Shown here one piece after another: positions 1 to 64,000 of a stretch of DNA of 64,000 nt. The stretch lies in the NCBI RefSeq assembly GCF_037126435.1, contig NZ_CP147020.1, positions 4,415,001 to 4,479,000 on the forward strand. Reading direction: 5' to 3'. Below the pieces are notes generated by a model that did not search any database, was not told the DNA's origin, and worked only from the letters and a program-made list of their open reading frames with translations. The position numbers and the translations under genes were made by a program. Position 1 is the first letter of the stretch, and each line of letters opens with the position of its first letter. The DNA comes from Bernardetia sp. ABR2-2B (GTDB lineage Bacteria; Bacteroidota; Bacteroidia; Cytophagales; Bernardetiaceae).

Positions 1-627
1 GGCTTCTTTTACGAGTTTTTGGCAATCATCAAAAGTTCCTTCTACTTCAATAGCTTGAATATTTTTGCCTAAAGTTGTCATTTGAAATTCTTGATAGGGA
101 CTTACTTTTCCTTTTGGAAACAAAATCTTTACATCAATTCCTTTTACATCAAAAAAACCGTTGGCAACTGCACTTCCTGTGTCGCCAGAAGTGGCAACTA
201 GAATAGTTACATTCTGATTACTATTGCTATCTTCTCTATCATTTTTGCTATAAAAATGTGATAAACACCTAGACATAAAACGTGCGCCAACATCTTTAAA
301 AGCTTGTGTTGCGCCATGATACAATTCTAAAGAAAAAATATTATTTTCTACCTTAACAACAGGAATAGGAAAATTGAGTGTTTCTGCAATAATTTGTTTT
401 AGCTGCTCATCATTTAAAGAATCCTTCACAAACGGCTTCAAAACTTCAAAAGCAATTTGATGGTCTTCTATATTTTCGATATTATCAAAAAAAGAAGTCG
501 GTAAAGAAGGAATATTCTCTGGAAAATAAAGACCACTATTTTTTGTAAGTCCATTGATGACAGCTTCTTTAAAAGAAACTTTTTCCTCATTGTTTGTTCC
601 GTTTTTTCTTGTGCTAAGGTAATTCAC
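1..627 (-). CDS. thrC: Threonine synthase, N-terminal part (gene continues beyond window start)
   Basis: The minus strand is open from a GTG at 625-627 to the window edge, giving about 209 residues. The protein begins VNYLSTRKNG, as threonine synthases do (they start close to a KYxST motif), and carries HGATQAFKDVGARFMSR, whose lysine binds pyridoxal phosphate, followed by VATSGDTGSAVANGF, the phosphate-binding loop. The enzyme converts O-phosphohomoserine to threonine in the cytoplasm. An in-frame TAA lies five codons upstream and no ATG lies between, so GTG is the likely start. The C-terminal half is outside the window. The family call is firm; the exact start is an inference. Confidence 0.93.
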   Translation of the reverse strand, partial: MNYLSTRKNGTNNEEKVSFKEAVINGLTKNSGLYFPENIPSLPTSFFDNIENIEDHQIAFEVLKPFVKDSLNDEQLKQIIAETLNFPIPVVKVENNIFSLELYHGATQAFKDVGARFMSRCLSHFYSKNDREDSNSNQNVTILVATSGDTGSAVANGFFDVKGIDVKILFPKGKVSPYQEFQMTTLGKNIQAIEVEGTFDDCQKLVKEA

Positions 628-679
628 TAGATTTGCATTTTAGAGATGATATACTTTTTGACAAATTTACTATGAAAAA

Positions 680-1000
680 TTGTTTTTTAATCATAAATCG
701 AAAAAAATGGGCTACGCAAAAGAAATAAACTGCTACAAAAAACAAGAGTTTTTAGATTTTAATGCTCTTGATTTGATTGAATTATTGCAATCAACTTCTT
801 GGGAAGTTAAATTAGGTATTATAGACAGAGGAAATGATTTTGATTGGATTAGCTTAGAAGACAATCAAGAAGGTAGAGAAGAGTTTATAAATATCTTAAA
901 ATACAAAATTGAACATAATGAATATATAGGTTTTTCAATTTTTAATCAACAAGTAGAAAGGTTCGTACATGTTAGTCTAGAAAATATCTTACTCCATTGA
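680..1000 (+). CDS. Small unknown protein, 3' end apparently truncated by the adjacent IS
   Basis: About 106 codons, or 97 if the second ATG at 707 (MGYAKEINCY) is used. The product is acidic and soluble, with no recognised domain. Its last codons (ending NILLH) overlap the 3' end of the transposase gene on the other strand at 989, so the stop codon is probably supplied by insertion-sequence DNA and the original C-terminus has been lost. The spacing and character resemble small accessory or immunity-like genes, but no function can be assigned. The small ORF on the far side of the IS (2109) shows weak local similarity (FV..L.ENI), which may be chance. Confidence 0.45.
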   Translation: MFFNHKSKKMGYAKEINCYKKQEFLDFNALDLIELLQSTSWEVKLGIIDRGNDFDWISLEDNQEGREEFINILKYKIEHNEYIGFSIFNQQVERFVHVSLENILLH

Positions 1001-2077
1001 CAAAACTTTAATTTTTTGATCAAATTTAGTTTCACTAGTCATTGGATTATTGAGTATTTTTTTAATTTCTATTAATCCATATCTGAAAAAAGAGTATTCA
1101 TTATATCCATTTGAACAGACTCTTATTTTTGTTTTTTTATGTTTCCATTCTCCTACTTTGTAACACCAAACAAAGGCAATGGAACACAAAGCAATTAATT
1201 TAGCTATTTTATTTGGTTCTGTTAATTTTGTATTTTCTAAGTTAAAACCTTGTGATTTTAGTGCTTTAAACAACGTTTCGATTTCCCAACGTTGTTTATA
1301 AATTTCAAAAATATTATCCAATAAAACAGGTGATGCTAAATAAATATATCCTTTTTGTGTTCGACTTACAGATAAATATACCTCTGCTTCATTGACTACA
1401 AATGTTCCATCTAGTTGATAGGTTTCTGAAATCGAAAGCCCTCTACACCATGCTACAATAGACTTTGTTTTCCCTTTTCTAGTAGCTTTAAAGTTAGATT
1501 TTATACGCATTACAAAATCAAATTTTTTTGTAGCTAAATAGAAAAACCATTTTTTACCTATAAACTCTCTATCTGCTACAAGAGCAGTAATAGATAAATT
1601 AGGAAATTGATTTAAGAAATCTTCTATCAAATCAATTCGTTGTTGAGTAGCTGAATTTCCTGTCCTCGAAAGTACAGACCAACAAAGAGGAATAGATACC
1701 CCTTTATGAGCTGCTGAGAGAAGCAAAATATTAATATGCTCTTTTCCAACTTTCCAATTCGTTCTATCCAAACACAGTACGATATTTTCCCATTGTTCAA
1801 TGCCTTCTAAGGAAATAATCAAATTAGTAATTGCTTGAAAATCAAGCTCATAATAATTTAAAAAGCGTTCTATACGACGTAAAGAAGAACTGTATTCTAC
1901 ATTCCTTTCAAACGCAGTTGCAATTTGAATTAAACCTCCTAGACCTACCTTTATAACAGCTATTACAAAAAGACCTATAAATTGAACTCGGGCTAAATGA
2001 AACCCTTTTAAATGAGAAGATAAAACACTAACTAATTTTGTAACTTTACCACTAGAAGCATACTTTGCTTTCGCCAT
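989..2077 (-). CDS. IS4 family DDE transposase
   Basis: 362 residues, a full-length IS4-group transposase. Visible catalytic positions are an aspartate in LCLDRTNW (about residue 104), a second in VADREFIGKKWF (about 169), and the glutamate of the Y-x2-R-W-x-I-E-x6-K signature in YKQRWEIETLFKALK (about 267). It cuts and pastes its own element. The ATG lies within the 3' arm of a strong hairpin (2073-2113), which could limit translation from outside transcripts. The frame is intact, so the element may be active. The gene ends at the very edge of the element. Confidence 0.9.
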   Translation of the reverse strand: MAKAKYASSGKVTKLVSVLSSHLKGFHLARVQFIGLFVIAVIKVGLGGLIQIATAFERNVEYSSSLRRIERFLNYYELDFQAITNLIISLEGIEQWENIVLCLDRTNWKVGKEHINILLLSAAHKGVSIPLCWSVLSRTGNSATQQRIDLIEDFLNQFPNLSITALVADREFIGKKWFFYLATKKFDFVMRIKSNFKATRKGKTKSIVAWCRGLSISETYQLDGTFVVNEAEVYLSVSRTQKGYIYLASPVLLDNIFEIYKQRWEIETLFKALKSQGFNLENTKLTEPNKIAKLIALCSIAFVWCYKVGEWKHKKTKIRVCSNGYNEYSFFRYGLIEIKKILNNPMTSETKFDQKIKVLSME

Positions 2078-2113
2078 AATTGAGAAAAATTTTGTGAGAA
2101 ACTCAATTATGGC
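2073..2113 (-). promoter_or_regulatory. Hairpin sequestering the transposase start codon
   Basis: A perfect 12-bp inverted repeat, GCCATAATTGAG (2073-2084) and CTCAATTATGGC (2102-2113), encloses a 17-nt loop. In a transposase mRNA begun outside the element, the start codon AUG (2077-2075) lies in the second arm. IS10, IS50 and IS200 are known to use such structures to block translation from read-through transcripts. That it works this way here is inference. The loop may contain the true right end of the IS. Confidence 0.5.
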
Positions 2114-2345
2114 TTTTTTTTATCTAAATTTAAAATCTTTTGTCAGAGGACTGAGAGAAAATATAGACAATAATTTGATTTGTTTTGATTTAGATATTGG
2201 AAGAGAGGAAAATGAATCTGAATGGTTTGAATGGTATCATCAAAATCTAATTATTCCAATAGAAAAACAAAACCCAGTTTTCTCTAAAATAGAATGGGAA
2301 ACTGGTTATGAACGTAAAATCCTGAAAACATTTGAGAAAGAATAA
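2109..2345 (+). CDS. Small unknown protein next to the IS
   Basis: 78 codons from the ATG at 2109. A longer reading from GTG 2094 would start inside the IS edge. The product is acidic with several tryptophans (SEWFEWYHQNL, SKIEWETGY) and has no recognised domain. It could be the surviving 3' part of a gene cut by the IS, since its 5' end coincides with the IS boundary and the frame stays open into the element. The next gene follows directly. Function is unknown. Confidence 0.4.
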   Translation: MAFFYLNLKSFVRGLRENIDNNLICFDLDIGREENESEWFEWYHQNLIIPIEKQNPVFSKIEWETGYERKILKTFEKE

Positions 2346-2359
2346 AAATAAACACAAAA

Positions 2360-2443
2360 ATGATAGAACTAAAACTCTTCACAAAAAACGACTTCAAAAC
2401 TTTCAAAAGGGACGTAGATATGTTTCATATATGGAACAATTAG
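2360..2443 (+). pseudogene. Relic: first codons of a GNAT acetyltransferase
   Basis: A 27-codon ORF begins MIELKLFTKNDFKTFK, nearly the same as the start of the intact GNAT gene at 5000 (MIELQPFTENDFRLFK). The upstream AACACAAA is shared as well. After about 16 codons the similarity stops, and the frame ends at TAG 2441. This is therefore the 5' end of a duplicated or rearranged acetyltransferase gene whose body is gone. The next gene (2431) overlaps it in another frame. Confidence 0.6.
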
Positions 2444-2694
2444 ATTCTACTTTACAAAAAGAATTAAGACAAAAGGGGATTATTAGAATTACATCAATAA
2501 GAACTGATGGCAAGTGTAAATATATTCAATACATGACAAATTGGGCAAAACACCCCGTTGGAGATTTTTTCCTTAATTATGATGTTTGTCCTATTGAAAA
2601 AACAAAAAAAGGATATTATAAACAAGATAGTTTTATTGAAATTTGGGGAGTTGGAAATGGCTGGACGATTTTGGTAGATAGCGATTGGATATAA
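2431..2694 (+). CDS. Small unknown protein
   Basis: 87 codons from ATG 2431 (MEQLDSTLQKEL). An upstream in-frame ATG-free extension to 2332 exists, but that stretch is the GNAT relic read out of frame and gives a lysine-rich, non-protein-like sequence, so 2431 is preferred. The product has several aromatic residues (FIEIWGVGNGWTILVDSDWI at the C-terminus), two cysteines and no signal peptide. No family is recognised. It lies in a run of small same-strand genes (2109-3632) typical of accessory DNA. Confidence 0.5.
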   Translation: MEQLDSTLQKELRQKGIIRITSIRTDGKCKYIQYMTNWAKHPVGDFFLNYDVCPIEKTKKGYYKQDSFIEIWGVGNGWTILVDSDWI

Positions 2695-2733
2695 AAAACA
2701 CCTTTTTAGAACTGTTATTTACAAATAATCAAA

Positions 2734-3138
2734 ATGGAAATTCTAGTAAAAACCATATTTATTCTGTTATTCTTGAGTTTAGTAATTGCTCCATTTTTAA
2801 TAGGAATTATCTTGAATAAATTTGAACTGACATATAAGTTTATGATTTATCTATTCTTGAGTATTGTGATTACTTTTTCTATCTCCTTGATTTTAGGTTG
2901 GTGGTCAGATTTTTCTACAAAAATACTTTTGTCTTATTACGATTATGATTTAAAAACAATGGGTGGTGATAGGTTTAGGAATGTTGCTGCTGAAAACATA
3001 GAAAGAGTTAAAATATTGCTAATACGCTATTATGGAGTAGGTTGGATTGTGAAAGTGTTTATGATATATGTCTTTTATCTTCCTTATATTTTGCTGGTTT
3101 ATTTGATAACTTATTTATTTTCAAAAGTAAAAAAATGA
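2734..3138 (+). CDS. Small integral membrane protein of unknown function
   Basis: 134 residues. There are hydrophobic segments at roughly residues 5-27, 34-56 and 103-127, separated by a polar stretch (residues 62-98), so three membrane passes are likely. The stop codon overlaps the start of the next gene as ATGA (3135-3138), indicating translational coupling and a shared role with it. No family is recognised. Confidence 0.6.
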   Translation: MEILVKTIFILLFLSLVIAPFLIGIILNKFELTYKFMIYLFLSIVITFSISLILGWWSDFSTKILLSYYDYDLKTMGGDRFRNVAAENIERVKILLIRYYGVGWIVKVFMIYVFYLPYILLVYLITYLFSKVKK

Positions 3139-3632
3139 ACAAACAAATCAATCGCTACAAAGAATTTGCTGATAAAATTGAAGCAGAATATAATCAAAAA
3201 GCAGAGAATATCTTTCTTCTGCAAGGAGATGTGTTCACGGTTTCAAAAGAATTATTTGACAAAAAACAGAATATAGTTTTTAGTTTTAAAGTTAGCCGAC
3301 CTGCTTATGATTCTTATCACTACACTAACTACATTTATTTGCCTGTAAATGACGAAAAAATAAAGACTTTACACATAAAGAAAACGTTGATATCTAAGAT
3401 TTTGCCTATCAAAAGCAGTTATAACTTAATAGACAAAAGTAATGCTTACGGATTGAGCATTATTGACTTAATTGAGAAACATAAAATTGAAGTTTTAGAA
3501 GAAATTTTTTATCCCAAAGATTCAGAGTTTGACAACGAAATTGATATAAAATGTGCGTCTAAATTTTTAGATATTCCAGAACTTATCAGCTTATATAATT
3601 TTGTAATCGATTTATCAGATATATTGTCATAA
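3135..3632 (+). CDS. Unknown soluble protein coupled to the preceding membrane protein
   Basis: 165 residues from ATG 3135. An in-frame reading from 3042 would overlap the membrane gene by almost 100 bp and is rejected. The ATG overlaps the upstream stop as ATGA. The protein is rich in Lys, Tyr and Asp with no signal peptide or recognised motif. It may work with the membrane protein; this is inferred only from the coupling. Confidence 0.6.
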   Translation: MNKQINRYKEFADKIEAEYNQKAENIFLLQGDVFTVSKELFDKKQNIVFSFKVSRPAYDSYHYTNYIYLPVNDEKIKTLHIKKTLISKILPIKSSYNLIDKSNAYGLSIIDLIEKHKIEVLEEIFYPKDSEFDNEIDIKCASKFLDIPELISLYNFVIDLSDILS

Positions 3633-3644
3633 TTTTAGAGAAAT

Positions 3645-4781
3645 CTACTTCTCATAAATCCCAATATAAAGTTCTCCATCTTTATTCATTGAGGCACGAT
3701 ACATTCCAGCCGTATTAAATTCCATTACTACATTTCCATTTTTATCGATGGCAATAATTCCTCCGTTGCCACCAAGTGCAGGAAGTTTGTTTTGAATCAC
3801 TTCTTTTGCAGCTTCTGCAAGGGTTATATTTTTGTATTCTATCATCGCAGAAATATCATAAGCAACTATATTTCTAATAAAAAACTCTCCCCAACCTGTT
3901 GAAGAAACGGCGCAAGTCGCATTATTTGCATACGTTCCTGCTCCTATAATTGGCGCATCGCCTACACGACCGTACTTTTTATTGGTCATTCCTCCTGTGG
4001 AAGTTCCTGCTGCTAGATTTCCATTTTTATCCAAAGCTGCACAACCAACTGTACCGAATTTTGAATCTTTGATAGTTGGGTCATAAAAATTTGTTTGGTC
4101 TTTTTTAGTAGAGTCTTCATCGTGGTCTAGCTCAACAGCATTTTCATCTTTAGCTTTTACTTTTTGTAGTGCATCAAATCTACTTTGCGTATAAAAATAA
4201 TCAGGCGAAACAAGTTCTAATCCTCTTGCTTTAGCAAAAATTTCTGCTCCTTTTCCTGCCATCATAACGTGAGGGGAGTTTTCCATAACTTGACGAGCCA
4301 ACGAAATCGGATTTTTGACTGTCGTAACTCCTGCTATTGCTCCTGCTGCTTTATCTGCACCATTCATAATCGAAGCGTCCAATTCATTTTTTTCATCAGC
4401 CGTAAAAACTGCTCCTTTTGCTGCATTGAAAAGTGGCGAATCTTCCATAATTCGTATTGTTGCTTCAACGGCATCAAGACTACTTCCACCTTCTGCCAAA
4501 ATTTTATGTCCTGTTCTGATTGCCTCTTCTAGTTTGGCTTTATATTCTGCTTCTTTTTCAGGAGTCATATTTTCTCTCAAAATTGTTCCTGCTCCTCCAT
4601 GAATTACAATACCGAAATTATCAGCTATTTTTTCGTTTTGATTATCTGTATTTTGAATTGTATTAGAAGAGTCTTGAGTAGTATTTATTTGCTCTTCATT
4701 GTTTTGATTAGAATTAGGAGTACAAGAGATGAGAAATGAGAGTAGAAAAAACGAAAAAATAAAGAGAGGAGATAATTTCAT
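3645..4781 (-). CDS. Isoaspartyl peptidase / plant-type L-asparaginase, lipoprotein
   Basis: 378 residues. The N-terminus is a lipoprotein signal ending in LLSFLISC, so the enzyme is likely anchored in the envelope. The body is a type 2 (Ntn-hydrolase) asparaginase: it begins FGIVIHGGAGTI, carries SSLDAVEATIRIMEDSP, and has the nucleophile threonine in FGTVGCAALD at about residue 244, where the precursor cleaves itself. It continues with GTSTGGMTNKKYGRVGD, the substrate-binding segment. These enzymes hydrolyse beta-aspartyl dipeptides and asparagine. The linker between the halves is long and acidic (KDENAVELDHDEDSTKKD). It is a single gene, convergent with 3135. Confidence 0.92.
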   Translation of the reverse strand: MKLSPLFIFSFFLLSFLISCTPNSNQNNEEQINTTQDSSNTIQNTDNQNEKIADNFGIVIHGGAGTILRENMTPEKEAEYKAKLEEAIRTGHKILAEGGSSLDAVEATIRIMEDSPLFNAAKGAVFTADEKNELDASIMNGADKAAGAIAGVTTVKNPISLARQVMENSPHVMMAGKGAEIFAKARGLELVSPDYFYTQSRFDALQKVKAKDENAVELDHDEDSTKKDQTNFYDPTIKDSKFGTVGCAALDKNGNLAAGTSTGGMTNKKYGRVGDAPIIGAGTYANNATCAVSSTGWGEFFIRNIVAYDISAMIEYKNITLAEAAKEVIQNKLPALGGNGGIIAIDKNGNVVMEFNTAGMYRASMNKDGELYIGIYEK

Positions 4782-4868
4782 GATTTTATTTTTAGCTTAA
4801 AGGTCAAACGAACAGTAAATTTTGCCATAAATTAGTAATTTTATTTCAAATTTTACCGAAAAATCTAT

Positions 4869-4985
4869 ACTACTAGATATTTTATTTATTGTATAGGTCA
4901 GTCTCGTAGAGCAGACCGTTTGTAGCCAACCTTGTTTGTTTATATAGACGGTCTCTGACCTATTTATTTGAAAATGTCTAGTAGT
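4869..4985. repeat. 117-bp palindromic element, REP/MITE-like
   Basis: The outer arms, ACTACTAGATATTTT (4869-4883) and AAAATGTCTAGTAGT (4971-4985), match at 14 of 15 bases when inverted. Inside are two hairpin heads: GGTCAG...CAGACCG (4895-4918) and AGACGGTCTCTGACCT (4946-4961), the second being a shortened inverted copy of the first. The GGTCAG/CAGACC heads match those around the RAYT gene at 60.8-61.8 kb, so this is a dispersed member of that family. It fills the spacer between the asparaginase and GNAT genes. Confidence 0.65.
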
Positions 4986-4999
4986 TGCAAAAAACACAA

Positions 5000-5488
5000 A
5001 TGATAGAATTACAGCCCTTTACAGAAAATGATTTTAGGCTTTTCAAAACTTGGATTAAAGACGAAGAACAAATGGTTCAGTTTGGAGGAGAAATGTTTGT
5101 TTTTCCTGTTACAGATGAGCAGTTAAAAAGCTATATTCATAACGATAATATAAAACCTTTGAAGGTAATTTGGAAAGAAACAAGCGAAACTATCGGACAT
5201 TGCGAACTCAATTATCAAGACGGAAATAAACGACTTTCACGTATTTTGATTGGAGAAGATAAATGGAGAGGAAAAAAAATAGGAGAACAAATTGTCCTTA
5301 GAATGGTAGAATTATTTTTTAAAGACCCAAATACAAAAAAGGTAGATTTGAATGTTTTTGACTGGAACAAAGGAGCTATAAAATGCTATCAAAATGTAGG
5401 CTTTGAAATCAAACATGACAAAACTACCCTTATGAAAGTAGGCAATAAAACGTGGACACGACTCAATATGGAATTAGAGCGCAAGTAA
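5000..5488 (+). CDS. GNAT family N-acetyltransferase
   Basis: 162 residues from ATG 5000 (MIELQPFTENDFRLFK). A TTG at 4985 would extend it into the palindromic element and is rejected. The acetyl-CoA-binding motif A shows as ILIGEDKWRGKKIGEQIVLRM, followed by LNVFDWNKGAIKCYQNVGF, the usual motif B with Asn and Tyr. This resembles RimJ/RimL-like enzymes acetylating amino groups; the substrate cannot be read. A relic of a paralogue lies at 2360. Confidence 0.85.
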   Translation: MIELQPFTENDFRLFKTWIKDEEQMVQFGGEMFVFPVTDEQLKSYIHNDNIKPLKVIWKETSETIGHCELNYQDGNKRLSRILIGEDKWRGKKIGEQIVLRMVELFFKDPNTKKVDLNVFDWNKGAIKCYQNVGFEIKHDKTTLMKVGNKTWTRLNMELERK

Positions 5489-5498
5489 AGGAAACGGT

Positions 5499-5813
5499 TT
5501 ATTTCAATTTTACAGCCGTTCCATACGCAAAAATTTCAGAAGCCCCTTGTGAAATCATCGAACTTTCAAAACGAATATTTACGATAGCATCAGCTCCTAA
5601 TTGTTGAGCATCTTGGATGGCTCGTTGTAAGGCTTGTTCTCTTGATTGAGCTTGTAACTTTGTATATTCTTCTATTTCTCCTCCAATAAAGTTTTTTAGA
5701 GAGGCTACAAAATCTCGTCCTGCATTTCTAGCCCTTACGGTACTTCCTCTGACAAGTCCTAAAACTTCTGTAATTTCTTCGCCATGAATTGTTTCTGTGT
5801 TTGTAACTAACAT
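5499..5813 (-). CDS. YbjQ/UPF0145 family protein
   Basis: 104 residues, the normal length of this family. It starts MLVTNTETIHG and contains GEEITEVLGLVRGSTVRARN, then a helical region and QLGADAIVNIRFESS near the C-terminus, all typical of the YbjQ (heavy-metal-binding-like) fold, thought to form pentamers. The biochemical role is not established. It is a single gene, convergent with the GNAT gene. Confidence 0.9.
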   Translation of the reverse strand: MLVTNTETIHGEEITEVLGLVRGSTVRARNAGRDFVASLKNFIGGEIEEYTKLQAQSREQALQRAIQDAQQLGADAIVNIRFESSMISQGASEIFAYGTAVKLK

Positions 5814-5926
5814 AATTTTTTTTGTTTTGATTATAATTCTTTTTTCTAAAGATAGAAAAACACGTTGATTTTTTCTACTCTAATCGCTTTTTTATTATCT
5901 TAGTGATATATTAAACTGAATAAATA

Positions 5927-6784
5927 ATGAAATTAATCAAAAAATTAAATCCATTCAACCCTATTTTACCAGCATTTTGTTTGTTGATTGCTTTTGCTTG
6001 GGTGGGATATGATAGTTTTTTTAGGGAGAAATATACGGAGGAGGAGAAAGCTGTTTTTGTAGAAGGCATAAAGGAAATAAAAGATTTATCAGTAATGTAT
6101 TATCATTTGGGTAGTAGAATAAATAGCAATATCAGAAACAAAGATTATTATTATACTTACTGTCTGAGAGATGTTTCAGTAGAGTTGGATTCATCAAAAA
6201 ATAAATTGGAAAGACTAAACAAAGAAATTATTTATCAAATTTTTGATAAAAATAAGCTCCAAAAAGAACAAGAAATTCTAATTACTTCTGCGTTTGAAAA
6301 TTATATAGATAAAGCAATTAAAATGGATAGTTCACTCAAAGAACGCTATCAAGATTTTACTTTAGAAGATAATTTATCAAATAAGGAACTTAATCAACTT
6401 TATTTTTCTGATGATACACTACAAAATCAATATCATTTACAGCGTTTCAAAACTCAATTAGCTAAACTGTATTATGAAGATGTAAATTTTCTCTACCAAG
6501 AAAAGGTTTTAAATCCTGTCATTGCAAAAATGTCTAATTATTCTTTAAAGCCTCATATATTTTGGGATTCAGAATATCCCAATAGTTTTAGTGTAGCAAT
6601 TACTTATCATGTTCCTTTTGATACAACTATAACAAAACTTCATTCTCCAGAGGGTCTAGAAACTAAATTTGACAAAAGAGGATTTCTGATTATTCCTTCA
6701 GAGTTGAGAAATAAGAAAGACAGAAACATGAAAATCAAAATAAATCTTTCACAACAAGACACCGTTTATCATGAAATCTATTAA
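5927..6784 (+). CDS. Membrane-anchored unknown protein
   Basis: 285 residues. An N-terminal hydrophobic segment (about 12-30, ILPAFCLLIAFAWVGYDSFF) is followed by a long polar domain, probably outside the membrane. No family is recognised. The gene overlaps the next one by 14 bp, and the two products share their architecture (short cytoplasmic tail, one anchor, helical region, beta-rich C-terminus), so they probably form a pair arisen by duplication or act together. Confidence 0.7.
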   Translation: MKLIKKLNPFNPILPAFCLLIAFAWVGYDSFFREKYTEEEKAVFVEGIKEIKDLSVMYYHLGSRINSNIRNKDYYYTYCLRDVSVELDSSKNKLERLNKEIIYQIFDKNKLQKEQEILITSAFENYIDKAIKMDSSLKERYQDFTLEDNLSNKELNQLYFSDDTLQNQYHLQRFKTQLAKLYYEDVNFLYQEKVLNPVIAKMSNYSLKPHIFWDSEYPNSFSVAITYHVPFDTTITKLHSPEGLETKFDKRGFLIIPSELRNKKDRNMKIKINLSQQDTVYHEIY

Positions 6785-7517
6785 ATTATATGTTTCACTC
6801 TTTTTGTGGGTAACTTTTGGAATTGTAATGGTTGCTCACTTTATTTCTGATGAGGATAAAGAATTGACAGCAATCAATAATACAAATAGTTTTGTAGCAG
6901 AAAACAATAAATTAATTTGGCAAGAGCAACTTAAAAAACTTAGACAAACTATTGCCAATGATGGTAATAACGCTAGAGATATGAAAGTATATAATGACAT
7001 AAGAAGCAGTTACGATTTTATAGATGGATACTATAAAAATAATGAAATTGCTTTCAAAAATGTGATAGAAATTTTACCAGACTCTTCAAAAGTTGTTTTT
7101 AAAGAAGAACAAAAACAGGAGTTTGTAACTACTAAAAGTCAAATAGTAAAAGAAATCTATAAATTAAATTTACATCAAAATGCCTATCGTTCTTTATATA
7201 CTGAATATATGAAAATTGGTTCTTTTGGTTGTCATTTTAGCATTATTTCTATTATTCAAGAAAGTGACAGTACACTTGGCTTTTATGGTGTAGGTTTTCC
7301 TTTAGAAATGGATTTATCTAAGCAAACGGCTGAATTAGTTCACAATAATAGCAAACAGGATTACAACTGGAAATTATTTTTTCCCAAAGATTCTCTAAAA
7401 CCCATCACTTTTCAAATCAATACCTACACAAAAACAGATACAATAAGAAAAAGGTATCAAATCAAACCACAGAAAGGAAAGAAACTAAAGCCTTTTGAGT
7501 ATGAAGAGATAAAATAA
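6771..7517 (+). CDS. Membrane-anchored unknown protein, partner of the preceding gene
   Basis: 248 residues with an N-terminal anchor (about 5-25, KLYVSLFLWVTFGIVMVAHF). The start overlaps the end of the upstream gene by 14 bp, indicating co-translation. The middle part is charged and helical; the C-terminal third contains short beta-like stretches (TFQINTYTKTDTIRKRYQI) similar in style to the upstream protein. No domain is recognised. It is convergent with uvrB, with only 5 bp between the two stop codons. Confidence 0.7.
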   Translation: MKSIKLYVSLFLWVTFGIVMVAHFISDEDKELTAINNTNSFVAENNKLIWQEQLKKLRQTIANDGNNARDMKVYNDIRSSYDFIDGYYKNNEIAFKNVIEILPDSSKVVFKEEQKQEFVTTKSQIVKEIYKLNLHQNAYRSLYTEYMKIGSFGCHFSIISIIQESDSTLGFYGVGFPLEMDLSKQTAELVHNNSKQDYNWKLFFPKDSLKPITFQINTYTKTDTIRKRYQIKPQKGKKLKPFEYEEIK

Positions 7518-7522
7518 AATAA

Positions 7523-9553
7523 CTATTCAGCCTTCACTTTCTCTTCTCTCAAATTCTGTAATTCTTGCCACTCATCACGCAGACGTGCAGCTTCCATAAA
7601 ATTGAGGTCTTTGGCTGCTTTTTCCATTTTCTTTTTGGTTTGGTCAATTACTTTTGTGAGGTCTTTTATATCCATTCCCTTTATTACTGGGTCAATTACG
7701 ACGGTCATTTTAGACTCTTCGTAAAATTCTTTTGGCAATGACTTGGCATCAGCTACCGAAGTTTGTTGCATAATAGCCTCTTTTGACTTAAATACTGTTG
7801 TTGGCGTAATTCCATTGGCTTCATTGTATTCTTGCTGAATTTTGCGACGACGGTTTGTCTCATCAATCGAAAGGCGCATCGAAGGCGTAATTTTATCAGC
7901 ATACATAACTACATGACCATTTGAGTTACGTGCAGCACGTCCAATAGTCTGAATCAGTGAACGTTCATTTCTCAAAAATCCTTCCTTATCTGCATCTAAA
8001 ATCGCCACTAAAGAAACCTCTGGTAAATCTAATCCTTCACGTAACATATTTACACCAATCAAAACATCAATTACACCCAAACGAAGCTCACGAATAATTT
8101 CTATTCTATCCAAAATCTTTACGTCGGAGTGAATGTAGCGCACTTTCATTTGTAGCTGCTCAAAATAACGGCTCAATTCTTCTGCCATTCGCTTCGTAAT
8201 TGTGGTAACCAAAGCACGTTCTCCATTAGCTATCGTTTTATCAATTTCATTCAGAAGGTCGTCTATTTGAGTGCGTGTCGGGCGCACTTCGATAAGTGGG
8301 TCAAGCAGTCCAGTAGGTCGGATAATTTGCTCTACAATAACACCCTCACTTTTTTGCAATTCGTAATCAGCAGGAGTAGCCGTAACAAAAACAGCTTGGT
8401 CAATCATCGATTCAAATTCATTGAACGTAAGGGGGCGATTATCAAGCGCAGCAGGAAGTCGGAAGCCGTGGTCGACAAGGGCAATTTTACGAGAACGGTC
8501 GCCTCCCCACATCGCACGAATTTGTGGAACAGTTACATGACTCTCATCAATTATCAATAAAAAATCTTTTGGAAAATAATCTAACAGGCAAAATGAACGT
8601 TCTCCAGCTTTTCGATTATCAAAATAACGTGAGTAATTCTCAATTCCAGAACAATAACCCAATTCTTTCATCATTTCCAAATCTGACTCGGTGCGTTCTT
8701 TTATACGTGCAGCTTCTTCAAAACGCCCTTCGTTTTCATAAAAACGGATTCGGTCTTCCATATCAAATTCTATCTCTTCCATTGCTCTTGTTATGGTGTC
8801 TTTGCTCGTTACAAAAAGACTTGCAGCAAACAAAAGCATGTACTCTTCATCATTGATTTTCTTTCCTGAAACTGGGTCTATGCGTTGGATTGCTTCTATT
8901 TCATCTCCCCAAAAGTAAATTCTATATGCAATATCAGCATAGGCAGGATAAATATCGACGGTATCTCCTTTTACTCTAAATGTCCCTCTAACAAACTCTT
9001 CCTCGCTTCTGCTATACATTATGGCTACTAAATCCAACAGAAAAGCATTGAGAGAAATCATATCTCCTGTACTTACCTTTAAACTATTTTCTGCAAACTC
9101 ATTTGGATTTCCCAAACCATAAATGCAAGAAACAGAAGCAATTACGATAACATCTTTTCGTCCAGAAAGTAAAGAAGCTGTCGTACTAAGTCTAAGTTTT
9201 TCAATGTCTTGATTGATAGCTAAATCTTTTTCGATATAGGTATCCGATGCCGAAATGTAGGCTTCTGGCTGATAATAATCGTAATATGAAATGAAATATT
9301 CGACGGCATTATCGGGAAAAAACTGTTTGAACTCTCCGTAGAGCTGTGCAGCTAACGTTTTGTTATGACTAATAATTAGTGTCGGACGATTTAGCTTTTC
9401 AATGACATTTGCCATTGTAAAAGTCTTTCCAGAACCTGTTACACCCAAAAGCACTTGAAAATCTTCACCTTCTTCAATGCCTTTTACTAAAGAAGCAATG
9501 GCTTTTGGTTGGTCGCCTGTGGGTTTGTAGGGAGAATCTACACGAAATTTCAT
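7523..9553 (-). CDS. uvrB: Excinuclease ABC subunit B
   Basis: 676 residues, normal length. Walker A is GVTGSGKTFTMANVIE near residue 40, the beta-hairpin region contains SYYDYYQPEAYI (about 90-105), the DESH box is LLIIDESHVTVPQIRAM, helicase motifs V and VI include NMLREGLDLPEVSLV and QTIGRAARN, and the C-terminal UVR motif is AAKDLNFMEAARLRDEW. UvrB is the damage-verifying helicase of nucleotide excision repair, working with UvrA and UvrC in the cytoplasm. It stands alone here, as is common. Confidence 0.98.
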   Translation of the reverse strand: MKFRVDSPYKPTGDQPKAIASLVKGIEEGEDFQVLLGVTGSGKTFTMANVIEKLNRPTLIISHNKTLAAQLYGEFKQFFPDNAVEYFISYYDYYQPEAYISASDTYIEKDLAINQDIEKLRLSTTASLLSGRKDVIVIASVSCIYGLGNPNEFAENSLKVSTGDMISLNAFLLDLVAIMYSRSEEEFVRGTFRVKGDTVDIYPAYADIAYRIYFWGDEIEAIQRIDPVSGKKINDEEYMLLFAASLFVTSKDTITRAMEEIEFDMEDRIRFYENEGRFEEAARIKERTESDLEMMKELGYCSGIENYSRYFDNRKAGERSFCLLDYFPKDFLLIIDESHVTVPQIRAMWGGDRSRKIALVDHGFRLPAALDNRPLTFNEFESMIDQAVFVTATPADYELQKSEGVIVEQIIRPTGLLDPLIEVRPTRTQIDDLLNEIDKTIANGERALVTTITKRMAEELSRYFEQLQMKVRYIHSDVKILDRIEIIRELRLGVIDVLIGVNMLREGLDLPEVSLVAILDADKEGFLRNERSLIQTIGRAARNSNGHVVMYADKITPSMRLSIDETNRRRKIQQEYNEANGITPTTVFKSKEAIMQQTSVADAKSLPKEFYEESKMTVVIDPVIKGMDIKDLTKVIDQTKKKMEKAAKDLNFMEAARLRDEWQELQNLREEKVKAE

Positions 9554-9721
9554 TGCAGTTACCAGTAAATAGTTATCAGTTACCAGTTAAATACTAGTAA
9601 TGAGTAAAATATAATTGAATCAATCTAAAGAAAGATAACTAACTAATAGGAAAATGTTTTTTGAGTTTTGAGAAATTATTTTGAAAGTTTGTGATTATAT
9701 AATTGGTCTCAAAAATATCAC

Positions 9722-9752
9722 TTTGAAAACTCTTTACTAATCTTTATATTTG
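9722..9752 (+). promoter_or_regulatory. Bacteroidetes-type promoter for the DUF262-HEPN unit
   Basis: TTTG (9722-9725), a 19-bp spacer and TATATTTG (9745-9752) match the Bacteroidetes -33/-7 consensus (TTTG ... TAnnTTTG). The start codon of the DUF262 gene lies 40 bp downstream. The rest of the 9554-9791 spacer holds degenerate repeats of a CAGTTACCAGT type just upstream of uvrB. Confidence 0.6.
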
Positions 9753-9791
9753 AAAACAAAAGTTTAACTAAAAAAAATAAAAATAAATATA

Positions 9792-10898
9792 ATGGTAGTA
9801 TCATCAGATAATCTCATAAAGGAAATAGAAAATAGGAAAAAAGAGTATAAAACTGATAGTTATGCTATGTCTATTGGAGAATTGACTAATTTATATAGAG
9901 ATGGAGAAATAATAATTAATCCTGAATTTCAACGATTTTTTAGGTGGGATATATTTCAAAAAACCAGTTTAATTGAATCTATATTATTAGGCATTCCTAT
10001 TCCCCCAATTTTTGTTTATCAAACAGAAGAGGGAAACTGGGAGTTAGTCGATGGTTTACAAAGAGTTTCTACTTTGTTAGAATTTATGGGAATATTAAAA
10101 AAAGGAGAAGAAGGCGAAACCTACATTCCCTCTACACTAATAGCTACTGAACAATTACAGAATCTAGAAGGCGTTACTTGGAAGTCTTTATCACAAGTGG
10201 TACGATTAGAGATAAAAAGAGCTAGAATTACCATTGAAATAATAAAAAAAGAATCTGATAAAGATGCAAAATTTGAAGTTTTTCAAAGGTTAAATTCAAA
10301 TGGCTCAAGTCTTTCTCCACAAGAAATCAGAAATAGTCTTTTAGTAATGTTAAATAAGGATTTATACAGGTGGTTAAAGGAACTATCTGAAAGTCCTAAT
10401 TTTCAATCTTGTATTTCTATTCCAGAAAGATTAGAACAAGAGCAATATGATATGGAATTGATTTTGCGTTATATGGTTCTACTTCACTTTGAAGCAACTT
10501 CTAAAGAATTAAATTCTATTAATGAATTTATAACGCAAAAAATAAAAATAATTGCAAAAAACCAATTAAAAGATTTTAATTTTCAAGAAGAAAAAGAACG
10601 TTTTGAAAAGACTTTTAGGATACTAAAAACTATAGGCAAAAATATATTCAGAAGATATGATACGGAAAATGATAAGTTCGTAGGAGGATTTTTAGAATCT
10701 GTATATGATCCCATTGCTGTAGGAGTAGCTTACAATATTAATGATTACAATACGAGTGAAGATAAAGAATTACTAAAAGAAAAGATAAAAAATATATGGG
10801 CTGAAGAAGTATTTCTAGATAATAGAAGACCTGGTATTCCTGCACGTTCTAGGCTTCCTAAACAAATTCCTTTTGCAAAAAAATATTTCAAAAAATAA
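9792..10898 (+). CDS. DUF262 (GmrS/ParB-like) protein
   Basis: 368 residues. The N-terminal DUF262 domain is clear: NPEFQRFFRWD (about 43-53), SILLGIPIPPIFVYQ, and DGLQRVSTL (about 86-94), the DGQQR motif with Leu in place of the first Gln, then FEVFQRLNSNGSSLSPQEIRN, typical of the second conserved block. DUF262 is a ParB-like fold; in the type IV restriction enzyme GmrSD it binds and hydrolyses nucleotide. There is no DUF1524 HNH partner here. Instead an HEPN gene follows after 12 bp. The C-terminus is helical. The likely role is the regulatory or sensor half of a defence or toxin pair (inference). Confidence 0.88.
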   Translation: MVVSSDNLIKEIENRKKEYKTDSYAMSIGELTNLYRDGEIIINPEFQRFFRWDIFQKTSLIESILLGIPIPPIFVYQTEEGNWELVDGLQRVSTLLEFMGILKKGEEGETYIPSTLIATEQLQNLEGVTWKSLSQVVRLEIKRARITIEIIKKESDKDAKFEVFQRLNSNGSSLSPQEIRNSLLVMLNKDLYRWLKELSESPNFQSCISIPERLEQEQYDMELILRYMVLLHFEATSKELNSINEFITQKIKIIAKNQLKDFNFQEEKERFEKTFRILKTIGKNIFRRYDTENDKFVGGFLESVYDPIAVGVAYNINDYNTSEDKELLKEKIKNIWAEEVFLDNRRPGIPARSRLPKQIPFAKKYFKK

Positions 10899-10910
10899 AA
10901 TAGTTGCAAA

Positions 10911-11597
10911 ATGGCAAAGGATAATAGAACCCTAGAAATGTTTAGTGATAATTTAGATGAGGAATTGAACTGGCGTAGGAAAGAACTAACTATATTGTAC
11001 GACAAACTTCCAAAACAGAAGAATTCAGAACAACCAGCTCTATTACGTGCAAATTATGTTATGCTATACGCACATTGGGAAGGTTTTACTAAAGCTATTT
11101 TTCAACATTATATTGATTATGTTAAACTGAGAAAGTTAACTTTGAAAGAATTAAAACCTTGTTTTATAGCAAGAATAATCCGTCCTAAGGGTGCAAACGA
11201 AAAAGGAGTTTATCAAGAAGTAAGTAAAATAGAGTTTTTAATAAACGGATTAGAAAACAGAGCCTATATTACAGATACAAATGTAAGCACAAAGTCCAAT
11301 TTGAGATTTGGTGTGTTCGTGGATATTTTGGCAGAAGTAGGTTTGACCATACAAAATATTGAACCCATAGAGCGTAGGGAGAGAAACTTTAGTACAAATG
11401 AAAGACGTATTAGTACAGAAATAGTTGAAAATGAAATAGATAAATTAGTAGATGTAAGAAATGAAGTGGCTCACGGCAAATATTTATTAGTGAGTTATGA
11501 AAGTTTTATTTATGTGCGAGAAATTACGATGACATTGATGGAAAACGTTAAAAATAAACTCTATCAAGCTGCTTTGCAGGAAAAATATAAAAAATAG
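10911..11597 (+). CDS. MAE_28990/MAE_18760-like HEPN protein, probable RNase
   Basis: 228 residues. The N-terminal part contains LLRANYVMLYAHWEGFTKAIF, the conserved start of the MAE_28990/MAE_18760 HEPN family. Near residue 183 the sequence VDVRNEVAHGKY carries the R-x4-H motif that forms the active site of HEPN RNases. It follows DUF262 by 12 bp on the same strand under one promoter. HEPN proteins are usually toxins or abortive-infection effectors that cut RNA. That this one is held in check or triggered by the DUF262 protein is inference. No separate antitoxin gene is seen. Confidence 0.8.
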   Translation: MAKDNRTLEMFSDNLDEELNWRRKELTILYDKLPKQKNSEQPALLRANYVMLYAHWEGFTKAIFQHYIDYVKLRKLTLKELKPCFIARIIRPKGANEKGVYQEVSKIEFLINGLENRAYITDTNVSTKSNLRFGVFVDILAEVGLTIQNIEPIERRERNFSTNERRISTEIVENEIDKLVDVRNEVAHGKYLLVSYESFIYVREITMTLMENVKNKLYQAALQEKYKK

Positions 11598-11654
11598 TGT
11601 TTACTAATCTATTTCCTGCTGATTCAAAATATTTCTTTTTATAATTCAAGAACA

Positions 11655-12113
11655 TTACAATTCATACGAAAAATGAATTACATCGGCAGCCTGTCCACCT
11701 GTTTTTTTATAGAAATCTTGGGCGTGTTTATCTTCCAGATCAGCCTGTACAAATAGTTCTTTATATCCTAAACCTTTAGAATATCCTTTTAGTTTTTCCA
11801 TTAGCTTAGTTCCTATTCCTTGTCGTTGAAATGTTGGTGTAACACCTAAATCATACAAATATATTTCAGAACTAGCATAATAAACCGAAGGCAAAATATA
11901 GGCTCTCAATCCACCAAGAACTTTAACTTCTCCTTCTTCGTTTTCTAAAGCAGCTACAAAGAAAATCATACTTTCATTTTCTAAAAGGCTTTGTAGATAC
12001 TTGTCGTTTGGTAAAACAAAATTTTCCATTTCAAATACTTCTTCAAAAATTTTGATAAGTTCTTTGAGTAAAGGTAAATCTTGATTTGTAAGTTTTTGAT
12101 AAGTAATATTCAT
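11655..12113 (-). CDS. GNAT acetyltransferase, AAC(3)-I-like
   Basis: 152 residues. The sequence VKVLGGLRAYILPSVYYASSEIYLYDLGVTPTFQRQGIGTKLME matches the layout of AAC(3)-I family enzymes: SEIYxYDL followed by the acetyl-CoA loop RQGIGT, then ELFVQADLEDKHAQDFYKKTG and a C-terminal VIHFSYEL. Named members acetylate aminoglycosides at the 3-amino group, but many homologues have unknown substrates, so resistance should not be assumed. It is a single gene, divergent from the M61 protease. Confidence 0.85.
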   Translation of the reverse strand: MNITYQKLTNQDLPLLKELIKIFEEVFEMENFVLPNDKYLQSLLENESMIFFVAALENEEGEVKVLGGLRAYILPSVYYASSEIYLYDLGVTPTFQRQGIGTKLMEKLKGYSKGLGYKELFVQADLEDKHAQDFYKKTGGQAADVIHFSYEL

Positions 12114-12117
12114 AAAA

Positions 12118-12148
12118 TTGTAAACTGATTTTCAAAAAGGTATCTTTG
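12118..12148 (+). promoter_or_regulatory. Bacteroidetes-type promoter for the M61 protease
   Basis: TTG (12118-12120), a 20-bp spacer and TATCTTTG (12141-12148) match the -33/-7 consensus. The start codon lies about 63 bp downstream. The site sits in the divergent spacer with the GNAT gene. Confidence 0.5.
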
Positions 12149-12211
12149 TCTTTATTTTTTATACAAAATACTTTTCACACTCTGAACAGTGTGCTACATT
12201 AACCCAAAAAC

Positions 12212-14179
12212 ATGTTATTTCATTCCCTCAAAAAATATAAAAAACAGTTTTTTTTAGCTGTTTTTTTACTTCTTAGTCTGAATATTTCGTGCATTCAAGC
12301 ACAGGACAAAACGGAAACTAAAAACGAAAATACTACAAAAGTAGCCTATCATTTTGATTTTTCTAATCGTGTTCATCATACAGCAAAAGTTACTGTTTCT
12401 ATTCCAACTGCTCCAAAAGGTGAGCCTTTAAAGTTACGAATGAGTAGAAGTTCGGCTGGTCGTTATGCGCTGCACGAGTTTGCCAAAAATGTTTATTCTG
12501 TAAATGCCTTTGATGTAAATGGAAATAAATTAGATGTCGTTCGTACTTCACCTTATTCTTGGAATGTGTTGAAACCAAGCGATAATATGAAAGTTGAATA
12601 TACACTTTTTGCAGATTATGCAGATGGGACTTACTCTGGAATAAATACAATTCAAGCTCATTTGAATGCTCCTGCTACGTATCTTTTGCTAGATAATTTC
12701 TATGATGAGAATTTTGAAGAAGATGCTTCTATCAGAAAAAACAAAGAAGATAAAGATGCCCAGACAATAAAAGTAACTTTTTCATTACCTCAAAATAATA
12801 GTTTTAAAGATAATAATGATGAGAAATGGACAGTTGCAACACAATTACCACAAATCAATGATTCTACTTTTTATGCACCAAACTATTATTATTTGTTAGA
12901 TTCTCCTGTTTTGATAGGAAATTTATTTTGGAGCGAATGGAAAGAAGACAATCAAAACTTTAGAGTTGCTCTCAATAAAACAGGCACACCAACAACTGAT
13001 AAAGAAGCAACTGAATATGTAGAAAAAATAAAGAAAATTGTAAAAGAAGAAATTGCGCTTTTCGGAGAAGCACCTGTTTTTGATTACGGAACTTATACTT
13101 TCCTTCTGAATTATCAGCCAACAGCACACGGCGATGGAATGGAACACCGAAATTCTACTATTATTACAGATGTTGATAAATTAGATAATAATCATTTATT
13201 TACAGTTGCTCACGAGTTTATTCACGCTTGGAATATTGAAAGACTTAGACCACAATCTTTAGAACCTTTTGATTTTTCTAGTACAAATATGTCGTCTGAA
13301 CTTTGGTTTGGAGAAGGTTTTACCTCTTATTATACTAATTTGGTTATGCTTCGTGCTGGTATTATTGATGAAACTAGGTATGCAGATTTGATGAATGGAA
13401 TGCTAAATTATGTTCTGACTTCTCCTGGTCATAACTTTCATTCTCCTGCTCAAATGAGCCAACAAGCAGCTTTTGCAGATGCAGCCACAGCAAACGACCC
13501 ACTTTCTCACTACAATACCTTCATTACTTATTATTATTATGGTGGTGTTATGGGTTTAGCTTTGGACATGGAAATGAGAAAACGTTTTGATAAAAGTCTT
13601 GATGATTATATGCAAGAATTATGGAAGCAGTTTGGTAAAACGGAAAAGCCATATACTATGAAAGACCTTGAAAGAACATTGGCAGAAGTAGTAAATGATA
13701 AAGAGTTTGCTCAAAATTTCTTTCAAAAACACATTGAAGGAAATGAATTACCAGACTATAATACTTTATTAAATACCGTGGCAATGCACTTTCAGCTTAC
13801 TCAAAAAGGTAAAGTTTGGTTTGGAAAGTTAGGACTTGATATTGACAAAAAGAAAACAGAAAAAAATGCTACTATTTCAAATTATATGCTTTATGATTCG
13901 CCATTTTATAATGCAGGATTAGAAAAAGGCGATGTTTTGGTAAGTATAGATGACAAACTAATTACTTCTGTGAATGATTATAGAGAAATTTTAGCAACCT
14001 TAGAAAAAGGAAAAGCTGTACGAGTTACGTATGAAAGATTCGGCAAAAAGAATAGCGTAGAAGTAATGCCTGTTCAGATTCCCTACCGTGCCTTGGTTTA
14101 TTTAGCAGAGAATGAACCAATTACGACAAAGGAACAAGTAGAAGAGCGTGAAGATTGGCTTTCTACGAAGCAGAAATAA
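12212..14179 (+). CDS. M61 family metallopeptidase with PDZ domain
   Basis: 655 residues. A signal peptide (about 1-30, ending SCIQAQD) directs export. The N-terminal beta domain contains APKGEPLKLRMSRSSAGRYALHEFAKNV; the catalytic site VAHEFIHAWNIERLRPQ holds the zinc HExxH (about 334-338), with the third ligand in SSELWFGEGFTSYY. A PDZ domain near 555-635 (PFYNAGLEKGDVLVSIDD) ends the protein. Family members are glycyl aminopeptidases, probably acting on periplasmic or surface peptides. Its last 29 bp, stop included, are repeated at 17682. A second M61 gene lies at 34767. Confidence 0.93.
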   Translation: MLFHSLKKYKKQFFLAVFLLLSLNISCIQAQDKTETKNENTTKVAYHFDFSNRVHHTAKVTVSIPTAPKGEPLKLRMSRSSAGRYALHEFAKNVYSVNAFDVNGNKLDVVRTSPYSWNVLKPSDNMKVEYTLFADYADGTYSGINTIQAHLNAPATYLLLDNFYDENFEEDASIRKNKEDKDAQTIKVTFSLPQNNSFKDNNDEKWTVATQLPQINDSTFYAPNYYYLLDSPVLIGNLFWSEWKEDNQNFRVALNKTGTPTTDKEATEYVEKIKKIVKEEIALFGEAPVFDYGTYTFLLNYQPTAHGDGMEHRNSTIITDVDKLDNNHLFTVAHEFIHAWNIERLRPQSLEPFDFSSTNMSSELWFGEGFTSYYTNLVMLRAGIIDETRYADLMNGMLNYVLTSPGHNFHSPAQMSQQAAFADAATANDPLSHYNTFITYYYYGGVMGLALDMEMRKRFDKSLDDYMQELWKQFGKTEKPYTMKDLERTLAEVVNDKEFAQNFFQKHIEGNELPDYNTLLNTVAMHFQLTQKGKVWFGKLGLDIDKKKTEKNATISNYMLYDSPFYNAGLEKGDVLVSIDDKLITSVNDYREILATLEKGKAVRVTYERFGKKNSVEVMPVQIPYRALVYLAENEPITTKEQVEEREDWLSTKQK

Positions 14180-14181
14180 AA
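14153..14181 (+). repeat. 29-bp direct repeat, left copy (3' end of the M61 gene)
   Basis: The stretch from GATTGGCTTTC to AGCAGAAATAAAA is perfectly repeated at 17682-17710. This copy includes the last codons and stop of the M61 gene. The two copies bracket the LytS/LytTR operon and the lipase-like gene. Confidence 0.85.
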
Positions 14182-14214
14182 ACTAAAAATATTTCAAGAT
14201 AGCTTATATTATTC

Positions 14215-14251
14215 TCCTACACATACAGATTGCTAGTTTGTTTGTGTAGGA
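14215..14251. terminator. Bidirectional terminator between the M61 gene and the LytTR operon
   Basis: TCCTACAC (14215-14222) pairs with GTGTAGGA (14244-14251) and is followed by a T-run on the plus strand. It sits between convergent genes. Confidence 0.6.
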
Positions 14252-14279
14252 TTTTTCTTTTAGAAACTCTCTAAAACCT

Positions 14280-14984
14280 CTAATTTCTTCTATTGATGAG
14301 TGAGTTGATTCTGCTTCGGTAGGTTTGTCCGATGGGTATTTTATGATTTTGTATGATAATTTGATTTCCTATAATTATTTCTATTTTTTCTACTGCTATA
14401 ACGAACGATTTATGAACACGTAAAAACTTTTCTTTTCTAAGTAATTCTTCCATCATAGAGATTTTTTCGTGTGTCAGAATCATTTTATCAGCCAAATAAA
14501 CTTTAGTATAATTTCCTAGAGCTTCTACAAACAAAATATCTTGCATCGAAAGCTGATGGTACATTTTATCTCCTTTCAGAAAAATATAGTTTCCTTGTAT
14601 TGCATCAGTATGATGAGTATCAGATGAAATCTGTTTTCTTTCTATATTAATTTTACTTATTGCTTTTAGAAAACGTGTAAGCGAAAAAGGTTTGAGTAAA
14701 TAATCAACAATATCCAATTCATATCCTTCTAAAGCGTATTCTTTATAGGCAGTTGTTACGATTATTTTTGGAGGGTGTGATAATGTTTTCAGCCATTCAA
14801 AACCTATAATTTTAGGCATATTAATATCTAAGAATACTAAATCTACATTTTGGTTAGAGATAATCACAGATGCTTCTATGGCATTATAAGCATTGCCCAC
14901 TTTTTTTAGATACGTTAGTTCTTTACAATAACTCTCTATGATTCGATGTGCTATCGGTTCGTCGTCTATAATTAAATATTTCAT
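14280..14984 (-). CDS. LytTR family response regulator
   Basis: 234 residues. Receiver domain at about 1-120: MKYLIIDDEPIAHRII with the acidic pair, the phospho-acceptor in LVFLDINMPKIIGFEWL (about D54), the conserved Thr in IIVTTAYKEYA and Lys in DYLLKPFSLTRF. The C-terminal LytTR DNA-binding domain (about 135-232) has FLKGDKMYHQLSMQDILFVEALGNYTKVYL and LRVHKSFVIAVEKIE. It is encoded 6 bp after its sensor kinase. Targets are not visible, though the divergent hydrolase at 16350 is a candidate. Confidence 0.95.
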   Translation of the reverse strand: MKYLIIDDEPIAHRIIESYCKELTYLKKVGNAYNAIEASVIISNQNVDLVFLDINMPKIIGFEWLKTLSHPPKIIVTTAYKEYALEGYELDIVDYLLKPFSLTRFLKAISKINIERKQISSDTHHTDAIQGNYIFLKGDKMYHQLSMQDILFVEALGNYTKVYLADKMILTHEKISMMEELLRKEKFLRVHKSFVIAVEKIEIIIGNQIIIQNHKIPIGQTYRSRINSLINRRN

Positions 14985-14990
14985 ACTATC

Positions 14991-16112
14991 TTAAATTACT
15001 TTGATGGATAATTGTAAGTCATAAATATCTGTTGATTTGGTAATTATTAATTCATGTTTTTTTGGATATGTCATGGAAAGTCGCTTTTTTAGATTTTCTA
15101 AGCCAATGCCTATATTTCCTTTTTCTATTGCAGAATAATTATTTCTGATTCGGAAAAATATTTCTGAATCTGTGGTAGTTACTTGAATATCAATAAATGC
15201 CTCTTCTAACAAACTTTCTACACCATGTTTAAAAGCATTTTCTAAGGGTATTACTAACAAAATTGGACTTATTTTGTGAGAATGAGTAATGTTCTTTTGG
15301 AAAGTAATATCCACTTTTTTCTGATAGCGTATTTTATGTAGCTCAATATAATCTTCCATATAGGCAATCTCATTTTTCAGCTCAACACTATCAGCTCTTC
15401 CATCATAAATTGTGTAACGCATCATATCTGAAAGCTTTAGTATCATTTCAGGAGTGCGTTCTGATTTTTCTATGGCAAGTCCATACAAATTGTTTAAAGT
15501 ATTGAAGAAAAAATGTGGATTAATCTGACTTTTCAAAAGCATTAATTCTGCATTTACTTTATCAGCCCTTAGTGTAGTTACCCACTTCCAACGCTCATAA
15601 ATCCATGTTAAAAGTGTTACAGAAATAGAAAGTATCAAAAAACTTGTAATCACAGGACGATAATTTTCAGCGTAGTTTGTTGTCGTTCTAAACACAAAAA
15701 AGTAGGTAATTATAGCTCCATAAATGAAAATAATAGCTACTTGATATTTTTCAAAAAATGTTGGAACTACTAAATAGCTAATTCCCATCCAAAATAAAAG
15801 AAGAAGAGGAGTAGTAATTGGATTATCTGGAGTACGCAAATAATACTCTGCTACTGCTCCCAAAAAGAGCAACCCAAGTACTCCCAAAACCTTATACAAT
15901 GGAAACCTAGAAACCAAAAGTGTAATGATTAGCCAGCAAATCAAAAAACTAAAAACATGTATAACAATATAGAGAGGTAAAACAATAGCCTCAAAGCGAA
16001 CAATAAAACCTCCAGAAATTGCCACTATCGCAAAAGTCAGTATAGTAAGTAAGCCTCCAATGATTATTTCTTTGTAGCTCACATTTATAAAATTATTTCT
16101 ATTGATTTTCAT
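14991..16112 (-). CDS. LytS/YehU-type sensor histidine kinase
   Basis: 373 residues with about six membrane segments in residues 15-180 (for example LLTILTFAIVAISGGFIVRF and VIHVFSFLICWLIITLLV). The His_kinase domain follows: LLKSQINPHFFFNTLNNLYG carries the phospho-accepting His, and VIPLENAFKHGVESLLEE the N box; GIGLENLKKRLSMTYP is the G region. It phosphorylates the LytTR regulator downstream (6-bp spacing, same operon). The signal is unknown; there is no extracytoplasmic sensor domain. Confidence 0.95.
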   Translation of the reverse strand: MKINRNNFINVSYKEIIIGGLLTILTFAIVAISGGFIVRFEAIVLPLYIVIHVFSFLICWLIITLLVSRFPLYKVLGVLGLLFLGAVAEYYLRTPDNPITTPLLLLFWMGISYLVVPTFFEKYQVAIIFIYGAIITYFFVFRTTTNYAENYRPVITSFLILSISVTLLTWIYERWKWVTTLRADKVNAELMLLKSQINPHFFFNTLNNLYGLAIEKSERTPEMILKLSDMMRYTIYDGRADSVELKNEIAYMEDYIELHKIRYQKKVDITFQKNITHSHKISPILLVIPLENAFKHGVESLLEEAFIDIQVTTTDSEIFFRIRNNYSAIEKGNIGIGLENLKKRLSMTYPKKHELIITKSTDIYDLQLSIKVI

Positions 16113-16175
16113 TGTTTCAGAGTAATTGATTTATAAGTGAAAATAATTATTCGTAAAAAGCTAACAAAATAAATG

Positions 16176-16278
16176 TGACCAATACCATTATTTTTGAATC
16201 ATACAATATGGTTTTCATATTAAACCTCATTTATAGCATTTTAAATAGAATTTGAGTTTGCTCCTTTTGTATTGGTCA
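16176..16278. promoter_or_regulatory. Separated inverted repeat in a divergent promoter region
   Basis: TGACCAATAC (16176-16185) and GTATTGGTCA (16269-16278) form a perfect 10-bp inverted repeat 83 bp apart, in the spacer between the divergent lytS-like gene and the hydrolase. It could be an operator for both, perhaps bound by the LytTR regulator, or the end of a small element. No TAnnTTTG box is evident. Tentative. Confidence 0.3.
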
Positions 16279-16349
16279 TATTAAATAGGAGTAGAGAGTA
16301 CAAGCAATTATGTTTGATAAAAATCATAAACTCATTTTAATTTAGTCAT

Positions 16350-17600
16350 ATGAAAATCATTAAAAAAACGTTGCGCCTTGCTGCCTTTACACTTTTTACA
16401 TTAGTTGTTTTAGTTATATTAGGTTTTAACTCATTAGCAAGACAAGTAGATTTACCTAAACCAGAAGGAAAATATAATGTAGGTGTTACTCACCGAATCA
16501 TTACTACAAACAGAGTAGCTGACTTTCATCAATTTGTGGATAGCAATAGAACAGTATATCTAAAAATATGGTATCCTGCAATAGAAGTGACTAATAAAGA
16601 AAAGGCTTCATCTATTGAGGGAGGCAAACAATCGGTAAAAGAAGTAATTAAAAACCCATCACTACTTGAAAGGGTAGGACTCAAACAAATACTCAAGATC
16701 AAGACAAATGCTTATTTCAATATTCCTATTGCTACTGGTAAGTTTCCTATGATTACCTACTCTCATCAGTATGGTGGTTGGGCATCTGAAAATGCTGACC
16801 TTTTTGAGAGCTTGGCAAGTAAAGGGTTTATTATAGTGGCTATTACACATCTAAATCAGGCTGTTTTTGCACCAATAAATGAAAAAACTATAATAGATTC
16901 AAAGACAATTCCATTATTTGATACTCTTGACAAACCACTTATTAAAACTTTGTATGGAAGTATTGATAATGCTGAACAACAATCTGTACTAGATAGTAGC
17001 TTGTTGGCAATCAGAAAACATCCCTATTTGGAATCAAGAAATAGGTATTCTGATATTTGGTCAGATGATATTATTACAGCTATTGATTATATGAAAGAAG
17101 CACAGATTAAAAGGCGTGACTTTTTCTTTGAAAAAATTGACACCTCTAAAATAGGCTCAATGGGTTTTTCATTTGGTGGAAACGCTGCTATCAATGCTAC
17201 CTTAAAAGATAGTTCTATACGTGCAGCTATAAATATGGATGGAACTGTTTATGGAGATTTTTATGATAAAAAATCAGATGCCAATATTCTATTCTTAGCA
17301 CGCTCAAACCCAAAGAAAAAAACGTTAAGTTACTTTGGTAATTTCCGAGATAAAAATAATCAACACTATCCAACTCTGATGTTTAGAGGGGCAGAACATA
17401 GCAACTTCTGTGACATGAACTATTTTTCTGCTCTATTTAGATGGGTAGGTGTTACAGGTAGTATTGATAGTCAGTTTATGAGCCAACATAAGAATCAAAT
17501 TGTATATGATTTTTTTATTACTTCATTCTATCAGTCAGATTTTAACCCTGAAAAATATACCCAAGATGAGCGAATCATAAATTATAAGCACTTAAATTAA
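16350..17600 (+). CDS. Alpha/beta hydrolase, platelet-activating-factor acetylhydrolase-like
   Basis: 416 residues. An N-terminal membrane segment (about 8-27, LAAFTLFTLVVLVILGFNSLA) anchors it or acts as a signal. VYLKIWYPA and KFPMITYSHQYGGWASENADLFESLASKGFIIVAITH are typical of PAF-AH/dienelactone-hydrolase-like lipases. The nucleophile elbow is GSMGFSFGGNAAINA, and AAINMDGTVYGD follows. A late histidine is probably in RGAEHSNFCD. It hydrolyses esters or short lipids at the envelope (inference from family). It is divergent from the LytS/LytTR operon and inside the 29-bp direct repeat pair. Confidence 0.8.
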   Translation: MKIIKKTLRLAAFTLFTLVVLVILGFNSLARQVDLPKPEGKYNVGVTHRIITTNRVADFHQFVDSNRTVYLKIWYPAIEVTNKEKASSIEGGKQSVKEVIKNPSLLERVGLKQILKIKTNAYFNIPIATGKFPMITYSHQYGGWASENADLFESLASKGFIIVAITHLNQAVFAPINEKTIIDSKTIPLFDTLDKPLIKTLYGSIDNAEQQSVLDSSLLAIRKHPYLESRNRYSDIWSDDIITAIDYMKEAQIKRRDFFFEKIDTSKIGSMGFSFGGNAAINATLKDSSIRAAINMDGTVYGDFYDKKSDANILFLARSNPKKKTLSYFGNFRDKNNQHYPTLMFRGAEHSNFCDMNYFSALFRWVGVTGSIDSQFMSQHKNQIVYDFFITSFYQSDFNPEKYTQDERIINYKHLN

Positions 17601-17681
17601 CACTTACTTTTTTTCAAAATACTCTATACCATGTAGTCTAACTTTATGAGAAAATCATAAAAAAAAGTATAAGAGTATAAG

Positions 17682-17710
17682 GATTGGCTTTCTACGAAGC
17701 AGAAATAAAA
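17682..17710 (+). repeat. 29-bp direct repeat, right copy
   Basis: Perfect copy of 14153-14181. Here it is non-coding and is followed by what looks like the original M61 terminator (17728-17764). Weak similarity extends about 15 bp further to the left. Confidence 0.85.
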
Positions 17711-17727
17711 GTTAAAATCTTTATTTT

Positions 17728-17764
17728 AGCCTTGACAGTGAAATTTATTTTTGTTGTCAAGGCT
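17728..17764 (+). terminator. Rho-independent terminator
   Basis: AGCCTTGACA (17728-17737) pairs perfectly with TGTCAAGGCT (17755-17764), followed by T6. It lies downstream of the right 29-bp repeat and may originally have served the M61 gene. Confidence 0.75.
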
Positions 17765-17853
17765 TTTTTATTGAATGTTTTCTTTTAGATAGAAATGAAA
17801 CAACTTACTAAAGATATTTTTGCTTTGAAGAATGAAGAATAAAAAATAAAAAA

Positions 17854-19998
17854 CTAAGGTCGTATTCCTATCAAAAGTATATCATCAGTTTGTTGGTTAT
17901 TGCCTTTCCAATTAGTAATAAAATTATCCCAAAATAAAGGTTGTTCTTTGTTTGCTAGATTTTCATTTTGTAATAAGAGTTTTTTAAAGGTTTTTCTCAT
18001 TACTTTCATGTTGTTTTCTCCTCCGAATTGGTCTTGTATTCCATCAGAAGAAAGATAAAATAGCGTATCTTTTTCTCTAAAAGGAACTTGATGAAGTGTA
18101 AATTTATTTTCTCCATAACTTCCACCAATGTAAATATTATCTCCTTTTATAGTTTCAAAACTATTATCTTTTACATAATAAAGAGGGTTTTTTGCACCCG
18201 AAAAGTAAAGCATTTCATTTGGTTTGTCTATTAATATCAGACAAGCATCTAAACCATCTTTATTTTTAGTTTCGTTTTGTTTGAGTGAAAAATAAATTTC
18301 TTTTCGTAGTTCGTCCAAAATTTCATTCGGCATTGTTTTATTCTTAACCAAAACCGTTTCATTCAGAATTTGATAACTAATCAAAGACATAAAAGCCCCT
18401 GGAACGCCGTGTCCTGTACAATCAAAAGCACCTATCAAATGTCTATCATTCTCTAAAGGCAAGTACCAATAAAAATCTCCACTCACAACATCACGAGGAC
18501 GAAAAAAGACAAAAAAATCAGAAAAAGTAGATTGAATTTTATCTATATTTGGAAGTATAGCCTCTTGAATATTGTTTGCGTATCGAATGCTATCTGTAAC
18601 TTTATTATGTTGTATTTGTAAGTCAGAAAAAACAGTTTTTAGAGATTCATTTGTTGTATCTAATTTTTCTATAAGCTGTCCCATTTCTTCATTTTTTTCA
18701 CTCAACTCTTGCGTTCGATGGGTTACTTTTTGCTCTAGTTCTGTATTTTTTTGCTCTATTAGTTTCTGAACTTCTAAAATCTGATTCTTTTCTAATTGCT
18801 CTTTTTCTAGTTCTTTTTCAGCAATTTGTTTTTTGATAAGATTAAAACGAGCAGCCAACGTAAAAGAAAAAAGTAACATCTGAATTACTATTGCGCCATT
18901 GAGAAAGTATATTTGAATTGTGCTAGTCTTATTGTCTAAGTAAATGTTGAAAACTATAAATACAAAAGATACAAGTATGAGTATGATATTGGTAGCCAAA
19001 AATTCTCTTGCTCCTAGTGCCTTTTGACGAACCTTCTGAACAGAAAAGATAAAAATACAAATGAAAAGGATTCCTGTAAAAATATCTGCTACACCGAGTG
19101 GAATAATAGAGCTATTGTAGAAACGACTTATAGAAGATGAAAGAAGAAAAGTAACTACAACCATTAAATTCAAAAGAAGAATTTTGCTCCAAGTATTCTT
19201 ATAACTCATTCTAAAATAAGCAAGGCAAAATAGTATATAAGAAACGATAGTCAGGCACATCGAAATATTTGAAAACAAAACTATTTGTTCAATAGTAAGA
19301 TATAATTCTTTAAAAACACTTGAGGCAGTAAGAAACCGTACTCCTAAAAAGCACAAAAACAAACTATAAAAAAGATAACTCCAGCTCTTTGTACTAATTG
19401 CCAAGAATAAATTATAGAAAAATAAAGCAAAGACAGCTCCCAAAACGAGCATAGAAACAATAGTATTAGTCAAAAAATCTTCTTCAAAGACTTTTTTACT
19501 TATGACAGAAATACGTAATTCTTTAGAACTCTGAAAATAAAATTGAGCTGGTATTTTTATATAAATCCGATGAGTTAAAGCCTTAGAAATAGGAGGAAAA
19601 GAAATTTTGTATTTAGAATAAATATAATCAGAAGAGGTGTACTTACTCCAAGTATTGTTAGTATCTTTTAGATACAAAACGCCATTTTTTCTAGGTTCAA
19701 TAGTGATTAACCATTTTTCAGAATCTTCTATTTTTATATCAGCATAAGTCCATATATATTTAGTATTCTTTGTTAGATATAAGGAATCTGAAAAATCTTT
19801 GTTTGTAATATCCTCAATGCTCAAGTTATCATTTTCGACTGTATAATAATTCAGAAAAGGTGTTATGTGAAAATTATTTTCTGTACTGTCTATAACTACA
19901 GATTCTTTTGCTAAAATAGTAGTAGATAAAAGCGCAAACAGCAAAACAAAAAGAAACCTTTTTTGAGATAACAAAGTAGATATAGACAAATAGTTCAT
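17854..19998 (-). CDS. 7TMR-DISM receptor with SpoIIE serine phosphatase domain
   Basis: 714 residues. A signal peptide (about 1-30) is followed by an extracytoplasmic 7TMR-DISMED2-like beta domain (about 35-175), seven membrane segments (about 180-390, with FFYNLFLAISTKSWSYLFYSLFL), a coiled coil (about 395-470) and a PP2C/SpoIIE phosphatase (about 475-714). The phosphatase has GDFYWYLPLEN, IGAFDCTGHGVPGAFMSLIS, LDACLILIDK and FYLSSDGIQDQFGG with the metal-binding aspartates. It probably dephosphorylates an anti-anti-sigma factor in response to an outside ligand. The 20-kb-distant propeller phosphatase (38308) has the same output domain. Confidence 0.93.
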   Translation of the reverse strand: MNYLSISTLLSQKRFLFVLLFALLSTTILAKESVVIDSTENNFHITPFLNYYTVENDNLSIEDITNKDFSDSLYLTKNTKYIWTYADIKIEDSEKWLITIEPRKNGVLYLKDTNNTWSKYTSSDYIYSKYKISFPPISKALTHRIYIKIPAQFYFQSSKELRISVISKKVFEEDFLTNTIVSMLVLGAVFALFFYNLFLAISTKSWSYLFYSLFLCFLGVRFLTASSVFKELYLTIEQIVLFSNISMCLTIVSYILFCLAYFRMSYKNTWSKILLLNLMVVVTFLLSSSISRFYNSSIIPLGVADIFTGILFICIFIFSVQKVRQKALGAREFLATNIILILVSFVFIVFNIYLDNKTSTIQIYFLNGAIVIQMLLFSFTLAARFNLIKKQIAEKELEKEQLEKNQILEVQKLIEQKNTELEQKVTHRTQELSEKNEEMGQLIEKLDTTNESLKTVFSDLQIQHNKVTDSIRYANNIQEAILPNIDKIQSTFSDFFVFFRPRDVVSGDFYWYLPLENDRHLIGAFDCTGHGVPGAFMSLISYQILNETVLVKNKTMPNEILDELRKEIYFSLKQNETKNKDGLDACLILIDKPNEMLYFSGAKNPLYYVKDNSFETIKGDNIYIGGSYGENKFTLHQVPFREKDTLFYLSSDGIQDQFGGENNMKVMRKTFKKLLLQNENLANKEQPLFWDNFITNWKGNNQQTDDILLIGIRP

Positions 19999-20212
19999 TT
20001 AAATAGACATAGATTCTGAATTAGGAATAACTCTAGTTTGAAACTACTTATTTTATAATTAACGACAAAATATAGTCTTCAATTTTATGATATACTATGA
20101 GTATTGATTGTTGTTGTTTTGAAAGAGAAGAAGTTTATTGTCAATATTTTTTAATGAGAAAGGATTAAATTTAAACAATTTTTCAAAAATAGCATTTCCC
20201 TACCATTTTCGT

Positions 20213-20220
20213 TACCTTTG
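20213..20220 (+). promoter_or_regulatory. TAnnTTTG -7 box of the symporter gene
   Basis: TACCTTTG matches the Bacteroidetes -7 consensus. Transcription would begin near 20227, so the ATG at 20273, not an earlier one at 20228, is the likely translation start. No clear -33 TTTG is seen. Confidence 0.5.
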
Positions 20221-20272
20221 AAATTTTGTGTTTTATAATATTATTTCAAAATTATCAAAAGAACGTTTTTTA

Positions 20273-21727
20273 ATGGATTTACATTGGATAGATATTAGTA
20301 TTTTTATTGTTTATTTTATTGCGCTGTTGGCTATCGGTTTTTATTTTTATCGTACTAACAAATCAGACGAAGATTATTATGTTGGTGGGCGTGGACTTTC
20401 AGCAGGGCATATCGGACTTTCCGTAGTAGCGACAGATGTAGGAGGAGGTTTTTCGATTGGATTGGGAGGACTGGGTTTTTCGATTGGAATTGCAGGAAGT
20501 TGGATGTTATTTACAGGTCTTTTAGGAGCGTGGCTAAGTGCCGTTTATCTGATTCCTAAAGTATATCCGATTGCAAAAAAGAAAAAACTGCTTAGTTTTC
20601 CCCAAGCTGTTGAACATTATTATACAAGAGATGTAGCACTAGCAGCAGGTATTATTTCACTCATTGGTTATGTGGGCTTTTCTAGTAGTCAGATTTTGGC
20701 TGGTGCAAAACTGGCTTCAGCTACCTTTCCGACGGCTATTACTTTAGAACAAGCCGTTTGGGCAATGGGCGTAGTGGCTGTTCTTTATACTGTTTTTGGA
20801 GGAATAAAAGCTGTAATTTATACTGATACGGTACAATGGATTATTTTACTTACAGGTCTTGTCGGAATTGGTCTTCCGATGGGTTATTATTTTGTAGGTG
20901 GAATGGAAGGAATAAAAGAAAGTCTTCCATCTGAAATGCTCTCATTAGGAAATATTACCGTTTCTCAAGTCATAAATTGGTTTATTACGATTGTACCAAT
21001 TTGGTTTGTTGGAATGACACTTTATCAACGAATTTATGCAGCAAAAGACGAAAAAACGGCAATTCGTGCGTGGCGTATTGCAGGAGTTTTTGAATATCCA
21101 TTTATGGCTTTTATGGGAGTTTTATTGGGAATGTTTGCCAAAGTTGCTTATTTGCAAGGGGCTTTTGCAGAGGCTGGTTTTACGGTGGCGACGGCTACTA
21201 CAAATCCATTAGATGCTGAAATGGGTTTACCTCTTTTACTTCGTACTATGCTTCCTGTTGGCTTAATGGGTCTGATGCTTTCGGCTTATTTTTCTGCAAT
21301 TATGTCGACGGCTGATAGTTGTTTGATGGCTGCTTCTGGAAACCTAATGACTGATATTATTGGTCGTTTCAAAAAGAAAATGGCAAGTAATTTAATTCTA
21401 TCTCAAATCCTAACTTTCGTTATTGGTGCTTTTGCGATTGTACTTGCTTTGCATATGCAAAACGTTTTGGAACTGATGCTTTATTCGTATGCTTTTATGG
21501 TTTCGGGTTTGTTTGTACCTGTTTTGGCAATGCTTTTTATCAAAAACCCAAGTCCTGCTGCTGCTTTGGTCGCAATGATTGGAGGAGGAACGACTACACT
21601 AATTTTGATTTTGATGCAAAAACTAAATGGTTTAAAGTTGCCTTACGAGTTAGATGCAAATCTTTTTGGGATAAGTGTTTCTATTATGCTTTTTGCAATC
21701 GTTCATGTTTCGGTTTCTAAGAAATAG
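20273..21727 (+). CDS. Sodium:solute symporter (SSF family)
   Basis: 484 residues from ATG 20273 (MDLHWIDISIFIVYF). An in-frame ATG at 20228 would sit at the predicted transcription start and adds a polar tail, so it is not preferred. About 13 membrane segments are visible. Family signatures include SDEDYYVGGRGLSAGHIGLS at the end of TM1 and ATDVGGGFSIGLGGLGFSIG in TM2, and later SAYFSAIMSTADSCLMAASG, which contains sodium-site serines. It imports an unidentified organic solute with Na+ across the inner membrane. It stands alone. Confidence 0.92.
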   Translation: MDLHWIDISIFIVYFIALLAIGFYFYRTNKSDEDYYVGGRGLSAGHIGLSVVATDVGGGFSIGLGGLGFSIGIAGSWMLFTGLLGAWLSAVYLIPKVYPIAKKKKLLSFPQAVEHYYTRDVALAAGIISLIGYVGFSSSQILAGAKLASATFPTAITLEQAVWAMGVVAVLYTVFGGIKAVIYTDTVQWIILLTGLVGIGLPMGYYFVGGMEGIKESLPSEMLSLGNITVSQVINWFITIVPIWFVGMTLYQRIYAAKDEKTAIRAWRIAGVFEYPFMAFMGVLLGMFAKVAYLQGAFAEAGFTVATATTNPLDAEMGLPLLLRTMLPVGLMGLMLSAYFSAIMSTADSCLMAASGNLMTDIIGRFKKKMASNLILSQILTFVIGAFAIVLALHMQNVLELMLYSYAFMVSGLFVPVLAMLFIKNPSPAAALVAMIGGGTTTLILILMQKLNGLKLPYELDANLFGISVSIMLFAIVHVSVSKK

Positions 21728-22010
21728 AAAAAATATTGATGATTTTGTATGAGGAAGAAAAGGTTGTTTTTGTTGCCGATATTGCTTCGTTATTTCAAAT
21801 TTTAAAAGAAAAATAATAGTTTGATGCAACGTATCAGTAACTTTTTACATCTAATAAGTAACAGAAGCATCATTTTTGAGTTAAAATAAGTAGAGGATTA
21901 TGAGTTTTGGCTTAAATCTTAACTTTGAGAGAACTTCAATAAAAGTAAATAAAACCAACAATTAGTAAATTAATAAATCAAAAATACATTCAAATTATAC
22001 CTATATCATT

Positions 22011-23150
22011 ATGAAAAATAAAATAAAAAACACAAGCAAAAATCAAACAAGGTCGCACCCAATTATTGGTTCTATTATCGGTTCGCCTCCTTCTTTCCAT
22101 TCTATCATTGGAGTTTTGGTAGCTTTCTTTATCTTTTCAGCAAACTCTTTTGCACAAGATGTAGATTATGATGATGTGTATGGTTCGAAGAAAAACCGTG
22201 TCGCCTTATCAAATAAAAAAGCTAAAGCAGAAGCATTAGCGCAACAACGTGCCGATGAAGCTCGTGCAAGGGCAGAAGCAGAATATGCACAACAAGCCGA
22301 AATTAGAGCAAAATTAGATGCTCAAGAAGCACAAGCAAATCAGTTTACACCAACTTACACGCCTTATCAACAACAAAATTGTAACGGCTGTCAGCAGTTT
22401 AATCAATTCAGTAACCCATGTGGAGTAAATCCATGTGGTAACGTAGTGGTTACAAATCCGTGTGGTTATTCAAACCCATGTGGTTTTGGTGGAAATAACT
22501 GGAATAGAGGTTGGAACTCTGGCTGGTCAGTAGGTTGGAATTCTCGTTTTGGCTGGAATTCTGGTTGGTCTGTAGGTTATGGAAACAGATGGAATACGTG
22601 GAACGACCCTTACTGGAACAGAGGATGGAATAGAGGTTGGGGAAATGGCTATTATGGCTATGGAAATTCTTGGAATAATGGTTGGAGAAATAACAACTGG
22701 AATAATAATGTATGGAACTCGTGTGATAGAATTTATAGAGGAGACACTCGCAGCCAAAATATAACAGCAGCACGTCAGCGTAGAGGAGGAAATGTTATCA
22801 TTCCTACAAGAACAGGTAGTAATACAAATAATAACAATACTCGCACCACAGGAGGAACAACAAACAACAACAACAACCGTTTTTCTAATACTAGAAACAG
22901 CAATAACGGAAACTATAATAACTCTAACCAAAGAGGAAATAGCAATAATACTAGAACTAACACTCGTAGTAATACAAATTCAAATCGTAGAAGTAATACA
23001 GGAACAAGTACAAGAAAAAGTTCAAATACTCGTTCGAATAATAGAAGTGGAAGTTCTACTCGTAGCTCTAGTGGAAGCCGTTCTAAATCTAGTGGTGGGA
23101 GCCGTGGAGGAGGAAGCAGCCGTTCACGCAGAGGTGGAGGAGGAAAGTAA
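22011..23150 (+). CDS. Secreted low-complexity Asn/Gly/Ser/Arg-rich protein
   Basis: 379 residues. A long N-region precedes the signal peptide core (about 31-48, IIGVLVAFFIFSANSFAQD). The mature part has an Ala/Glu/Arg-rich helix (about 65-105), a Cys-containing PCG repeat region (NPCGVNPCGN, NPCGYSNPCGF), a Trp/Gly/Asn-rich block with repeated GWNSGWSVGW-like units (about 165-235), and a long Asn/Thr/Ser/Arg tail ending GGG. This is likely a surface or matrix component; the sequence suggests an extended, disordered, possibly nucleic-acid- or sugar-binding tail. No domain family is recognised. A terminator follows. Confidence 0.8.
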   Translation: MKNKIKNTSKNQTRSHPIIGSIIGSPPSFHSIIGVLVAFFIFSANSFAQDVDYDDVYGSKKNRVALSNKKAKAEALAQQRADEARARAEAEYAQQAEIRAKLDAQEAQANQFTPTYTPYQQQNCNGCQQFNQFSNPCGVNPCGNVVVTNPCGYSNPCGFGGNNWNRGWNSGWSVGWNSRFGWNSGWSVGYGNRWNTWNDPYWNRGWNRGWGNGYYGYGNSWNNGWRNNNWNNNVWNSCDRIYRGDTRSQNITAARQRRGGNVIIPTRTGSNTNNNNTRTTGGTTNNNNNRFSNTRNSNNGNYNNSNQRGNSNNTRTNTRSNTNSNRRSNTGTSTRKSSNTRSNNRSGSSTRSSSGSRSKSSGGSRGGGSSRSRRGGGGK

Positions 23151-23172
23151 CCTTCTTATTGATTAGTACATA

Positions 23173-23212
23173 AAAAAAAGGCTTTTTACAGCAATGTAGA
23201 AAGCCTTTTTTT
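23173..23212. terminator. Bidirectional terminator
   Basis: AAAAAAAGGCTTT (23173-23185) pairs with AAAGCCTTTTTTT (23200-23212), giving T-runs in both directions between two convergent genes. Confidence 0.85.
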
Positions 23213-23222
23213 GTTTTAAAAA

Positions 23223-24659
23223 TCATTCTGTTTCTTTCTTTCGAACTACTATTTCAGCCAGACAACGAAAACCCAACCAAGCCTTTGGAGCATCATATTT
23301 TTGAACTCTATCAGCAGCACACTCTTCTAAGGTATGAACAAAACTTCCTCCTTTGGCAATACCTTTTGTAGCAGTCATTTCGGCTACGTTTCCGAAGATA
23401 TTGTAGATACCAAAATGTCTTGTTGGTTTGTAAAGATATATCCAGTTAGTTATCAAATTATCAAAACTTCCATAGCCTTTCCAAGAAGAAGCAAATCCAC
23501 CATCGAAATAAGGCTTTTTATATTCTGTTTTATAATTAAACATTCTCTTATAACTGGTATCACTTTCAAAATAATTTTTCATATCCAACTTTACTCTTTC
23601 AATAGAATAAGTGGAATCTGCATATTTTTTTGCTGAACGATAAATCTTTCGTTTTTCTTTTTCTGTATATCTTCTTCTTGTAGAGTATCCTCCAAGTTGA
23701 TAATTGAGGTCATCTTTTATTGCTGCATATTCCCACTCTTTTTCTGTTGGAAGCCTGTAGTGTACAATTACTTCATAGTCTTTGTTTTTATTTTCTTTTT
23801 TCCAGCCATCATTTACCATATTCGCTCTCCAAATACAATACCCTTGTGCTTGTTGATAACTAATTCCAACGACAGGGTGGTTTTTAAATCTTGGGTAACG
23901 AGGATAATGATCGACATATGGGTTAAAATAAACAGAATCAAAAATAACCGTATTAGATAAGTTCTCTAAATAACAGTTTTTAGAAGAATCTTTATTGAGA
24001 TAATATAGATACTCTACCCAATGAACATTCGATATCTCTGTCTCATCCATAAATATTGCTGTATCTATTTCAATTCCATTTGGAGGAGTTACTTTTGAAT
24101 AAACTTTAGCAATCTTCTTTTTATCTTTTTTTGTTAAATTTTCTTGAGATTCTTTTAGCTTATCAAAACGTTTTTGATGATATTCTATGGCTGCTATTCT
24201 GTTTAAAGAATCTTGTATTCTCTCTTTTTCTTCTCTTTCTATTTTCTCTAGAATTGGTTTTGGTAGAATATAGATTTTTTGGAAAAGTGTTTCAACAGAG
24301 TCCTTAACTGGGTTGTTGTATTGTATTATAAAATACTCATCTTTCCAAACGATATAAGAAATCGGATAGGCATAGCTTTCATCATTCTTTATATTATTAT
24401 AAGTATGTGTCTTTATAGGTTGTCTTCCTCTAGCTAATGTAATTACAATATAATCGTCTTTATCATTTGAATCTAAATCCTCAAAAACAAAATTTACTTT
24501 CTTAGGAATTCCATTTGGATAAATAGTATCTGTTTCAGACTGTAAGTTAGAAGGCTTAATAAAAACAGTCAAAACACTATCTTCAAAAGAATGCGAAACT
24601 ACTTGAGAATAAGAAACAAAAGGCAAAAACAAAAAGACTATGAGAAAGATATTTTTCAT
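23223..24659 (-). CDS. SUMF1/FGE-sulfatase-domain protein, GldJ/GldK-like
   Basis: 478 residues with a signal peptide (about 1-19). The N-terminal half is a non-catalytic extension with a charged helix (about 125-190). The C-terminal half is a formylglycine-generating-enzyme-like domain: FMDETEISNVHWVEYLYYLN, NHPVVGISYQQAQGYCIWRA, YRLPTEKEWEYAA, NIFGNVAEMTA, GIAKGGSFVH and LGFRCLAE. In Bacteroidota such proteins include the gliding and type IX secretion lipoproteins GldJ and GldK, but no lipobox cysteine is seen here, so it may only be a relative. Location: periplasm or outer membrane. Confidence 0.85.
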   Translation of the reverse strand: MKNIFLIVFLFLPFVSYSQVVSHSFEDSVLTVFIKPSNLQSETDTIYPNGIPKKVNFVFEDLDSNDKDDYIVITLARGRQPIKTHTYNNIKNDESYAYPISYIVWKDEYFIIQYNNPVKDSVETLFQKIYILPKPILEKIEREEKERIQDSLNRIAAIEYHQKRFDKLKESQENLTKKDKKKIAKVYSKVTPPNGIEIDTAIFMDETEISNVHWVEYLYYLNKDSSKNCYLENLSNTVIFDSVYFNPYVDHYPRYPRFKNHPVVGISYQQAQGYCIWRANMVNDGWKKENKNKDYEVIVHYRLPTEKEWEYAAIKDDLNYQLGGYSTRRRYTEKEKRKIYRSAKKYADSTYSIERVKLDMKNYFESDTSYKRMFNYKTEYKKPYFDGGFASSWKGYGSFDNLITNWIYLYKPTRHFGIYNIFGNVAEMTATKGIAKGGSFVHTLEECAADRVQKYDAPKAWLGFRCLAEIVVRKKETE

Positions 24660-25092
24660 TGAATAAAAAGTAGAACTAAAAGATAGGAATATAGAAAAAC
24701 TAAATAACTAAATATTGATTTTCTAACGTGGCTTAATCTATTTTAGTTTACAATGAAAAGGAAAGGAGTAAATAAATTGCACTTATTAAAGAATAAAATT
24801 AGATAGGCAGTTTTGCAACGAATTTGAGTATTCGAAAGAGCATAAGTAGTGCAAGATGTAGTTTGAAAGGCAATAATACAAGTTATTTTTGACAAACCTA
24901 TTGTTTTCTGAAAAAAAAATCCGTATTTTTGTAAAACGTTTTGAATTACAGTAAACAAATTTTCAAATATTTTCAATAAAATAAATTTAGTAATTTCTTT
25001 TATAAAAATACTTAATGAATAATAAGTAATAAGCTTAGTTTCATAATTCGAAGCAAAAAAATTAAAGAATATTTTACCAAACTTTTTATACT
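24660..25092. other. 433-bp spacer without a supported gene
   Basis: AT-rich divergent spacer. A 77-codon minus-strand reading frame (24743-24976) has a Phe/Ile/Lys composition typical of random AT-rich DNA and is not called. A TATTTTTG at about 24913 could be a -7 box for the glycogen-synthase-like gene. Nothing else is recognised. Confidence 0.5.
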
Positions 25093-25947
25093 ATGTCGGA
25101 GAGCCTACGCATACTTTATGTAACGAGCGAGATTACACCATTTTTGAATAAGTTAGGAGTTGGAGATTATGTACGTCCGTTGCCAGAAGCAATGCAGAAC
25201 AAAGATATCGAAATCCGTATTATCGTACCACGTTGGGGAGTTATCAATGAGCGTAAAAATCGCCTTCACGAAGTAGTCAGACTTTCTGGAATCAATATTA
25301 CAGTTGGAGAAGAAGACAAACCACTTACTATCAAAGTAGCTTCTATTCCACAAGCCAAAATGCAGGTGTACTTTATCGATAATGAAGATTATTTCCACCG
25401 TAAGAAGTTATATAAAGACAAAGCAGAAAATCTTTTTGAAGATAATGACGAACGTGCTATCTTCTTCTGTAAAGGTGTTGCCGAAACAGTGAAAAAACTA
25501 GGTTGGGCACCTGATATTGTGCATTGTAACGATTGGTTTACGGGTCTCTTGCCTTTATACCTCCGTACAACATATCAAAATGAACCTCTTTTTAAAGAAT
25601 CAAAAATTGTTTCTTCGGTGTATGATAATCTTTTTGAGCAAAATTTTGATGCCTCTACCATTGCAGACAAAGTAGCCTTAGATGATATTACAGAAGAAAT
25701 GTTAGCTTCTCTTGTTGCAAACCCAACTCCACAAGGATTTATGGAAATGGGTGCAAAATATTCTGATTGTGTAGTAAATGCACAGGAATCTGGCAAAACA
25801 AATGATATTATTGCAGCTTCTTCATCAGAAAATGTAAGTACAATTGTAGGAGATAAAGAAGCAATTTGTGATGGATATTTCGAAATCTATAAGACACTTT
25901 TAGGCGATAAAATGACAGAGTTAGTTGAAGAAGAAAAAACAGCCTAA
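25093..25947 (+). CDS. Glycogen/starch synthase-like protein, N-terminal domain only
   Basis: 284 residues, about 60% of a bacterial glycogen synthase. It starts SESLRILYVTSEITPF and contains LPEAMQNKDIEIRIIVPRWG, MQVYFIDNEDYFHRKKLY and APDIVHCNDWFTGLLPLYL, which mark a GT5 N-terminal (GT-B first half) domain. The C-terminal ADP-glucose-binding half is absent. The canonical KxGGL site is altered to NKLGVGD, and the second half is acidic and degenerate. In Bacteroidota this short protein commonly stands next to DUF4270 and glmS, as here. A catalytic role is doubtful; a structural or regulatory role is possible. Confidence 0.82.
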   Translation: MSESLRILYVTSEITPFLNKLGVGDYVRPLPEAMQNKDIEIRIIVPRWGVINERKNRLHEVVRLSGINITVGEEDKPLTIKVASIPQAKMQVYFIDNEDYFHRKKLYKDKAENLFEDNDERAIFFCKGVAETVKKLGWAPDIVHCNDWFTGLLPLYLRTTYQNEPLFKESKIVSSVYDNLFEQNFDASTIADKVALDDITEEMLASLVANPTPQGFMEMGAKYSDCVVNAQESGKTNDIIAASSSENVSTIVGDKEAICDGYFEIYKTLLGDKMTELVEEEKTA

Positions 25948-25998
25948 GAAATATTAAGAGAATATTAAGAAAATACTCTAAAGCAATATATTTTTTAT

Positions 25999-26036
25999 AA
26001 AAAACAGACAGAATAAGCTTATTCTGTCTGTTTTTT
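25999..26036. terminator. Perfect palindromic terminator
   Basis: AAAACAGACAGAATAAG (26001-26017) and its exact inverted copy (26018-26034), extended by two A/T pairs on each side, are followed by a T-run. It terminates the glycogen-synthase-like gene. Confidence 0.85.
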
Positions 26037-26098
26037 GTTTGCATATCACTTTCTGATTCTCAAAATAGCTAAATACTTCAATATATCTATATAATTTG

Positions 26099-26106
26099 TA
26101 CTTTTG
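26099..26106 (+). promoter_or_regulatory. Possible TAnnTTTG -7 box (imperfect) for the DUF4270 gene
   Basis: TACTTTTG, about 120 bp upstream of the start codon, fits TAnnTTTG; a -33 element is not clear. The long leader would contain no other obvious signal. Confidence 0.35.
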
Positions 26107-26225
26107 CAAAAGCATTTCAAAAAAGGTTTTGTAAAGTCTTTTTTGCAACAAAACAAGGCAGTTACTTCGTACTGCTTTCATCTAGCTTCAAAAACCACTA
26201 AAACAGTTGTCATAAATTTAATTTA

Positions 26226-27590
26226 ATGAAAAAGAATAATTTTTTATCTCGTCTCTTGATACTATCCTCAAAAAAAACTCCTTTTATTCAATCTTCTTTC
26301 TACGGTATATTATCGCTTTTTTTCTTTATGACTCTAAGTAGTTGTGAAGATGAGCCAGAACCTATCGATATAGGAGAAGAGCAACTCATAAATACCTATT
26401 TTACAGATACAGTAACCGTAAACGTTAAGGTTTTTCAACTTGATAGCGTTAATACAACAGGAAGGGTTGGAAACTCTCGTCTTTTAATAGGCTCTTTAGC
26501 TGATGAATATGTAGGTAGATATTCAGCACAAGGCTTTGCAAATATCGGACTTACTACACTTACAGAAGAGCTGCAAAATGACGCAGGAGAAACAGCTATC
26601 TATGATTCATTAGTAGGCTTTTTTCAAACGGATTACGTCTATGGAGATACATTAGCCCAAAACACAGTAGAGCTTTATGAAGTATCAGAGCTTTTTGAAG
26701 ACAAAAGCTATTATCAGTTTGACGTGCTAGAAACCTCAACTTCATCTTTAGGAAGTGCCACTTATCCAAATGATTTGGACAGCAATAAAGTATTGCGAGT
26801 TTCTCTTTCAGAAACATTTGGAAGAAGATTATTTGATTATGGAGTAGAAAATAAGTTTGAGAATGATTCTTTATTTAGAGTTTTCTCAAGAGGAATTGCT
26901 CTTAGAACTGCTTCTCCAAATACATCTATCATAGGCATCAATCCATTTGCACCTGCAACGAACTTGACTTTATATTTTCATTATCCAAGTGATACTGTTT
27001 CATCTTCTTATGACTTTGATATGCCTGTTAGTTTTTCTAATGTAGAAAGTGATTTGTCTAACTCTGCTTTATCTCCTCTGACTACGGATAATTTTGTTCT
27101 TTCTGAAAGCACAAATAATCTTGCTGCCATACAATCGGGAACAGGAATTGGTGTAAAATTAGAATTTCCATATTTAAGTGATTTAGTAAATAGTCAGAGT
27201 GTAGTTATTCAGCGTGTTGAGTTAGTTATTCCTACGTTAGAAGAAGCAATGAGTGCTAATTTTAGAGCTCCAAATCAGCTTTTGTTTGCATACGGAGATG
27301 GAGATGGTTTTTTCTATACATCAACAGGAACAATTCAGTTTTTACAATCAGAAACGGCAAATACGGGAGCTTCAATTGCTTATTCTGTACAAGGAAAGTC
27401 ATATAGCTATGCAACGATAACAAGTTATATTAATCAATTAGCAAGAGGAGGAATTCCTGAAAGTGATGGTTTGATTATACAACCTTCTGAAAATAATATT
27501 AGTGTGAATAGATTTATTTTTCCTACTCAAAAAAACACAAACAACCTTCCTGCTATTCGTTTACGTATGTATTATAGTATTGCAGAATAA
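26226..27590 (+). CDS. DUF4270 family lipoprotein
   Basis: 454 residues. The signal peptide ends in the lipobox FFMTLSSCEDEP (Cys about residue 40), so the protein is membrane-anchored, probably on the outer membrane. NTYFTDTVTVNVKVFQLDSV, SRLLIGSLADEYVGRYSAQGFANIGL and a C-terminal PAIRLRMYY are characteristic of DUF4270 proteins, which are restricted to Bacteroidota. The function is unknown. The gene lies between a glycogen-synthase-like gene and glmS, an arrangement conserved in this phylum. Confidence 0.9.
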   Translation: MKKNNFLSRLLILSSKKTPFIQSSFYGILSLFFFMTLSSCEDEPEPIDIGEEQLINTYFTDTVTVNVKVFQLDSVNTTGRVGNSRLLIGSLADEYVGRYSAQGFANIGLTTLTEELQNDAGETAIYDSLVGFFQTDYVYGDTLAQNTVELYEVSELFEDKSYYQFDVLETSTSSLGSATYPNDLDSNKVLRVSLSETFGRRLFDYGVENKFENDSLFRVFSRGIALRTASPNTSIIGINPFAPATNLTLYFHYPSDTVSSSYDFDMPVSFSNVESDLSNSALSPLTTDNFVLSESTNNLAAIQSGTGIGVKLEFPYLSDLVNSQSVVIQRVELVIPTLEEAMSANFRAPNQLLFAYGDGDGFFYTSTGTIQFLQSETANTGASIAYSVQGKSYSYATITSYINQLARGGIPESDGLIIQPSENNISVNRFIFPTQKNTNNLPAIRLRMYYSIAE

Positions 27591-27758
27591 AAGGTAAATT
27601 GAAATTTGAAAACTTATTTTTTTATAAACTGTTTTTCAAATCAAAAAAGAATTAAAATTATTCTGTAATTTGCTAGTATTAATTTATTGATACTAAAGAG
27701 TTTGCATTACTAAAACTCATTAAATTATTAAAAAATACGTCATTAAAAATACGAATTT

Positions 27759-29600
27759 ATGTGTGGAATTGTAGGTTATATCGGACAGCGTGAAGCGTAT
27801 CCCATTCTTATAAAAGGACTTAAAAGACTAGAATATCGTGGATATGATAGTTCTGGGGTAGCTTTAATGGATTCTGGTATCAATATTTATAAAAAACAAG
27901 GTAAAGTAGCTGAATTAGAGAGCTTTGCAGAAAACAAAAATAAAGAGGGAAAAGTAGGTATTGGGCATACTCGTTGGGCAACTCATGGAGAACCTAATGA
28001 CATAAATGCACACCCTCATTATTCAGGTTCTAGTCGTTTGGCTATTATCCATAACGGAATTATTGAAAATTATTCTGTCTTAAAACAAGATTTAATCAAT
28101 AAAGGACATACTTTTAAATCGGATACAGATTCAGAAGTTTTTATTCATTTTATTGAAGAAATTCAAGACCAACACAAATGTAGCTTAGAAGAAGCTGTTC
28201 GTTTGGCACTCCATAAAGTAGTGGGAGCATATGCCATTATTATTATGTCGGAAGATAGTCCTCATCAGCTTATTGCAGCAAGAAAAGGAAGTCCATTAGT
28301 AATCGGAATTGGAAAAGAACACGACGAGTTTTTTATTGCTTCTGATGCTACTCCAATTATTGAATATACAAAAGAAGTAGTTTATTTGAATGATGGCGAA
28401 ATTGCACTTCTGACAAATGACTCACTTACTATCCGAAATATTGAAGACGTTCCGACTACTCCTTATATTCATACTTTGGATATGGAATTGGAATCTATCG
28501 AAAAAGGAGGTTATGATTATTTTATGCTCAAAGAAATTTTTGAGCAACCAAAATCTATTCGTGATGCTCTTCGTGGACGACTTATTGCAGCTAATGGACA
28601 CGTAAATTTGGGAGGAATTCATAAGTATTTAGACAACCTTGTTAGTGCAAAACGCATTGTTATTGTAGCTTGTGGAACATCATGGCACGCAGGTTTGGTA
28701 GCCGAATATATCATTGAAGAGTTTGCACGTATTCCTGTTGAGGTAGAATATGCTTCTGAATTTCGTTATAGAAATCCAATTATTGAAGAAGGCGATGTAA
28801 TGATTGCTATATCTCAATCTGGAGAAACTGCCGATACACTTGCAGCTATTGAATTAGCTAAAAGTAGAGGTGCAATTATTTTTGGAGTTTGTAATGTAGT
28901 AGGTTCGTCTATTGCACGAGCAACACATGAAGGCGCATACATACATGCAGGACCTGAAATTGGTGTGGCAAGTACAAAAGCATTTACAGGACAAGTAACC
29001 GTTTTGACTTTATTAGGATTGATGTTGGCAAAAGAAAGAAAAACCCTTTCAGAAAATCAGCTAAAAGACCTTTTACGTCAATTAGAACGCATTCCTCAAA
29101 AAGTAGAACAGGCACTAAAACTAAATACTCAAATAGAAAAAATAGCAAAAGACTTTGTTAATGCTCGTAATTTCTTATATTTAGGACGTGGATATAATTT
29201 CCCTGTTGCTTTAGAAGGAGCTTTAAAATTGAAAGAAATATCCTACATACACGCAGAAGGTTATCCTGCTGCTGAAATGAAACACGGTCCTATTGCGCTT
29301 ATAGATGAAGAAATGCCTGTTGTAGTTATTGCAACTCGTGATAATTCATATGATAAAATTTTATCAAATATTGAAGAAGTAAAAGCAAGGCGAGGAAAAG
29401 TAATTGCTGTCGTAACGGAAGGCGATGCAGCTATTCCTAAAAAGGTAGATTATGTGATTGAAGTTCCAAGTACGCACGATGCTTTTATGCCTTTGGTCTC
29501 AGTTATTCCTCTTCAGCTTTTATCATATCATGTTGCTCTTATGCGTGGTTGTAATGTCGACCAGCCTAGAAATTTGGCTAAATCTGTTACGGTAGAATAA
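27759..29600 (+). CDS. glmS: Glutamine-fructose-6-phosphate aminotransferase (isomerizing)
   Basis: 613 residues, full length. The N-terminal class II glutamine amidotransferase domain starts MCGIVGYIGQ, with catalytic Cys2 after Met removal, plus GHTRWATHGEPNDINAHPH and IHNGIIENY. Two SIS sugar-isomerase domains follow (VACGTSWHAGLVAEYIIEE, AISQSGETADTLAA, LGRGYNFPVALEGALKLKEI) and the C-terminus is QPRNLAKSVTVE. It makes glucosamine-6-phosphate, the entry point to peptidoglycan and LPS amino sugars. No glmS ribozyme is visible upstream. Confidence 0.98.
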   Translation: MCGIVGYIGQREAYPILIKGLKRLEYRGYDSSGVALMDSGINIYKKQGKVAELESFAENKNKEGKVGIGHTRWATHGEPNDINAHPHYSGSSRLAIIHNGIIENYSVLKQDLINKGHTFKSDTDSEVFIHFIEEIQDQHKCSLEEAVRLALHKVVGAYAIIIMSEDSPHQLIAARKGSPLVIGIGKEHDEFFIASDATPIIEYTKEVVYLNDGEIALLTNDSLTIRNIEDVPTTPYIHTLDMELESIEKGGYDYFMLKEIFEQPKSIRDALRGRLIAANGHVNLGGIHKYLDNLVSAKRIVIVACGTSWHAGLVAEYIIEEFARIPVEVEYASEFRYRNPIIEEGDVMIAISQSGETADTLAAIELAKSRGAIIFGVCNVVGSSIARATHEGAYIHAGPEIGVASTKAFTGQVTVLTLLGLMLAKERKTLSENQLKDLLRQLERIPQKVEQALKLNTQIEKIAKDFVNARNFLYLGRGYNFPVALEGALKLKEISYIHAEGYPAAEMKHGPIALIDEEMPVVVIATRDNSYDKILSNIEEVKARRGKVIAVVTEGDAAIPKKVDYVIEVPSTHDAFMPLVSVIPLQLLSYHVALMRGCNVDQPRNLAKSVTVE

Positions 29601-29655
29601 ATAATAAATTTAGAAATCAGATTTTAAAAATTAGAATGAAATAAAATTCAAAGCC

Positions 29656-29693
29656 AAAAACTCTTTCATTATTTAATAGTGGAAGAGTTTTTT
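29656..29693 (+). terminator. Terminator after glmS
   Basis: AAAACTCTT pairs with AAGAGTTTT across a loop of about 15 nt, followed by a T-run. Confidence 0.65.
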
Positions 29694-29732
29694 GTATCTA
29701 AAATAAATTTTAGATACGCTGGTCTTCAATTC

Positions 29733-29762
29733 ATTCTCTGTGTTCTCTGTAACTCTGTGTTT
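29733..29762. repeat. 30-bp dispersed repeat (copy 1)
   Basis: The stretch ATTCTCTGTGTTCTCTGTAA and its continuation to 29762 is, with one mismatch, the reverse complement of 50170-50199. Short CACAGAG-type repeats of this sort are widespread in intergenic DNA of many bacteria. Confidence 0.75.
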
Positions 29763-29879
29763 AAAAATTGTATTTATTCGCATTTCCTTCTAAATTCTTA
29801 AATCTAAATTCTAAATTTATTTCCTTTGGCAAGTAAATTGAAAATAGAATAGATAGTTACATCAAAAAACAATGCAATT

Positions 29880-31160
29880 ATGAAAAAAATAATTTTATTT
29901 GTAGGATTTATATTTATAGGACTTTTTAGTTTGCCTAAAAACTCTTTTGCTCAATGTGATGAATTCAAAAAATGGATTCCAGAATGGAAACAACAAAAAT
30001 ATAATTCAGCTAATTCTGCACAATCTGCTAATTATTTGAATAAAGAAGAAAAACAATTTTATTATTTTCTCAATTTGATGCGCCTTAATCCACCACTTTT
30101 TGCAGAAACTTTTTTAGATAAATGTACAGACTGGAATAAAGCAAACTCACTAGGATATGTTGTGATGTTTGGAAAAGATATAGAGAAACTATCAAACGAA
30201 CTTAAAAGAATACGTCCTCTTTCTATCATTTCTCCGATGAGAGAAGAATGTATTTTGGCTAATTGCTACAACAAAAATGAAGAATGTAAAAACTTTCAAG
30301 TAAGTGGAACGTCCTCTTCTATGTATTATGAAAATACAGGAATGAGACTTTTGATGTCAATTCTGAAATCTCAATCTAATAATCAAGCAAAACAGATTTT
30401 ACTTTCTAATAAAACTGGTTTTTTCGGAATTTCTATTCTCCCAACACTCAAAAAAGGAGAAACTTCAGCTCGTCTCACAAAATTTGATAGAAAAGTATTA
30501 GAAATCAAAGAAAATCAAAGTGGCGATGAAATTATAGAAAACTACACAGAAAATGTAACTGAATCAAATGAAACTTTAGATATTATACCCTATGAAAAAG
30601 AATTTCAGCAAGTAGTACCAGAATGGAAAAGTTCAAAGTATAATATTGCCTATACAGCTCAAAACACAGATTATCTGACAGAAAATGAAAAATTAGTTTA
30701 TTATTATCTCAATTTGGCTCGTCTAAATCCTCCACTTTTTGCAGAAACATTTATACGTAAATATACAAAATGGAACTCTCATGAAGATTTGAGTTTGTCG
30801 GATTACTACACAGGGTCGCTCTACAAAACCTTGAAAAATATGCAGCCTGTGGGTGTTCTTTACCCTCAAAAAGACTTGTTTGTTAGTGCGAGATGCCACG
30901 CTGTTTCATCAGGAAAAAAAGGATATGTCGGACACGAACGACTATCAAACTCAGGTTGTAAAGCTAAATTCGCTGGTGAGTGTTGTTCTTATGGTCAGTT
31001 TGATGCCCTTGAAATTGTGATGCAATTACTCATCGATTCGGGTGTACCAAGTTTAGGACACAGAAAAATTTGCCTTAGTGGAAGCTACAAAACATTAGGA
31101 GTTTCGGTTCAACCTCACAAGACCTATCGATTTAATAGCGTTTTGGATTTTGGTAGATAG
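29880..31160 (+). CDS. Secreted protein with two CAP/SCP-like repeats, the first degenerate
   Basis: 426 residues with a signal peptide (about 1-25). Two homologous halves are visible: each starts with (V/I)PEWK..KYN.A..AQ..(N)YL..EEK/ENEK, followed by YY.LNL.RLNPPLFAETF and a KW/DWN motif (about 34-85 and 240-295). Only the second half continues into a recognisable CAP domain: GHERLSNSGCKAKFAGECCSYG, then IVMQLLIDSGVPSLGHRKICL and LGVSVQPH, with the conserved His/Glu positions. CAP proteins are secreted and often bind lipids or sterols. The first half has lost these motifs. It is a single gene. Confidence 0.8.
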   Translation: MKKIILFVGFIFIGLFSLPKNSFAQCDEFKKWIPEWKQQKYNSANSAQSANYLNKEEKQFYYFLNLMRLNPPLFAETFLDKCTDWNKANSLGYVVMFGKDIEKLSNELKRIRPLSIISPMREECILANCYNKNEECKNFQVSGTSSSMYYENTGMRLLMSILKSQSNNQAKQILLSNKTGFFGISILPTLKKGETSARLTKFDRKVLEIKENQSGDEIIENYTENVTESNETLDIIPYEKEFQQVVPEWKSSKYNIAYTAQNTDYLTENEKLVYYYLNLARLNPPLFAETFIRKYTKWNSHEDLSLSDYYTGSLYKTLKNMQPVGVLYPQKDLFVSARCHAVSSGKKGYVGHERLSNSGCKAKFAGECCSYGQFDALEIVMQLLIDSGVPSLGHRKICLSGSYKTLGVSVQPHKTYRFNSVLDFGR

Positions 31161-31407
31161 ACTAAAATGTAATATTGTCCTATTTTTATCTTAGCTGTGT
31201 GAAAGCGTTTTATGAAAGTAAAAAAAACATGATACTATAAATAGTGGCATGTTTGTATAGTTGTACTTATTGTTATTTAGAAAGATTAGCTAAAAGAGCT
31301 TTATTAAGTCTATAAGTACCTTAGTTAAGACTTTTTTGTCAAAAATAATTGACTCAATGCTATTTAAAGCTTATTTACAGAAATAAGATATTGTATTGAA
31401 TAAAATA
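31161..31407. other. Spacer, nothing recognised
   Basis: AT-rich DNA after the CAP gene. No reading frame of note, no clear terminator. Confidence 0.4.
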
Positions 31408-31587
31408 TCAACCCCCACAGCCCAACAAACGATTGTAACGTTCTCTAGCTTCTGCTCTCAAGTCTTCTTGTTCTTCATCTGAGAGTTCTTTGATTTTCTC
31501 TTTTGAATTTTCAATATGTTTTGTGTCTTTATTAGTAGAGTTTTCTGTATCTAAACTTTCTGCTTTTTTTGTCTCTTGCTTTTTCAT
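31408..31587 (-). CDS. Small charged protein ending in GCGG
   Basis: 59 codons. The product starts MKKQETKKAESLDTEN, is very rich in Lys and Glu, has a helical segment (about 28-52, ELSDEEQEDLRAEARERYN) and ends RLLGCGG. The frame is open for its whole length and looks protein-like, with an ATG start. The single Cys and the terminal Gly-Gly are striking. It could be a small regulatory or scaffold protein, or a leader-type peptide. No family is recognised. No modification gene lies next to it. Confidence 0.55.
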   Translation of the reverse strand: MKKQETKKAESLDTENSTNKDTKHIENSKEKIKELSDEEQEDLRAEARERYNRLLGCGG

Positions 31588-31755
31588 ATTTGCAAATGTT
31601 TTGAGTTACTTTTTAAATTGATTTACGATTAATTCGACAGATTTGTTCTAAAACAAGAAATTACGCTCTATTATTATCCTGCCTTTTATCATACAACCGA
31701 TAGCTTGGCGAAGCCAAATCATATAAATCACTTGCCAATCAGTTACAAAATTCAT
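31588..31755. other. Short spacer with a small hairpin
   Basis: Contains TTGGCGAAGCCAA (about 31704-31716), a hairpin of 5-bp arms, and a 17-bp stretch (31725-31741) also present at 50358-50374. No gene is seen. Confidence 0.4.
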
Positions 31756-32499
31756 TTACTGCAATTTCTGCCAAATATCTTCATAATCTTGTGGTTTTTC
31801 TATGATAGAATAAATTTTTTCTGCTACAAATTCAGGACTAGCAAGTTGATTATTATTTTTTAATTCCTTGAAGTATTCTACACTTGAAAACTCGTTTTCT
31901 GTTGTTTTTCTAATTTCTCCTTGCATATTTGTATCCACTACACCTACCGAAATATTGAAAATCTGAGTATTTTGGTTCAGTATTTTTTCTTCTTCTTTTA
32001 CTACTTCTGCAAAAAGATTCAGACCTGCTTTCGAAGCACAGTAAGCACTCCACCCATCAATCGGACGCTTTCCAGCACCAGAAGAAACATTAATAATTAC
32101 TTTTTCTATGTTTCCAAAAGTTTGATTATCAAAAGTATGCAAAAACTCATTCATCAAAACAAAAGGAGCAATCGTATTGATATTTATTGTCTTGACAATA
32201 TCTTGACTAGGAATTTTGCCTACATGCCCTACTTGTCCTAAAGTTCCTGCATTATTTATCAAAACAACTTTATCAATTTTATTTTTTATTCGCTTTTCTA
32301 AATCTATCTTTCCAAAAAAACCAATTAGTTCATCTATTTCTGATAAATCAAATGTATGATGTTTGTAATTTCCGTGATGAATAGCTTGGTTACGAGAAAC
32401 TCCTTCTACCAAAACGTTATTTTCAGTTGATAAAATATGATTTGTAAGTGCATAACCGATTCCACTGCTTGTGCCTGTGATAAAATAAAGGGTCGTCAT
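31756..32499 (-). CDS. Short-chain dehydrogenase/reductase
   Basis: 247 residues, normal for a classical SDR. The cofactor loop is ITGTSSGIGYAL (about 8-18), NNAGTLGQVG stabilises the core, and the catalytic residues appear in IINVSSGAGKRPIDGWSAYCASKAGL (Ser, then Y-x3-K). A Tyr-Cys-Ala-Ser-Lys context and the sequence EGVSRN suggest a sepiapterin-reductase-like or NADP-dependent member. The substrate is unknown. Confidence 0.9.
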   Translation of the reverse strand: MTTLYFITGTSSGIGYALTNHILSTENNVLVEGVSRNQAIHHGNYKHHTFDLSEIDELIGFFGKIDLEKRIKNKIDKVVLINNAGTLGQVGHVGKIPSQDIVKTININTIAPFVLMNEFLHTFDNQTFGNIEKVIINVSSGAGKRPIDGWSAYCASKAGLNLFAEVVKEEEKILNQNTQIFNISVGVVDTNMQGEIRKTTENEFSSVEYFKELKNNNQLASPEFVAEKIYSIIEKPQDYEDIWQKLQ

Positions 32500-32534
32500 T
32501 ATATATTTGTTTTGCTAGATTATGTAGAATAAAA

Positions 32535-32563
32535 AAAGTAATTCCATTTAGTAGAATTACTTT
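32535..32563 (-). terminator. Terminator after kdsA
   Basis: AAAGTAATTC (32535-32544) pairs with GAATTACTTT (32554-32563); on the minus strand it is followed by a T7 run. Confidence 0.65.
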
Positions 32564-32602
32564 AAAGACTTTTTGTTTTACTAATTACAAAAAGGAATTT
32601 TC

Positions 32603-33394
32603 TTATATCATAATGTGATTAAAAGTTTCTTTCAATACCGTTTCCATATTTTCTAGCTCAACCATATTAGGACCATCAGAAAGAGCATTATTAGGGTTGG
32701 GGTGCGTTTCCATAAAAAATCCTTTTACTCCCATCGCAGCTGCTGCCTTTGAGAAATAAGGAATATATTCTCTATTTCCTCCAGTTGTTCCGTTGTTGGC
32801 ACTTGGCTTTTGAACCGAATGCGTTACGTCCATCACAACAGGATAACCCATTTCTTTCATATCAATAATATTTCTAAAATCAACAACAAGATTATGATTT
32901 CCAAAACTTGTTCCACGCTCTGTAAGCATAATTTGTTTGTTTCCTGTGCTTTCTACTTTCTTTGCAGGATAAACCATATCTCTACCTGTCAGAAATTGCG
33001 CTTTTTTGATATTTACAATTTTTCCAGTTTCTCCTGATTTTAATAATAAATCAGTTTGGCGACACAAAAAAGCAGGGATTTGGAGAATATCAACCACTTC
33101 GGCTGCTATTTCAGCTTGATAGGCTTCATGAATATCAGTTGTAATCGGAATTTGATATTTATTTTTGATTTTGGCTAAGGCTTCTAATCCTTTTTCTAGT
33201 CCAGGCCCTCGGAAAGATTCCATCGAAGTACGGTTAGCTTTATCAAAAGAGGCTTTAAAAATATAAAGAAAGCCCATTTTTTTAGAAAGTTCGACCATGT
33301 GTTCGGCTACTTCGAAGAGCAACTCTTCATTTTCGATTACACAAGGACCAGCAATAAGGAAAGTTTCTTTTTGTAGGCGTTCGTAGAGTGTCAT
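32603..33394 (-). CDS. kdsA: 3-deoxy-8-phosphooctulonate synthase
   Basis: 263 residues from ATG 33394 (MTLYERLQKETFLIAGPCVIEN). A TTG-started extension of 22 hydrophobic residues is unlike the family and rejected. Diagnostic sequences are AGPCVIENEELL, IFKASFDKANRTS, ITTDIHEAYQA, QIPAFLCRQTDLL, MLTERGTSFG, VMDVTHSVQKPS and FFMETHPNP. The enzyme condenses arabinose-5-phosphate with phosphoenolpyruvate to make KDO-8-phosphate for lipopolysaccharide. The heptosyltransferase at 36709 serves the same product. Confidence 0.96.
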   Translation of the reverse strand: MTLYERLQKETFLIAGPCVIENEELLFEVAEHMVELSKKMGFLYIFKASFDKANRTSMESFRGPGLEKGLEALAKIKNKYQIPITTDIHEAYQAEIAAEVVDILQIPAFLCRQTDLLLKSGETGKIVNIKKAQFLTGRDMVYPAKKVESTGNKQIMLTERGTSFGNHNLVVDFRNIIDMKEMGYPVVMDVTHSVQKPSANNGTTGGNREYIPYFSKAAAAMGVKGFFMETHPNPNNALSDGPNMVELENMETVLKETFNHIMI

Positions 33395-33526
33395 AGTTTT
33401 GTGTTTTTGGAGAAGGTTCAATAAGTACAAAAGTACAAAAAATAAAAATTGCCTATTCAAAAACTTTAGCTTGAGGTTGTTTGAAATAAAAGTTTATACC
33501 TATTTGCTTTTTATTCAATTGAGAAA

Positions 33527-34150
33527 CTAATCAGCAAAAATAATATCCAAGTCCATTGTCAAATCTGGTAAATAGACAGAAGTAATGTGTTCATTTTCTA
33601 CAAAAGTCTTCTGATAAACATACTTTTCTATTCCTTTTACATTTTCTAAAAAAAACTGCTGAATTGTCTTTTCTGTCGGACGAACAAGCCAATACTCCTG
33701 TACTCCGTTTTCTTCATAGAGTTCGAACTTATCCTTTACATCTCGTTTTGCGTTGCTAGACAAGATTTCAATAATCAGATTGGGCGAACCTTTACAGCCT
33801 CTGTCATCTAGCTTTTCCAAATCACAAATGATAGACAAATCTGGCTGCACGACTGTGTAAATTTCCTTGTCTGTCTTTCCTTCTAACTGCTTTTCAGTAA
33901 GTGATGGATTTTTTAGAAGGCGAACATCAAAAGGAGCAGGATATACTTTACAGCCACGCTGGTTTTCTTGTAAATAATTGAAAAGCAGACCACTAAAGCG
34001 TAAGGAAAGTTCTTGATGCATCCTATTTGGAGCAGACATTGGAAATATTTTTCCTTTTATAAGTTCTACAAACTCATCAAATTTCCATGTCAGATAATCT
34101 GCGTAAGAGTATGTTTTATCAAAATCTAACTGGTCTAGTGAAGTTATCAT
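33527..34150 (-). CDS. Uma2 (DUF820) family nuclease-fold protein
   Basis: 207 residues. FVELIKGKIFPMSAPNRMHQELSLRF and VVQPDLSIIC with PNLIIEILSSNAKRDVKDKFELYEENGVQEYWLVRP are the standard Uma2 motifs; the VxPDxx and E-I-L-S residues form a PD-(D/E)xK-like site. The family is abundant in bacteria with large genomes and its biological role is not settled. It is a single gene. The QPD...EIL spacing is normal, so the site is presumably intact. Confidence 0.9.
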   Translation of the reverse strand: MITSLDQLDFDKTYSYADYLTWKFDEFVELIKGKIFPMSAPNRMHQELSLRFSGLLFNYLQENQRGCKVYPAPFDVRLLKNPSLTEKQLEGKTDKEIYTVVQPDLSIICDLEKLDDRGCKGSPNLIIEILSSNAKRDVKDKFELYEENGVQEYWLVRPTEKTIQQFFLENVKGIEKYVYQKTFVENEHITSVYLPDLTMDLDIIFAD

Positions 34151-34245
34151 AATTTTTTGATTATCTTTTCTCTATAAACGCAGCTTTTGAACTAATGGTT
34201 TTGGAGAGGTTATGTAGTGCCACAGAACACTGTTTTGTTCTTTTA

Positions 34246-34680
34246 TTAGTTTGCCAAGTTATTTATCTTCTTTAAAAAAGGTATAATATCCTCTTTAATA
34301 CCTGCTATGAACCAAGGAACTAAAAGAAATGCAAAGAATAAATAAACAGGTATTAGAATAAATGGCGAAACATATTTATAGGGTACTGCTTTTTTAGGGT
34401 TTTTGCTAAAATGAGATATTAAAATAGTGTCTCCTTTTTGATAATATCCATAAGAAGCAGTATCAAAGTGAAAATATTTCTTATACGTATGTCCTTTATA
34501 TTCGTAAGAAGCTCTTAAAGATTGTCTATAATATCTATCTCCATGCATTACAACTGCTTTGCTAACAGTAGTATCATAAACGATAGACCTCGTAGGGTCA
34601 AACTCCTGTAGTAAAAACACACCAGCTATTAAAGATAAAATAGGTATAATTAATCTAAATATTTTGTTGAGAACTTCCAT
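34246..34680 (-). CDS. Small membrane protein, DUF3592-like
   Basis: 144 residues from ATG 34680 (MEVLNKIFRLIIPILSLIAG). An upstream extension to 34788 would overlap the M61 gene and is rejected. Two membrane segments (about 7-24 and 108-132) bracket an extracytoplasmic domain containing RASYEYKGHTYKKYFHFDT and GDTILISHFSKNPKKAVPYK, the layout of DUF3592 proteins. The protein at 37815 has a similar plan. The function is unknown. Confidence 0.65.
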   Translation of the reverse strand: MEVLNKIFRLIIPILSLIAGVFLLQEFDPTRSIVYDTTVSKAVVMHGDRYYRQSLRASYEYKGHTYKKYFHFDTASYGYYQKGDTILISHFSKNPKKAVPYKYVSPFILIPVYLFFAFLLVPWFIAGIKEDIIPFLKKINNLAN

Positions 34681-34766
34681 TTTGATTTCTGTAATTGATT
34701 TTCTTTTGTAAAACTGGATATAAAAAAATAGATTCAAACATCTATGCTTGAATCTATTTTTCAAGC

Positions 34767-36548
34767 TTACACCAAAGGCATTAGCCATTTTTCCAAATTC
34801 TCCTTCTGCTCATTGGTAGCATCTTCTTTTACTTTCAGTTTAATATTTGGATAGCCATTTTCATCGTATTTTGTAGTAATGGTGTGTAATTGACTATCTC
34901 TAAAAAACGAAATTTCTAATTCTAGTTTTTCTTCTTTTGCAGCTTTTTTCAAAATTGCATTTGGATTGTTTGCATCCAATTTATATGAATTAATTGCTAC
35001 AATTTCATCTTGAACCGTCAGACATTTAGCTACTTCGCTATCTGGAGAATAACCAACCACAACGTAAGCATTATTCTGAAAAATAGTTTTTAATCCTAAT
35101 CTTCGCTCTATTTCGTTTTCATTTGGAACAAATGTTTTCTCAATTCCGACATATTCAAAGGCTTCTTTTAGATATTCATTTAAAGCATTGGGCGAATAAA
35201 TACTCTTTTCAAAGTAATTTTTTGTGTCATCTTTAAAAGCATCTCCTGCCACAGCATCGACGACATTATGATAATCTTCTAAGGAATAGCCTTTTTTCCT
35301 TTTACCAAAATCTTCCCATAGTTTTATCATTACATCATCTAAAGATTTCTCATTATTACTAGATTGCCTAATTTTCATATCCAAAATAAATGCAGCCATT
35401 GCTCCCTCTACATAAATCGATGATTTTCGGTTCGGAATGCCGAGTTCATAACCATCAAGCCACAAATCATACGACGAATCAGCCACAGAAAGATTGAGCC
35501 TTCCATTGTTGTGAAAATGTCTTTTTAATAATACTTCCAATTCTTTCAAATAATATTCTTGTGTCCAAACGCCACTTCTACACAAAATATAATCTCCATA
35601 ATACGTCGTCAATCCTTCAGCTACAAAACCAGTTTTGAAATAGGTTTCCTTAGACAAATCATACGGCATAAGTTCTTTCGGACGAATACGCATAATGTTC
35701 CAAAAATGAAAAAGCTCGTGCGAACTAATCCCCAAAAAGTCATTATAACGAGCCGTTCCGTCCATGTCATAATCAGCTCCCAACGTAATGACGGTAGAAT
35801 GACAATGTTCTACACCGTGATATTTTGAATACGGCAAAATCTGAAACATAAAATGATAATCCGTACTTGGAAAATCCTTAAAAAGAGCGACTTGGTCTTT
35901 TGTGAATTTTTGAAATTCTTCTGTTGCCTTTTCAAAATCAATTTTCCAATCGCCTTGAATCCAAATATGAAAATTAGCATCTGAGTTTTCTACTTTGTAG
36001 CTTTTATGTTGAAGCGTATCAGAGGCAATCAGAGGAGAATCGACTAGCTCAAAAAAATCTGTCGCAACTAAATAATCCTTATCTTTTCCTGCCGTTTTTT
36101 CGGTTTTTTGTTCTAATGCACAAGCTACTTTATAACGAGAAGGCATTTCTACATGAACTCTATACATTGAATCTGGACGGTTTTTGACTTCCAAACAACA
36201 ACAAATAAAGTTCAAATAAATTTGTTTTTCGTCCACATAACACCCTCCTGCATCCATTTGGTTGGCATAATACGTATAACGAACTTTTACAGTCTGTGCG
36301 CCTTTTGTTTTTATTCTCCAATTATCTTTGGTAGCTTTTGCAAATTCTAAGGGATTTTCATTTTCATCGAAAACCTCAAATTTTGCTATATTTTTAGCGA
36401 AATTTTGTAGTGTATAACGCCCCGGTCGCCACGCAGGAAGTTGAAGGGAAAGTTCTTTTTCCATAATATCATCGACGTGATTTATGGTAAGTTCGATATT
36501 GATAAAATGATGATGCGCTTGTGTGTATGAAATTTTATAATCTAACAT
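34767..36548 (-). CDS. M61 family metallopeptidase with PDZ domain, cytoplasmic-type
   Basis: 593 residues. No signal peptide is seen (MLDYKISYTQAHHHFINIEL), unlike the homologue at 12212. The beta domain has LQLPAWRPGRYTLQNFAKNI, the zinc site is SSHELFHFWNIMRIRPKEL (HExxH), and the third ligand lies in GFVAEGLTTYYGDY. A short PDZ-like region (about 480-560, VGYSPDSEVAKCLTVQDEIV) ends the protein. Expected activity is aminopeptidase on peptides. The upstream spacer holds an array of four palindromes. Confidence 0.92.
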   Translation of the reverse strand: MLDYKISYTQAHHHFINIELTINHVDDIMEKELSLQLPAWRPGRYTLQNFAKNIAKFEVFDENENPLEFAKATKDNWRIKTKGAQTVKVRYTYYANQMDAGGCYVDEKQIYLNFICCCLEVKNRPDSMYRVHVEMPSRYKVACALEQKTEKTAGKDKDYLVATDFFELVDSPLIASDTLQHKSYKVENSDANFHIWIQGDWKIDFEKATEEFQKFTKDQVALFKDFPSTDYHFMFQILPYSKYHGVEHCHSTVITLGADYDMDGTARYNDFLGISSHELFHFWNIMRIRPKELMPYDLSKETYFKTGFVAEGLTTYYGDYILCRSGVWTQEYYLKELEVLLKRHFHNNGRLNLSVADSSYDLWLDGYELGIPNRKSSIYVEGAMAAFILDMKIRQSSNNEKSLDDVMIKLWEDFGKRKKGYSLEDYHNVVDAVAGDAFKDDTKNYFEKSIYSPNALNEYLKEAFEYVGIEKTFVPNENEIERRLGLKTIFQNNAYVVVGYSPDSEVAKCLTVQDEIVAINSYKLDANNPNAILKKAAKEEKLELEISFFRDSQLHTITTKYDENGYPNIKLKVKEDATNEQKENLEKWLMPLV

Positions 36549-36585
36549 GTGAAAAGAATAGAGTAAATTTGAAAAAAATAAAGTG

Positions 36586-36690
36586 AATTCGTTTCCTTAG
36601 AAACGAATTTCAGACGATTCCTCAGAATCGTGATATGTATAAAAATTACGATTTTGAGAAATCGTTTCGTTCAGTTCTGAGGAACTGAAC
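36586..36690. repeat. Array of four short palindromes
   Basis: Four hairpins lie end to end: AATTCGTTTC-CTTA-GAAACGAATT (36586-36609), ACGATTC-CTCA-GAATCGT (36614-36631), ACGATTT-TGAG-AAATCGT (36648-36665) and GTTCAGTTC-TGAG-GAACTGAAC (36669-36690). All arms are perfect. The loops are CTTA/CTCA or the reverse complement TGAG. They fill the divergent spacer before the heptosyltransferase. This looks like a REP-type cluster. Confidence 0.75.
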
Positions 36691-36708
36691 ACACAAAATG
36701 ATAATTTA

Positions 36709-37767
36709 ATGAAAATTCTACTAATACAAACAGCTTTTATAGGCGATGTCATTTTAGCAACTTCGCTGATAGAGTCTATTCGGAAAAAATATCCTTCTGC
36801 AAAAATTGATTTTTTATTGCGAAAAGGAAATGAAAATTTACTTCAAAAACACCCTTTCTTGAATGATGTTTTGATTTGGGACAAAAAAAATAAATATAAA
36901 AGTCTTTTTGAGTTGATGAAAAAAGTCAGAAAAACTTCTTATGATTCTGTTCTGAATCTACAACGCTTCGGAGCAACAGGACTTTTGACAGCTTTCTCAA
37001 ATTCAAAAATAAAAGCTGGGTTTAAGAAAAACCCTTTTTCGTGGGCATTTACACACAAATATGAGCATATAATTACAACAAATGAAAATTCGCCTCACGA
37101 AATAGAACGGAATAGCAAAGTATTAGAAAGTATAAATATAAATGATATTTCGAAGCCAAAGTTATATCCTTCTGATGCTGATAAAGAAAAAATAAAAGAG
37201 TTTATTCAAAAGGATTTTATTTGTATTGCGCCCACTTCGGTCTGGTTTACCAAACAATTTCCTTTGCATAAATGGTATGAGTTTATTGCACAACTATTAT
37301 TTGAAGAAGAAAATAACATACAACTTCCTCAAAACTTTACGATTTATTTGTTGGGTGCACCATCAGATTCGGAAAATTGTCAGAAAATAGTGGAAGGGAT
37401 AGAATTAAATCAAATTAATTTAAAATTCAAAGTAAAAAGTAAAATTATAAATCTAGCAGGGAAATTATCATTGATGCAATCAGCAGCTTTGATGGAACAT
37501 GCAAAACTGGTTTTGGCAAACGATTCTGCGCCTTTGCATTTGGCTTCTTCTGTCAATGCACCTGTTTGTGCTGTTTTTTGTTCGACTGTTCCTGTTTTTG
37601 GGTTTACACCTCTATCTTCAACATCATTTATTATCGAAACTGAACAAAAATTGGAGTGTCGTCCGTGTGGTTTGCACGGTTTTAAATCTTGTCCGAAAGG
37701 TCATTTTAAGTGTGCAGAGAGCATCAAAACAGAACAGATTTTGGAAATTGTAAACAGTATTTTGTAA
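36709..37767 (+). CDS. Glycosyltransferase family 9, ADP-heptose:LPS heptosyltransferase-like
   Basis: 352 residues. MKILLIQTAFIGDVILATSL is the typical start with the GDxxL loop; PSAKIDFLLRKGNENLLQKHP and KTSYDSVLNLQRF follow. The C-terminal half has IAPTSVWFTKQFPLHKWYEF, INLAGKLSLMQSAALMEHAKLVLANDSAPLHLASSV and CRPCGLHGFKSCPKGHFKC, the usual Cys-rich end. It adds heptose to the LPS inner core at the inner membrane's cytoplasmic face. The gene stands alone, not in an LPS cluster. Confidence 0.93.
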   Translation: MKILLIQTAFIGDVILATSLIESIRKKYPSAKIDFLLRKGNENLLQKHPFLNDVLIWDKKNKYKSLFELMKKVRKTSYDSVLNLQRFGATGLLTAFSNSKIKAGFKKNPFSWAFTHKYEHIITTNENSPHEIERNSKVLESININDISKPKLYPSDADKEKIKEFIQKDFICIAPTSVWFTKQFPLHKWYEFIAQLLFEEENNIQLPQNFTIYLLGAPSDSENCQKIVEGIELNQINLKFKVKSKIINLAGKLSLMQSAALMEHAKLVLANDSAPLHLASSVNAPVCAVFCSTVPVFGFTPLSSTSFIIETEQKLECRPCGLHGFKSCPKGHFKCAESIKTEQILEIVNSIL

Positions 37768-37814
37768 AAGAGACAACTCTTTCTGCTGAATCAAAAAAAT
37801 GCAATAAGATAAGC

Positions 37815-38273
37815 TTACCTTCTTGCTTTATTCTCAAAATTCATCTTATTTTTATAGAATTGATTTCCAAAAATAATACTACCAAATCCAAAAAAAATGA
37901 GAATAAAAGGTAGAAAGTAAATACTAACAAGTGTGTTGATTTGTTCGCTATGTTCTCTACTTGGGACATAGAGAATTTCTACTTTCTCATTGATTTCAAA
38001 TCTAGGTTCGTAATTGGCGATGGGGTCTTTAAACTGCACTATTTTTCCGTCTTGATTCGTATATTCCAAAATAGATTGATATTCTTTTTTCCCAGAGCTT
38101 GGCTCTATATCATAATCAACAACAGTTGCTGTGGCTTTTATAGAGTCTGATTTATCATTTTCCACGGCAAGTAGAACAAGGACACCAAATAAAAGTGAGA
38201 AGATGCCCACGATAATCATAATAATTCCTGCTATTTTATTTTTGTTTTCTTTGGTCATAGAGAGATAACTCAA
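37815..38273 (-). CDS. DUF3592 membrane protein
   Basis: 152 residues; a start five codons later (38258, MTKENKNK) is equally possible. Membrane segments lie at about 15-38 and 117-138. Between them are ATATVVDYDIEPSSGKKEYQ, a KEYQSILEYTNQDGK block and VEILYVPSREHSEQIN, the pattern of DUF3592 proteins (XxVxYxPxxPxxAxI). The function is unknown. It is convergent with the heptosyltransferase. Confidence 0.8.
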   Translation of the reverse strand: MSYLSMTKENKNKIAGIIMIIVGIFSLLFGVLVLLAVENDKSDSIKATATVVDYDIEPSSGKKEYQSILEYTNQDGKIVQFKDPIANYEPRFEINEKVEILYVPSREHSEQINTLVSIYFLPFILIFFGFGSIIFGNQFYKNKMNFENKARR

Positions 38274-38307
38274 GCTGTTTTATATAAAAGAAGAGTAGGT
38301 TTTATCT

Positions 38308-41300
38308 TTAAACTTTGATTCCTATCAGACTAATATCATCTACTTGTGCGCTTTCTTGTTGATGCTCTCTCAATGACATAAGTAGGTCTGTTCTCTGTTT
38401 CTCCATTAACTTTGTAGCATTGTTTTCTATTATTTTACGAAGATTCAGAGAACCAATCTTCTTACGTTCTGGGTTGGGTTGGTCTGCAAAACCGTCTGTT
38501 GTGAGATAGATTAAAGAACCTTTTTTCAAAATAACTTCATTGTTAGTAAACGGAACAGGATTATTTCTCATTCTTCCCCCAATCGAACGACGGTCGCCTT
38601 TTATAGTTTTTAATTTTGGAGTTGATTCTATTTTTTCAATAAAATACAAAGGTCGTTTTGCGCCTGAAAAAGTAATTTTGAATGTATTTTCATCTGCCTC
38701 TTCTTCTAGGCAAAAAAGAGCGATGTCCATTCCATCATCATTTGATGTTTGGTCTTGCTTCAAAACAGCACGTGTATTTTTATCCAAAAGCTCCAAAATT
38801 TTGGCAGGTTCTCTTACTTGTTGTGTCTGTACAATCTCATCTAAAAGAGTTTTGCCAATAACAGACATAAAACCACCTGGAACGCCATGTCCTGTACAGT
38901 CAATGATAGCTGCATAGGTTCTTGTTTGAATAATTCCATCAACTTCTGTATCTATTTTAGTAACCCAATAAAAATCACCTGAAACCATAGAAAGTGGCTT
39001 GAAAATTACGAAGTGAGAACTAAAAAGCGAATTCATAAAATCTCTTTCTGGTAGCATCGCTTGTTGAATAGTAAGAGCATAACGAATAGAATCCGTAATA
39101 TTTCTATTGTTGGTTTCTATTGTTTTATAGGCTCTTGCATTATCCAAGGCAATAGAAGTATAGGCAGCCAAAGACCGTAAAATAGTGATATGCTGATTAG
39201 AATAGGCATCTTTTTGAAAACTCTGAACGGTCAGGATTCCGATAGCATGTTGTTCTACACTCAATGGAAAATAAGCTGCTGATTCTGGCATTTTGCCAAG
39301 TTCCATTTCTATTCCCTTACTTGCCTGTTCGTTGGTATAATTTTTATTTTCTTTCTCAAAATCTTGAATAATAATTTCTTTTTGACCTTCATAACAAAGA
39401 ACAGATAGGCGTTTTTTATCTCTCAATGACTTTGTATGAAATGGAAAGTAGGTTTCTCCTTCCACAAAAAATGGAAACTCTAAACGCTGTGATTCTTCAT
39501 TAAAAACACCAATACCGAACCTGTCAACAGGCATAAGTCCACTTACATTTTGATAAACAGTTTCTATCATTTGGCGCATGTCTAAGGTAGAGGTAATTTT
39601 TTGTCCTACCTCACTCAAGATGTTTACATTGTCATAAGCTACTTTAAGTTCCTCTGATTGTTTTTCTAAAAGCGAATTTTGATTAGCCAATTGCTTAGTC
39701 TGGCTTTCTAGTTCCCATGTTTTTTCGGCTAGTTCATTTGTTCGTTCTTCTACTTGATATTCCAAACGACGCTTTTGTTCCTGAATTTGATAAGTTCTAA
39801 CATTATATCCTCCTATTGTAACAGCCAAAAAAAGAAATATAGAAAGCGTAATAAACCACCACGTTCGCCAAAAAGGAGGAGTTACGATAATATTCATTTC
39901 AATTCCTGTGTCATTCCAAATTCCATCACTATTCGAACCCTTCACTTTTAATGTATAATTGCCTGAAGCAAGATTGGTATAAGTAACAAAATTACGACTA
40001 GTAGAATGCCACTCTTTATCAAATCCTTCTAAGTAATATGAATATTTTGTTTTCTGAGGAGCAATAAAATCTAAAACTGAAAACTCAATCGAAAAAACAT
40101 TTGCATCATAAGGTAATTCAATTTCATTTGTGTAAGGAATCGCTTTTTCCAAGTACGAATCTTTATCAGAGGGAGAAATAGCTTTATTAAAAAGTGAAAA
40201 TTGTGTGAAGACGAGCTTAGGAACATCTACATTATAACTCAAACTATCAGGGTTGAAGCGATTAAAACCATTTATTCCACCAAAATAAATAAAACCCTGT
40301 CTTTCTTCTCCAGTAACTTTATCAATTATTCTTTCTTGAAAAGCCGAACCTGAAATAAATTCGTTGCTCTGTAATCCATCTGAAATATCATAGGAACGAA
40401 TCGTTTTTGCATAAGGGTCAAACTCTGCTACTCCTTGACTTGTACTTACCCAAATACGATTTTGCAAATCACAGACTACTGCATGAACAATATTGTTTGG
40501 CAAACCATCCTTTTCTGTAAAAGCTGTAAAATCACCTTTTTTGACATCAAACTTGTTAAGCCCATTTGCTGTTCCTATCCAAATATTTCCATCATCATCT
40601 TCTGTTATAGACAAAATTTCATCATTACTAATGCTATTTGGGTTTTCAATTTGGTGCATATAGCGTACAAATTTTTCGCTTTTTGGCATGTTGTCGTATA
40701 GGTTTAGTCCGTCTTCTGTTCCTATCCAAAGGTTGCCAATTCTGTCTTCAAAAATTACACGAACATAATCATTGCTCAAGCTAAAATCATCATAGGTTTC
40801 TGTTTTGAAAAGTTCTGTTTCTCCAGAAGGTAATATTTTGAGAAGTCCTTGTTGGTATAAACCTATCCAATAATTATTTTTGGTGTCTTGATAAATAGCT
40901 TTTATAGATATTTTTTTTGGGTTGATTAGCTCTTCGTTATACACTTCAACTTTTTTGAAAGTTTGTGTTTTGTCATCAAAAAGTTCTAAACCTTCCGAAG
41001 TTCCGACCCAAATTTGATTTTGCCTATCTTGATATACCACAGAGACTTTATCACTTGCAATAGTAGTTTCATCTTTTTCTCTATGTTGGTAGGTCTTGAA
41101 GATTCTTTCTTTTTTATTTTCAGGCGTCAAGATAGCAACCCCAGCACTTGCTGTTCCTATCCAAAGGTTATCATTCTGCGTTTTGAAAATACTTGTAATT
41201 CGGCTATCTGGAAGACTTTTAGGTTTGTCAGTTTCTTCTCTAAAATGAGCAAATTTGTTTTTGATAGCATTAAATTTATTCACACCTTCTGCAAGTGTTC

Positions 41301-42429
41301 CTATCCAAATACTGTTTTGGTTGTCTTTAAAAATACTTGTAATATGATTATTACTAAGCGAGTAACGCAAAGAAGGATTAGAGACAAGTGCTTTTATTTG
41401 ATTTGTTGAAGTATTAATAATCAAAACACCATCTTCTTGTGTACCTACAAAAATTTCATCTTCAAAACTTTGAAAAGTAGTAACTATTTTGCTAGAAAAA
41501 AGGTTTTTTGTTGTTGGCTTTCCTGTTCTGTCAATAGTTCTTTGTTCATTAGCTTCCAAAACTGTGAATATCTCTGTATCTAAATCTAAAATATTAATTC
41601 CTCCATCACGAGTAGCAATCCAAAGCTTGTTACTCAAATTACTATTTTTAGAGTTTTGCTTTTTCAGTATCTCTAAACCAATGATTTGTTCGCTACTTGG
41701 TGCGCTTGAACTGCTTCCATAAATACTTGGTCTGAAATGAACAAATTTATTTTCATTTTCTTCAAAACGGTCTAACCCTCCTTCTGCTGTCGCTATCCAA
41801 AGGCGTTGTTGATTATCTTCTATAATATCTGTAATATGATTTTGAGCTAATGAGTTTTGATTACGTTCATCGTTTCTGTAATGGTCAAATGTTTTGGCTG
41901 TTGGATTAAAAAGATTCAGACCACCGATAGAAGTTCCTACCCAAAGTCTATTTTTAGAGTCTTTTAAAATTGAAGTAACTATCCCTGCACTCAAACTGAG
42001 GGGGTTTTGTGGGTTGTGAGTAAAGACTTCAAATTGTTCGCTAATGGTATTGAGTTTAGCTAGTCCACCGTCTTGAGTTCCTATCCAAATAAAATTATCT
42101 TCGGTTTGTAATAGAAAAGTAATATGATTATCAGGGATTGAATTTTTATTTTTTTCGTTTTTATAGGTCTTGAAATGACTAGCATCATATTGATTAAGTC
42201 CATTTTGAGTTCCTATCCAAATAAAACCCAAATTATCCTGCAACATACATGTAACCGTATTTTGAGATAGTCCTTCTTGGGAGGTAATTTTGTCAAAACG
42301 CCAATCTAACACAGCCTCTTGTGCATAAATAGAAACCGTATTCTGAAAGATAAGGAAACTAAAAAAACAGACTACACGAAAAAGGAATGATAAGTTATTT
42401 TTGATAGAAAATTGAGGTAAATGCGACAT
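38308..42429 (-). CDS. Giant sensor: propeller repeats, Y_Y_Y, GAF-like and SpoIIE phosphatase domains
   Basis: 1373 residues. After a signal peptide (about 1-36) come more than ten two-component-regulator propeller repeats (LWIGT-type, for example LGFIWIGTQNGLNQYD, NRLWVGTSIGGLNLFN) to about residue 760, then a Y_Y_Y domain (about 790-860, YSYYLEGFDKEWHSTSRNF), one membrane helix (about 872-892), a coiled coil, a GAF-like domain (about 950-1105) and a PP2C/SpoIIE phosphatase (about 1130-1373) with GDFYWVTKI, IIDCTGHGVPGGFMSVIG and YLTTDGFADQPNPERK. Hybrid sensors of this layout normally end in a kinase; here the output is a phosphatase like that at 17854. Confidence 0.94.
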   Translation of the reverse strand: MSHLPQFSIKNNLSFLFRVVCFFSFLIFQNTVSIYAQEAVLDWRFDKITSQEGLSQNTVTCMLQDNLGFIWIGTQNGLNQYDASHFKTYKNEKNKNSIPDNHITFLLQTEDNFIWIGTQDGGLAKLNTISEQFEVFTHNPQNPLSLSAGIVTSILKDSKNRLWVGTSIGGLNLFNPTAKTFDHYRNDERNQNSLAQNHITDIIEDNQQRLWIATAEGGLDRFEENENKFVHFRPSIYGSSSSAPSSEQIIGLEILKKQNSKNSNLSNKLWIATRDGGINILDLDTEIFTVLEANEQRTIDRTGKPTTKNLFSSKIVTTFQSFEDEIFVGTQEDGVLIINTSTNQIKALVSNPSLRYSLSNNHITSIFKDNQNSIWIGTLAEGVNKFNAIKNKFAHFREETDKPKSLPDSRITSIFKTQNDNLWIGTASAGVAILTPENKKERIFKTYQHREKDETTIASDKVSVVYQDRQNQIWVGTSEGLELFDDKTQTFKKVEVYNEELINPKKISIKAIYQDTKNNYWIGLYQQGLLKILPSGETELFKTETYDDFSLSNDYVRVIFEDRIGNLWIGTEDGLNLYDNMPKSEKFVRYMHQIENPNSISNDEILSITEDDDGNIWIGTANGLNKFDVKKGDFTAFTEKDGLPNNIVHAVVCDLQNRIWVSTSQGVAEFDPYAKTIRSYDISDGLQSNEFISGSAFQERIIDKVTGEERQGFIYFGGINGFNRFNPDSLSYNVDVPKLVFTQFSLFNKAISPSDKDSYLEKAIPYTNEIELPYDANVFSIEFSVLDFIAPQKTKYSYYLEGFDKEWHSTSRNFVTYTNLASGNYTLKVKGSNSDGIWNDTGIEMNIIVTPPFWRTWWFITLSIFLFLAVTIGGYNVRTYQIQEQKRRLEYQVEERTNELAEKTWELESQTKQLANQNSLLEKQSEELKVAYDNVNILSEVGQKITSTLDMRQMIETVYQNVSGLMPVDRFGIGVFNEESQRLEFPFFVEGETYFPFHTKSLRDKKRLSVLCYEGQKEIIIQDFEKENKNYTNEQASKGIEMELGKMPESAAYFPLSVEQHAIGILTVQSFQKDAYSNQHITILRSLAAYTSIALDNARAYKTIETNNRNITDSIRYALTIQQAMLPERDFMNSLFSSHFVIFKPLSMVSGDFYWVTKIDTEVDGIIQTRTYAAIIDCTGHGVPGGFMSVIGKTLLDEIVQTQQVREPAKILELLDKNTRAVLKQDQTSNDDGMDIALFCLEEEADENTFKITFSGAKRPLYFIEKIESTPKLKTIKGDRRSIGGRMRNNPVPFTNNEVILKKGSLIYLTTDGFADQPNPERKKIGSLNLRKIIENNATKLMEKQRTDLLMSLREHQQESAQVDDISLIGIKV

Positions 42430-42600
42430 AAATTTTTTGAGTGCCTTTTATGAAATCCTCATTGACAGCTACATTTGAGTTTTAATAGGGATTTGTTTTA
42501 TTCTATGTTTGTTCTATTTAGGAAAGATAAAAAAAAACTAGCATATTACAATAGAAATTTAGATGAACAAGTTAGAATATTCTATCATTTTTTATAAAAA

Positions 42601-42640
42601 AATAAACCTACCAAATTCAAAAAAATCTGATAGGTTTGTT
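42601..42640 (-). terminator. Probable terminator after the ABC1 kinase gene
   Basis: AATAAACCTACC (42601-42612) pairs with GATAGGTTTGTT (42629-42640) at 10 of 12 positions; on the minus strand a T-rich run follows. Confidence 0.45.
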
Positions 42641-42660
42641 ATTTCTTGTAACAAAGAATA

Positions 42661-43986
42661 TTATACTGCTTTATTTTTATACCAATATGAATCTGTATTT
42701 ACAGTAGCATTGAGTTCATGTAGTAGAAAGTATAAGCCAAAATAAGTTCTATTCAAATAAAGTGAATGCTGCGAACCTCTCGCTTGTTTAGAGTTTCGTA
42801 GTTCTGGCATTTTGGAAAGGCGTTCTCCAAATTCATTCAAATCATTAAAGTATTTTTTGTCTCCAAAATAAAAAGTTTTATCATGGAAAGGCTTCATAGA
42901 AAGCGATAATAATTCTTTAAAAACACCTTTAAAAAAAGCTCTTTGTTGTGGCGTATCATCGTCCATCAAAAAACCCAACCCTTCAAAAGCAGTTTCTAAT
43001 TGAGCATCATCTTCCAAAATGTTTTTTTCCATTATACTAAAATGCTGTAAATAATATTCTTCTGGAATTACTTTTACTGCACCAAAATCAATAAAACCAA
43101 CTCTTCCGTCTTCTTTCATCAAGAAATTACCAGGGTGTGGGTCTGCATGTACTTCTTTTAAGACATGCATTTGATAATCATAAAAATCCCAAAGCGTTTG
43201 AGCAGCTTTATTTTTTATTTCTTGAGAAGGATTAGTAGCCAAAAATTCCTTCAAGTGCATTCCTTCCAAAAAATCCATTGTCAAGATTCTTTCTGATGAA
43301 TATTCTGGATAATATTCTGGAAAAATAGCATTTGAAACGGCTTCTTGAGTCAGTTTTGCTAGTTTTTGTGAGCGTTCTAATTCTAAGTTATAATTCGTTT
43401 CAGATTTTAGCATATCGCCTACTTCCTTCATATAAATCTCCAAATCACGCTCACTAAGACCCAAAAGCTGCATAGCAAATGGTTTGACCATTCTCAAATC
43501 TGAATCTATACTTTCTGCCACCCCTGGATATTGAATCTTGACGGCAAAAGTTTTGTCTCCTATTTTTGCTTTATGAACTTGCCCAATAGAAGCTGCATTT
43601 ATCGCATCTTTAGTAAAGTCATCAAAAATATCACTCGGACTTTTACCCAAATACTGCTTGAATGTCTTTACTACTAATGGAAACGACAAAGGAGGCGCAG
43701 TATATTGAGCCATTTTAAATTTTTCACTATATGCACTTGGTAGCATTCCTTCACTCATAGACATCATTTGGGCTACCTTCAAAGCACTTCCTTTTAACTC
43801 ACTTAATGTTTCATAGACATCACTTGCATTTGCATCGTCTAATTCTTGACGGTCAAGACTCGGGTTTATTGTTTTTTTGGCATAGTGCTTTACATAATTT
43901 GCACCTAGTTTTACGCCTGTTTTGGCAAATTTTGCTGCTCGTTGTACTTTACTAGTGGGTATATTATCTTGTGATTTACGTTCCAT
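42661..43986 (-). CDS. ABC1/UbiB (AarF) atypical kinase
   Basis: 441 residues. LKGSALKVAQMMSMSEGMLP is the KxGQ region (Gln replaced in the strict motif by the sequence KVAQ, as usual for the family), INAASIGQVHKAKI is the alanine-rich loop, FAVKIQYPG carries the Lys, and EVHADPHPGNFLMKEDGRVGFIDFGAVK holds the catalytic and metal residues. UbiB-like proteins are ATPases that support quinone or lipid synthesis. Its first codons and leader are duplicated as a relic at 44973-45050. Confidence 0.93.
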   Translation of the reverse strand: MERKSQDNIPTSKVQRAAKFAKTGVKLGANYVKHYAKKTINPSLDRQELDDANASDVYETLSELKGSALKVAQMMSMSEGMLPSAYSEKFKMAQYTAPPLSFPLVVKTFKQYLGKSPSDIFDDFTKDAINAASIGQVHKAKIGDKTFAVKIQYPGVAESIDSDLRMVKPFAMQLLGLSERDLEIYMKEVGDMLKSETNYNLELERSQKLAKLTQEAVSNAIFPEYYPEYSSERILTMDFLEGMHLKEFLATNPSQEIKNKAAQTLWDFYDYQMHVLKEVHADPHPGNFLMKEDGRVGFIDFGAVKVIPEEYYLQHFSIMEKNILEDDAQLETAFEGLGFLMDDDTPQQRAFFKGVFKELLSLSMKPFHDKTFYFGDKKYFNDLNEFGERLSKMPELRNSKQARGSQHSLYLNRTYFGLYFLLHELNATVNTDSYWYKNKAV

Positions 43987-44229
43987 AAGGTTTTATATAA
44001 AAATATGTTATTTCTTCTAATTCTGTTTAATAAAATGTTTGCTATCAATTCACTAACGGTTGATTAAAAGCAATAGTTTTGAAATTTATATACAATTCAC
44101 TTTTTTATTTTAGACATGGTCATTTAGTCTTTTTTATAAATAAAGAGGTTTCCTTCCTAACAATTTGGTTTGAAAATTAGTATCTTTCAAAAAATAATTC
44201 ATTTATTCTAACAAAAAATATACTTCATC

Positions 44230-44823
44230 ATGAAAGGAATAGAATTTATAAGAGAAGATGGAAAAACAGTAAAAGCAGTTATTGATTTGCGAGTTCATAA
44301 AGCTCTTTTTGATGAAATTTTTGCTCGTTATCAAGCCGAAAAATCAGCTAATCCAAATTCTAATATTCATACACATTCAGATACAAACATTGCTACTAAC
44401 GTATCAGGTTCGCACCAAGCTATCGCACAAAAAGCCATCGAAGAAGCAAGAACTTATTTAGGTACAAAACATGTAATGGGAGGAGTTTCTAGAAATGGAT
44501 TGGACTGTTCTGGACTAACTTATTTGGCTTTCAAAGAAGCTGGAGTGGAACTTTCAAGAGATTCTCGTTCACAGGCTGTAGGTGGTGTAGATATTTCTAT
44601 CGATAATGTAGAAGCTGGAGATTTGGTGTTTTTTGCGACAGGAAGCGACCCAAACCGTATTAGCCACGTCGGAATTATTACCAAGACTGGAAATAGCAGA
44701 GACGATTTAGAATTTATCCATACTTCTACGTCAAGAGGAGTAGTCGAAGAGCCTTTATTTCAGTATGATTATTGGCAAAAAGCCTATCGCCATGCTAGAC
44801 GTGTGATTAGTCCTTTGGCTTAA
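44230..44823 (+). CDS. NlpC/P60 family peptidase, apparently without a signal peptide
   Basis: 197 residues. The catalytic core is at the C-terminus: GLDCSGLTYLAFKEAGVELS with Cys at about 93, NRISHVGIITKTG with His at about 146, and EFIHTSTSRGV. AGDLVFFA is also typical. Such enzymes cut peptidoglycan stem peptides. The N-terminus (MKGIEFIREDGKTVKAVIDL) is polar with a Prevent-host-death/toxin-like look and shows no export signal, so it may act in the cytoplasm, use another export route, or be cleaved from a partner. A stress or effector role is open. Confidence 0.87.
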   Translation: MKGIEFIREDGKTVKAVIDLRVHKALFDEIFARYQAEKSANPNSNIHTHSDTNIATNVSGSHQAIAQKAIEEARTYLGTKHVMGGVSRNGLDCSGLTYLAFKEAGVELSRDSRSQAVGGVDISIDNVEAGDLVFFATGSDPNRISHVGIITKTGNSRDDLEFIHTSTSRGVVEEPLFQYDYWQKAYRHARRVISPLA

Positions 44824-44972
44824 ATAAATTTAGAAATTAGATTTTAGAAGTAATGAATTATTGATAACTGGTAAGTGAATACTACTAATGATTTACCGTT
44901 TTCGCCTACCTTTTCAATATTTAGTTTTTGACACAAATAAGTACGATAAAATACCCCTGTCCTAGACTCGGT

Positions 44973-45040
44973 GTTTTGGCAAATTTAGCAACTCGTTGAA
45001 TTTTACTTGTAGGTATGTTATCTTGTGATTTGCATTCCAT
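44973..45040 (-). pseudogene. Relic of the 5' end of an ABC1 kinase gene
   Basis: Reading the minus strand from ATG 45040 gives MECKSQDNIPTSKIQRVAKF, almost the same as the start of the kinase at 43986 (MERKSQDNIPTSKVQRAAKF). Similarity covers about 68 bp plus about 10 bp of leader and stops abruptly after the codons AKT. The rest of the gene is gone. Confidence 0.75.
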
Positions 45041-45187
45041 AAGGGTTTTTACAGGCAAAACACTTTTTATCTATTCTAACGATTATTATTTTGATTTAGA
45101 GCATACATAACTAAATTGTATTTACGTTAAAAAGGTAGATAGTTGTGATGGTTGTTGTAGAAATACAAATACACGGCTACAAGCTGA

Positions 45188-45436
45188 ATACATATTGCTC
45201 ACTCGGCAAAGCCAAGCGAGAGCCTTTTTATATCTTGTGAGGGACAGCAGGGGGGGAATATAAAAGCAATATATGATGTAGCTAAGATAGGCTCAACAGC
45301 TACAAATACTACAAGAGTACTAGGAGGTACATCTTTAGTACTTAATCAATATGCTCTTTACTCTATAGGTACTACTTATAATAACATAGACGATGGAAAA
45401 CAACAAACAACAGAAGAAACAAACGATGGGCAATAA
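45188..45436 (+). pseudogene. Orphan 3' coding fragment, possibly the tail of a larger (toxin-like) gene
   Basis: An open frame without a proper start, most convincing from 45257 (NIKAIYDVAKIGSTATNTTR, then VLGGTSLVLNQYALYSIGTT) to TAA 45434. The sequence is protein-like, hydrophobic and glycine-bearing, resembling a pre-toxin or membrane region near the C-terminus of large polymorphic-toxin or Rhs-type proteins. The small membrane protein at 45393 starts inside its tail. The identity is a guess. Confidence 0.35.
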
Positions 45437-45764
45437 AATTGTAACGATTTGCTCTATACTTTTTACAATACTTTTAATTGCACAATATGTTGTGAGATTT
45501 ATAAATGGAAATGAAAAAAATCGTCCTTGGGATACATCTACAAAACAGGAGTTTATGAATAAGTGTACAGTGCGATTTCCAAACCATGAGACAGATAGCC
45601 TAATGGTAGAAGAAATATGTCAATGTTGTCTTGATAAATTAATTGAGAACAAACATTCATATTATGAATATATATATTATATGTCTTCAGAGGAAGAGAG
45701 CGTGTATTTAGATCCTTGTATTGATACTATAAATGAAAAATATCAGTTGGGAAAAGGTCGTTAA
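45393..45764 (+). CDS. Small membrane-anchored protein with a Cys motif
   Basis: 123 residues with one N-terminal membrane segment (about 16-34, IVTICSILFTILLIAQYVV) and an outside domain with VEEICQCCLDKLIENKHSYY and DPCIDTINEKY; four cysteines could form disulfides. ATG 45393 overlaps the end of the fragment at 45188, as immunity genes overlap toxin tails; this is only a suggestion. No family is recognised. Confidence 0.6.
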   Translation: MENNKQQKKQTMGNKIVTICSILFTILLIAQYVVRFINGNEKNRPWDTSTKQEFMNKCTVRFPNHETDSLMVEEICQCCLDKLIENKHSYYEYIYYMSSEEESVYLDPCIDTINEKYQLGKGR

Positions 45765-46032
45765 CCCCCCAGTTGGGAGTAGTGTTCCAAAAGGAAAATA
45801 AAAAATAAAGTGTTAAGCGTAGTCTGCGACTACGATTTATCAGTTTGGCAAATCTTCAGATTTGCGAGTGTGGGTATTTTTGTATTTACTTGACTACATA
45901 AATCTGAAGATTTATATAACTGATAGGTCTTAGTTGCAAAATAAGCCCAACAGAGGAGGATTTACTTTTTTTTAAGTCATGCGAAATTAACTGATTACTG
46001 TTTACCAATTACGGCTAACTGATTTTTTTTCC
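45765..46032. other. Spacer with palindromes, no gene
   Basis: Holds the palindrome cluster 45818-45924 and degenerate ACTGATTACTG/ACCAATTAC-type repeats near 45980-46020, similar to those beside uvrB (9560-9590). No coding potential is seen. Confidence 0.5.
45818..45924. repeat. Cluster of three palindromes, two inside an outer stem
   Basis: CGTAGTC-TGC-GACTACG (45818-45834), GCAAATCT-TC-AGATTTGC (45848-45865) and ATAAATCT-GA-AGATTTAT (45898-45915). The last two are enclosed by TATCAGTT (45839-45846) and AACTGATA (45917-45924), giving a REP-pair-like structure of about 86 bp. Confidence 0.7.
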
Positions 46033-46040
46033 TAACTTTG
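46033..46040 (+). promoter_or_regulatory. TAnnTTTG -7 box of the cystathionine beta-synthase gene
   Basis: TAACTTTG, 50 bp upstream of the start codon, in good agreement with the consensus. No clear -33 element is seen. Confidence 0.5.
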
Positions 46041-46089
46041 CACCATTAGCTAAACAAGACAAAAACACTCAAAATCAATAAAGATAACT

Positions 46090-47466
46090 ATGCGTTATTA
46101 CAACCACATCATCGATACAGTAGGCAATACGCCACTTGTAAAACTCAACAGCGTAAACAAAGGAATAAAAGGAACAATCTTAGTAAAAGTAGAGTACCTA
46201 AACCCAGGTAACTCTATGAAAGACCGTATTGGTCTGAAAATGATTGAAGATGCCGAAAAAGCAGGACTTCTCAAACCTGGGGGAACTGTCATTGAAGGAA
46301 CATCTGGAAATACAGGAATGGGATTGGCTCTGACTGCCATTGCTAGAGGTTACAAATGTATTTTTACAGTTTCAGATAAGCAATCTCAAGAAAAAATTGA
46401 TATTCTTCGTGCTTTAGGTGCAGAAGTTATCGTTTGTCCTACTAATGTTACACCAGATGACCCTCGTTCTTATTATTCGGTGGCACAGCGCAAAAATAAA
46501 GAAATAGAAAACTCATTTTATCCAAATCAGTACGATAACAAATCCAATCAACAAGCACATTACGAAACTACTGCGCCAGAAATTTGGAAAGATACAGATG
46601 GTAAAATTACGCATTATGTGGCAGGTGTAGGTACAGGTGGTTCTATGTGTGGAACATCAAGATACCTGAAAGAGCAAAATCCTGATATTGTTACTGTGGG
46701 AGTAGATTCTTATGGTTCTATTTTCAAAAAACTAAAGGATACAGGCATTTTTGATGAGAAAGAAGTTTATCCATATCTTACAGAAGGAATTGGAGAAGAT
46801 ATTTTGCCAGAAAATGTAGAAATGGATTTGATAGACCATTTTGTAAAAGTTACTGATAAAGATAGTGCAATCATGACAAGAAGAATGGCTCGTGAGGAAG
46901 GACTTTTTATTGGTTGGTCGTGTGGTGCTGCTGTTTTTGGAGCATTAGAATATGCAAAAGAAAACTTGAAAGAAGATGATGTAATGGTTGTTATTTTGCC
47001 AGACCACGGAACTCGTTATTTGGGCAAAATCTATAATGACAACTGGATGAAAGACCATGGATTCTTAGAAAGAGAATATGCAACAGCTGGAGATATTATC
47101 CAAAGTAAAAACGGACAATCTAAACTTTTGGTGATTGACGAAGATATGAAAGTAGGGGAAGCTGTCAGAATGATGAGTAAAGAAGGAATTTCTCAGCTTC
47201 CTGTTAGTGATAACAAAAAAGAAAATATTGTGGGAAGCCTTGTAGATTCAAAAACACTTTCAAAACTTATTGACAACCCATCTTTGAAAGATATGCCTGT
47301 AAAAGATATTATGGATAGTCCATTCACATTTGTGGCAATGAACAATACAGTAGATGTTCTTTCTTCGCTTATCAACAAAGACAATCCAGCACTTTTGGTA
47401 AGAGATGAAAAACAAGATGTTCATATTATCACTCAACAAGATTTATTGATGGCATTAGCTAAATAA
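46090..47466 (+). CDS. Cystathionine beta-synthase (PLP enzyme with C-terminal CBS pair)
   Basis: 458 residues. The catalytic domain (about 1-325) has DTVGNTPLVKLNSV, LNPGNSMKDRIGLKM with the PLP lysine at about 44, EGTSGNTGMGLAL, and YVAGVGTGGSMCGTSRYLKE. Two CBS domains follow (about 345-458): KVGEAVRMMSKEGISQLPVSD and PVKDIMDSPFTFVAMNNTVD. The length and CBS pair favour a cystathionine beta-synthase over a plain cysteine synthase; the reaction is serine plus homocysteine (or a close variant), in the cytoplasm. Adenosyl-type ligands may bind the CBS pair. Confidence 0.88.
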   Translation: MRYYNHIIDTVGNTPLVKLNSVNKGIKGTILVKVEYLNPGNSMKDRIGLKMIEDAEKAGLLKPGGTVIEGTSGNTGMGLALTAIARGYKCIFTVSDKQSQEKIDILRALGAEVIVCPTNVTPDDPRSYYSVAQRKNKEIENSFYPNQYDNKSNQQAHYETTAPEIWKDTDGKITHYVAGVGTGGSMCGTSRYLKEQNPDIVTVGVDSYGSIFKKLKDTGIFDEKEVYPYLTEGIGEDILPENVEMDLIDHFVKVTDKDSAIMTRRMAREEGLFIGWSCGAAVFGALEYAKENLKEDDVMVVILPDHGTRYLGKIYNDNWMKDHGFLEREYATAGDIIQSKNGQSKLLVIDEDMKVGEAVRMMSKEGISQLPVSDNKKENIVGSLVDSKTLSKLIDNPSLKDMPVKDIMDSPFTFVAMNNTVDVLSSLINKDNPALLVRDEKQDVHIITQQDLLMALAK

Positions 47467-47490
47467 TATAATCTCTTGTTGATTCCAATC

Positions 47491-47530
47491 AAAAAGCCGT
47501 AATTCTATAACTTTAGAATTACGGCTTTTT
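47491..47530 (+). terminator. Strong terminator after the cystathionine beta-synthase gene
   Basis: A 17-bp perfect stem: AAAAAGCCGTAATTCTA (47491-47507) and TAGAATTACGGCTTTTT (47514-47530), with a T-run. The rest of the 47531-47838 spacer has no recognised feature. Confidence 0.85.
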
Positions 47531-47838
47531 TATAAAAAAGAATCAAAATACATAGACAGCTTCATTCAAATTATTGAGCAGTACAATAGTTTTGTTGAAT
47601 GTAAAGGTGTCAAAAACTGTTATGTGTAATAAAAGTTAAACAAAAGTTGCTTGTTTGGAAAACAATTTGTCTTGAAATAGATTATTAGACTTACCTACAA
47701 AAAGTAAGATAGACTATACAAATTTGATATTACCCTCTTTTATTAGGTTTGATAGCACTCTTTGCTTCTACTCTTAACACACACAGTAGAACATTTTTTT
47801 AACTTTCAATCTCATTTTTTAGACTCGTTTATTATATT

Positions 47839-48747
47839 ATGATTCCTATTTCTTTCGAAAAAATAGCCTCTTTAAAACCTCTTTTTGAAGACCCAAAAAG
47901 TAGTGAGCAACAACTACTAAAAAAATATGCTGATAGTCGCTCTCGTTTTGTTTCTGTTAATGGTTCTTTAGTTCATTATAGAGAAGAAGGAACTGGTGAA
48001 CCTTTGGTTTTAATCCATGGAGCTTTTTCATCTCTTCATACATTCGAAGATTGGACTAAGCCCCTTTCTGAAAATTATAGAGTTATTTCATTAGATTTAC
48101 CTGGTTTTGGACTGACAGGAGCAATGTCAGAAGATGACTACTGCTTGGAAAATTATATGACCTATTTAGAAATATTTTTAGACAGGTTAGATATAAAAAA
48201 ATGTGCTATTGCTGGTAACTCATTAGGAGGTTGGATTGCTTGGGAATATGCATTAAGGCATCAAGAACAAATAGAGAAATTGGTACTTATCTCAGCAGCA
48301 GGTTTTGTAGATGATGGAAGTATTCCTACTCCTTTTAAACTTGCCAAACTTCCTGTCTTTGGTAAAGTATTTAAATATGCACTTCAGAAGCCTATTTTTG
48401 AAAAATTTGTAAGAGAAGTATATTGTGATCAGTCAGTAGTTTGTGAAGAAACAATCAATCGTTATTTTGATTTTTTTACTCGTGATTGTAATATGAAAGC
48501 ATTTTTTAATATCATAAATCAAGAATTACATGATAATACAGAAAAATTGAGAAATCTTTATACTCCAACTCTGATTATTTGGGGTAAAGAAGATGCTTGG
48601 TTGCCTGCCCAAAATGCTCGTCGTTTTAGTGAATTATTACCAAATAATAGAATGCTCATCTATGAAGGAGTAGGACATATTCCTATGGAAGAAGCTCCCA
48701 AAAAGACAGTTAAAGTAGTTTCCGAATTTTTGTTAGAAGATTTTTAA
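47839..48747 (+). CDS. Alpha/beta hydrolase
   Basis: 302 residues. After a helical N-terminus (about 1-35), VHYREEGTGEPLVLIHGAFSSLHTF marks the core with the oxyanion loop, CAIAGNSLGGWIAWEYALRH carries the nucleophile serine, IIWGKEDAWLP the aspartate and YEGVGHIPMEEAP the histidine. It has no export signal. Closest in style are carboxylesterase/haloperoxidase-like hydrolases; the substrate cannot be told. It is a single gene. Confidence 0.9.
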   Translation: MIPISFEKIASLKPLFEDPKSSEQQLLKKYADSRSRFVSVNGSLVHYREEGTGEPLVLIHGAFSSLHTFEDWTKPLSENYRVISLDLPGFGLTGAMSEDDYCLENYMTYLEIFLDRLDIKKCAIAGNSLGGWIAWEYALRHQEQIEKLVLISAAGFVDDGSIPTPFKLAKLPVFGKVFKYALQKPIFEKFVREVYCDQSVVCEETINRYFDFFTRDCNMKAFFNIINQELHDNTEKLRNLYTPTLIIWGKEDAWLPAQNARRFSELLPNNRMLIYEGVGHIPMEEAPKKTVKVVSEFLLEDF

Positions 48748-48796
48748 ATCTAAAAATACATTTTTGAGAGTATTTTGACTTCCTTAAAGATTCGAT

Positions 48797-48838
48797 AAAT
48801 CCATTACTTTTCTGATTTTTCAGAACAGTAATGGATTT
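48797..48838 (+). terminator. Terminator after the hydrolase gene
   Basis: AAATCCATTAC (48797-48807) pairs with GTAATGGATTT (48828-48838), with additional pairing inside, followed by T8. Confidence 0.75.
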
Positions 48839-48844
48839 TTTTTG

Positions 48845-48852
48845 TAGTTTTG
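48845..48852 (+). promoter_or_regulatory. TAnnTTTG -7 box of carA
   Basis: TAGTTTTG lies 66 bp upstream of the carA start codon, directly after the preceding terminator. Confidence 0.45.
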
Positions 48853-48917
48853 CACATTTGAAAGTCAGTAAATCGTAATCATTATATCATCTACTCAAAA
48901 GAACTAGAGAACGAATT

Positions 48918-50027
48918 ATGGAAAATCAGAAAAAAGCAGTTTTACTCCTCGCAGATGGAACAAGATATGAAGGTATCGCTATCGGAAAAATAGGCACAAC
49001 AGGTGGCGAAATTTGTTTTAATACAGGAATGACAGGCTACCAAGAAATTTATACCGACCCTTCTTATTTTGGACAAATTGTAATAAATACTAGTTCGCAC
49101 ATCGGTAATTATGGAACAATAGACGCTGAAAATGAGTCTGCAGACGTTAAAATAAACGGTCTTGTAGTTCGTAATTTTTCGGATATTCATTCAAGAAATT
49201 TAGCTGATGATTCTCTTCAAAACTACCTTGAAAAAGCAGGTATTTCAGGGATTGCAGAGGTTGATACTCGCTCTTTAGTTCGTCATATTCGTAATAAAGG
49301 TGCAATGAATGCCATTATTTCTTCAGAAGATTTATCAGAGGAAGAATTACAAAAACGCCTTGCAGAAGTTCCTGATATGAACGGCTTAGAACTCTCTTCT
49401 AAGGTTACGACAAAAGAAACTTATACCGTTGGCGATGAAAATTCAGAAATACGAGTAGCTGTTTTAGATTTGGGAATCAAAACAAATATTTTGAGAAGTT
49501 TGGCGCAACGAGGCGTATTTTGTAAAGTGTTTCCTGCCAAAACTTCTGTAAAAGAATTATTAGAGTTTAATCCAACAGGCTTTTTCCTTTCTAATGGACC
49601 TGGTGATCCTGCTGCAATGGATTACGCTGTCAAGACAACAAAAGAACTTTTAGAGTTAAATAAACCAATTTTTGGAATCTGTCTAGGACATCAAATTTTG
49701 GCTCTTGCTGGTGGACTTTCTACTTACAAAATGTTCAACGGACATAGAGGACTTAATCACCCAGTTAAGAATTTAGAATTAGGAAACTGCGAAATAACTT
49801 CTCAAAATCACGGTTTTGGTGTCGATAGAGAATTTTTAAATACACAGAATGAAGTCGTAGAAACACATAAAAACTTAAATGATAAAAGTGTTGCAGGAAT
49901 TCGCTTTAAAAACAAAAAGGCTTTTTCGGTACAATATCACCCAGAGTCTTCTCCTGGCCCTCACGATTCTCGTTATCTTTTTGACCAGTTTGTAGAGATG
50001 ATGCAGAAGGAAAAAGTAATGGCTTAG
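48918..50027 (+). CDS. carA: Carbamoyl-phosphate synthase small subunit
   Basis: 369 residues, normal length. The N-terminal domain has LLLADGTRYEGIAIGKIG, GEICFNTGMTGYQEIYTDPSY and GISGIAEVDTRSLVRHIRNKGAM. The glutamine amidotransferase domain (about 180-365) has LSNGPGDPAAMDYA, the nucleophile Cys in FGICLGHQILALA, and VQYHPESSPGPHDS with the His/Glu pair. It supplies ammonia to CarB for arginine and pyrimidine synthesis. carB is not adjacent; dnaN follows after a 468-bp spacer. Confidence 0.98.
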   Translation: MENQKKAVLLLADGTRYEGIAIGKIGTTGGEICFNTGMTGYQEIYTDPSYFGQIVINTSSHIGNYGTIDAENESADVKINGLVVRNFSDIHSRNLADDSLQNYLEKAGISGIAEVDTRSLVRHIRNKGAMNAIISSEDLSEEELQKRLAEVPDMNGLELSSKVTTKETYTVGDENSEIRVAVLDLGIKTNILRSLAQRGVFCKVFPAKTSVKELLEFNPTGFFLSNGPGDPAAMDYAVKTTKELLELNKPIFGICLGHQILALAGGLSTYKMFNGHRGLNHPVKNLELGNCEITSQNHGFGVDREFLNTQNEVVETHKNLNDKSVAGIRFKNKKAFSVQYHPESSPGPHDSRYLFDQFVEMMQKEKVMA

Positions 50028-50443
50028 TTAATGCTAATTCACCTGTTACAACTGATTAGCGAGTGATTTGGATGATATTTATGATAAAATTAAGATGAAT
50101 ACAAACTGAGATAATAATTGCTATTTTTTGCTGTATTATCCTGTAATACTGTACCCTACTAGTTTTATTAAACACAGAGTTACAGAGAACGCAGAGAATA
50201 AAAATACATTTTTTAAGAATAAATTATTTTGAAATTAAATTATTCAAATAGTATTTTGTATTATCTGTATTTTAAAATCCTACCAATCCTTAACCAATCA
50301 TACACTACAAAAAATGGTAAGGTACAGTAATCCTGTAATTATCATACTAATCATAAAAAATCACTTGCCAATCACATATAAGTTATTAAGAAAAAAGTCA
50401 AAGAAATTTCCTCAAAGGTTATGGTATGGTACTACAAATTTTT
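50028..50443. other. Spacer with dispersed repeats, no gene
   Basis: Contains the 30-bp repeat 50170-50199 and the 17-bp stretch 50358-50374, shared with 31725. A 61-codon frame at 50314 is low-complexity (Ile/Lys/Ser) and not called. Confidence 0.5.
50170..50199. repeat. 30-bp dispersed repeat (copy 2)
   Basis: AAACACAGAGTTACAGAGAA plus ten further bases match the reverse complement of 29733-29762 with one mismatch. Confidence 0.75.
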
Positions 50444-50451
50444 ATCTTTGT
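50444..50451 (+). promoter_or_regulatory. TAnnTTTG -7 box of dnaN
   Basis: TATCTTTG, 45 bp upstream of the dnaN start; spacing similar to the other -7 boxes in this window. Confidence 0.5.
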
Positions 50452-50495
50452 AGTCATACAAAAAATAAAAATTTATCATTTAATATAGATACGAT

Positions 50496-51620
50496 ATGAA
50501 GTTTATTGTTTCATCGGCTGCGCTGCTCAAACAACTCAATTCGCTCAAAGGACTTGTTCCTAGCAACCCTGTTATTCCGATTTTAGAAAACTTTTTATTT
50601 GAGATTAGTGATGGTCTTTTGCGTGTAACGGCTTCCGATTTACAAAATGCAATGACTTTAGAAACGGCTGTTGAAACAGATGAAAAAGCAAATGTAGCTG
50701 TTCCTGCTCGTATGCTTTTGGATACGCTTCGCAATTTGCCAGAGCAACCAATCACTTTTACGATTGATACAGAATCTCACGGTATCGAAATTTTATCAGA
50801 TAACGGTCGCTACACATTGGCTGGAGAAGATGCTGGTGATTTTCCTCGTCCTGCCGAGCCAAAAAATACGACAAACTTAATGTTTTCGTCTGATGTTATT
50901 TCAAGTGCTATTTCGTATGCTCTTTTTGCTGTTAGTTCGGACGAAATGAAACCAGCAATGAATGGTATTTTTGTTAATCTAACTGATGGAAAAACAAATT
51001 TTGTAGCTACAGATTCCCATCGTTTGGTGCGTTATAGCTACGAAGGAACAGAAGGAAATAGTAATTCTTCTATTATTATCCCAGGAAAAGCCTTTGAGCA
51101 ACTCAAAAATGCCTTACCTTCTTCTCCACAAGAGATTCAATTAGAATTTAATGATACAAATGTCTTTTTTAGCTTTGCCAATATCAAAATGGTAAGTCGT
51201 TTGATTGATGAGCGTTTTCCAGATTATGAAAATGTAATTCCGACAAGCAACGATAAAAATCTAAATATTGACCGTTCACAATTATTGGGTTCTTTGAAGC
51301 GTATTTCTATTTATGCGAACAAAACATCTCAACAAATTCGTTTCAAATTAGAAAATAACAACTTACTTATTTCGGCAGAAGATGTTGATTTCTCAAATGA
51401 AGCAAAAGAAAACTTGCCTTGTGATTATGATGGCGATAACTTAGAAATTGGCTTTAATGGCAAGTTCTTGATGGAAATGCTTTCTAATCTGAATTGTGAT
51501 ACTGTTCATTTTGAGTTTTCAGAGCCAAACCGTGCTGCTTTGATGTACCCAAATGAAGCAGCAGAAAGTGAAAATATTTTGATGCTCGTAATGCCAGTTA
51601 TGCTAAATAATTATTATTAA
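50496..51620 (+). CDS. dnaN: DNA polymerase III beta subunit (sliding clamp)
   Basis: 374 residues, full length with the three clamp domains. MKFIVSSAALLKQLNSLKGL starts domain 1, FVATDSHRLVRYSYEG belongs to domain 2, SRLIDERFPDYENVIPTS joins domains 2 and 3, and LMLVMPVMLNNYY is a slightly unusual form of the C-terminal MPMRL motif. The dimer ring tethers polymerase III to DNA. It is not beside dnaA or recF here, as is usual in this phylum. Confidence 0.98.
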   Translation: MKFIVSSAALLKQLNSLKGLVPSNPVIPILENFLFEISDGLLRVTASDLQNAMTLETAVETDEKANVAVPARMLLDTLRNLPEQPITFTIDTESHGIEILSDNGRYTLAGEDAGDFPRPAEPKNTTNLMFSSDVISSAISYALFAVSSDEMKPAMNGIFVNLTDGKTNFVATDSHRLVRYSYEGTEGNSNSSIIIPGKAFEQLKNALPSSPQEIQLEFNDTNVFFSFANIKMVSRLIDERFPDYENVIPTSNDKNLNIDRSQLLGSLKRISIYANKTSQQIRFKLENNNLLISAEDVDFSNEAKENLPCDYDGDNLEIGFNGKFLMEMLSNLNCDTVHFEFSEPNRAALMYPNEAAESENILMLVMPVMLNNYY

Positions 51621-51656
51621 TAGATTGATTATTTAGTTCTGAAATAACTTTTTCTC

Positions 51657-51696
51657 AAAAATCCTTTATAAATTAGATTTGTAAAGGATTTTTTTT
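51657..51696 (+). terminator. Terminator after dnaN
   Basis: AAATCCTTTA pairs with TAAAGGATTT across a loop of about 13 nt, followed by T8. Confidence 0.75.
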
Positions 51697-51784
51697 GTTG
51701 AGTGAAAATTGAACCTTAACTTAAGGTATTGATAATCAATGTATTAATTCCGTAATCTGTAATCCGTAATTTTTAATTCTTCTT

Positions 51785-52732
51785 ATGCTTTCTCCAGTTA
51801 TTTTATTTGTGTATAAGCGTTCTAATCATACTAGGCAAGTTTTGGAAGCTTTGTCTGTCTGTGAAAATGTAGAAAAAACTCCTCTCATTATTTATTCTGA
51901 TGGAGCAAAAATAAGTTCCTCTTCAAAAGATAGAGAAGAGATTGAACAGACTAGACAGGTTTTGAGAGAATTTAAAGAAAAAAAAGAACATCTTTTTTTA
52001 AGCATAGAAATCTATGAATCTGAATCAAATAAAGGATTAGCCAAATCGGTAAAAGAAGGAATTACGGAGCAAATCAATAAATACGGAAAAGTAATAGTTT
52101 TGGAAGATGACATTGTTCCACAAAAAGGCTTTTTGAATTATATGAATGAAGCCTTAGAAAAATATAAAAATGAAGATAAAGTATGGGGAATATCATCGTA
52201 TGCGTACCCATTAGAAAATTCAACTAATGTAGAAGAAGATACTTTTTTCTTACCAATTAATTCTTCTTGGGGTTGGGCTACTTGGAAAACAACTTGGGAT
52301 AAAATAGATTTTGATATAGAAAGTATTTTTCAAAAATTTAATCAAAACTCTATTACTCAGAAAGAACTTAACTTCGGAGATTATTATTACTACCAAATCT
52401 TGGAAGCACAGAAAAACAATCAAGTAGATTCTTGGGCTGGATTCTTGATGGCAACCATGTTTTTAGAAAAAGGTTGTTTTCTGTTCCCAAAATATTCTTT
52501 ATCAAGAAATATAGGTTTTGATGCAACAGGAACACACTGTACAGAAGAAGATTTATTTTTCAGTAGTCCTGTAATTGATTCTATAAAGCTAAAAACGATT
52601 CCAATTACGGTTGAAAATGAAGGAAGAAAAGAAGTAGAAAAAACACTTAAAAAGCAGTTTGGCAAACCCTCCATTTTCAAAAGAATTCAGAATAAACTGA
52701 ATCCAAAATCTCCTTATTTTATCTTAAAATAA
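51785..52732 (+). CDS. Glycosyltransferase (GT-A fold, GT2/GNT-I-like)
   Basis: 315 residues. VILFVYKRSNHTRQVLEAL starts the nucleotide-binding domain; YGKVIVLEDDIVPQKGFLNYMNEAL carries the acidic metal-binding motif (EDD), and SSWGWATWKTTWDKID is a conserved acceptor-side motif of such sugar transferases acting on surface polysaccharides. It probably transfers a sugar for exopolysaccharide or LPS O-antigen. No polysaccharide cluster surrounds it. The next gene follows after 77 bp, so co-transcription is possible. Confidence 0.85.
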   Translation: MLSPVILFVYKRSNHTRQVLEALSVCENVEKTPLIIYSDGAKISSSSKDREEIEQTRQVLREFKEKKEHLFLSIEIYESESNKGLAKSVKEGITEQINKYGKVIVLEDDIVPQKGFLNYMNEALEKYKNEDKVWGISSYAYPLENSTNVEEDTFFLPINSSWGWATWKTTWDKIDFDIESIFQKFNQNSITQKELNFGDYYYYQILEAQKNNQVDSWAGFLMATMFLEKGCFLFPKYSLSRNIGFDATGTHCTEEDLFFSSPVIDSIKLKTIPITVENEGRKEVEKTLKKQFGKPSIFKRIQNKLNPKSPYFILK

Positions 52733-52809
52733 AACTTGACTAACTATTTTTGCTTTATCAAGTTCTTCTATTCAAATGACTTCTTTCTATTCTATGATTT
52801 TCTATTTTT

Positions 52810-54141
52810 ATGCTTAAAAGACCTTATCAATACATTCGCAAAACTTATTTAGCCCTTACTAACAGTATCATTTTTATACCTTCTTTGATGGCTATTTTTT
52901 CGATAGGACTTTCTGTATTTATGATGAGCTTTGAAGATTCAGAATTGAGTACAAAAATAAAAGAGAATTTAGATTTTGCCTTAGTAACAGGCGCTGATAA
53001 TGCTCGGTTTGCACTTAATGCTTTTATTGGAGGAATTATTTCATTGATGGTTTTTAATTTTTCAATGGTAATGGTTGTCTTGAATCAAGCTGCGACAGCT
53101 TTTTCTCCTCGTGTAGTACCAGGAGTTTTGACAAATAAATCCTATCAAATTGTTTTGGGAACATATTTAGGAACAATTTTATACTGTCTCTTACTTATTG
53201 TCAATATTGGGAAAACTGAAGAGGGAATTTATATTCCACAATTAAGTATTTTTGTAGGAATGTGTTTTGGTGTTTTGTCTCTTGTTTTGTTTATCTATTT
53301 TATTCATTCTATTTCTCGTTCGGTACAGGTAGATAATATTATTTTGATGGTTTATAATAAGACCTTTAATGAATTGAAATCAAAAAAAGTAAGTAAGTAT
53401 CAAGATTATCAGAGTGTTTTTAACAAAGTTTCGGACTGGCATACCATTATTAGTAATCAGAGTGGATATTTTAGAGAATGCAACAGAAAAAAGCTCGTTA
53501 AGTTGGCAAAAAAGTATGATATAGAGTTATTTGTTAATTTAGAAGAAGGTTCTTTTATGGTGATAGGAACGCCTTTATTGAAGGTAAATAAAGAAATTAG
53601 TCAAGAGAAAGTTGATGAAATTTTAGAAGAATTTGTTTTTTATGATAATGAATATATTCAAGATAATTATGTCTATGGAATAAAACAATTGAGCGAAATA
53701 GCCACAAAAGCATTAAGTCCAGGTATAAACGACCCAGAAACAGCCATTCGTACGATTAACTATATGACATTGATTTTTATAGAAAAAGCATTGCGTGAAG
53801 GAGTCTATTGTTATGCAGATAAAGAAGAAAAAATACGACTTTGGGAGGAAACTTATCCTCTTTACGACTTAATGTATCGATATATATCACCTATTTTGTA
53901 CTATGGCAAGGCTGATGTAATGGTAATGGATAGGCTTTTTTCGATGGTAGAATTTTTACTTTCAGCCAAAAGAACTAAAGGCAAATTAGATATTGCAAAG
54001 ATTAATGCACTCCTTTTAGAATTTCAATCTACAATTGAAGGAAACATAAAAGGAGAACAAAAAAACTATCTCAACAAAACCCTTGTACGTATCAATTTAC
54101 TTTTAAGTCCAAGTGGTTTTCAAGTTCCTTTTTTTGAATAA
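52810..54141 (+). CDS. DUF2254 membrane protein
   Basis: 443 residues. Four membrane segments in the N-terminal half (about 18-38, 68-90, 105-127, 140-162) include NAFIGGIISLMVFNFSMVMVVLNQAATAFSPRVVPGVL and SHSISRSVQ-type sequences typical of DUF2254. The soluble C-terminal half contains QLSEIATKALSPGINDPETAIRTINYM, the family's most conserved block. The function is unknown; an ion- or osmo-related role has been proposed for relatives only by analogy. It may be in an operon with the preceding glycosyltransferase. Confidence 0.9.
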   Translation: MLKRPYQYIRKTYLALTNSIIFIPSLMAIFSIGLSVFMMSFEDSELSTKIKENLDFALVTGADNARFALNAFIGGIISLMVFNFSMVMVVLNQAATAFSPRVVPGVLTNKSYQIVLGTYLGTILYCLLLIVNIGKTEEGIYIPQLSIFVGMCFGVLSLVLFIYFIHSISRSVQVDNIILMVYNKTFNELKSKKVSKYQDYQSVFNKVSDWHTIISNQSGYFRECNRKKLVKLAKKYDIELFVNLEEGSFMVIGTPLLKVNKEISQEKVDEILEEFVFYDNEYIQDNYVYGIKQLSEIATKALSPGINDPETAIRTINYMTLIFIEKALREGVYCYADKEEKIRLWEETYPLYDLMYRYISPILYYGKADVMVMDRLFSMVEFLLSAKRTKGKLDIAKINALLLEFQSTIEGNIKGEQKNYLNKTLVRINLLLSPSGFQVPFFE

Positions 54142-54169
54142 AAGTATTTTAAGATAAGAGATTGATTAT

Positions 54170-54463
54170 CTAATGCAATGAAGAAAGAATATACCACCAA
54201 AATAGAAAAGGAAAAACCCCTATTCCAAAAGATAAAAGTAGTGTAGGAATGAAAGACTGCTTTTTTATGATAAAATAAATACCAAAGCTCAGAGCTACAA
54301 TAGCTAAAACTTCATTTGCCAAAAATAAAAGCCAATTTATTTGCTCTAAATAAAAACCTACTGGTATTCTTAAAAGTGTTGCAAGAAAAAATAAAACAAA
54401 AGGAATTACTAAAAGTAAAACCCAAGTAATTATCAAGATTTTATTTACAGAATTTGAAGACAT
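54170..54463 (-). CDS. Small membrane protein
   Basis: 97 residues with three hydrophobic segments (about 8-30, 42-63, 71-92). There is no recognised family. The ATG at 54463 and regular hydrophobic spacing support a real gene. It is convergent with DUF2254. Confidence 0.6.
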   Translation of the reverse strand: MSSNSVNKILIITWVLLLVIPFVLFFLATLLRIPVGFYLEQINWLLFLANEVLAIVALSFGIYFIIKKQSFIPTLLLSFGIGVFPFLFWWYILSSLH

Positions 54464-54596
54464 TAATTATAAAACAGGTTATATTCTTATCACTAGAACT
54501 TTTACAATTCAAACTATTGACAGCCTCCTTATCAAAAGACTGTCAAAGTCTAAAAAGCAGAATTTATATTTTTACCATTTCCCATTTTCTCGTATT

Positions 54597-57500
54597 TTAC
54601 TCCTCCCAAATTACTTTTCCGTCCAATCCTAAATAGGTGATTTTTCCAGCACGTTCTAAGCGAATAACATAACCTTGCACATACTGACGAGCCTCAAAAG
54701 AAGGTTGCAAAATCCATTTCCCATCTAAATCAGAATAGCCATAAACGCCACTCGTTACCAAAATTGTAGAAGTTGGCAAAACAGAAATAGCTTCATAACG
54801 AGTAGGCGAAACAAAACTTCCACTTTCATTTATCATTAGCCAGTAACCATCATCGACTTTTTCAAAACCTAAATCTACTATTGTCTCTCCATATTTAGTC
54901 TTGATTTTTCTGTTTGTCTTATGTTTTGATTGGTAATTTCGCATTGCTGTTGCTGAAAAGTTTAAACGAACTGTATCAGGGTTTTCAGTTGAGCGTCTTA
55001 AAAGTTGATATTTTTCTCCTGTCTTTACAAAAGCAATTCCGTTTCTAAAGGTTGTCAAGCTATCAAAATAAGAGTTGTAAAGTGGAGTTCCATCTTTTTT
55101 GAGATGAATAAAACCTCTTTCCGTTTGCAATCCAATAACCCCATTTTCAAAGCCATTTTTATAGTTACCTACTGCTTTTACGCTTCTATACGGCAGCCTT
55201 GAAATTCGTTTTCCTGTTTTATCTATCAAAAAGACTTCTCCAACAGCCATTCCTTCTCCAAAATCAGACCCAGAAGTATAAGCTGACTTGATAACTACTT
55301 CGCCTTTTTCATCGATATACGACCACTTTGTACCTGCTCTTGACAAATCTACTTTTGCCATATTATCCGAAAATGGAAAGGCTTTGTAATACTGAAAATC
55401 AATTACTTTTTTGCCGTTTTCATCTAAATAACCAAAAAGTTGTTTGTCTCTTGATTTATGATTTTGCTGAACGGCTATTTTTCCTTCTGATAAGATTCCG
55501 ATTTCTAAATAATCCGTTTCTAAAATAGTATTTCCTTTATTGTCTATTATTCCATAAAGAAGTTGCTTCGGATTTTTTGGATTTTTTATTCCTACTTTTG
55601 CCCAAGAAGTCTTGCCTACTTTTCCAAATTCTTCAATAAAATCATAAGAAGGATTTACTAAAAAAGTTTCTGCGTTTGTATCTGTTTTGATTCCAAACTT
55701 GCCTCCTTGTTTTACAATGATTAAATTTTTATTTGGATTATCTTCTAAGAAATTTCCCTTTTTATCTAAATAAGAAACGACAGAAGAATCTAAGAATACT
55801 TCAATGAGAGCCTTTTTTGTATTCGGTTTCTGTAAATATTTGACAGACGAATAACGAATCGGAACGACTGTTTTGCCAAAAGGATTAATTACTCCCCATT
55901 TGTTGTTTTGTTTGACAAAAGAAAGCGTATCATTTCTATTATCCATTCCTATAAAATCGTATTCAAAAGGAATAATAGTGTTGTTGTGTCGGTCTATTGT
56001 TCCGTATTTTCGATTTCCTTTTTGAGCGACGGTTACAGCATCTTTTACATCATAAATTCCATAAAAATTATTGACCTTCGAAAACTCTAAAGGCAGAATT
56101 TGTTTTCCTTCGTGATTAATATAACCAATTAAATTATTTTTTTTGACTTCTGAAATACCTGTTTTTGAATAATAAACTTCTGAAAAATTGTTTTCAATAT
56201 TATCATACAAAGGCTCAACAATAATTTTTCCTGTTTTGTCTGCATAACCAACTTTATTATTTTGTTCTATCAAAACAAGGTCTTGACTTTGAGCTGTATT
56301 GGTTTCAAAAATATTATCTTCAATGAAGCTGTACTTTTGTTCTAAAATCCAGTCGCCATTTGTTTTGATAATTCCGTTTTGTTTGTAATAGGCATTTTTA
56401 GTTCCATAGCCGTCTTCTTCAATGTAGCGACCAGAACTCACTTTTGCCATTCCATTTCTGATTTCATTTATAAAATCTGCTTTTATAGAAGGCTCTAAAA
56501 TTATTTTAGGAGCATTGTTTTGTATGGATAGAAATCCCCACAAATTATTTTTTCTGATAATAGCTGTGTTTTCAGAAAATGTACTGATATACTGATATTC
56601 AAAAGGTAAAAGAGGTTTGTTTTGTGTGTTTACGATGCCCCACTTTCCATCTTTTCTAGCTCTGATGATTCCACTTTCTATACTCAATCGTTCATATTGT
56701 GGCTCAATAATTAGTTGCCCTTTATTATTCGTTACTCCTACTTTTTTATCTTTTACGATGAGTGCCATTCCGTTTTCAAAACTTCCTATGTAATCATATT
56801 CTGGAATGAGAAGCGTTTTGCCTTCCTTATCAATGAGTTTGAAATGTTCGCCAATCTTTACTTTCGCTGTTCCGTTTTCAAAAGGAAATATAAATGAATA
56901 GGTTGGAGGCAAAATAACTTGACCTTTTTCGTCCATCAATCCATATTTTCCACCTGCTTTTATTGGCAAACGATTTTCAGAAAAATAAGTCATTGAGTCA
57001 ATCGTCTGTCCTGCAATTTCTGTAACTAACAGACCTGCCTTTGTAAGAATGGCATTTTCTTTTGTGCTATCTGCATACGCTCGTGCTACATCTGCCGTTC
57101 TGAAATCTTCTAATTGAGCATAAAAAAGTTTGTTTTGACTGATGAGTTTTCCGTTTTTGTGGTCAATCAGTGCAGCAGCCGAAAGACTTCCATTTACATT
57201 ATTTCTTCCTAGCGTAAAACCTGCAATCGGCTCAACTGAAATGACATCAAAACCTTCTTTGAAAGCTGGTTCACGTTTTTTGTTGAGTAAGTGCCATTTT
57301 TTTGTGTTCGGATTCTGAAACCAACGATAATCTGTTGAAAGTCGATTGGCAAGTTGTGCCGTAAATACTTCTGGCTTATCTAGTTTAGCATAATTAGAAG
57401 ATAAGGCTTGGAAAGAAGGAAAAACAGTTTCTTTCTTTTTTATAGTAAAATTATTGGCTGTACTAAATTCTAAAACCGTTATTTTTTCGTTTTGATAGGC

Positions 57501-58691
57501 AAAAACGATGGCTTCACCTTTCTTTTTTACAAAAATATCAATTCCTGTATAAATTGGATTCAAAATTAATTTTCCATCCTTATCAATAATTCCGTCGCCT
57601 TTTGGTGTCGTTACTTTTGTAAACGGAGAATATTCTGTAAAATCATAAACCAAATCAAAATTTTGTTTTAAAACGACTTTTCCATTTGTATCTAAAATTG
57701 ACCATTTATTACTCTCATTTTTTCCTACGAAGAGAACGTTTTGAAGATTATAAATTTGAGAATAGGTAGGTTGTAAAATAAAGTTGGCTTTGTTGTCCAT
57801 TACACCACATTTACTATCCTTACAAGCTGTAATTCGTATTTGTTTTTTATTCTTATTTATATCAATTTCCACCACTTCAAAAAATGAATATTCGGCTTCT
57901 GTGATTGCTTTTTTTGCTTTCAAATCAAATAATAACCAGTCTGCTGTTGGAGCTTTCAAAGCCAAATAATCCATCGAAAGTGCCACAATAGAAGCGTATT
58001 TTGGCTCAACAACTACATTTCCATCTGTATCAGCCACTCCCAACGGACGACCTGCCCCAAAACTAACATAACCATTCGGTAAAAGCGTGATATTGTAAAG
58101 CTGTTTTTGAGCTAAGGTTTCATCTTGGAGATTGGGTAAAAACTCTTCTTTTCTTTTTTTTGCAAGAATGACATTACTTTGAATTTTTATATTCGGACTA
58201 CTCAAAAAATAAGCTGTATCAATACTTTCTATCAAGTTTTTTGCATTCGGACTTATCAAATCATATTTCTTTGTTTCATTTTTATAACCCAAAGCGTATG
58301 AATTTCGCATTCTCAAAACTCTATCAAAAACGGCTTCTGTCTTTCCTCCGTTTTTACTCAAAAAAGTATATTTGTTTTCTTGATTTGCTCCTTTGCTTTT
58401 ATAAGCAATAAGAAGTGAATCAATTACCTTTATTTCAGTAGCATTTTCAGTAAATGATAACAGCTCTTTTCCATTTTCATCTGTTGCAATCCAGTTATCA
58501 TTCTTTTTTAAAAGCAAATAATTAAACTCTCCTACTTCTACAAAATCATATTCAAGAGGAATGATTTTTTTTGAATTTTGGTCAATAATACCCCATTTTC
58601 CGTCTTTTTGGACAGGAAGGCGAGTGATTTCTTGAGCAAAAGAAGGAAAAAATAGAGTGAAAGATAAAATAAGTAGGAATAGAAAACGCAT
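54597..58691 (-). CDS. Large secreted WG-repeat protein
   Basis: 1364 residues with a signal peptide (about 1-19, LFLLILSFTLFFPSFAQ). Nearly the whole protein is WG repeats: units of about 45-50 residues with a core like GKWGIIDQNSKKIIPLEYDFV, for example GKYGLMDEKGQVILPPTYSF, KVGVTNNKGQLIIEPQYERL and NKWGVINPFGKTVVPIRYSS. Over twenty units are visible, with loops of irregular size in the middle (about 440-560). WG proteins are thought to be surface or periplasmic binding scaffolds. It is an isolated gene with spacer palindromes upstream. Confidence 0.92.
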   Translation of the reverse strand: MRFLFLLILSFTLFFPSFAQEITRLPVQKDGKWGIIDQNSKKIIPLEYDFVEVGEFNYLLLKKNDNWIATDENGKELLSFTENATEIKVIDSLLIAYKSKGANQENKYTFLSKNGGKTEAVFDRVLRMRNSYALGYKNETKKYDLISPNAKNLIESIDTAYFLSSPNIKIQSNVILAKKRKEEFLPNLQDETLAQKQLYNITLLPNGYVSFGAGRPLGVADTDGNVVVEPKYASIVALSMDYLALKAPTADWLLFDLKAKKAITEAEYSFFEVVEIDINKNKKQIRITACKDSKCGVMDNKANFILQPTYSQIYNLQNVLFVGKNESNKWSILDTNGKVVLKQNFDLVYDFTEYSPFTKVTTPKGDGIIDKDGKLILNPIYTGIDIFVKKKGEAIVFAYQNEKITVLEFSTANNFTIKKKETVFPSFQALSSNYAKLDKPEVFTAQLANRLSTDYRWFQNPNTKKWHLLNKKREPAFKEGFDVISVEPIAGFTLGRNNVNGSLSAAALIDHKNGKLISQNKLFYAQLEDFRTADVARAYADSTKENAILTKAGLLVTEIAGQTIDSMTYFSENRLPIKAGGKYGLMDEKGQVILPPTYSFIFPFENGTAKVKIGEHFKLIDKEGKTLLIPEYDYIGSFENGMALIVKDKKVGVTNNKGQLIIEPQYERLSIESGIIRARKDGKWGIVNTQNKPLLPFEYQYISTFSENTAIIRKNNLWGFLSIQNNAPKIILEPSIKADFINEIRNGMAKVSSGRYIEEDGYGTKNAYYKQNGIIKTNGDWILEQKYSFIEDNIFETNTAQSQDLVLIEQNNKVGYADKTGKIIVEPLYDNIENNFSEVYYSKTGISEVKKNNLIGYINHEGKQILPLEFSKVNNFYGIYDVKDAVTVAQKGNRKYGTIDRHNNTIIPFEYDFIGMDNRNDTLSFVKQNNKWGVINPFGKTVVPIRYSSVKYLQKPNTKKALIEVFLDSSVVSYLDKKGNFLEDNPNKNLIIVKQGGKFGIKTDTNAETFLVNPSYDFIEEFGKVGKTSWAKVGIKNPKNPKQLLYGIIDNKGNTILETDYLEIGILSEGKIAVQQNHKSRDKQLFGYLDENGKKVIDFQYYKAFPFSDNMAKVDLSRAGTKWSYIDEKGEVVIKSAYTSGSDFGEGMAVGEVFLIDKTGKRISRLPYRSVKAVGNYKNGFENGVIGLQTERGFIHLKKDGTPLYNSYFDSLTTFRNGIAFVKTGEKYQLLRRSTENPDTVRLNFSATAMRNYQSKHKTNRKIKTKYGETIVDLGFEKVDDGYWLMINESGSFVSPTRYEAISVLPTSTILVTSGVYGYSDLDGKWILQPSFEARQYVQGYVIRLERAGKITYLGLDGKVIWEE

Positions 58692-58790
58692 AGTTTGAAA
58701 GGGTTAAGTTGGTGTTTTTTTATTCTTTTATGAAAATGAAACGAGTGAATATACAATAAATTGCATAAAAAAAATATCAAAATATGTAGC

Positions 58791-58888
58791 TTACTCTTTA
58801 GAGTGAGTAAAATATACCGAAGACTTTAATCTTCAAAATAAGTGAAATTTGAAAATAGTGTGTTTTTTTGAGAAGGCTAAAGCCTACT
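58791..58888. repeat. Cluster of three short palindromes
   Basis: TTACTCTTTAGAGTGAGTAA (58791-58810), GAAGA-CTTTAA-TCTTC (58819-58834) and AGGCT-AA-AGCCT (58874-58885, weak outer extension). They fill the divergent spacer between the WG-repeat gene and the split restriction-modification gene; nothing else is seen in 58692-59011. Confidence 0.5.
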
Positions 58889-59011
58889 TTACAAGCTGAC
58901 ACATACTACATTGTCTATGCTGTATTTTTTATACAAAAAGAATATATTTTATCTATATTTACAAAACAATAAAATACTATTCACTCATTTACTGATTACT
59001 GATAACTGAAC

Positions 59012-60754
59012 ATGTCTGTACAACTCATTCGCCATTATCAAAGAGAACTTAGCAAAGCAAAAGATTTGGGAGTTAGAAATGAAATGGGGCTAAAACGTCC
59101 GTTTTCAAATCTTTTGTATGCTTTATGTCAGACCAAAAATCTAACGTTGGTAGAAGAAATTAGTATTAAAAATGCTGAAGGCAAAACGATTCGTCCAGAC
59201 GGAATTGTGAAAGGTGTAAATAGACTAGACTGGGGCTACTGGGAATCTAAAGACGAAGCAGACGACATAGAAGACGAAATAAAAAAGAAATTTGCCAAAG
59301 GTTATCCCAACGATAATATCATTTTTGAAGATACCAATCAAGCCATTTTATACCAAAATGGAAAACGTGTCGCTACGGCTGCTATGCAAGACGAAGGCAA
59401 GGATTTGTATTCACTTTTGCAGCAATTTGTCAGTTTTGAAAGACCTGAATATACGCTTTTCAGACAAGCCTTAGAAGATTTTAAAGTAGATATTCCTCCC
59501 ATTATAAAGGAACTTCGTGCGCTGATGGACGAAGAAGCCAAGACAAATACTGATTTTGTAAAGGCAAGAAATAAATTTTTACAAATCTGTCAGGATAGTA
59601 TTAATCCAGAGATTACTAAAAAAGATGTTCGTGAAATGCTCGTGCAGCATATTCTGACACAAGATATTTTCAATACCATTTTTGATGAAGCTGATTTTCA
59701 TCGTTCCAATAATATTGCTTCCGAATTGGGAAATGTCTTGAAAACTTTTTTCACAAAGAATATCAAGAAGAATTTTTATCCCAAAATCCGAAATTATTAT
59801 AGCACCATCAAAACCGTCGCTGCAAGAATAGAAGATGTTAGGGAAAAACAAACGTTTTTGAAGGTCATTTATGAAGATTTTTATAAAGCCTACAATCCGA
59901 AAGGAGCTGACCGTTTGGGAATTGTCTATACGCCTAACGAAATTGTACGTTTTATGATTGAGAGTACAGACCATCTTTTGTATGAGCATTTTGGAAAAGA
60001 ACTTTTGAGCGAAGGCGTAGAAATTCTTGACCCAGCCACAGGAACAGGAACATTTATTACCGATTTGATAGATTATTTTCCTTCTTCGAAAAAGGAACAG
60101 ATTAGACACAAATACCAAAACGAACTCCACGCCAACGAAGTCAGTATTTTGCCGTATTATATTGCCAATCTAAATATTGAATATGCCTACCAACAGAAAA
60201 CAGGAGAGTACAAAGAATTTGAAAACCTTGTCTTTGTAGATACGCTAGATAATATGGGTTTTGGCTTTACAGGAAAACAAAATGAACTTTTTACAAGTCT
60301 TTCGGCTGAAAACCTAGAGCGTATCAAGAAACAAAACAGCAAAAAAATATCGGTCATTATTGGAAACCCTCCCTACAATGCCAACCAACAAAACGAAAAC
60401 GACAACAATAAAAACAGAACCTATCCAGAAATAGACAAACGCATAAAAGCAACTTATATAAAGGAAAGTACGGCGCAGAAAACGAAAGTTTATGATATGT
60501 ATTCTCGTTTTTATCGTTGGGCAATGGATAGGCTAGGAGAGGAAGGAATTATTGCTTTTGTTACTAATCGTAGTTTTATTGATAGCAGAACTTTTGATGG
60601 TTTCCGAAAATGTATTAAAGAGGAATTTGACCATGTTTATATTGTAGATACAAAATCAGATGTACGAGCAAATCCAAAAATTGCAGGAACGACACATAAT
60701 GTGTTTGGTATTCAGACAGGTGTAGCCATCATGTTTTTGATAAGAAAAAAGTAA
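59012..60754 (+). CDS. Type IIG/ISP-like restriction-modification enzyme, N-terminal half (nuclease plus N6-adenine methylase)
   Basis: 580 residues. The N-terminal nuclease has RPDGIVKGVNRLDWGYWESKDE (about 65-90), a PD...ExK site. A helical region follows, then the methyltransferase: GIVYTPNEIVRFMIEST and motif I DPATGTGTFITDLI (about 345-360), HANEVSILPYYIANLNIEYAY and motif IV IGNPPYNANQQ (about 450-460), then VYDMYSRFYRWAMDRLGEEG. It ends at NVFGIQTGVAIMFLIRKK, where the family would continue into the specificity domain. That part is the gene at 61824. The break holds a transposase cassette. The two pieces may work together as a split enzyme (inference). Confidence 0.88.
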   Translation: MSVQLIRHYQRELSKAKDLGVRNEMGLKRPFSNLLYALCQTKNLTLVEEISIKNAEGKTIRPDGIVKGVNRLDWGYWESKDEADDIEDEIKKKFAKGYPNDNIIFEDTNQAILYQNGKRVATAAMQDEGKDLYSLLQQFVSFERPEYTLFRQALEDFKVDIPPIIKELRALMDEEAKTNTDFVKARNKFLQICQDSINPEITKKDVREMLVQHILTQDIFNTIFDEADFHRSNNIASELGNVLKTFFTKNIKKNFYPKIRNYYSTIKTVAARIEDVREKQTFLKVIYEDFYKAYNPKGADRLGIVYTPNEIVRFMIESTDHLLYEHFGKELLSEGVEILDPATGTGTFITDLIDYFPSSKKEQIRHKYQNELHANEVSILPYYIANLNIEYAYQQKTGEYKEFENLVFVDTLDNMGFGFTGKQNELFTSLSAENLERIKKQNSKKISVIIGNPPYNANQQNENDNNKNRTYPEIDKRIKATYIKESTAQKTKVYDMYSRFYRWAMDRLGEEGIIAFVTNRSFIDSRTFDGFRKCIKEEFDHVYIVDTKSDVRANPKIAGTTHNVFGIQTGVAIMFLIRKK

Positions 60755-60770
60755 AAAGACTTTGATACTT

Positions 60771-60878
60771 ATTTTCACTCGGTCAGACCTACGGTACAGA
60801 CCGAATGAAAATAGAAGATAGAACAAAATATATTTTGCATTTTTGCCAAGTCTGTACCGTAGGTCTGACTTGGCAAAA
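60771..60878. repeat. Inverted palindrome pair upstream of the RAYT-like gene
   Basis: Head 1, 60771-60814: ATTTTCActcGGTC pairs with GACCgaaTGAAAAT around the loop AGACCTACGGTACA. Head 2, 60841-60878: TTTTGCCAAGTC pairs with GACTTGGCAAAA around TGTACCGTAGGTCT. The two loops are exact reverse complements of each other, while the stems differ. The unit is therefore a two-headed REP element. Confidence 0.8.
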
Positions 60879-60918
60879 ATATCATTTCAAAATTTCATAA
60901 ATAAAACTATTTATAAAA

Positions 60919-61515
60919 ATGCACTTTGAATCTGAAACACTTTATCATATTTATAATCAAGGAAATAATCAAGAAACTATTTTTTTAGAAAAAGCTGATT
61001 ACGTCGTTTTTTTATATAAAATCAAAGAAAGGATAGCTCCCTTTTGTCAGATTATAAATTATTGCTTAATGCCAAATCATTATCATTTTATAATAAATGC
61101 AACTGAAGAATCAAGTGAATTAATAAAATTAGGAGGAATAAATATCAATAAACTAACCAATGGTTTTAGATTACTCAATAGTTTGTATGCCAACCAATTT
61201 AATGAAAAGTACAAGCGTTCAGGCTCTCTATTTCGTCAAAAAACAAAAGCTAAAAGTTTAGAATATTCTCACAAAGATTATCCTTTTATTTGCTTTAATT
61301 ATGTTCATCAAAATCCTATTAAAGCAGGGTTATGCGAAAAAATGGAAGACTGGGAATTTAGTTCTTTTCGTGATTACTGGGGTGTCAGAAATGGAAAGTT
61401 AATAAATAAAGAATTTGCTTTTGAGTTGATTGATATAAGTGAAAACAAAGAGATTTTTTATGAAGATTCTTATTGCAATATTCTTGATGATGATATTAAA
61501 GAGCTATACTTATAA
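60919..61515 (+). CDS. Y1/HUH transposase, REP-associated (RAYT-like)
   Basis: 198 residues. MHFESETLYHIYNQGNNQE is the start, CLMPNHYHFII carries the HUH metal motif (His about 54 and 56), and ICFNYVHQNPIKAGL the catalytic tyrosine (about 128) with its usual Y-x3-NP context. GSLFRQKTKAKSLE is typical too. Such single-strand transposases act on REP palindromes. Here the gene is flanked on both sides by inverted palindromes and lies inside a restriction-modification gene. The frame is intact, so it may be active. Confidence 0.93.
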   Translation: MHFESETLYHIYNQGNNQETIFLEKADYVVFLYKIKERIAPFCQIINYCLMPNHYHFIINATEESSELIKLGGININKLTNGFRLLNSLYANQFNEKYKRSGSLFRQKTKAKSLEYSHKDYPFICFNYVHQNPIKAGLCEKMEDWEFSSFRDYWGVRNGKLINKEFAFELIDISENKEIFYEDSYCNILDDDIKELYL

Positions 61516-61520
61516 AAATA

Positions 61521-61802
61521 AACTATTACCGTTAAGAATTAGAAATGCTTATTTTCAATAGGTCAGACCCTCGGTACAGACCTGTTGAAAATAGAGGATA
61601 AAATAAAATATGTTTTGCATTTTTACTAAGTCTGTATCATAGGTCTGACTTGGCAAAAATAAACTATTACCATTAAGAATTAGAAATGCTTATTTTCAAT
61701 AGGTCAGACCTTCGGTACAGACCTGTTGAAAATAGAGGATAAAATAAAATATGTTTTGCATTTTTACTAAGCCTGTATCATAGGTCTGACTTAGTAAAAA
61801 TA
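61521..61802. repeat. Tandem pair of 141-bp units, each a two-headed palindrome
   Basis: Unit 1 (61521-61661) and unit 2 (61662-61802) differ at few positions. Each begins AACTATTACC, has head 1 with loop AGACC(C/T)TCGGTACA and head 2 with loop TGTATCATAGGTCT. Base changes in the stems are partly compensated: unit 2 has TTTTTACTAAGC facing ACTTAGTAAAAA. Confidence 0.8.
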
Positions 61803-61823
61803 AGCTGTTTAAAATAAAAAAAA

Positions 61824-63182
61824 ATGAAAAAAGCCAAAATATACTATTTCACACTCACAGATGAACAACGAAAAGAAGAAAAGTTAGAGTGGTTTCAAGA
61901 CACAAAGTTTAATAAAATCCCTTTTGAGTTAATTCAACCTAGCAAAAAAAATAACTGGATTAATCTAGCTGATAACGATTTTGAGGAATTAATGCCATTA
62001 ATTGATAAAAAAAATCAAAATACTTTATTTGAGTTTTCTTCTTTAGGAGTTTCTACAAATAGAGATGAATGGGTTTATGATTTTGATGAGAAAAGTTTAA
62101 AGGATAAAATGAAGTATTTTGTAAAAGAATACAATAATCTTTTGAAGAAAAATGATAAATCTTGGAAAGGTACGATTAAGTGGAGCAGAGATTTAAAGAA
62201 AAAATTTGAACGAAAACAAATACTAGAATTGCAAAATGATTTACTAGTAGAAAGTAACTATAGACCATTTATAAAAAAGAAATGGTATGCAGAAAAGGTA
62301 TTGAATGATGTTTTTACACAAAACCATTATGATATTTTTGGAGAAGATTTACGACAAGAGAACAGATTGATAACTGTGTATAGTTTAGCATCATCTCACT
62401 TACTTTCTTGTTTGTCTACGAATCTCAATTTTGATTTAGCTTTCTTAAAACAAGGTAATGGAGGTGTTTTTTGCCTCCCCCTCTACCGTTACACAAAAGA
62501 AGGCAAAAGAATAGATAATATCACGCAATGGGCATTGAATGAATTTCGTAGTCATTATTCCGTAGGTTCGCAGCGTAGTGCGTCCGATGATTCCGTAGAT
62601 TCGCACCGTCGTACGTATCAAAACACAGAGCCACACGACGGTATGGCTGTACGGGAATTGGAGCGTGAAGATATTTTTCATTATGTGTATGGCGTTCTGC
62701 ACAATCCAGCGTACCGTAAAAAATATGAATTGAATCTAAAAAGGGAGTTTCCACGCATTCCATTTTATGAAGATTTTTGGTTTTGGGCAGAAAAAGGAAA
62801 GGAATTAATGGAATTGCATCTTGATTATGAAAATATAGAAAAATATGAGTTAGAGCGAGAAGAAAAACCTCTCAAAAGTGGCAGTCTCAATAAAGCAAAA
62901 CTCAAAGCCGACAAGATAAAAAATGAAATTGTTTTGGATAATCTGACCACGCTAAAAAATATCCCTGCTGTGGCTTGGGACTACAAATTGGGCAATAGAA
63001 GTGCGCTAGAGTGGATTCTTGACCAGTACAAAGAAAAGAAACCAAGAGATACAACGATTAGAGAAAAATTCAATACCTACAAATTTGAAGATTATAAAGA
63101 AGAAGTAATTGAATTGTTGCAGCGTGTTTGTACGGTAAGTGTAAAGACGATGAAGATTGTTGAGGAAATGGAATCCAAATAA
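61824..63182 (+). CDS. Type IIG/ISP-like restriction-modification enzyme, C-terminal specificity half
   Basis: 452 residues starting MKKAKIYYFTLTDEQRKEEK at a usable ATG. It contains NWINLADNDFEELMPL, NYRPFIKKKWYAEKVLNDV and FCLPLYRYTKEG, then the typical end block HYVYGVLHNPAYRKKYELNL, FPRIPFYEDFWFWAEKG and PAVAWDYKLGNRSALEWILD, all as in the C-terminal domain of long nuclease-methylases. About 30 residues near 247-277 (VGSQRSASDDSVDSHRRTYQ and PHDGMAVRE) come from an inserted palindrome and are absent from the usual pattern. No catalytic motif of its own; it needs the N-terminal half. Confidence 0.87.
   Translation: MKKAKIYYFTLTDEQRKEEKLEWFQDTKFNKIPFELIQPSKKNNWINLADNDFEELMPLIDKKNQNTLFEFSSLGVSTNRDEWVYDFDEKSLKDKMKYFVKEYNNLLKKNDKSWKGTIKWSRDLKKKFERKQILELQNDLLVESNYRPFIKKKWYAEKVLNDVFTQNHYDIFGEDLRQENRLITVYSLASSHLLSCLSTNLNFDLAFLKQGNGGVFCLPLYRYTKEGKRIDNITQWALNEFRSHYSVGSQRSASDDSVDSHRRTYQNTEPHDGMAVRELEREDIFHYVYGVLHNPAYRKKYELNLKREFPRIPFYEDFWFWAEKGKELMELHLDYENIEKYELEREEKPLKSGSLNKAKLKADKIKNEIVLDNLTTLKNIPAVAWDYKLGNRSALEWILDQYKEKKPRDTTIREKFNTYKFEDYKEEVIELLQRVCTVSVKTMKIVEEMESK
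62561..62654 (+). repeat. GACG-loop palindrome inserted in frame in the specificity half
   Basis: From CGTAGGTTCGCAGCG to CTGTACG. Inside are GATTCGCAC-CGTC-GTACGTATC and AGCCACAC-GACG-GTATGGCT, plus an older decayed copy (62561-62594). The same architecture recurs at 63207, 63419 and 63697. It is translated as part of the protein. Confidence 0.8.
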
Positions 63183-63206
63183 ATACGCACCCGTATAAAT
63201 GTATAA

Positions 63207-63267
63207 CGTAGATTCGCACCGTCGTGCGTATCAAAACACAGAGACGCACGACGGTGCGTCTGTACGA
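63207..63267. repeat. GACG-loop palindrome, intergenic copy
   Basis: CGTAGATTCGCACCGTCGTG ... GCACGACGGTGCGTCTGTAC: two inverted hairpin heads, GATTCGCAC-CGTC-GTGCGTATC and AGACGCAC-GACG-GTGCGTCT, separated by AAAACACAG. This is the least altered copy and a model for the others. Confidence 0.85.
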
Positions 63268-63290
63268 ATGAAATTAATTTTTAAGTGATT

Positions 63291-64000
63291 ATGGCAAAAT
63301 ATAAAGGAAAATATCGTTCAGAATCGCATCGTTTGAAAGGGTGGGATTATAGCAGTGAAGCAATTTATTTTATTACATTTTGTGTGCAAGATTTCGAATG
63401 TTTATTTGGCGATGTTATCGTAGATTCGCACCATCGTGCGAATCTTGAAAATAATGCGAATCCTAAAAATAATGAAATTCAGAATAATGAGATTCGGGAT
63501 AATGAGACGCACGACGGTGCGTCTGTACGGATATATGATGAATCTGCAAGAATGAATTTGAATCCGTTTGGGAAAATTGTAGAAGAAGAAATTCTAAAAT
63601 CAATAGAAATACGAAATAATTGGATATTTCACGAATGGGTAGTGATGCCCAATCATGTGCATATGCTGATAGAAATTGAATTTAATGATAATAATACCGT
63701 ACAGACGCACCGTGGTAAGTCTCAAAATAAAAATAATACAATTCACAACAATACGATTCATGACGATACGATTCACGACAATACAATTCACGACGGTGCG
63801 ATTCACGACGGTGCGATTCACGACGGTGCGATTCACGACGGTGCGATTCACGACGGTGAATCGCTACTACATCGCCAACCCAATTCTATTTCTTCATTTA
63901 TCGGAATCTTCAAAACCGTCGTAACAAAACAAATAAACGAATTACGTAATACAAAAGGTGAAAGAATATGGCAACGCAACTATCACGACCACATCGTTAG
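63291..64000 (+). CDS. Second RAYT-like Y1/HUH transposase carrying palindromes in its own coding sequence (gene continues beyond window end)
   Basis: At least 236 codons, open to the window edge. It starts MAKYKGKYRSESHRLKGWDY and shows EAIYFITFCVQDFECLFGD, FGKIVEEEILKS, the HUH motif in VVMPNHVHMLIEI (His about 122 and 124), SISSFIGIFKTVVTKQINEL and RIWQRNYHDHIV, the usual order in RAYTs. The catalytic tyrosine region is probably outside the window. Two palindrome insertions, at residues about 43-80 and 136-193, add roughly 95 residues. The frame is kept throughout, so the insertions are tolerated at least at the reading-frame level. The promoter region holds a further palindrome copy. Confidence 0.9.
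   Translation, partial: MAKYKGKYRSESHRLKGWDYSSEAIYFITFCVQDFECLFGDVIVDSHHRANLENNANPKNNEIQNNEIRDNETHDGASVRIYDESARMNLNPFGKIVEEEILKSIEIRNNWIFHEWVVMPNHVHMLIEIEFNDNNTVQTHRGKSQNKNNTIHNNTIHDDTIHDNTIHDGAIHDGAIHDGAIHDGAIHDGESLLHRQPNSISSFIGIFKTVVTKQINELRNTKGERIWQRNYHDHIV
63419..63530 (+). repeat. GACG-loop palindrome inside the second RAYT gene (copy 3)
   Basis: Heads GATTCGCAC-CATC-GTGCGAATC (perfect 9-bp stem) and AGACGCAC-GACG-GTGCGTCT. The middle has expanded with AAT/GAAATTC-type repeats (residues NANPKNNEIQNNEIRDNE). Confidence 0.8.
63697..63868 (+). repeat. GACG-loop palindrome with 15-bp tandem array inside the second RAYT gene (copy 4)
   Basis: Starts with CCGTACAGACGCACCGTGG and ends with GCGATTCAC-GACG-GTGAATCGC. 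Between them, 63739-63858 holds eight 15-bp units (CGATTCACGACGGTG and variants), translated as the pentapeptide TIHDG/AIHDG. The first units are diverged, the last four identical. Confidence 0.85.

Follow-up and report, generated by a model that had tools for sequence, protein, structure and literature searches.

The window, i.e. the whole 64,000-nucleotide stretch of Bernardetia sp. ABR2-2B DNA that was analyzed (G000; contig NZ_CP147020.1, positions 4,415,001 to 4,479,000), carries near its end the two halves of a Type ISP restriction enzyme and two different RAYT-like genes. Between positions 62562 and 63867 a hairpin scan revealed nine 25-nt hairpin units, seven of which lie in frame in two genes and two in a spacer. 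Each unit opens with GTA and one more base, continues as a hairpin whose 8-nt arms enclose a 4-nt loop of CGTC or a close variant, and closes with a single base. Except for r1, the units form inverted pairs (REPINs): r2/r3, r4/r5, r6/r7 and r8/r9. The features are as follows; units r2 to r9 were identified by the hairpin scan and by the covariance model R1.

59012..60754, + strand: Type ISP methylase half, 580 aa (PF22240, PF07669, PF02384)
60919..61515, + strand: RAYT1, a RAYT-like ORF different from RAYT2, between the two enzyme halves (NF047646, E 4.6e-12, 46.1 bits, below cut-off)
61824..63182, + strand: Type ISP C-terminal (specificity) half (ISP_C), 452 aa, with three in-frame REP units (PF18135 Type_ISP_C, E 9.8e-86)
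62562-62652: module 1, in the ISP_C gene, three units (r1, r2, r3)
62562..62586, + strand: r1, extra unit in the ISP_C gene, in frame V-G-S-Q-R-S-A-S (hairpin scan; R1 E 2.1e-4)
62595..62619, + strand: r2, ISP_C gene, in frame V-D-S-H-R-R-T-Y
62628..62652, - strand: r3, ISP_C gene, inverted, in frame E-P-H-D-G-M-A-V
63208-63265: module 2, REPIN r4/r5 in the spacer between the ISP_C gene and RAYT2
63208..63232, + strand: r4, left half of the spacer REPIN
63241..63265, - strand: r5, right half of the spacer REPIN
63291..64000, + strand: RAYT2, TnpA-REP-like HuH/Y1 transposase, running past the window end (NF047646 match)
63420-63528: module 3, RAYT2 site A, r6/r7
63420..63444, + strand: r6, RAYT2 site A, V-D-S-H-H-R-A-N
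63504..63528, - strand: r7, RAYT2 site A, E-T-H-D-G-A-S-V
63699-63867: module 4, RAYT2 site B, r8/r9
63699..63723, + strand: r8, RAYT2 site B, V-Q-T-H-R-G-K-S
63741..63858, + strand: 15-bp tandem repeats between the units of site B and into r9, in frame, I-H-D-G-A repeats (repeat search, 15-nt spacing)
63843..63867, - strand: r9, RAYT2 site B, A-I-H-D-G-E-S-L

An earlier note on this DNA had described four palindromic modules within 1.3 kb, one in the specificity half of the restriction-modification enzyme, one in the spacer and two in RAYT2, and all four are present at these places. The modules contain nine units rather than the eight it implied, the copy in the ISP_C gene having three. Both loops it named, GACG and CGTC, occur, but they are one loop seen from opposite strands, and a module therefore repeats one 25-nt unit in opposite orientation. 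That the reading frame is kept inside genes was borne out, as each of the seven units inside genes begins in register 0 of its host (relative to ATG 61824 and ATG 63291). The spacer REPIN r4/r5 and the pair r2/r3, 613 bp apart, are 90% identical over 60 nt. The starts of r8 and r9 are 144 nt apart, and this gap is partly filled by the 15-bp tandem repeats, which resemble one REP arm plus loop; the repeat stretch is much shorter in the RAYT2 orthologues of G001 and G006.

The sequence GACGCACGACGGTGCGTC with up to three mismatches has four matches in the window, against a maximum of zero over 100 dinucleotide shuffles. R1 finds the nine units at E <= 2.1e-4 and the next best place in the window at E 0.64; its matches to the nine units are by construction, since the model was built with them included. 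A looser hand scan was unspecific, with 29 matches in the window (the nine units and 20 others) versus 7-18 in 30 shuffles. Across the family the foot of the hairpins is GTA(G/C/A). The 24 units at RAYT2 loci have GTAG (13/24) or GTAC (11/24), GTAA occurring too among dispersed units, and the REP criterion is GT[AG]G 5' of a hairpin.

The stem pairing of these units is real. Covariation was scored on the 24 units (22 distinct) from the RAYT2 loci of three congeners, and the score of 0.528, compared with 0.168 in shuffles, was reached by none of 500 shuffles. Standard pairs occupied 90.3% of cells, as opposed to 15.9-50.0% when the partner was slid. Two other measures on the same units did not exceed the shuffles, namely positions with both-sided changes (5/8 vs 4.4; reached by 231 of 500 shuffles) and further pair types (13 vs 11.1; reached by 93 of 500). 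The earlier note described stems that differ between copies and still pair. Full pairing holds for four window units with 8/8 paired positions; the other five are imperfect, with 5/8 at 62562, 6/8 at 62595 and 63699, and 7/8 at 62628 and 63208. In a site-by-site comparison of 30 units, Watson-Crick pairs made up 215 of the 240 stem positions and wobble pairs 8, with 17 unpaired, and some units had decayed. Compensated changes were seen in 9 of 22 pairwise comparisons at orthologous sites, at 15 positions in total, alongside 36 one-sided changes. Both-sided changes affected the right unit of RAYT2 site A (2 positions), MetRS (2), the left unit of ISP_C (1-2) and the tatD leader (2). At some sites pairing is kept while the peptide changes, e.g. 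ETHDGASV / EIHNSESV and VEMNSRSS / KETHSRVS.

The whole RAYT2 gene (L014, 4286-5110) encodes 274 aa from GTG 63285, with an ATG at 63291. Its match to NF047646 (E 5.3e-17, 62.1 bits) is under the family cut-off of 80; the motifs NHVH and WQ are present, together with YVDQNP in G000 or YIDQNP in G001 and G006. The AlphaFold model of a RAYT2 orthologue from a Cytophagales contig has as its best PDB match 4er8 (E 1.6e-5, TM-score 0.42/0.55), a RAYT in complex with a REP hairpin. Core blocks of this model mostly have pLDDT above 90, and the 10-residue blocks with most REP-encoded residues have 48-66: site A 53-66 (its first residues in a block of 81) and site B 48-50. Among the 11 genomes of the family only G001 and G006 have close RAYT2 orthologues, and both carry REPs beside and inside the gene, which sits between the halves of the same two-part Type ISP enzyme. 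RAYT1 belongs to the same locus, some 1 kb upstream of r1, and is another candidate mobilizer; Pfam gives nothing for it at E 0.001. The covariance model has no hit around nine further Y1-transposase loci of G000, searched to about 1.5 kb on each side.

Internal hairpins are common in RAYT genes. Our survey comprised 85 loci, the best 80 of at least 570 relatives and five loci of the family, with two contigs represented twice. An ORF was found in 76 of the loci, and 66 of these 76 had an internal hairpin of at least 8 bp versus 6.75 expected from codon shuffling, which leaves ten without one. In the 71 non-focal RAYT ORFs, 44 contained an internal footed hairpin, across many phyla; these hairpins lie between the HuH and WQ motifs in 61 of 66 cases. 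A universal fixed register was ruled out, as the GTAG of footed hairpins falls in register 0 in 27 and in register 1 in 21, and the register that would place TAG in frame is used by none of the 48.

The specificity half of the restriction enzyme is related to the solved chains 7lo5, 5ffj and 4xqk, and its insert site lies just before the (E)DIFHYVY helix. In 7lo5 the loop is short at this point, query residues 247-277 standing opposite chain residues 840-841. By hand count, the distance from HY/NY/YY to the (E)DIF helix is 7, 13, 27 and 36 residues for 0, 1, 2 and 3 units, respectively: none in G003 (one homologue) and G008 (two), one in G006, two in G001 and three in the window. A search with the specificity half gave six matches at E <= 1e-40 among 294 other genomes of the class; in G091, G106, G013 and G085, from other families, the flanking matches are 6-9 nt apart versus about 31 codons in the window gene. 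The single unit in G006 adds 18 nt relative to an empty homologue (hand count), less than the unit length, and a unit in the G002 ISP paralogues adds 12 nt. The gain in length being smaller than one unit, part of the old linker was therefore overwritten. Neither a clean insertion junction nor a target-site mark was seen at the compared sites.

The covariance-model search proposed in the earlier note yielded further copies, whose positions and registers were recorded. The model from 24 locus units was run through 11 genomes of the family; the resulting counts are lower bounds because 150 candidates were scored per genome of the 336-858 found (150 of 500 in G000). At E <= 1 seven of the 11 genomes had hits, 61 in total, of which 24 are at RAYT2 loci and 37 elsewhere; G003, G004, G007 and G008 had none at this threshold. 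Reading each of the 37 hits, we classed 21 as coding and 11 as extragenic, i.e. 32 as convincing, and set five aside. Three of the latter have no palindrome (2337617 in G000, C24:6362 in G005 and C36 in G010), and two in G009 flank another RAYT. Collapsed by site, the off-locus copies occupy 14 coding and 8 extragenic sites, the tatD-leader copies being counted as extragenic. The tatD-leader copies are also readable as N-terminal extensions. Three degenerate units, two in a Type ISP gene of G000 (L078) and one regulator copy in G004, were seen by eye but missed by the model and stand outside the counts. G000 has, as a lower bound, nine locus units and eight convincing dispersed copies, six of them coding; no other genome has as many dispersed copies as G002. 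A single-sequence genome search had suggested that the family was confined to the RAYT2 locus, a sensitivity limit that the covariance-model search exposed, refuting the suggestion. The exact core CGCACNNNNGTGCG occurs once elsewhere, at G000 5089596 inside a gene that we take to be rpsC; it was set aside as most likely due to chance.

A strict pattern search agrees with the model search: it gave 9 matches in G000, 8 in G001, 9 in G002 and 5 in G006, with no reversed-control match in any of them. It also matched G005 and G009 once each and G008 twice; the control matched once in G005 and once in G010. The units are read on the sense strand at 14 of 14 coding sites, for which the chance is 6e-5 if sites are treated as independent, two of them (C333 and C387) being paralogues. 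Eleven of these sites use register 0 (VxTHSRVS-like) and three use register 1 (SKDxQSCxS-like), which rank first and second in hydrophilicity among the six frames of one representative dispersed unit.

Host genes common to G000 and G002 encode a winged-helix regulator, an epimerase-domain protein (two units), MetRS and an aminotransferase-like protein (named by reading, without a family call). In MetRS the unit falls between the anticodon domain and the tRNA_bind domain, and its stems differ between the two genomes, both being paired. Further hosts are a 577-aa protein in G000, a 203-aa ORF in G005 and, in G002, a PARP-domain protein, three unnamed proteins (721, 1115 and 1140 aa), two Type ISP paralogues with the unit shortly before the matching helix, and a further Type ISP gene holding a tandem array of 11 units in repeats of 9-10 residues, the longest seen. 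Several dispersed copies are in low-complexity linkers of variable length.

Occupancy of these sites varies among congeners. The loop of the ISP paralogues is empty, with EKTKKKGTFAP or similar, in all nine other sequences examined, from G000, G001 (two), G003 (three), G008, G009 and G010. The tandem-array site is empty in G001, G003, G004, G005 and G006 and holds the two degenerate units in G000. In an alignment that left out the homologues of G007 and G009, G000 and G002 carry a unit at the regulator site, G004 a degenerate copy and G005 no palindrome. The epimerase linker has no units in G003, G004, G005 and G006. The comparison with empty homologues covered the restriction gene of the window, the ISP paralogues, the array gene, the regulator and the epimerase-domain protein, and the aligned homologues without the palindrome also lack the residues that it encodes.

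These results support the view of the earlier note that an in-frame palindrome family, comparable to the Rickettsia palindromic elements (RPE), lies beside its likely mobilizer. Neither outcome that the note named as refuting occurred: homologues free of the palindrome do not have its residues, and the genome holds eight further convincing copies. Its suggestion that the phenomenon is undescribed was too broad: Quentin et al. 2018 (PMC6006769) report that tnpAREP genes of Cyanobacteria and Bacteroidetes can contain REPs in frame, and Di Nocera et al. 2013 (PMC3733652) report REPs inside many other genes and liken them to RPEs. In-frame REPs inside RAYT genes and intragenic REPs are thus a known kind. 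Less expected is that the dispersed copies are mostly coding, all sense and in two hydrophilic frames. Among top-ranked, open-licence papers we found no description of this particular palindrome family.

As in REP/REPIN systems, inverted hairpin pairs are associated with a RAYT gene (RAYT2 and its G001 and G006 orthologues); unlike them, the family does not show many, mainly extragenic copies in G000, by the lower-bound counts given above. A close parallel in PMC6006769 is tnpAREP subclass 2.4, whose hairpins flank the RAYT gene and also lie in frame inside it, between HuH and Y, as site B (63699-63867) does here. Our locus differs from that account in having a second in-gene site before HuH, the GTAC foot in nearly half of the locus units, a low copy number found, and mostly coding dispersed copies among those found. 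The subclass motifs are given there as NH[IFV]H, WQ and YIxNNP; RAYT2 has the first two but YVDQNP/YIDQNP in place of the third. The GTAG/CGTC REPs treated in PMC3733652 likewise occur in frame in unrelated genes, where they are thought to be tolerated in linkers, and as singles, dimers and clusters, and two Xanthomonas species carry different ones at nearly the same position in recB. According to that account they are mostly intergenic, whereas 21 of 32 dispersed copies here are coding, all sense and in two registers; CGTC is their terminal tag and the loop here.

Likeness to RPE was judged by published description. RPE and the Wolbachia palindromic elements are described as palindromes that sit in housekeeping genes and are translated into peptide, usually in segments without structure (PMC3733652, PMC2996958), and the 14 coding sites off the RAYT2 loci are likewise in-frame palindromes in protein genes. 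In contrast to our family, with its linked RAYT and locus feet of GTAG or GTAC, the CGTC repeats that include the R. conorii RPEs are presented in PMC3733652 as having no transposase association, and the terminal CGTC tag given there is absent here. PARCEL elements (Roske et al. 2010, PMC2996958) are also coding palindromic repeats, found in some taxa in mobile-element ORFs; as portrayed in that source they are tandem 25-residue amphipathic units, often in membrane-targeted ORFs of unknown function, whereas ours are 8-residue units, many in known enzymes.

We consider it probable that the modules are REPs/REPINs of a family served and spread by RAYT2, with in-gene copies tolerated in a hydrophilic frame. 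According to this hypothesis RAYT2, as an HuH/Y1 endonuclease, would recognize the foot and hairpin in single-stranded DNA and would cut and rejoin units, giving copies at new places, most of all close to the RAYT2 gene itself; cutting and rejoining of REPs by RAYTs in vitro is described in PMC8266576. Copies inside genes would survive if they leave the gene open, are read in a hydrophilic frame and lie where the protein forms a disordered linker or loop, and those in unsuitable frames would be lost. A resident unit could then multiply in tandem, decay or change both arms together, the latter through replacement by another unit or arm-to-arm template switching, so that the palindrome would be kept and the peptide altered. 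We infer RAYT2 as the agent, the single-strand route and the neutrality of the peptides from these patterns; against RAYT2 as agent, no close orthologue was found in G002, a 460-contig, 92% complete assembly. Also weighing against this reading are RAYT1 as a neighbor in the locus, length gains of less than a unit where an empty homologue is known, the GTAC foot in 11 of 24 locus units, the two covariation measures at shuffle level and the excess of one-sided over compensated changes.

It is possible, if on balance doubtful, that nothing moves at present and that a few old insertions were inherited, with replication template switching (quasi-palindrome correction) preserving the match between their arms. 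The scarcity of wobble pairs is as expected if arm were copied to arm in DNA, the both-sided changes at RAYT2 site A, MetRS, ISP_C and the tatD leader point the same way, and E. coli quasi-palindromes are described in PMC7202029 as mutation hotspots by this process. Template switching renews arms without dispersing them, however, and both the coding sites in mostly unrelated genes and the near-identical REPINs r2/r3 and r4/r5 still need dispersal. An unlikely alternative to both is that the in-gene hairpins are functional, e.g. as an ssDNA or mRNA hairpin limiting RAYT2 expression or as a useful flexible linker of the restriction enzyme. The recurrence of internal footed hairpins in RAYT genes of many phyla, mostly at one position, would fit such a role, but the sequence, number and presence of units vary among congeners, some units have decayed and ten of the surveyed RAYT ORFs lack a hairpin of at least 8 bp. 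Chance pairing in low-complexity linkers, or a peptide motif conserved for protein reasons, seems very improbable: copies in length-variable linkers and the stray exact core could be read that way, but pairing outlasts peptide change at some sites, extragenic copies exist, four related genomes gave no model hit and no shuffle reached the covariation score.

Spread by RAYT2 remains our preferred reading. More tentatively, this RAYT-linked family may by now be a resident of coding DNA, spreading and lasting mainly as a hydrophilic linker module whose palindrome is repeatedly renewed in place and which goes on making linker variants, above all in Type ISP specificity domains (four genes, two loops). 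If that were true, REP biology would be joined to the RPE phenomenon and the missing mobilizer named. The origin and spread of protein-coding palindromes such as RPEs is an old question, to which the literature cited here attaches no transposase. The present family offers a candidate enzyme, a 0-1-2-3 unit series, one site at which two differing stems both pair, and a clear reading-frame filter, and therefore makes entry, expansion, renewal and tolerance testable. Moreover, it illustrates one way for restriction-enzyme specificity domains to gain in-frame variation in linker length.

At 59012-63182 a pair of ORFs, separated by a RAYT, encodes the Type ISP enzyme. In two related genomes (G001 and G006) the junction between the enzyme's halves is occupied by RAYT2, not RAYT1, and the first half takes its TAG stop codon from a REP foot; in another member of the family, G003, the enzyme is a single long, unsplit ORF. 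The presence of different RAYTs, RAYT1 and RAYT2, at one inter-domain junction may reflect a repeated event. RAYT1 is flanked by copies of a 141-nt repeat:

60734-60874, 61514-61654 and 61655-61795: 141-nt repeat with palindromic GGTCAGACC arms

Partial copies of this repeat lie at further places in the Bernardetia sp. ABR2-2B genome (40 of 70 candidates scored), and some of those scored form adjacent pairs on opposite strands, for example near 1326683, 4987164 and 4409378.

Matches to Y1_Tnp (PF01797) in the same genome number 11 at E <= 1, including RAYT1 and RAYT2; one of the others contains an internal TAA.

A single REP unit was found immediately 5' of a putative tatD gene in G002, G001 and G006 (loci L197, L198 and L200). 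Between G001 and G002, the stem of this unit differs by two both-sided and two one-sided changes. Another genome, G010, carries a RAYT with hairpins of its own:

L051 1498-2316: RAYT with its own REP-like hairpins, peptides VGADLRVCP and GQTHRSAP

This RAYT also contains a long tandem repeat of a SPEMTC-type peptide.
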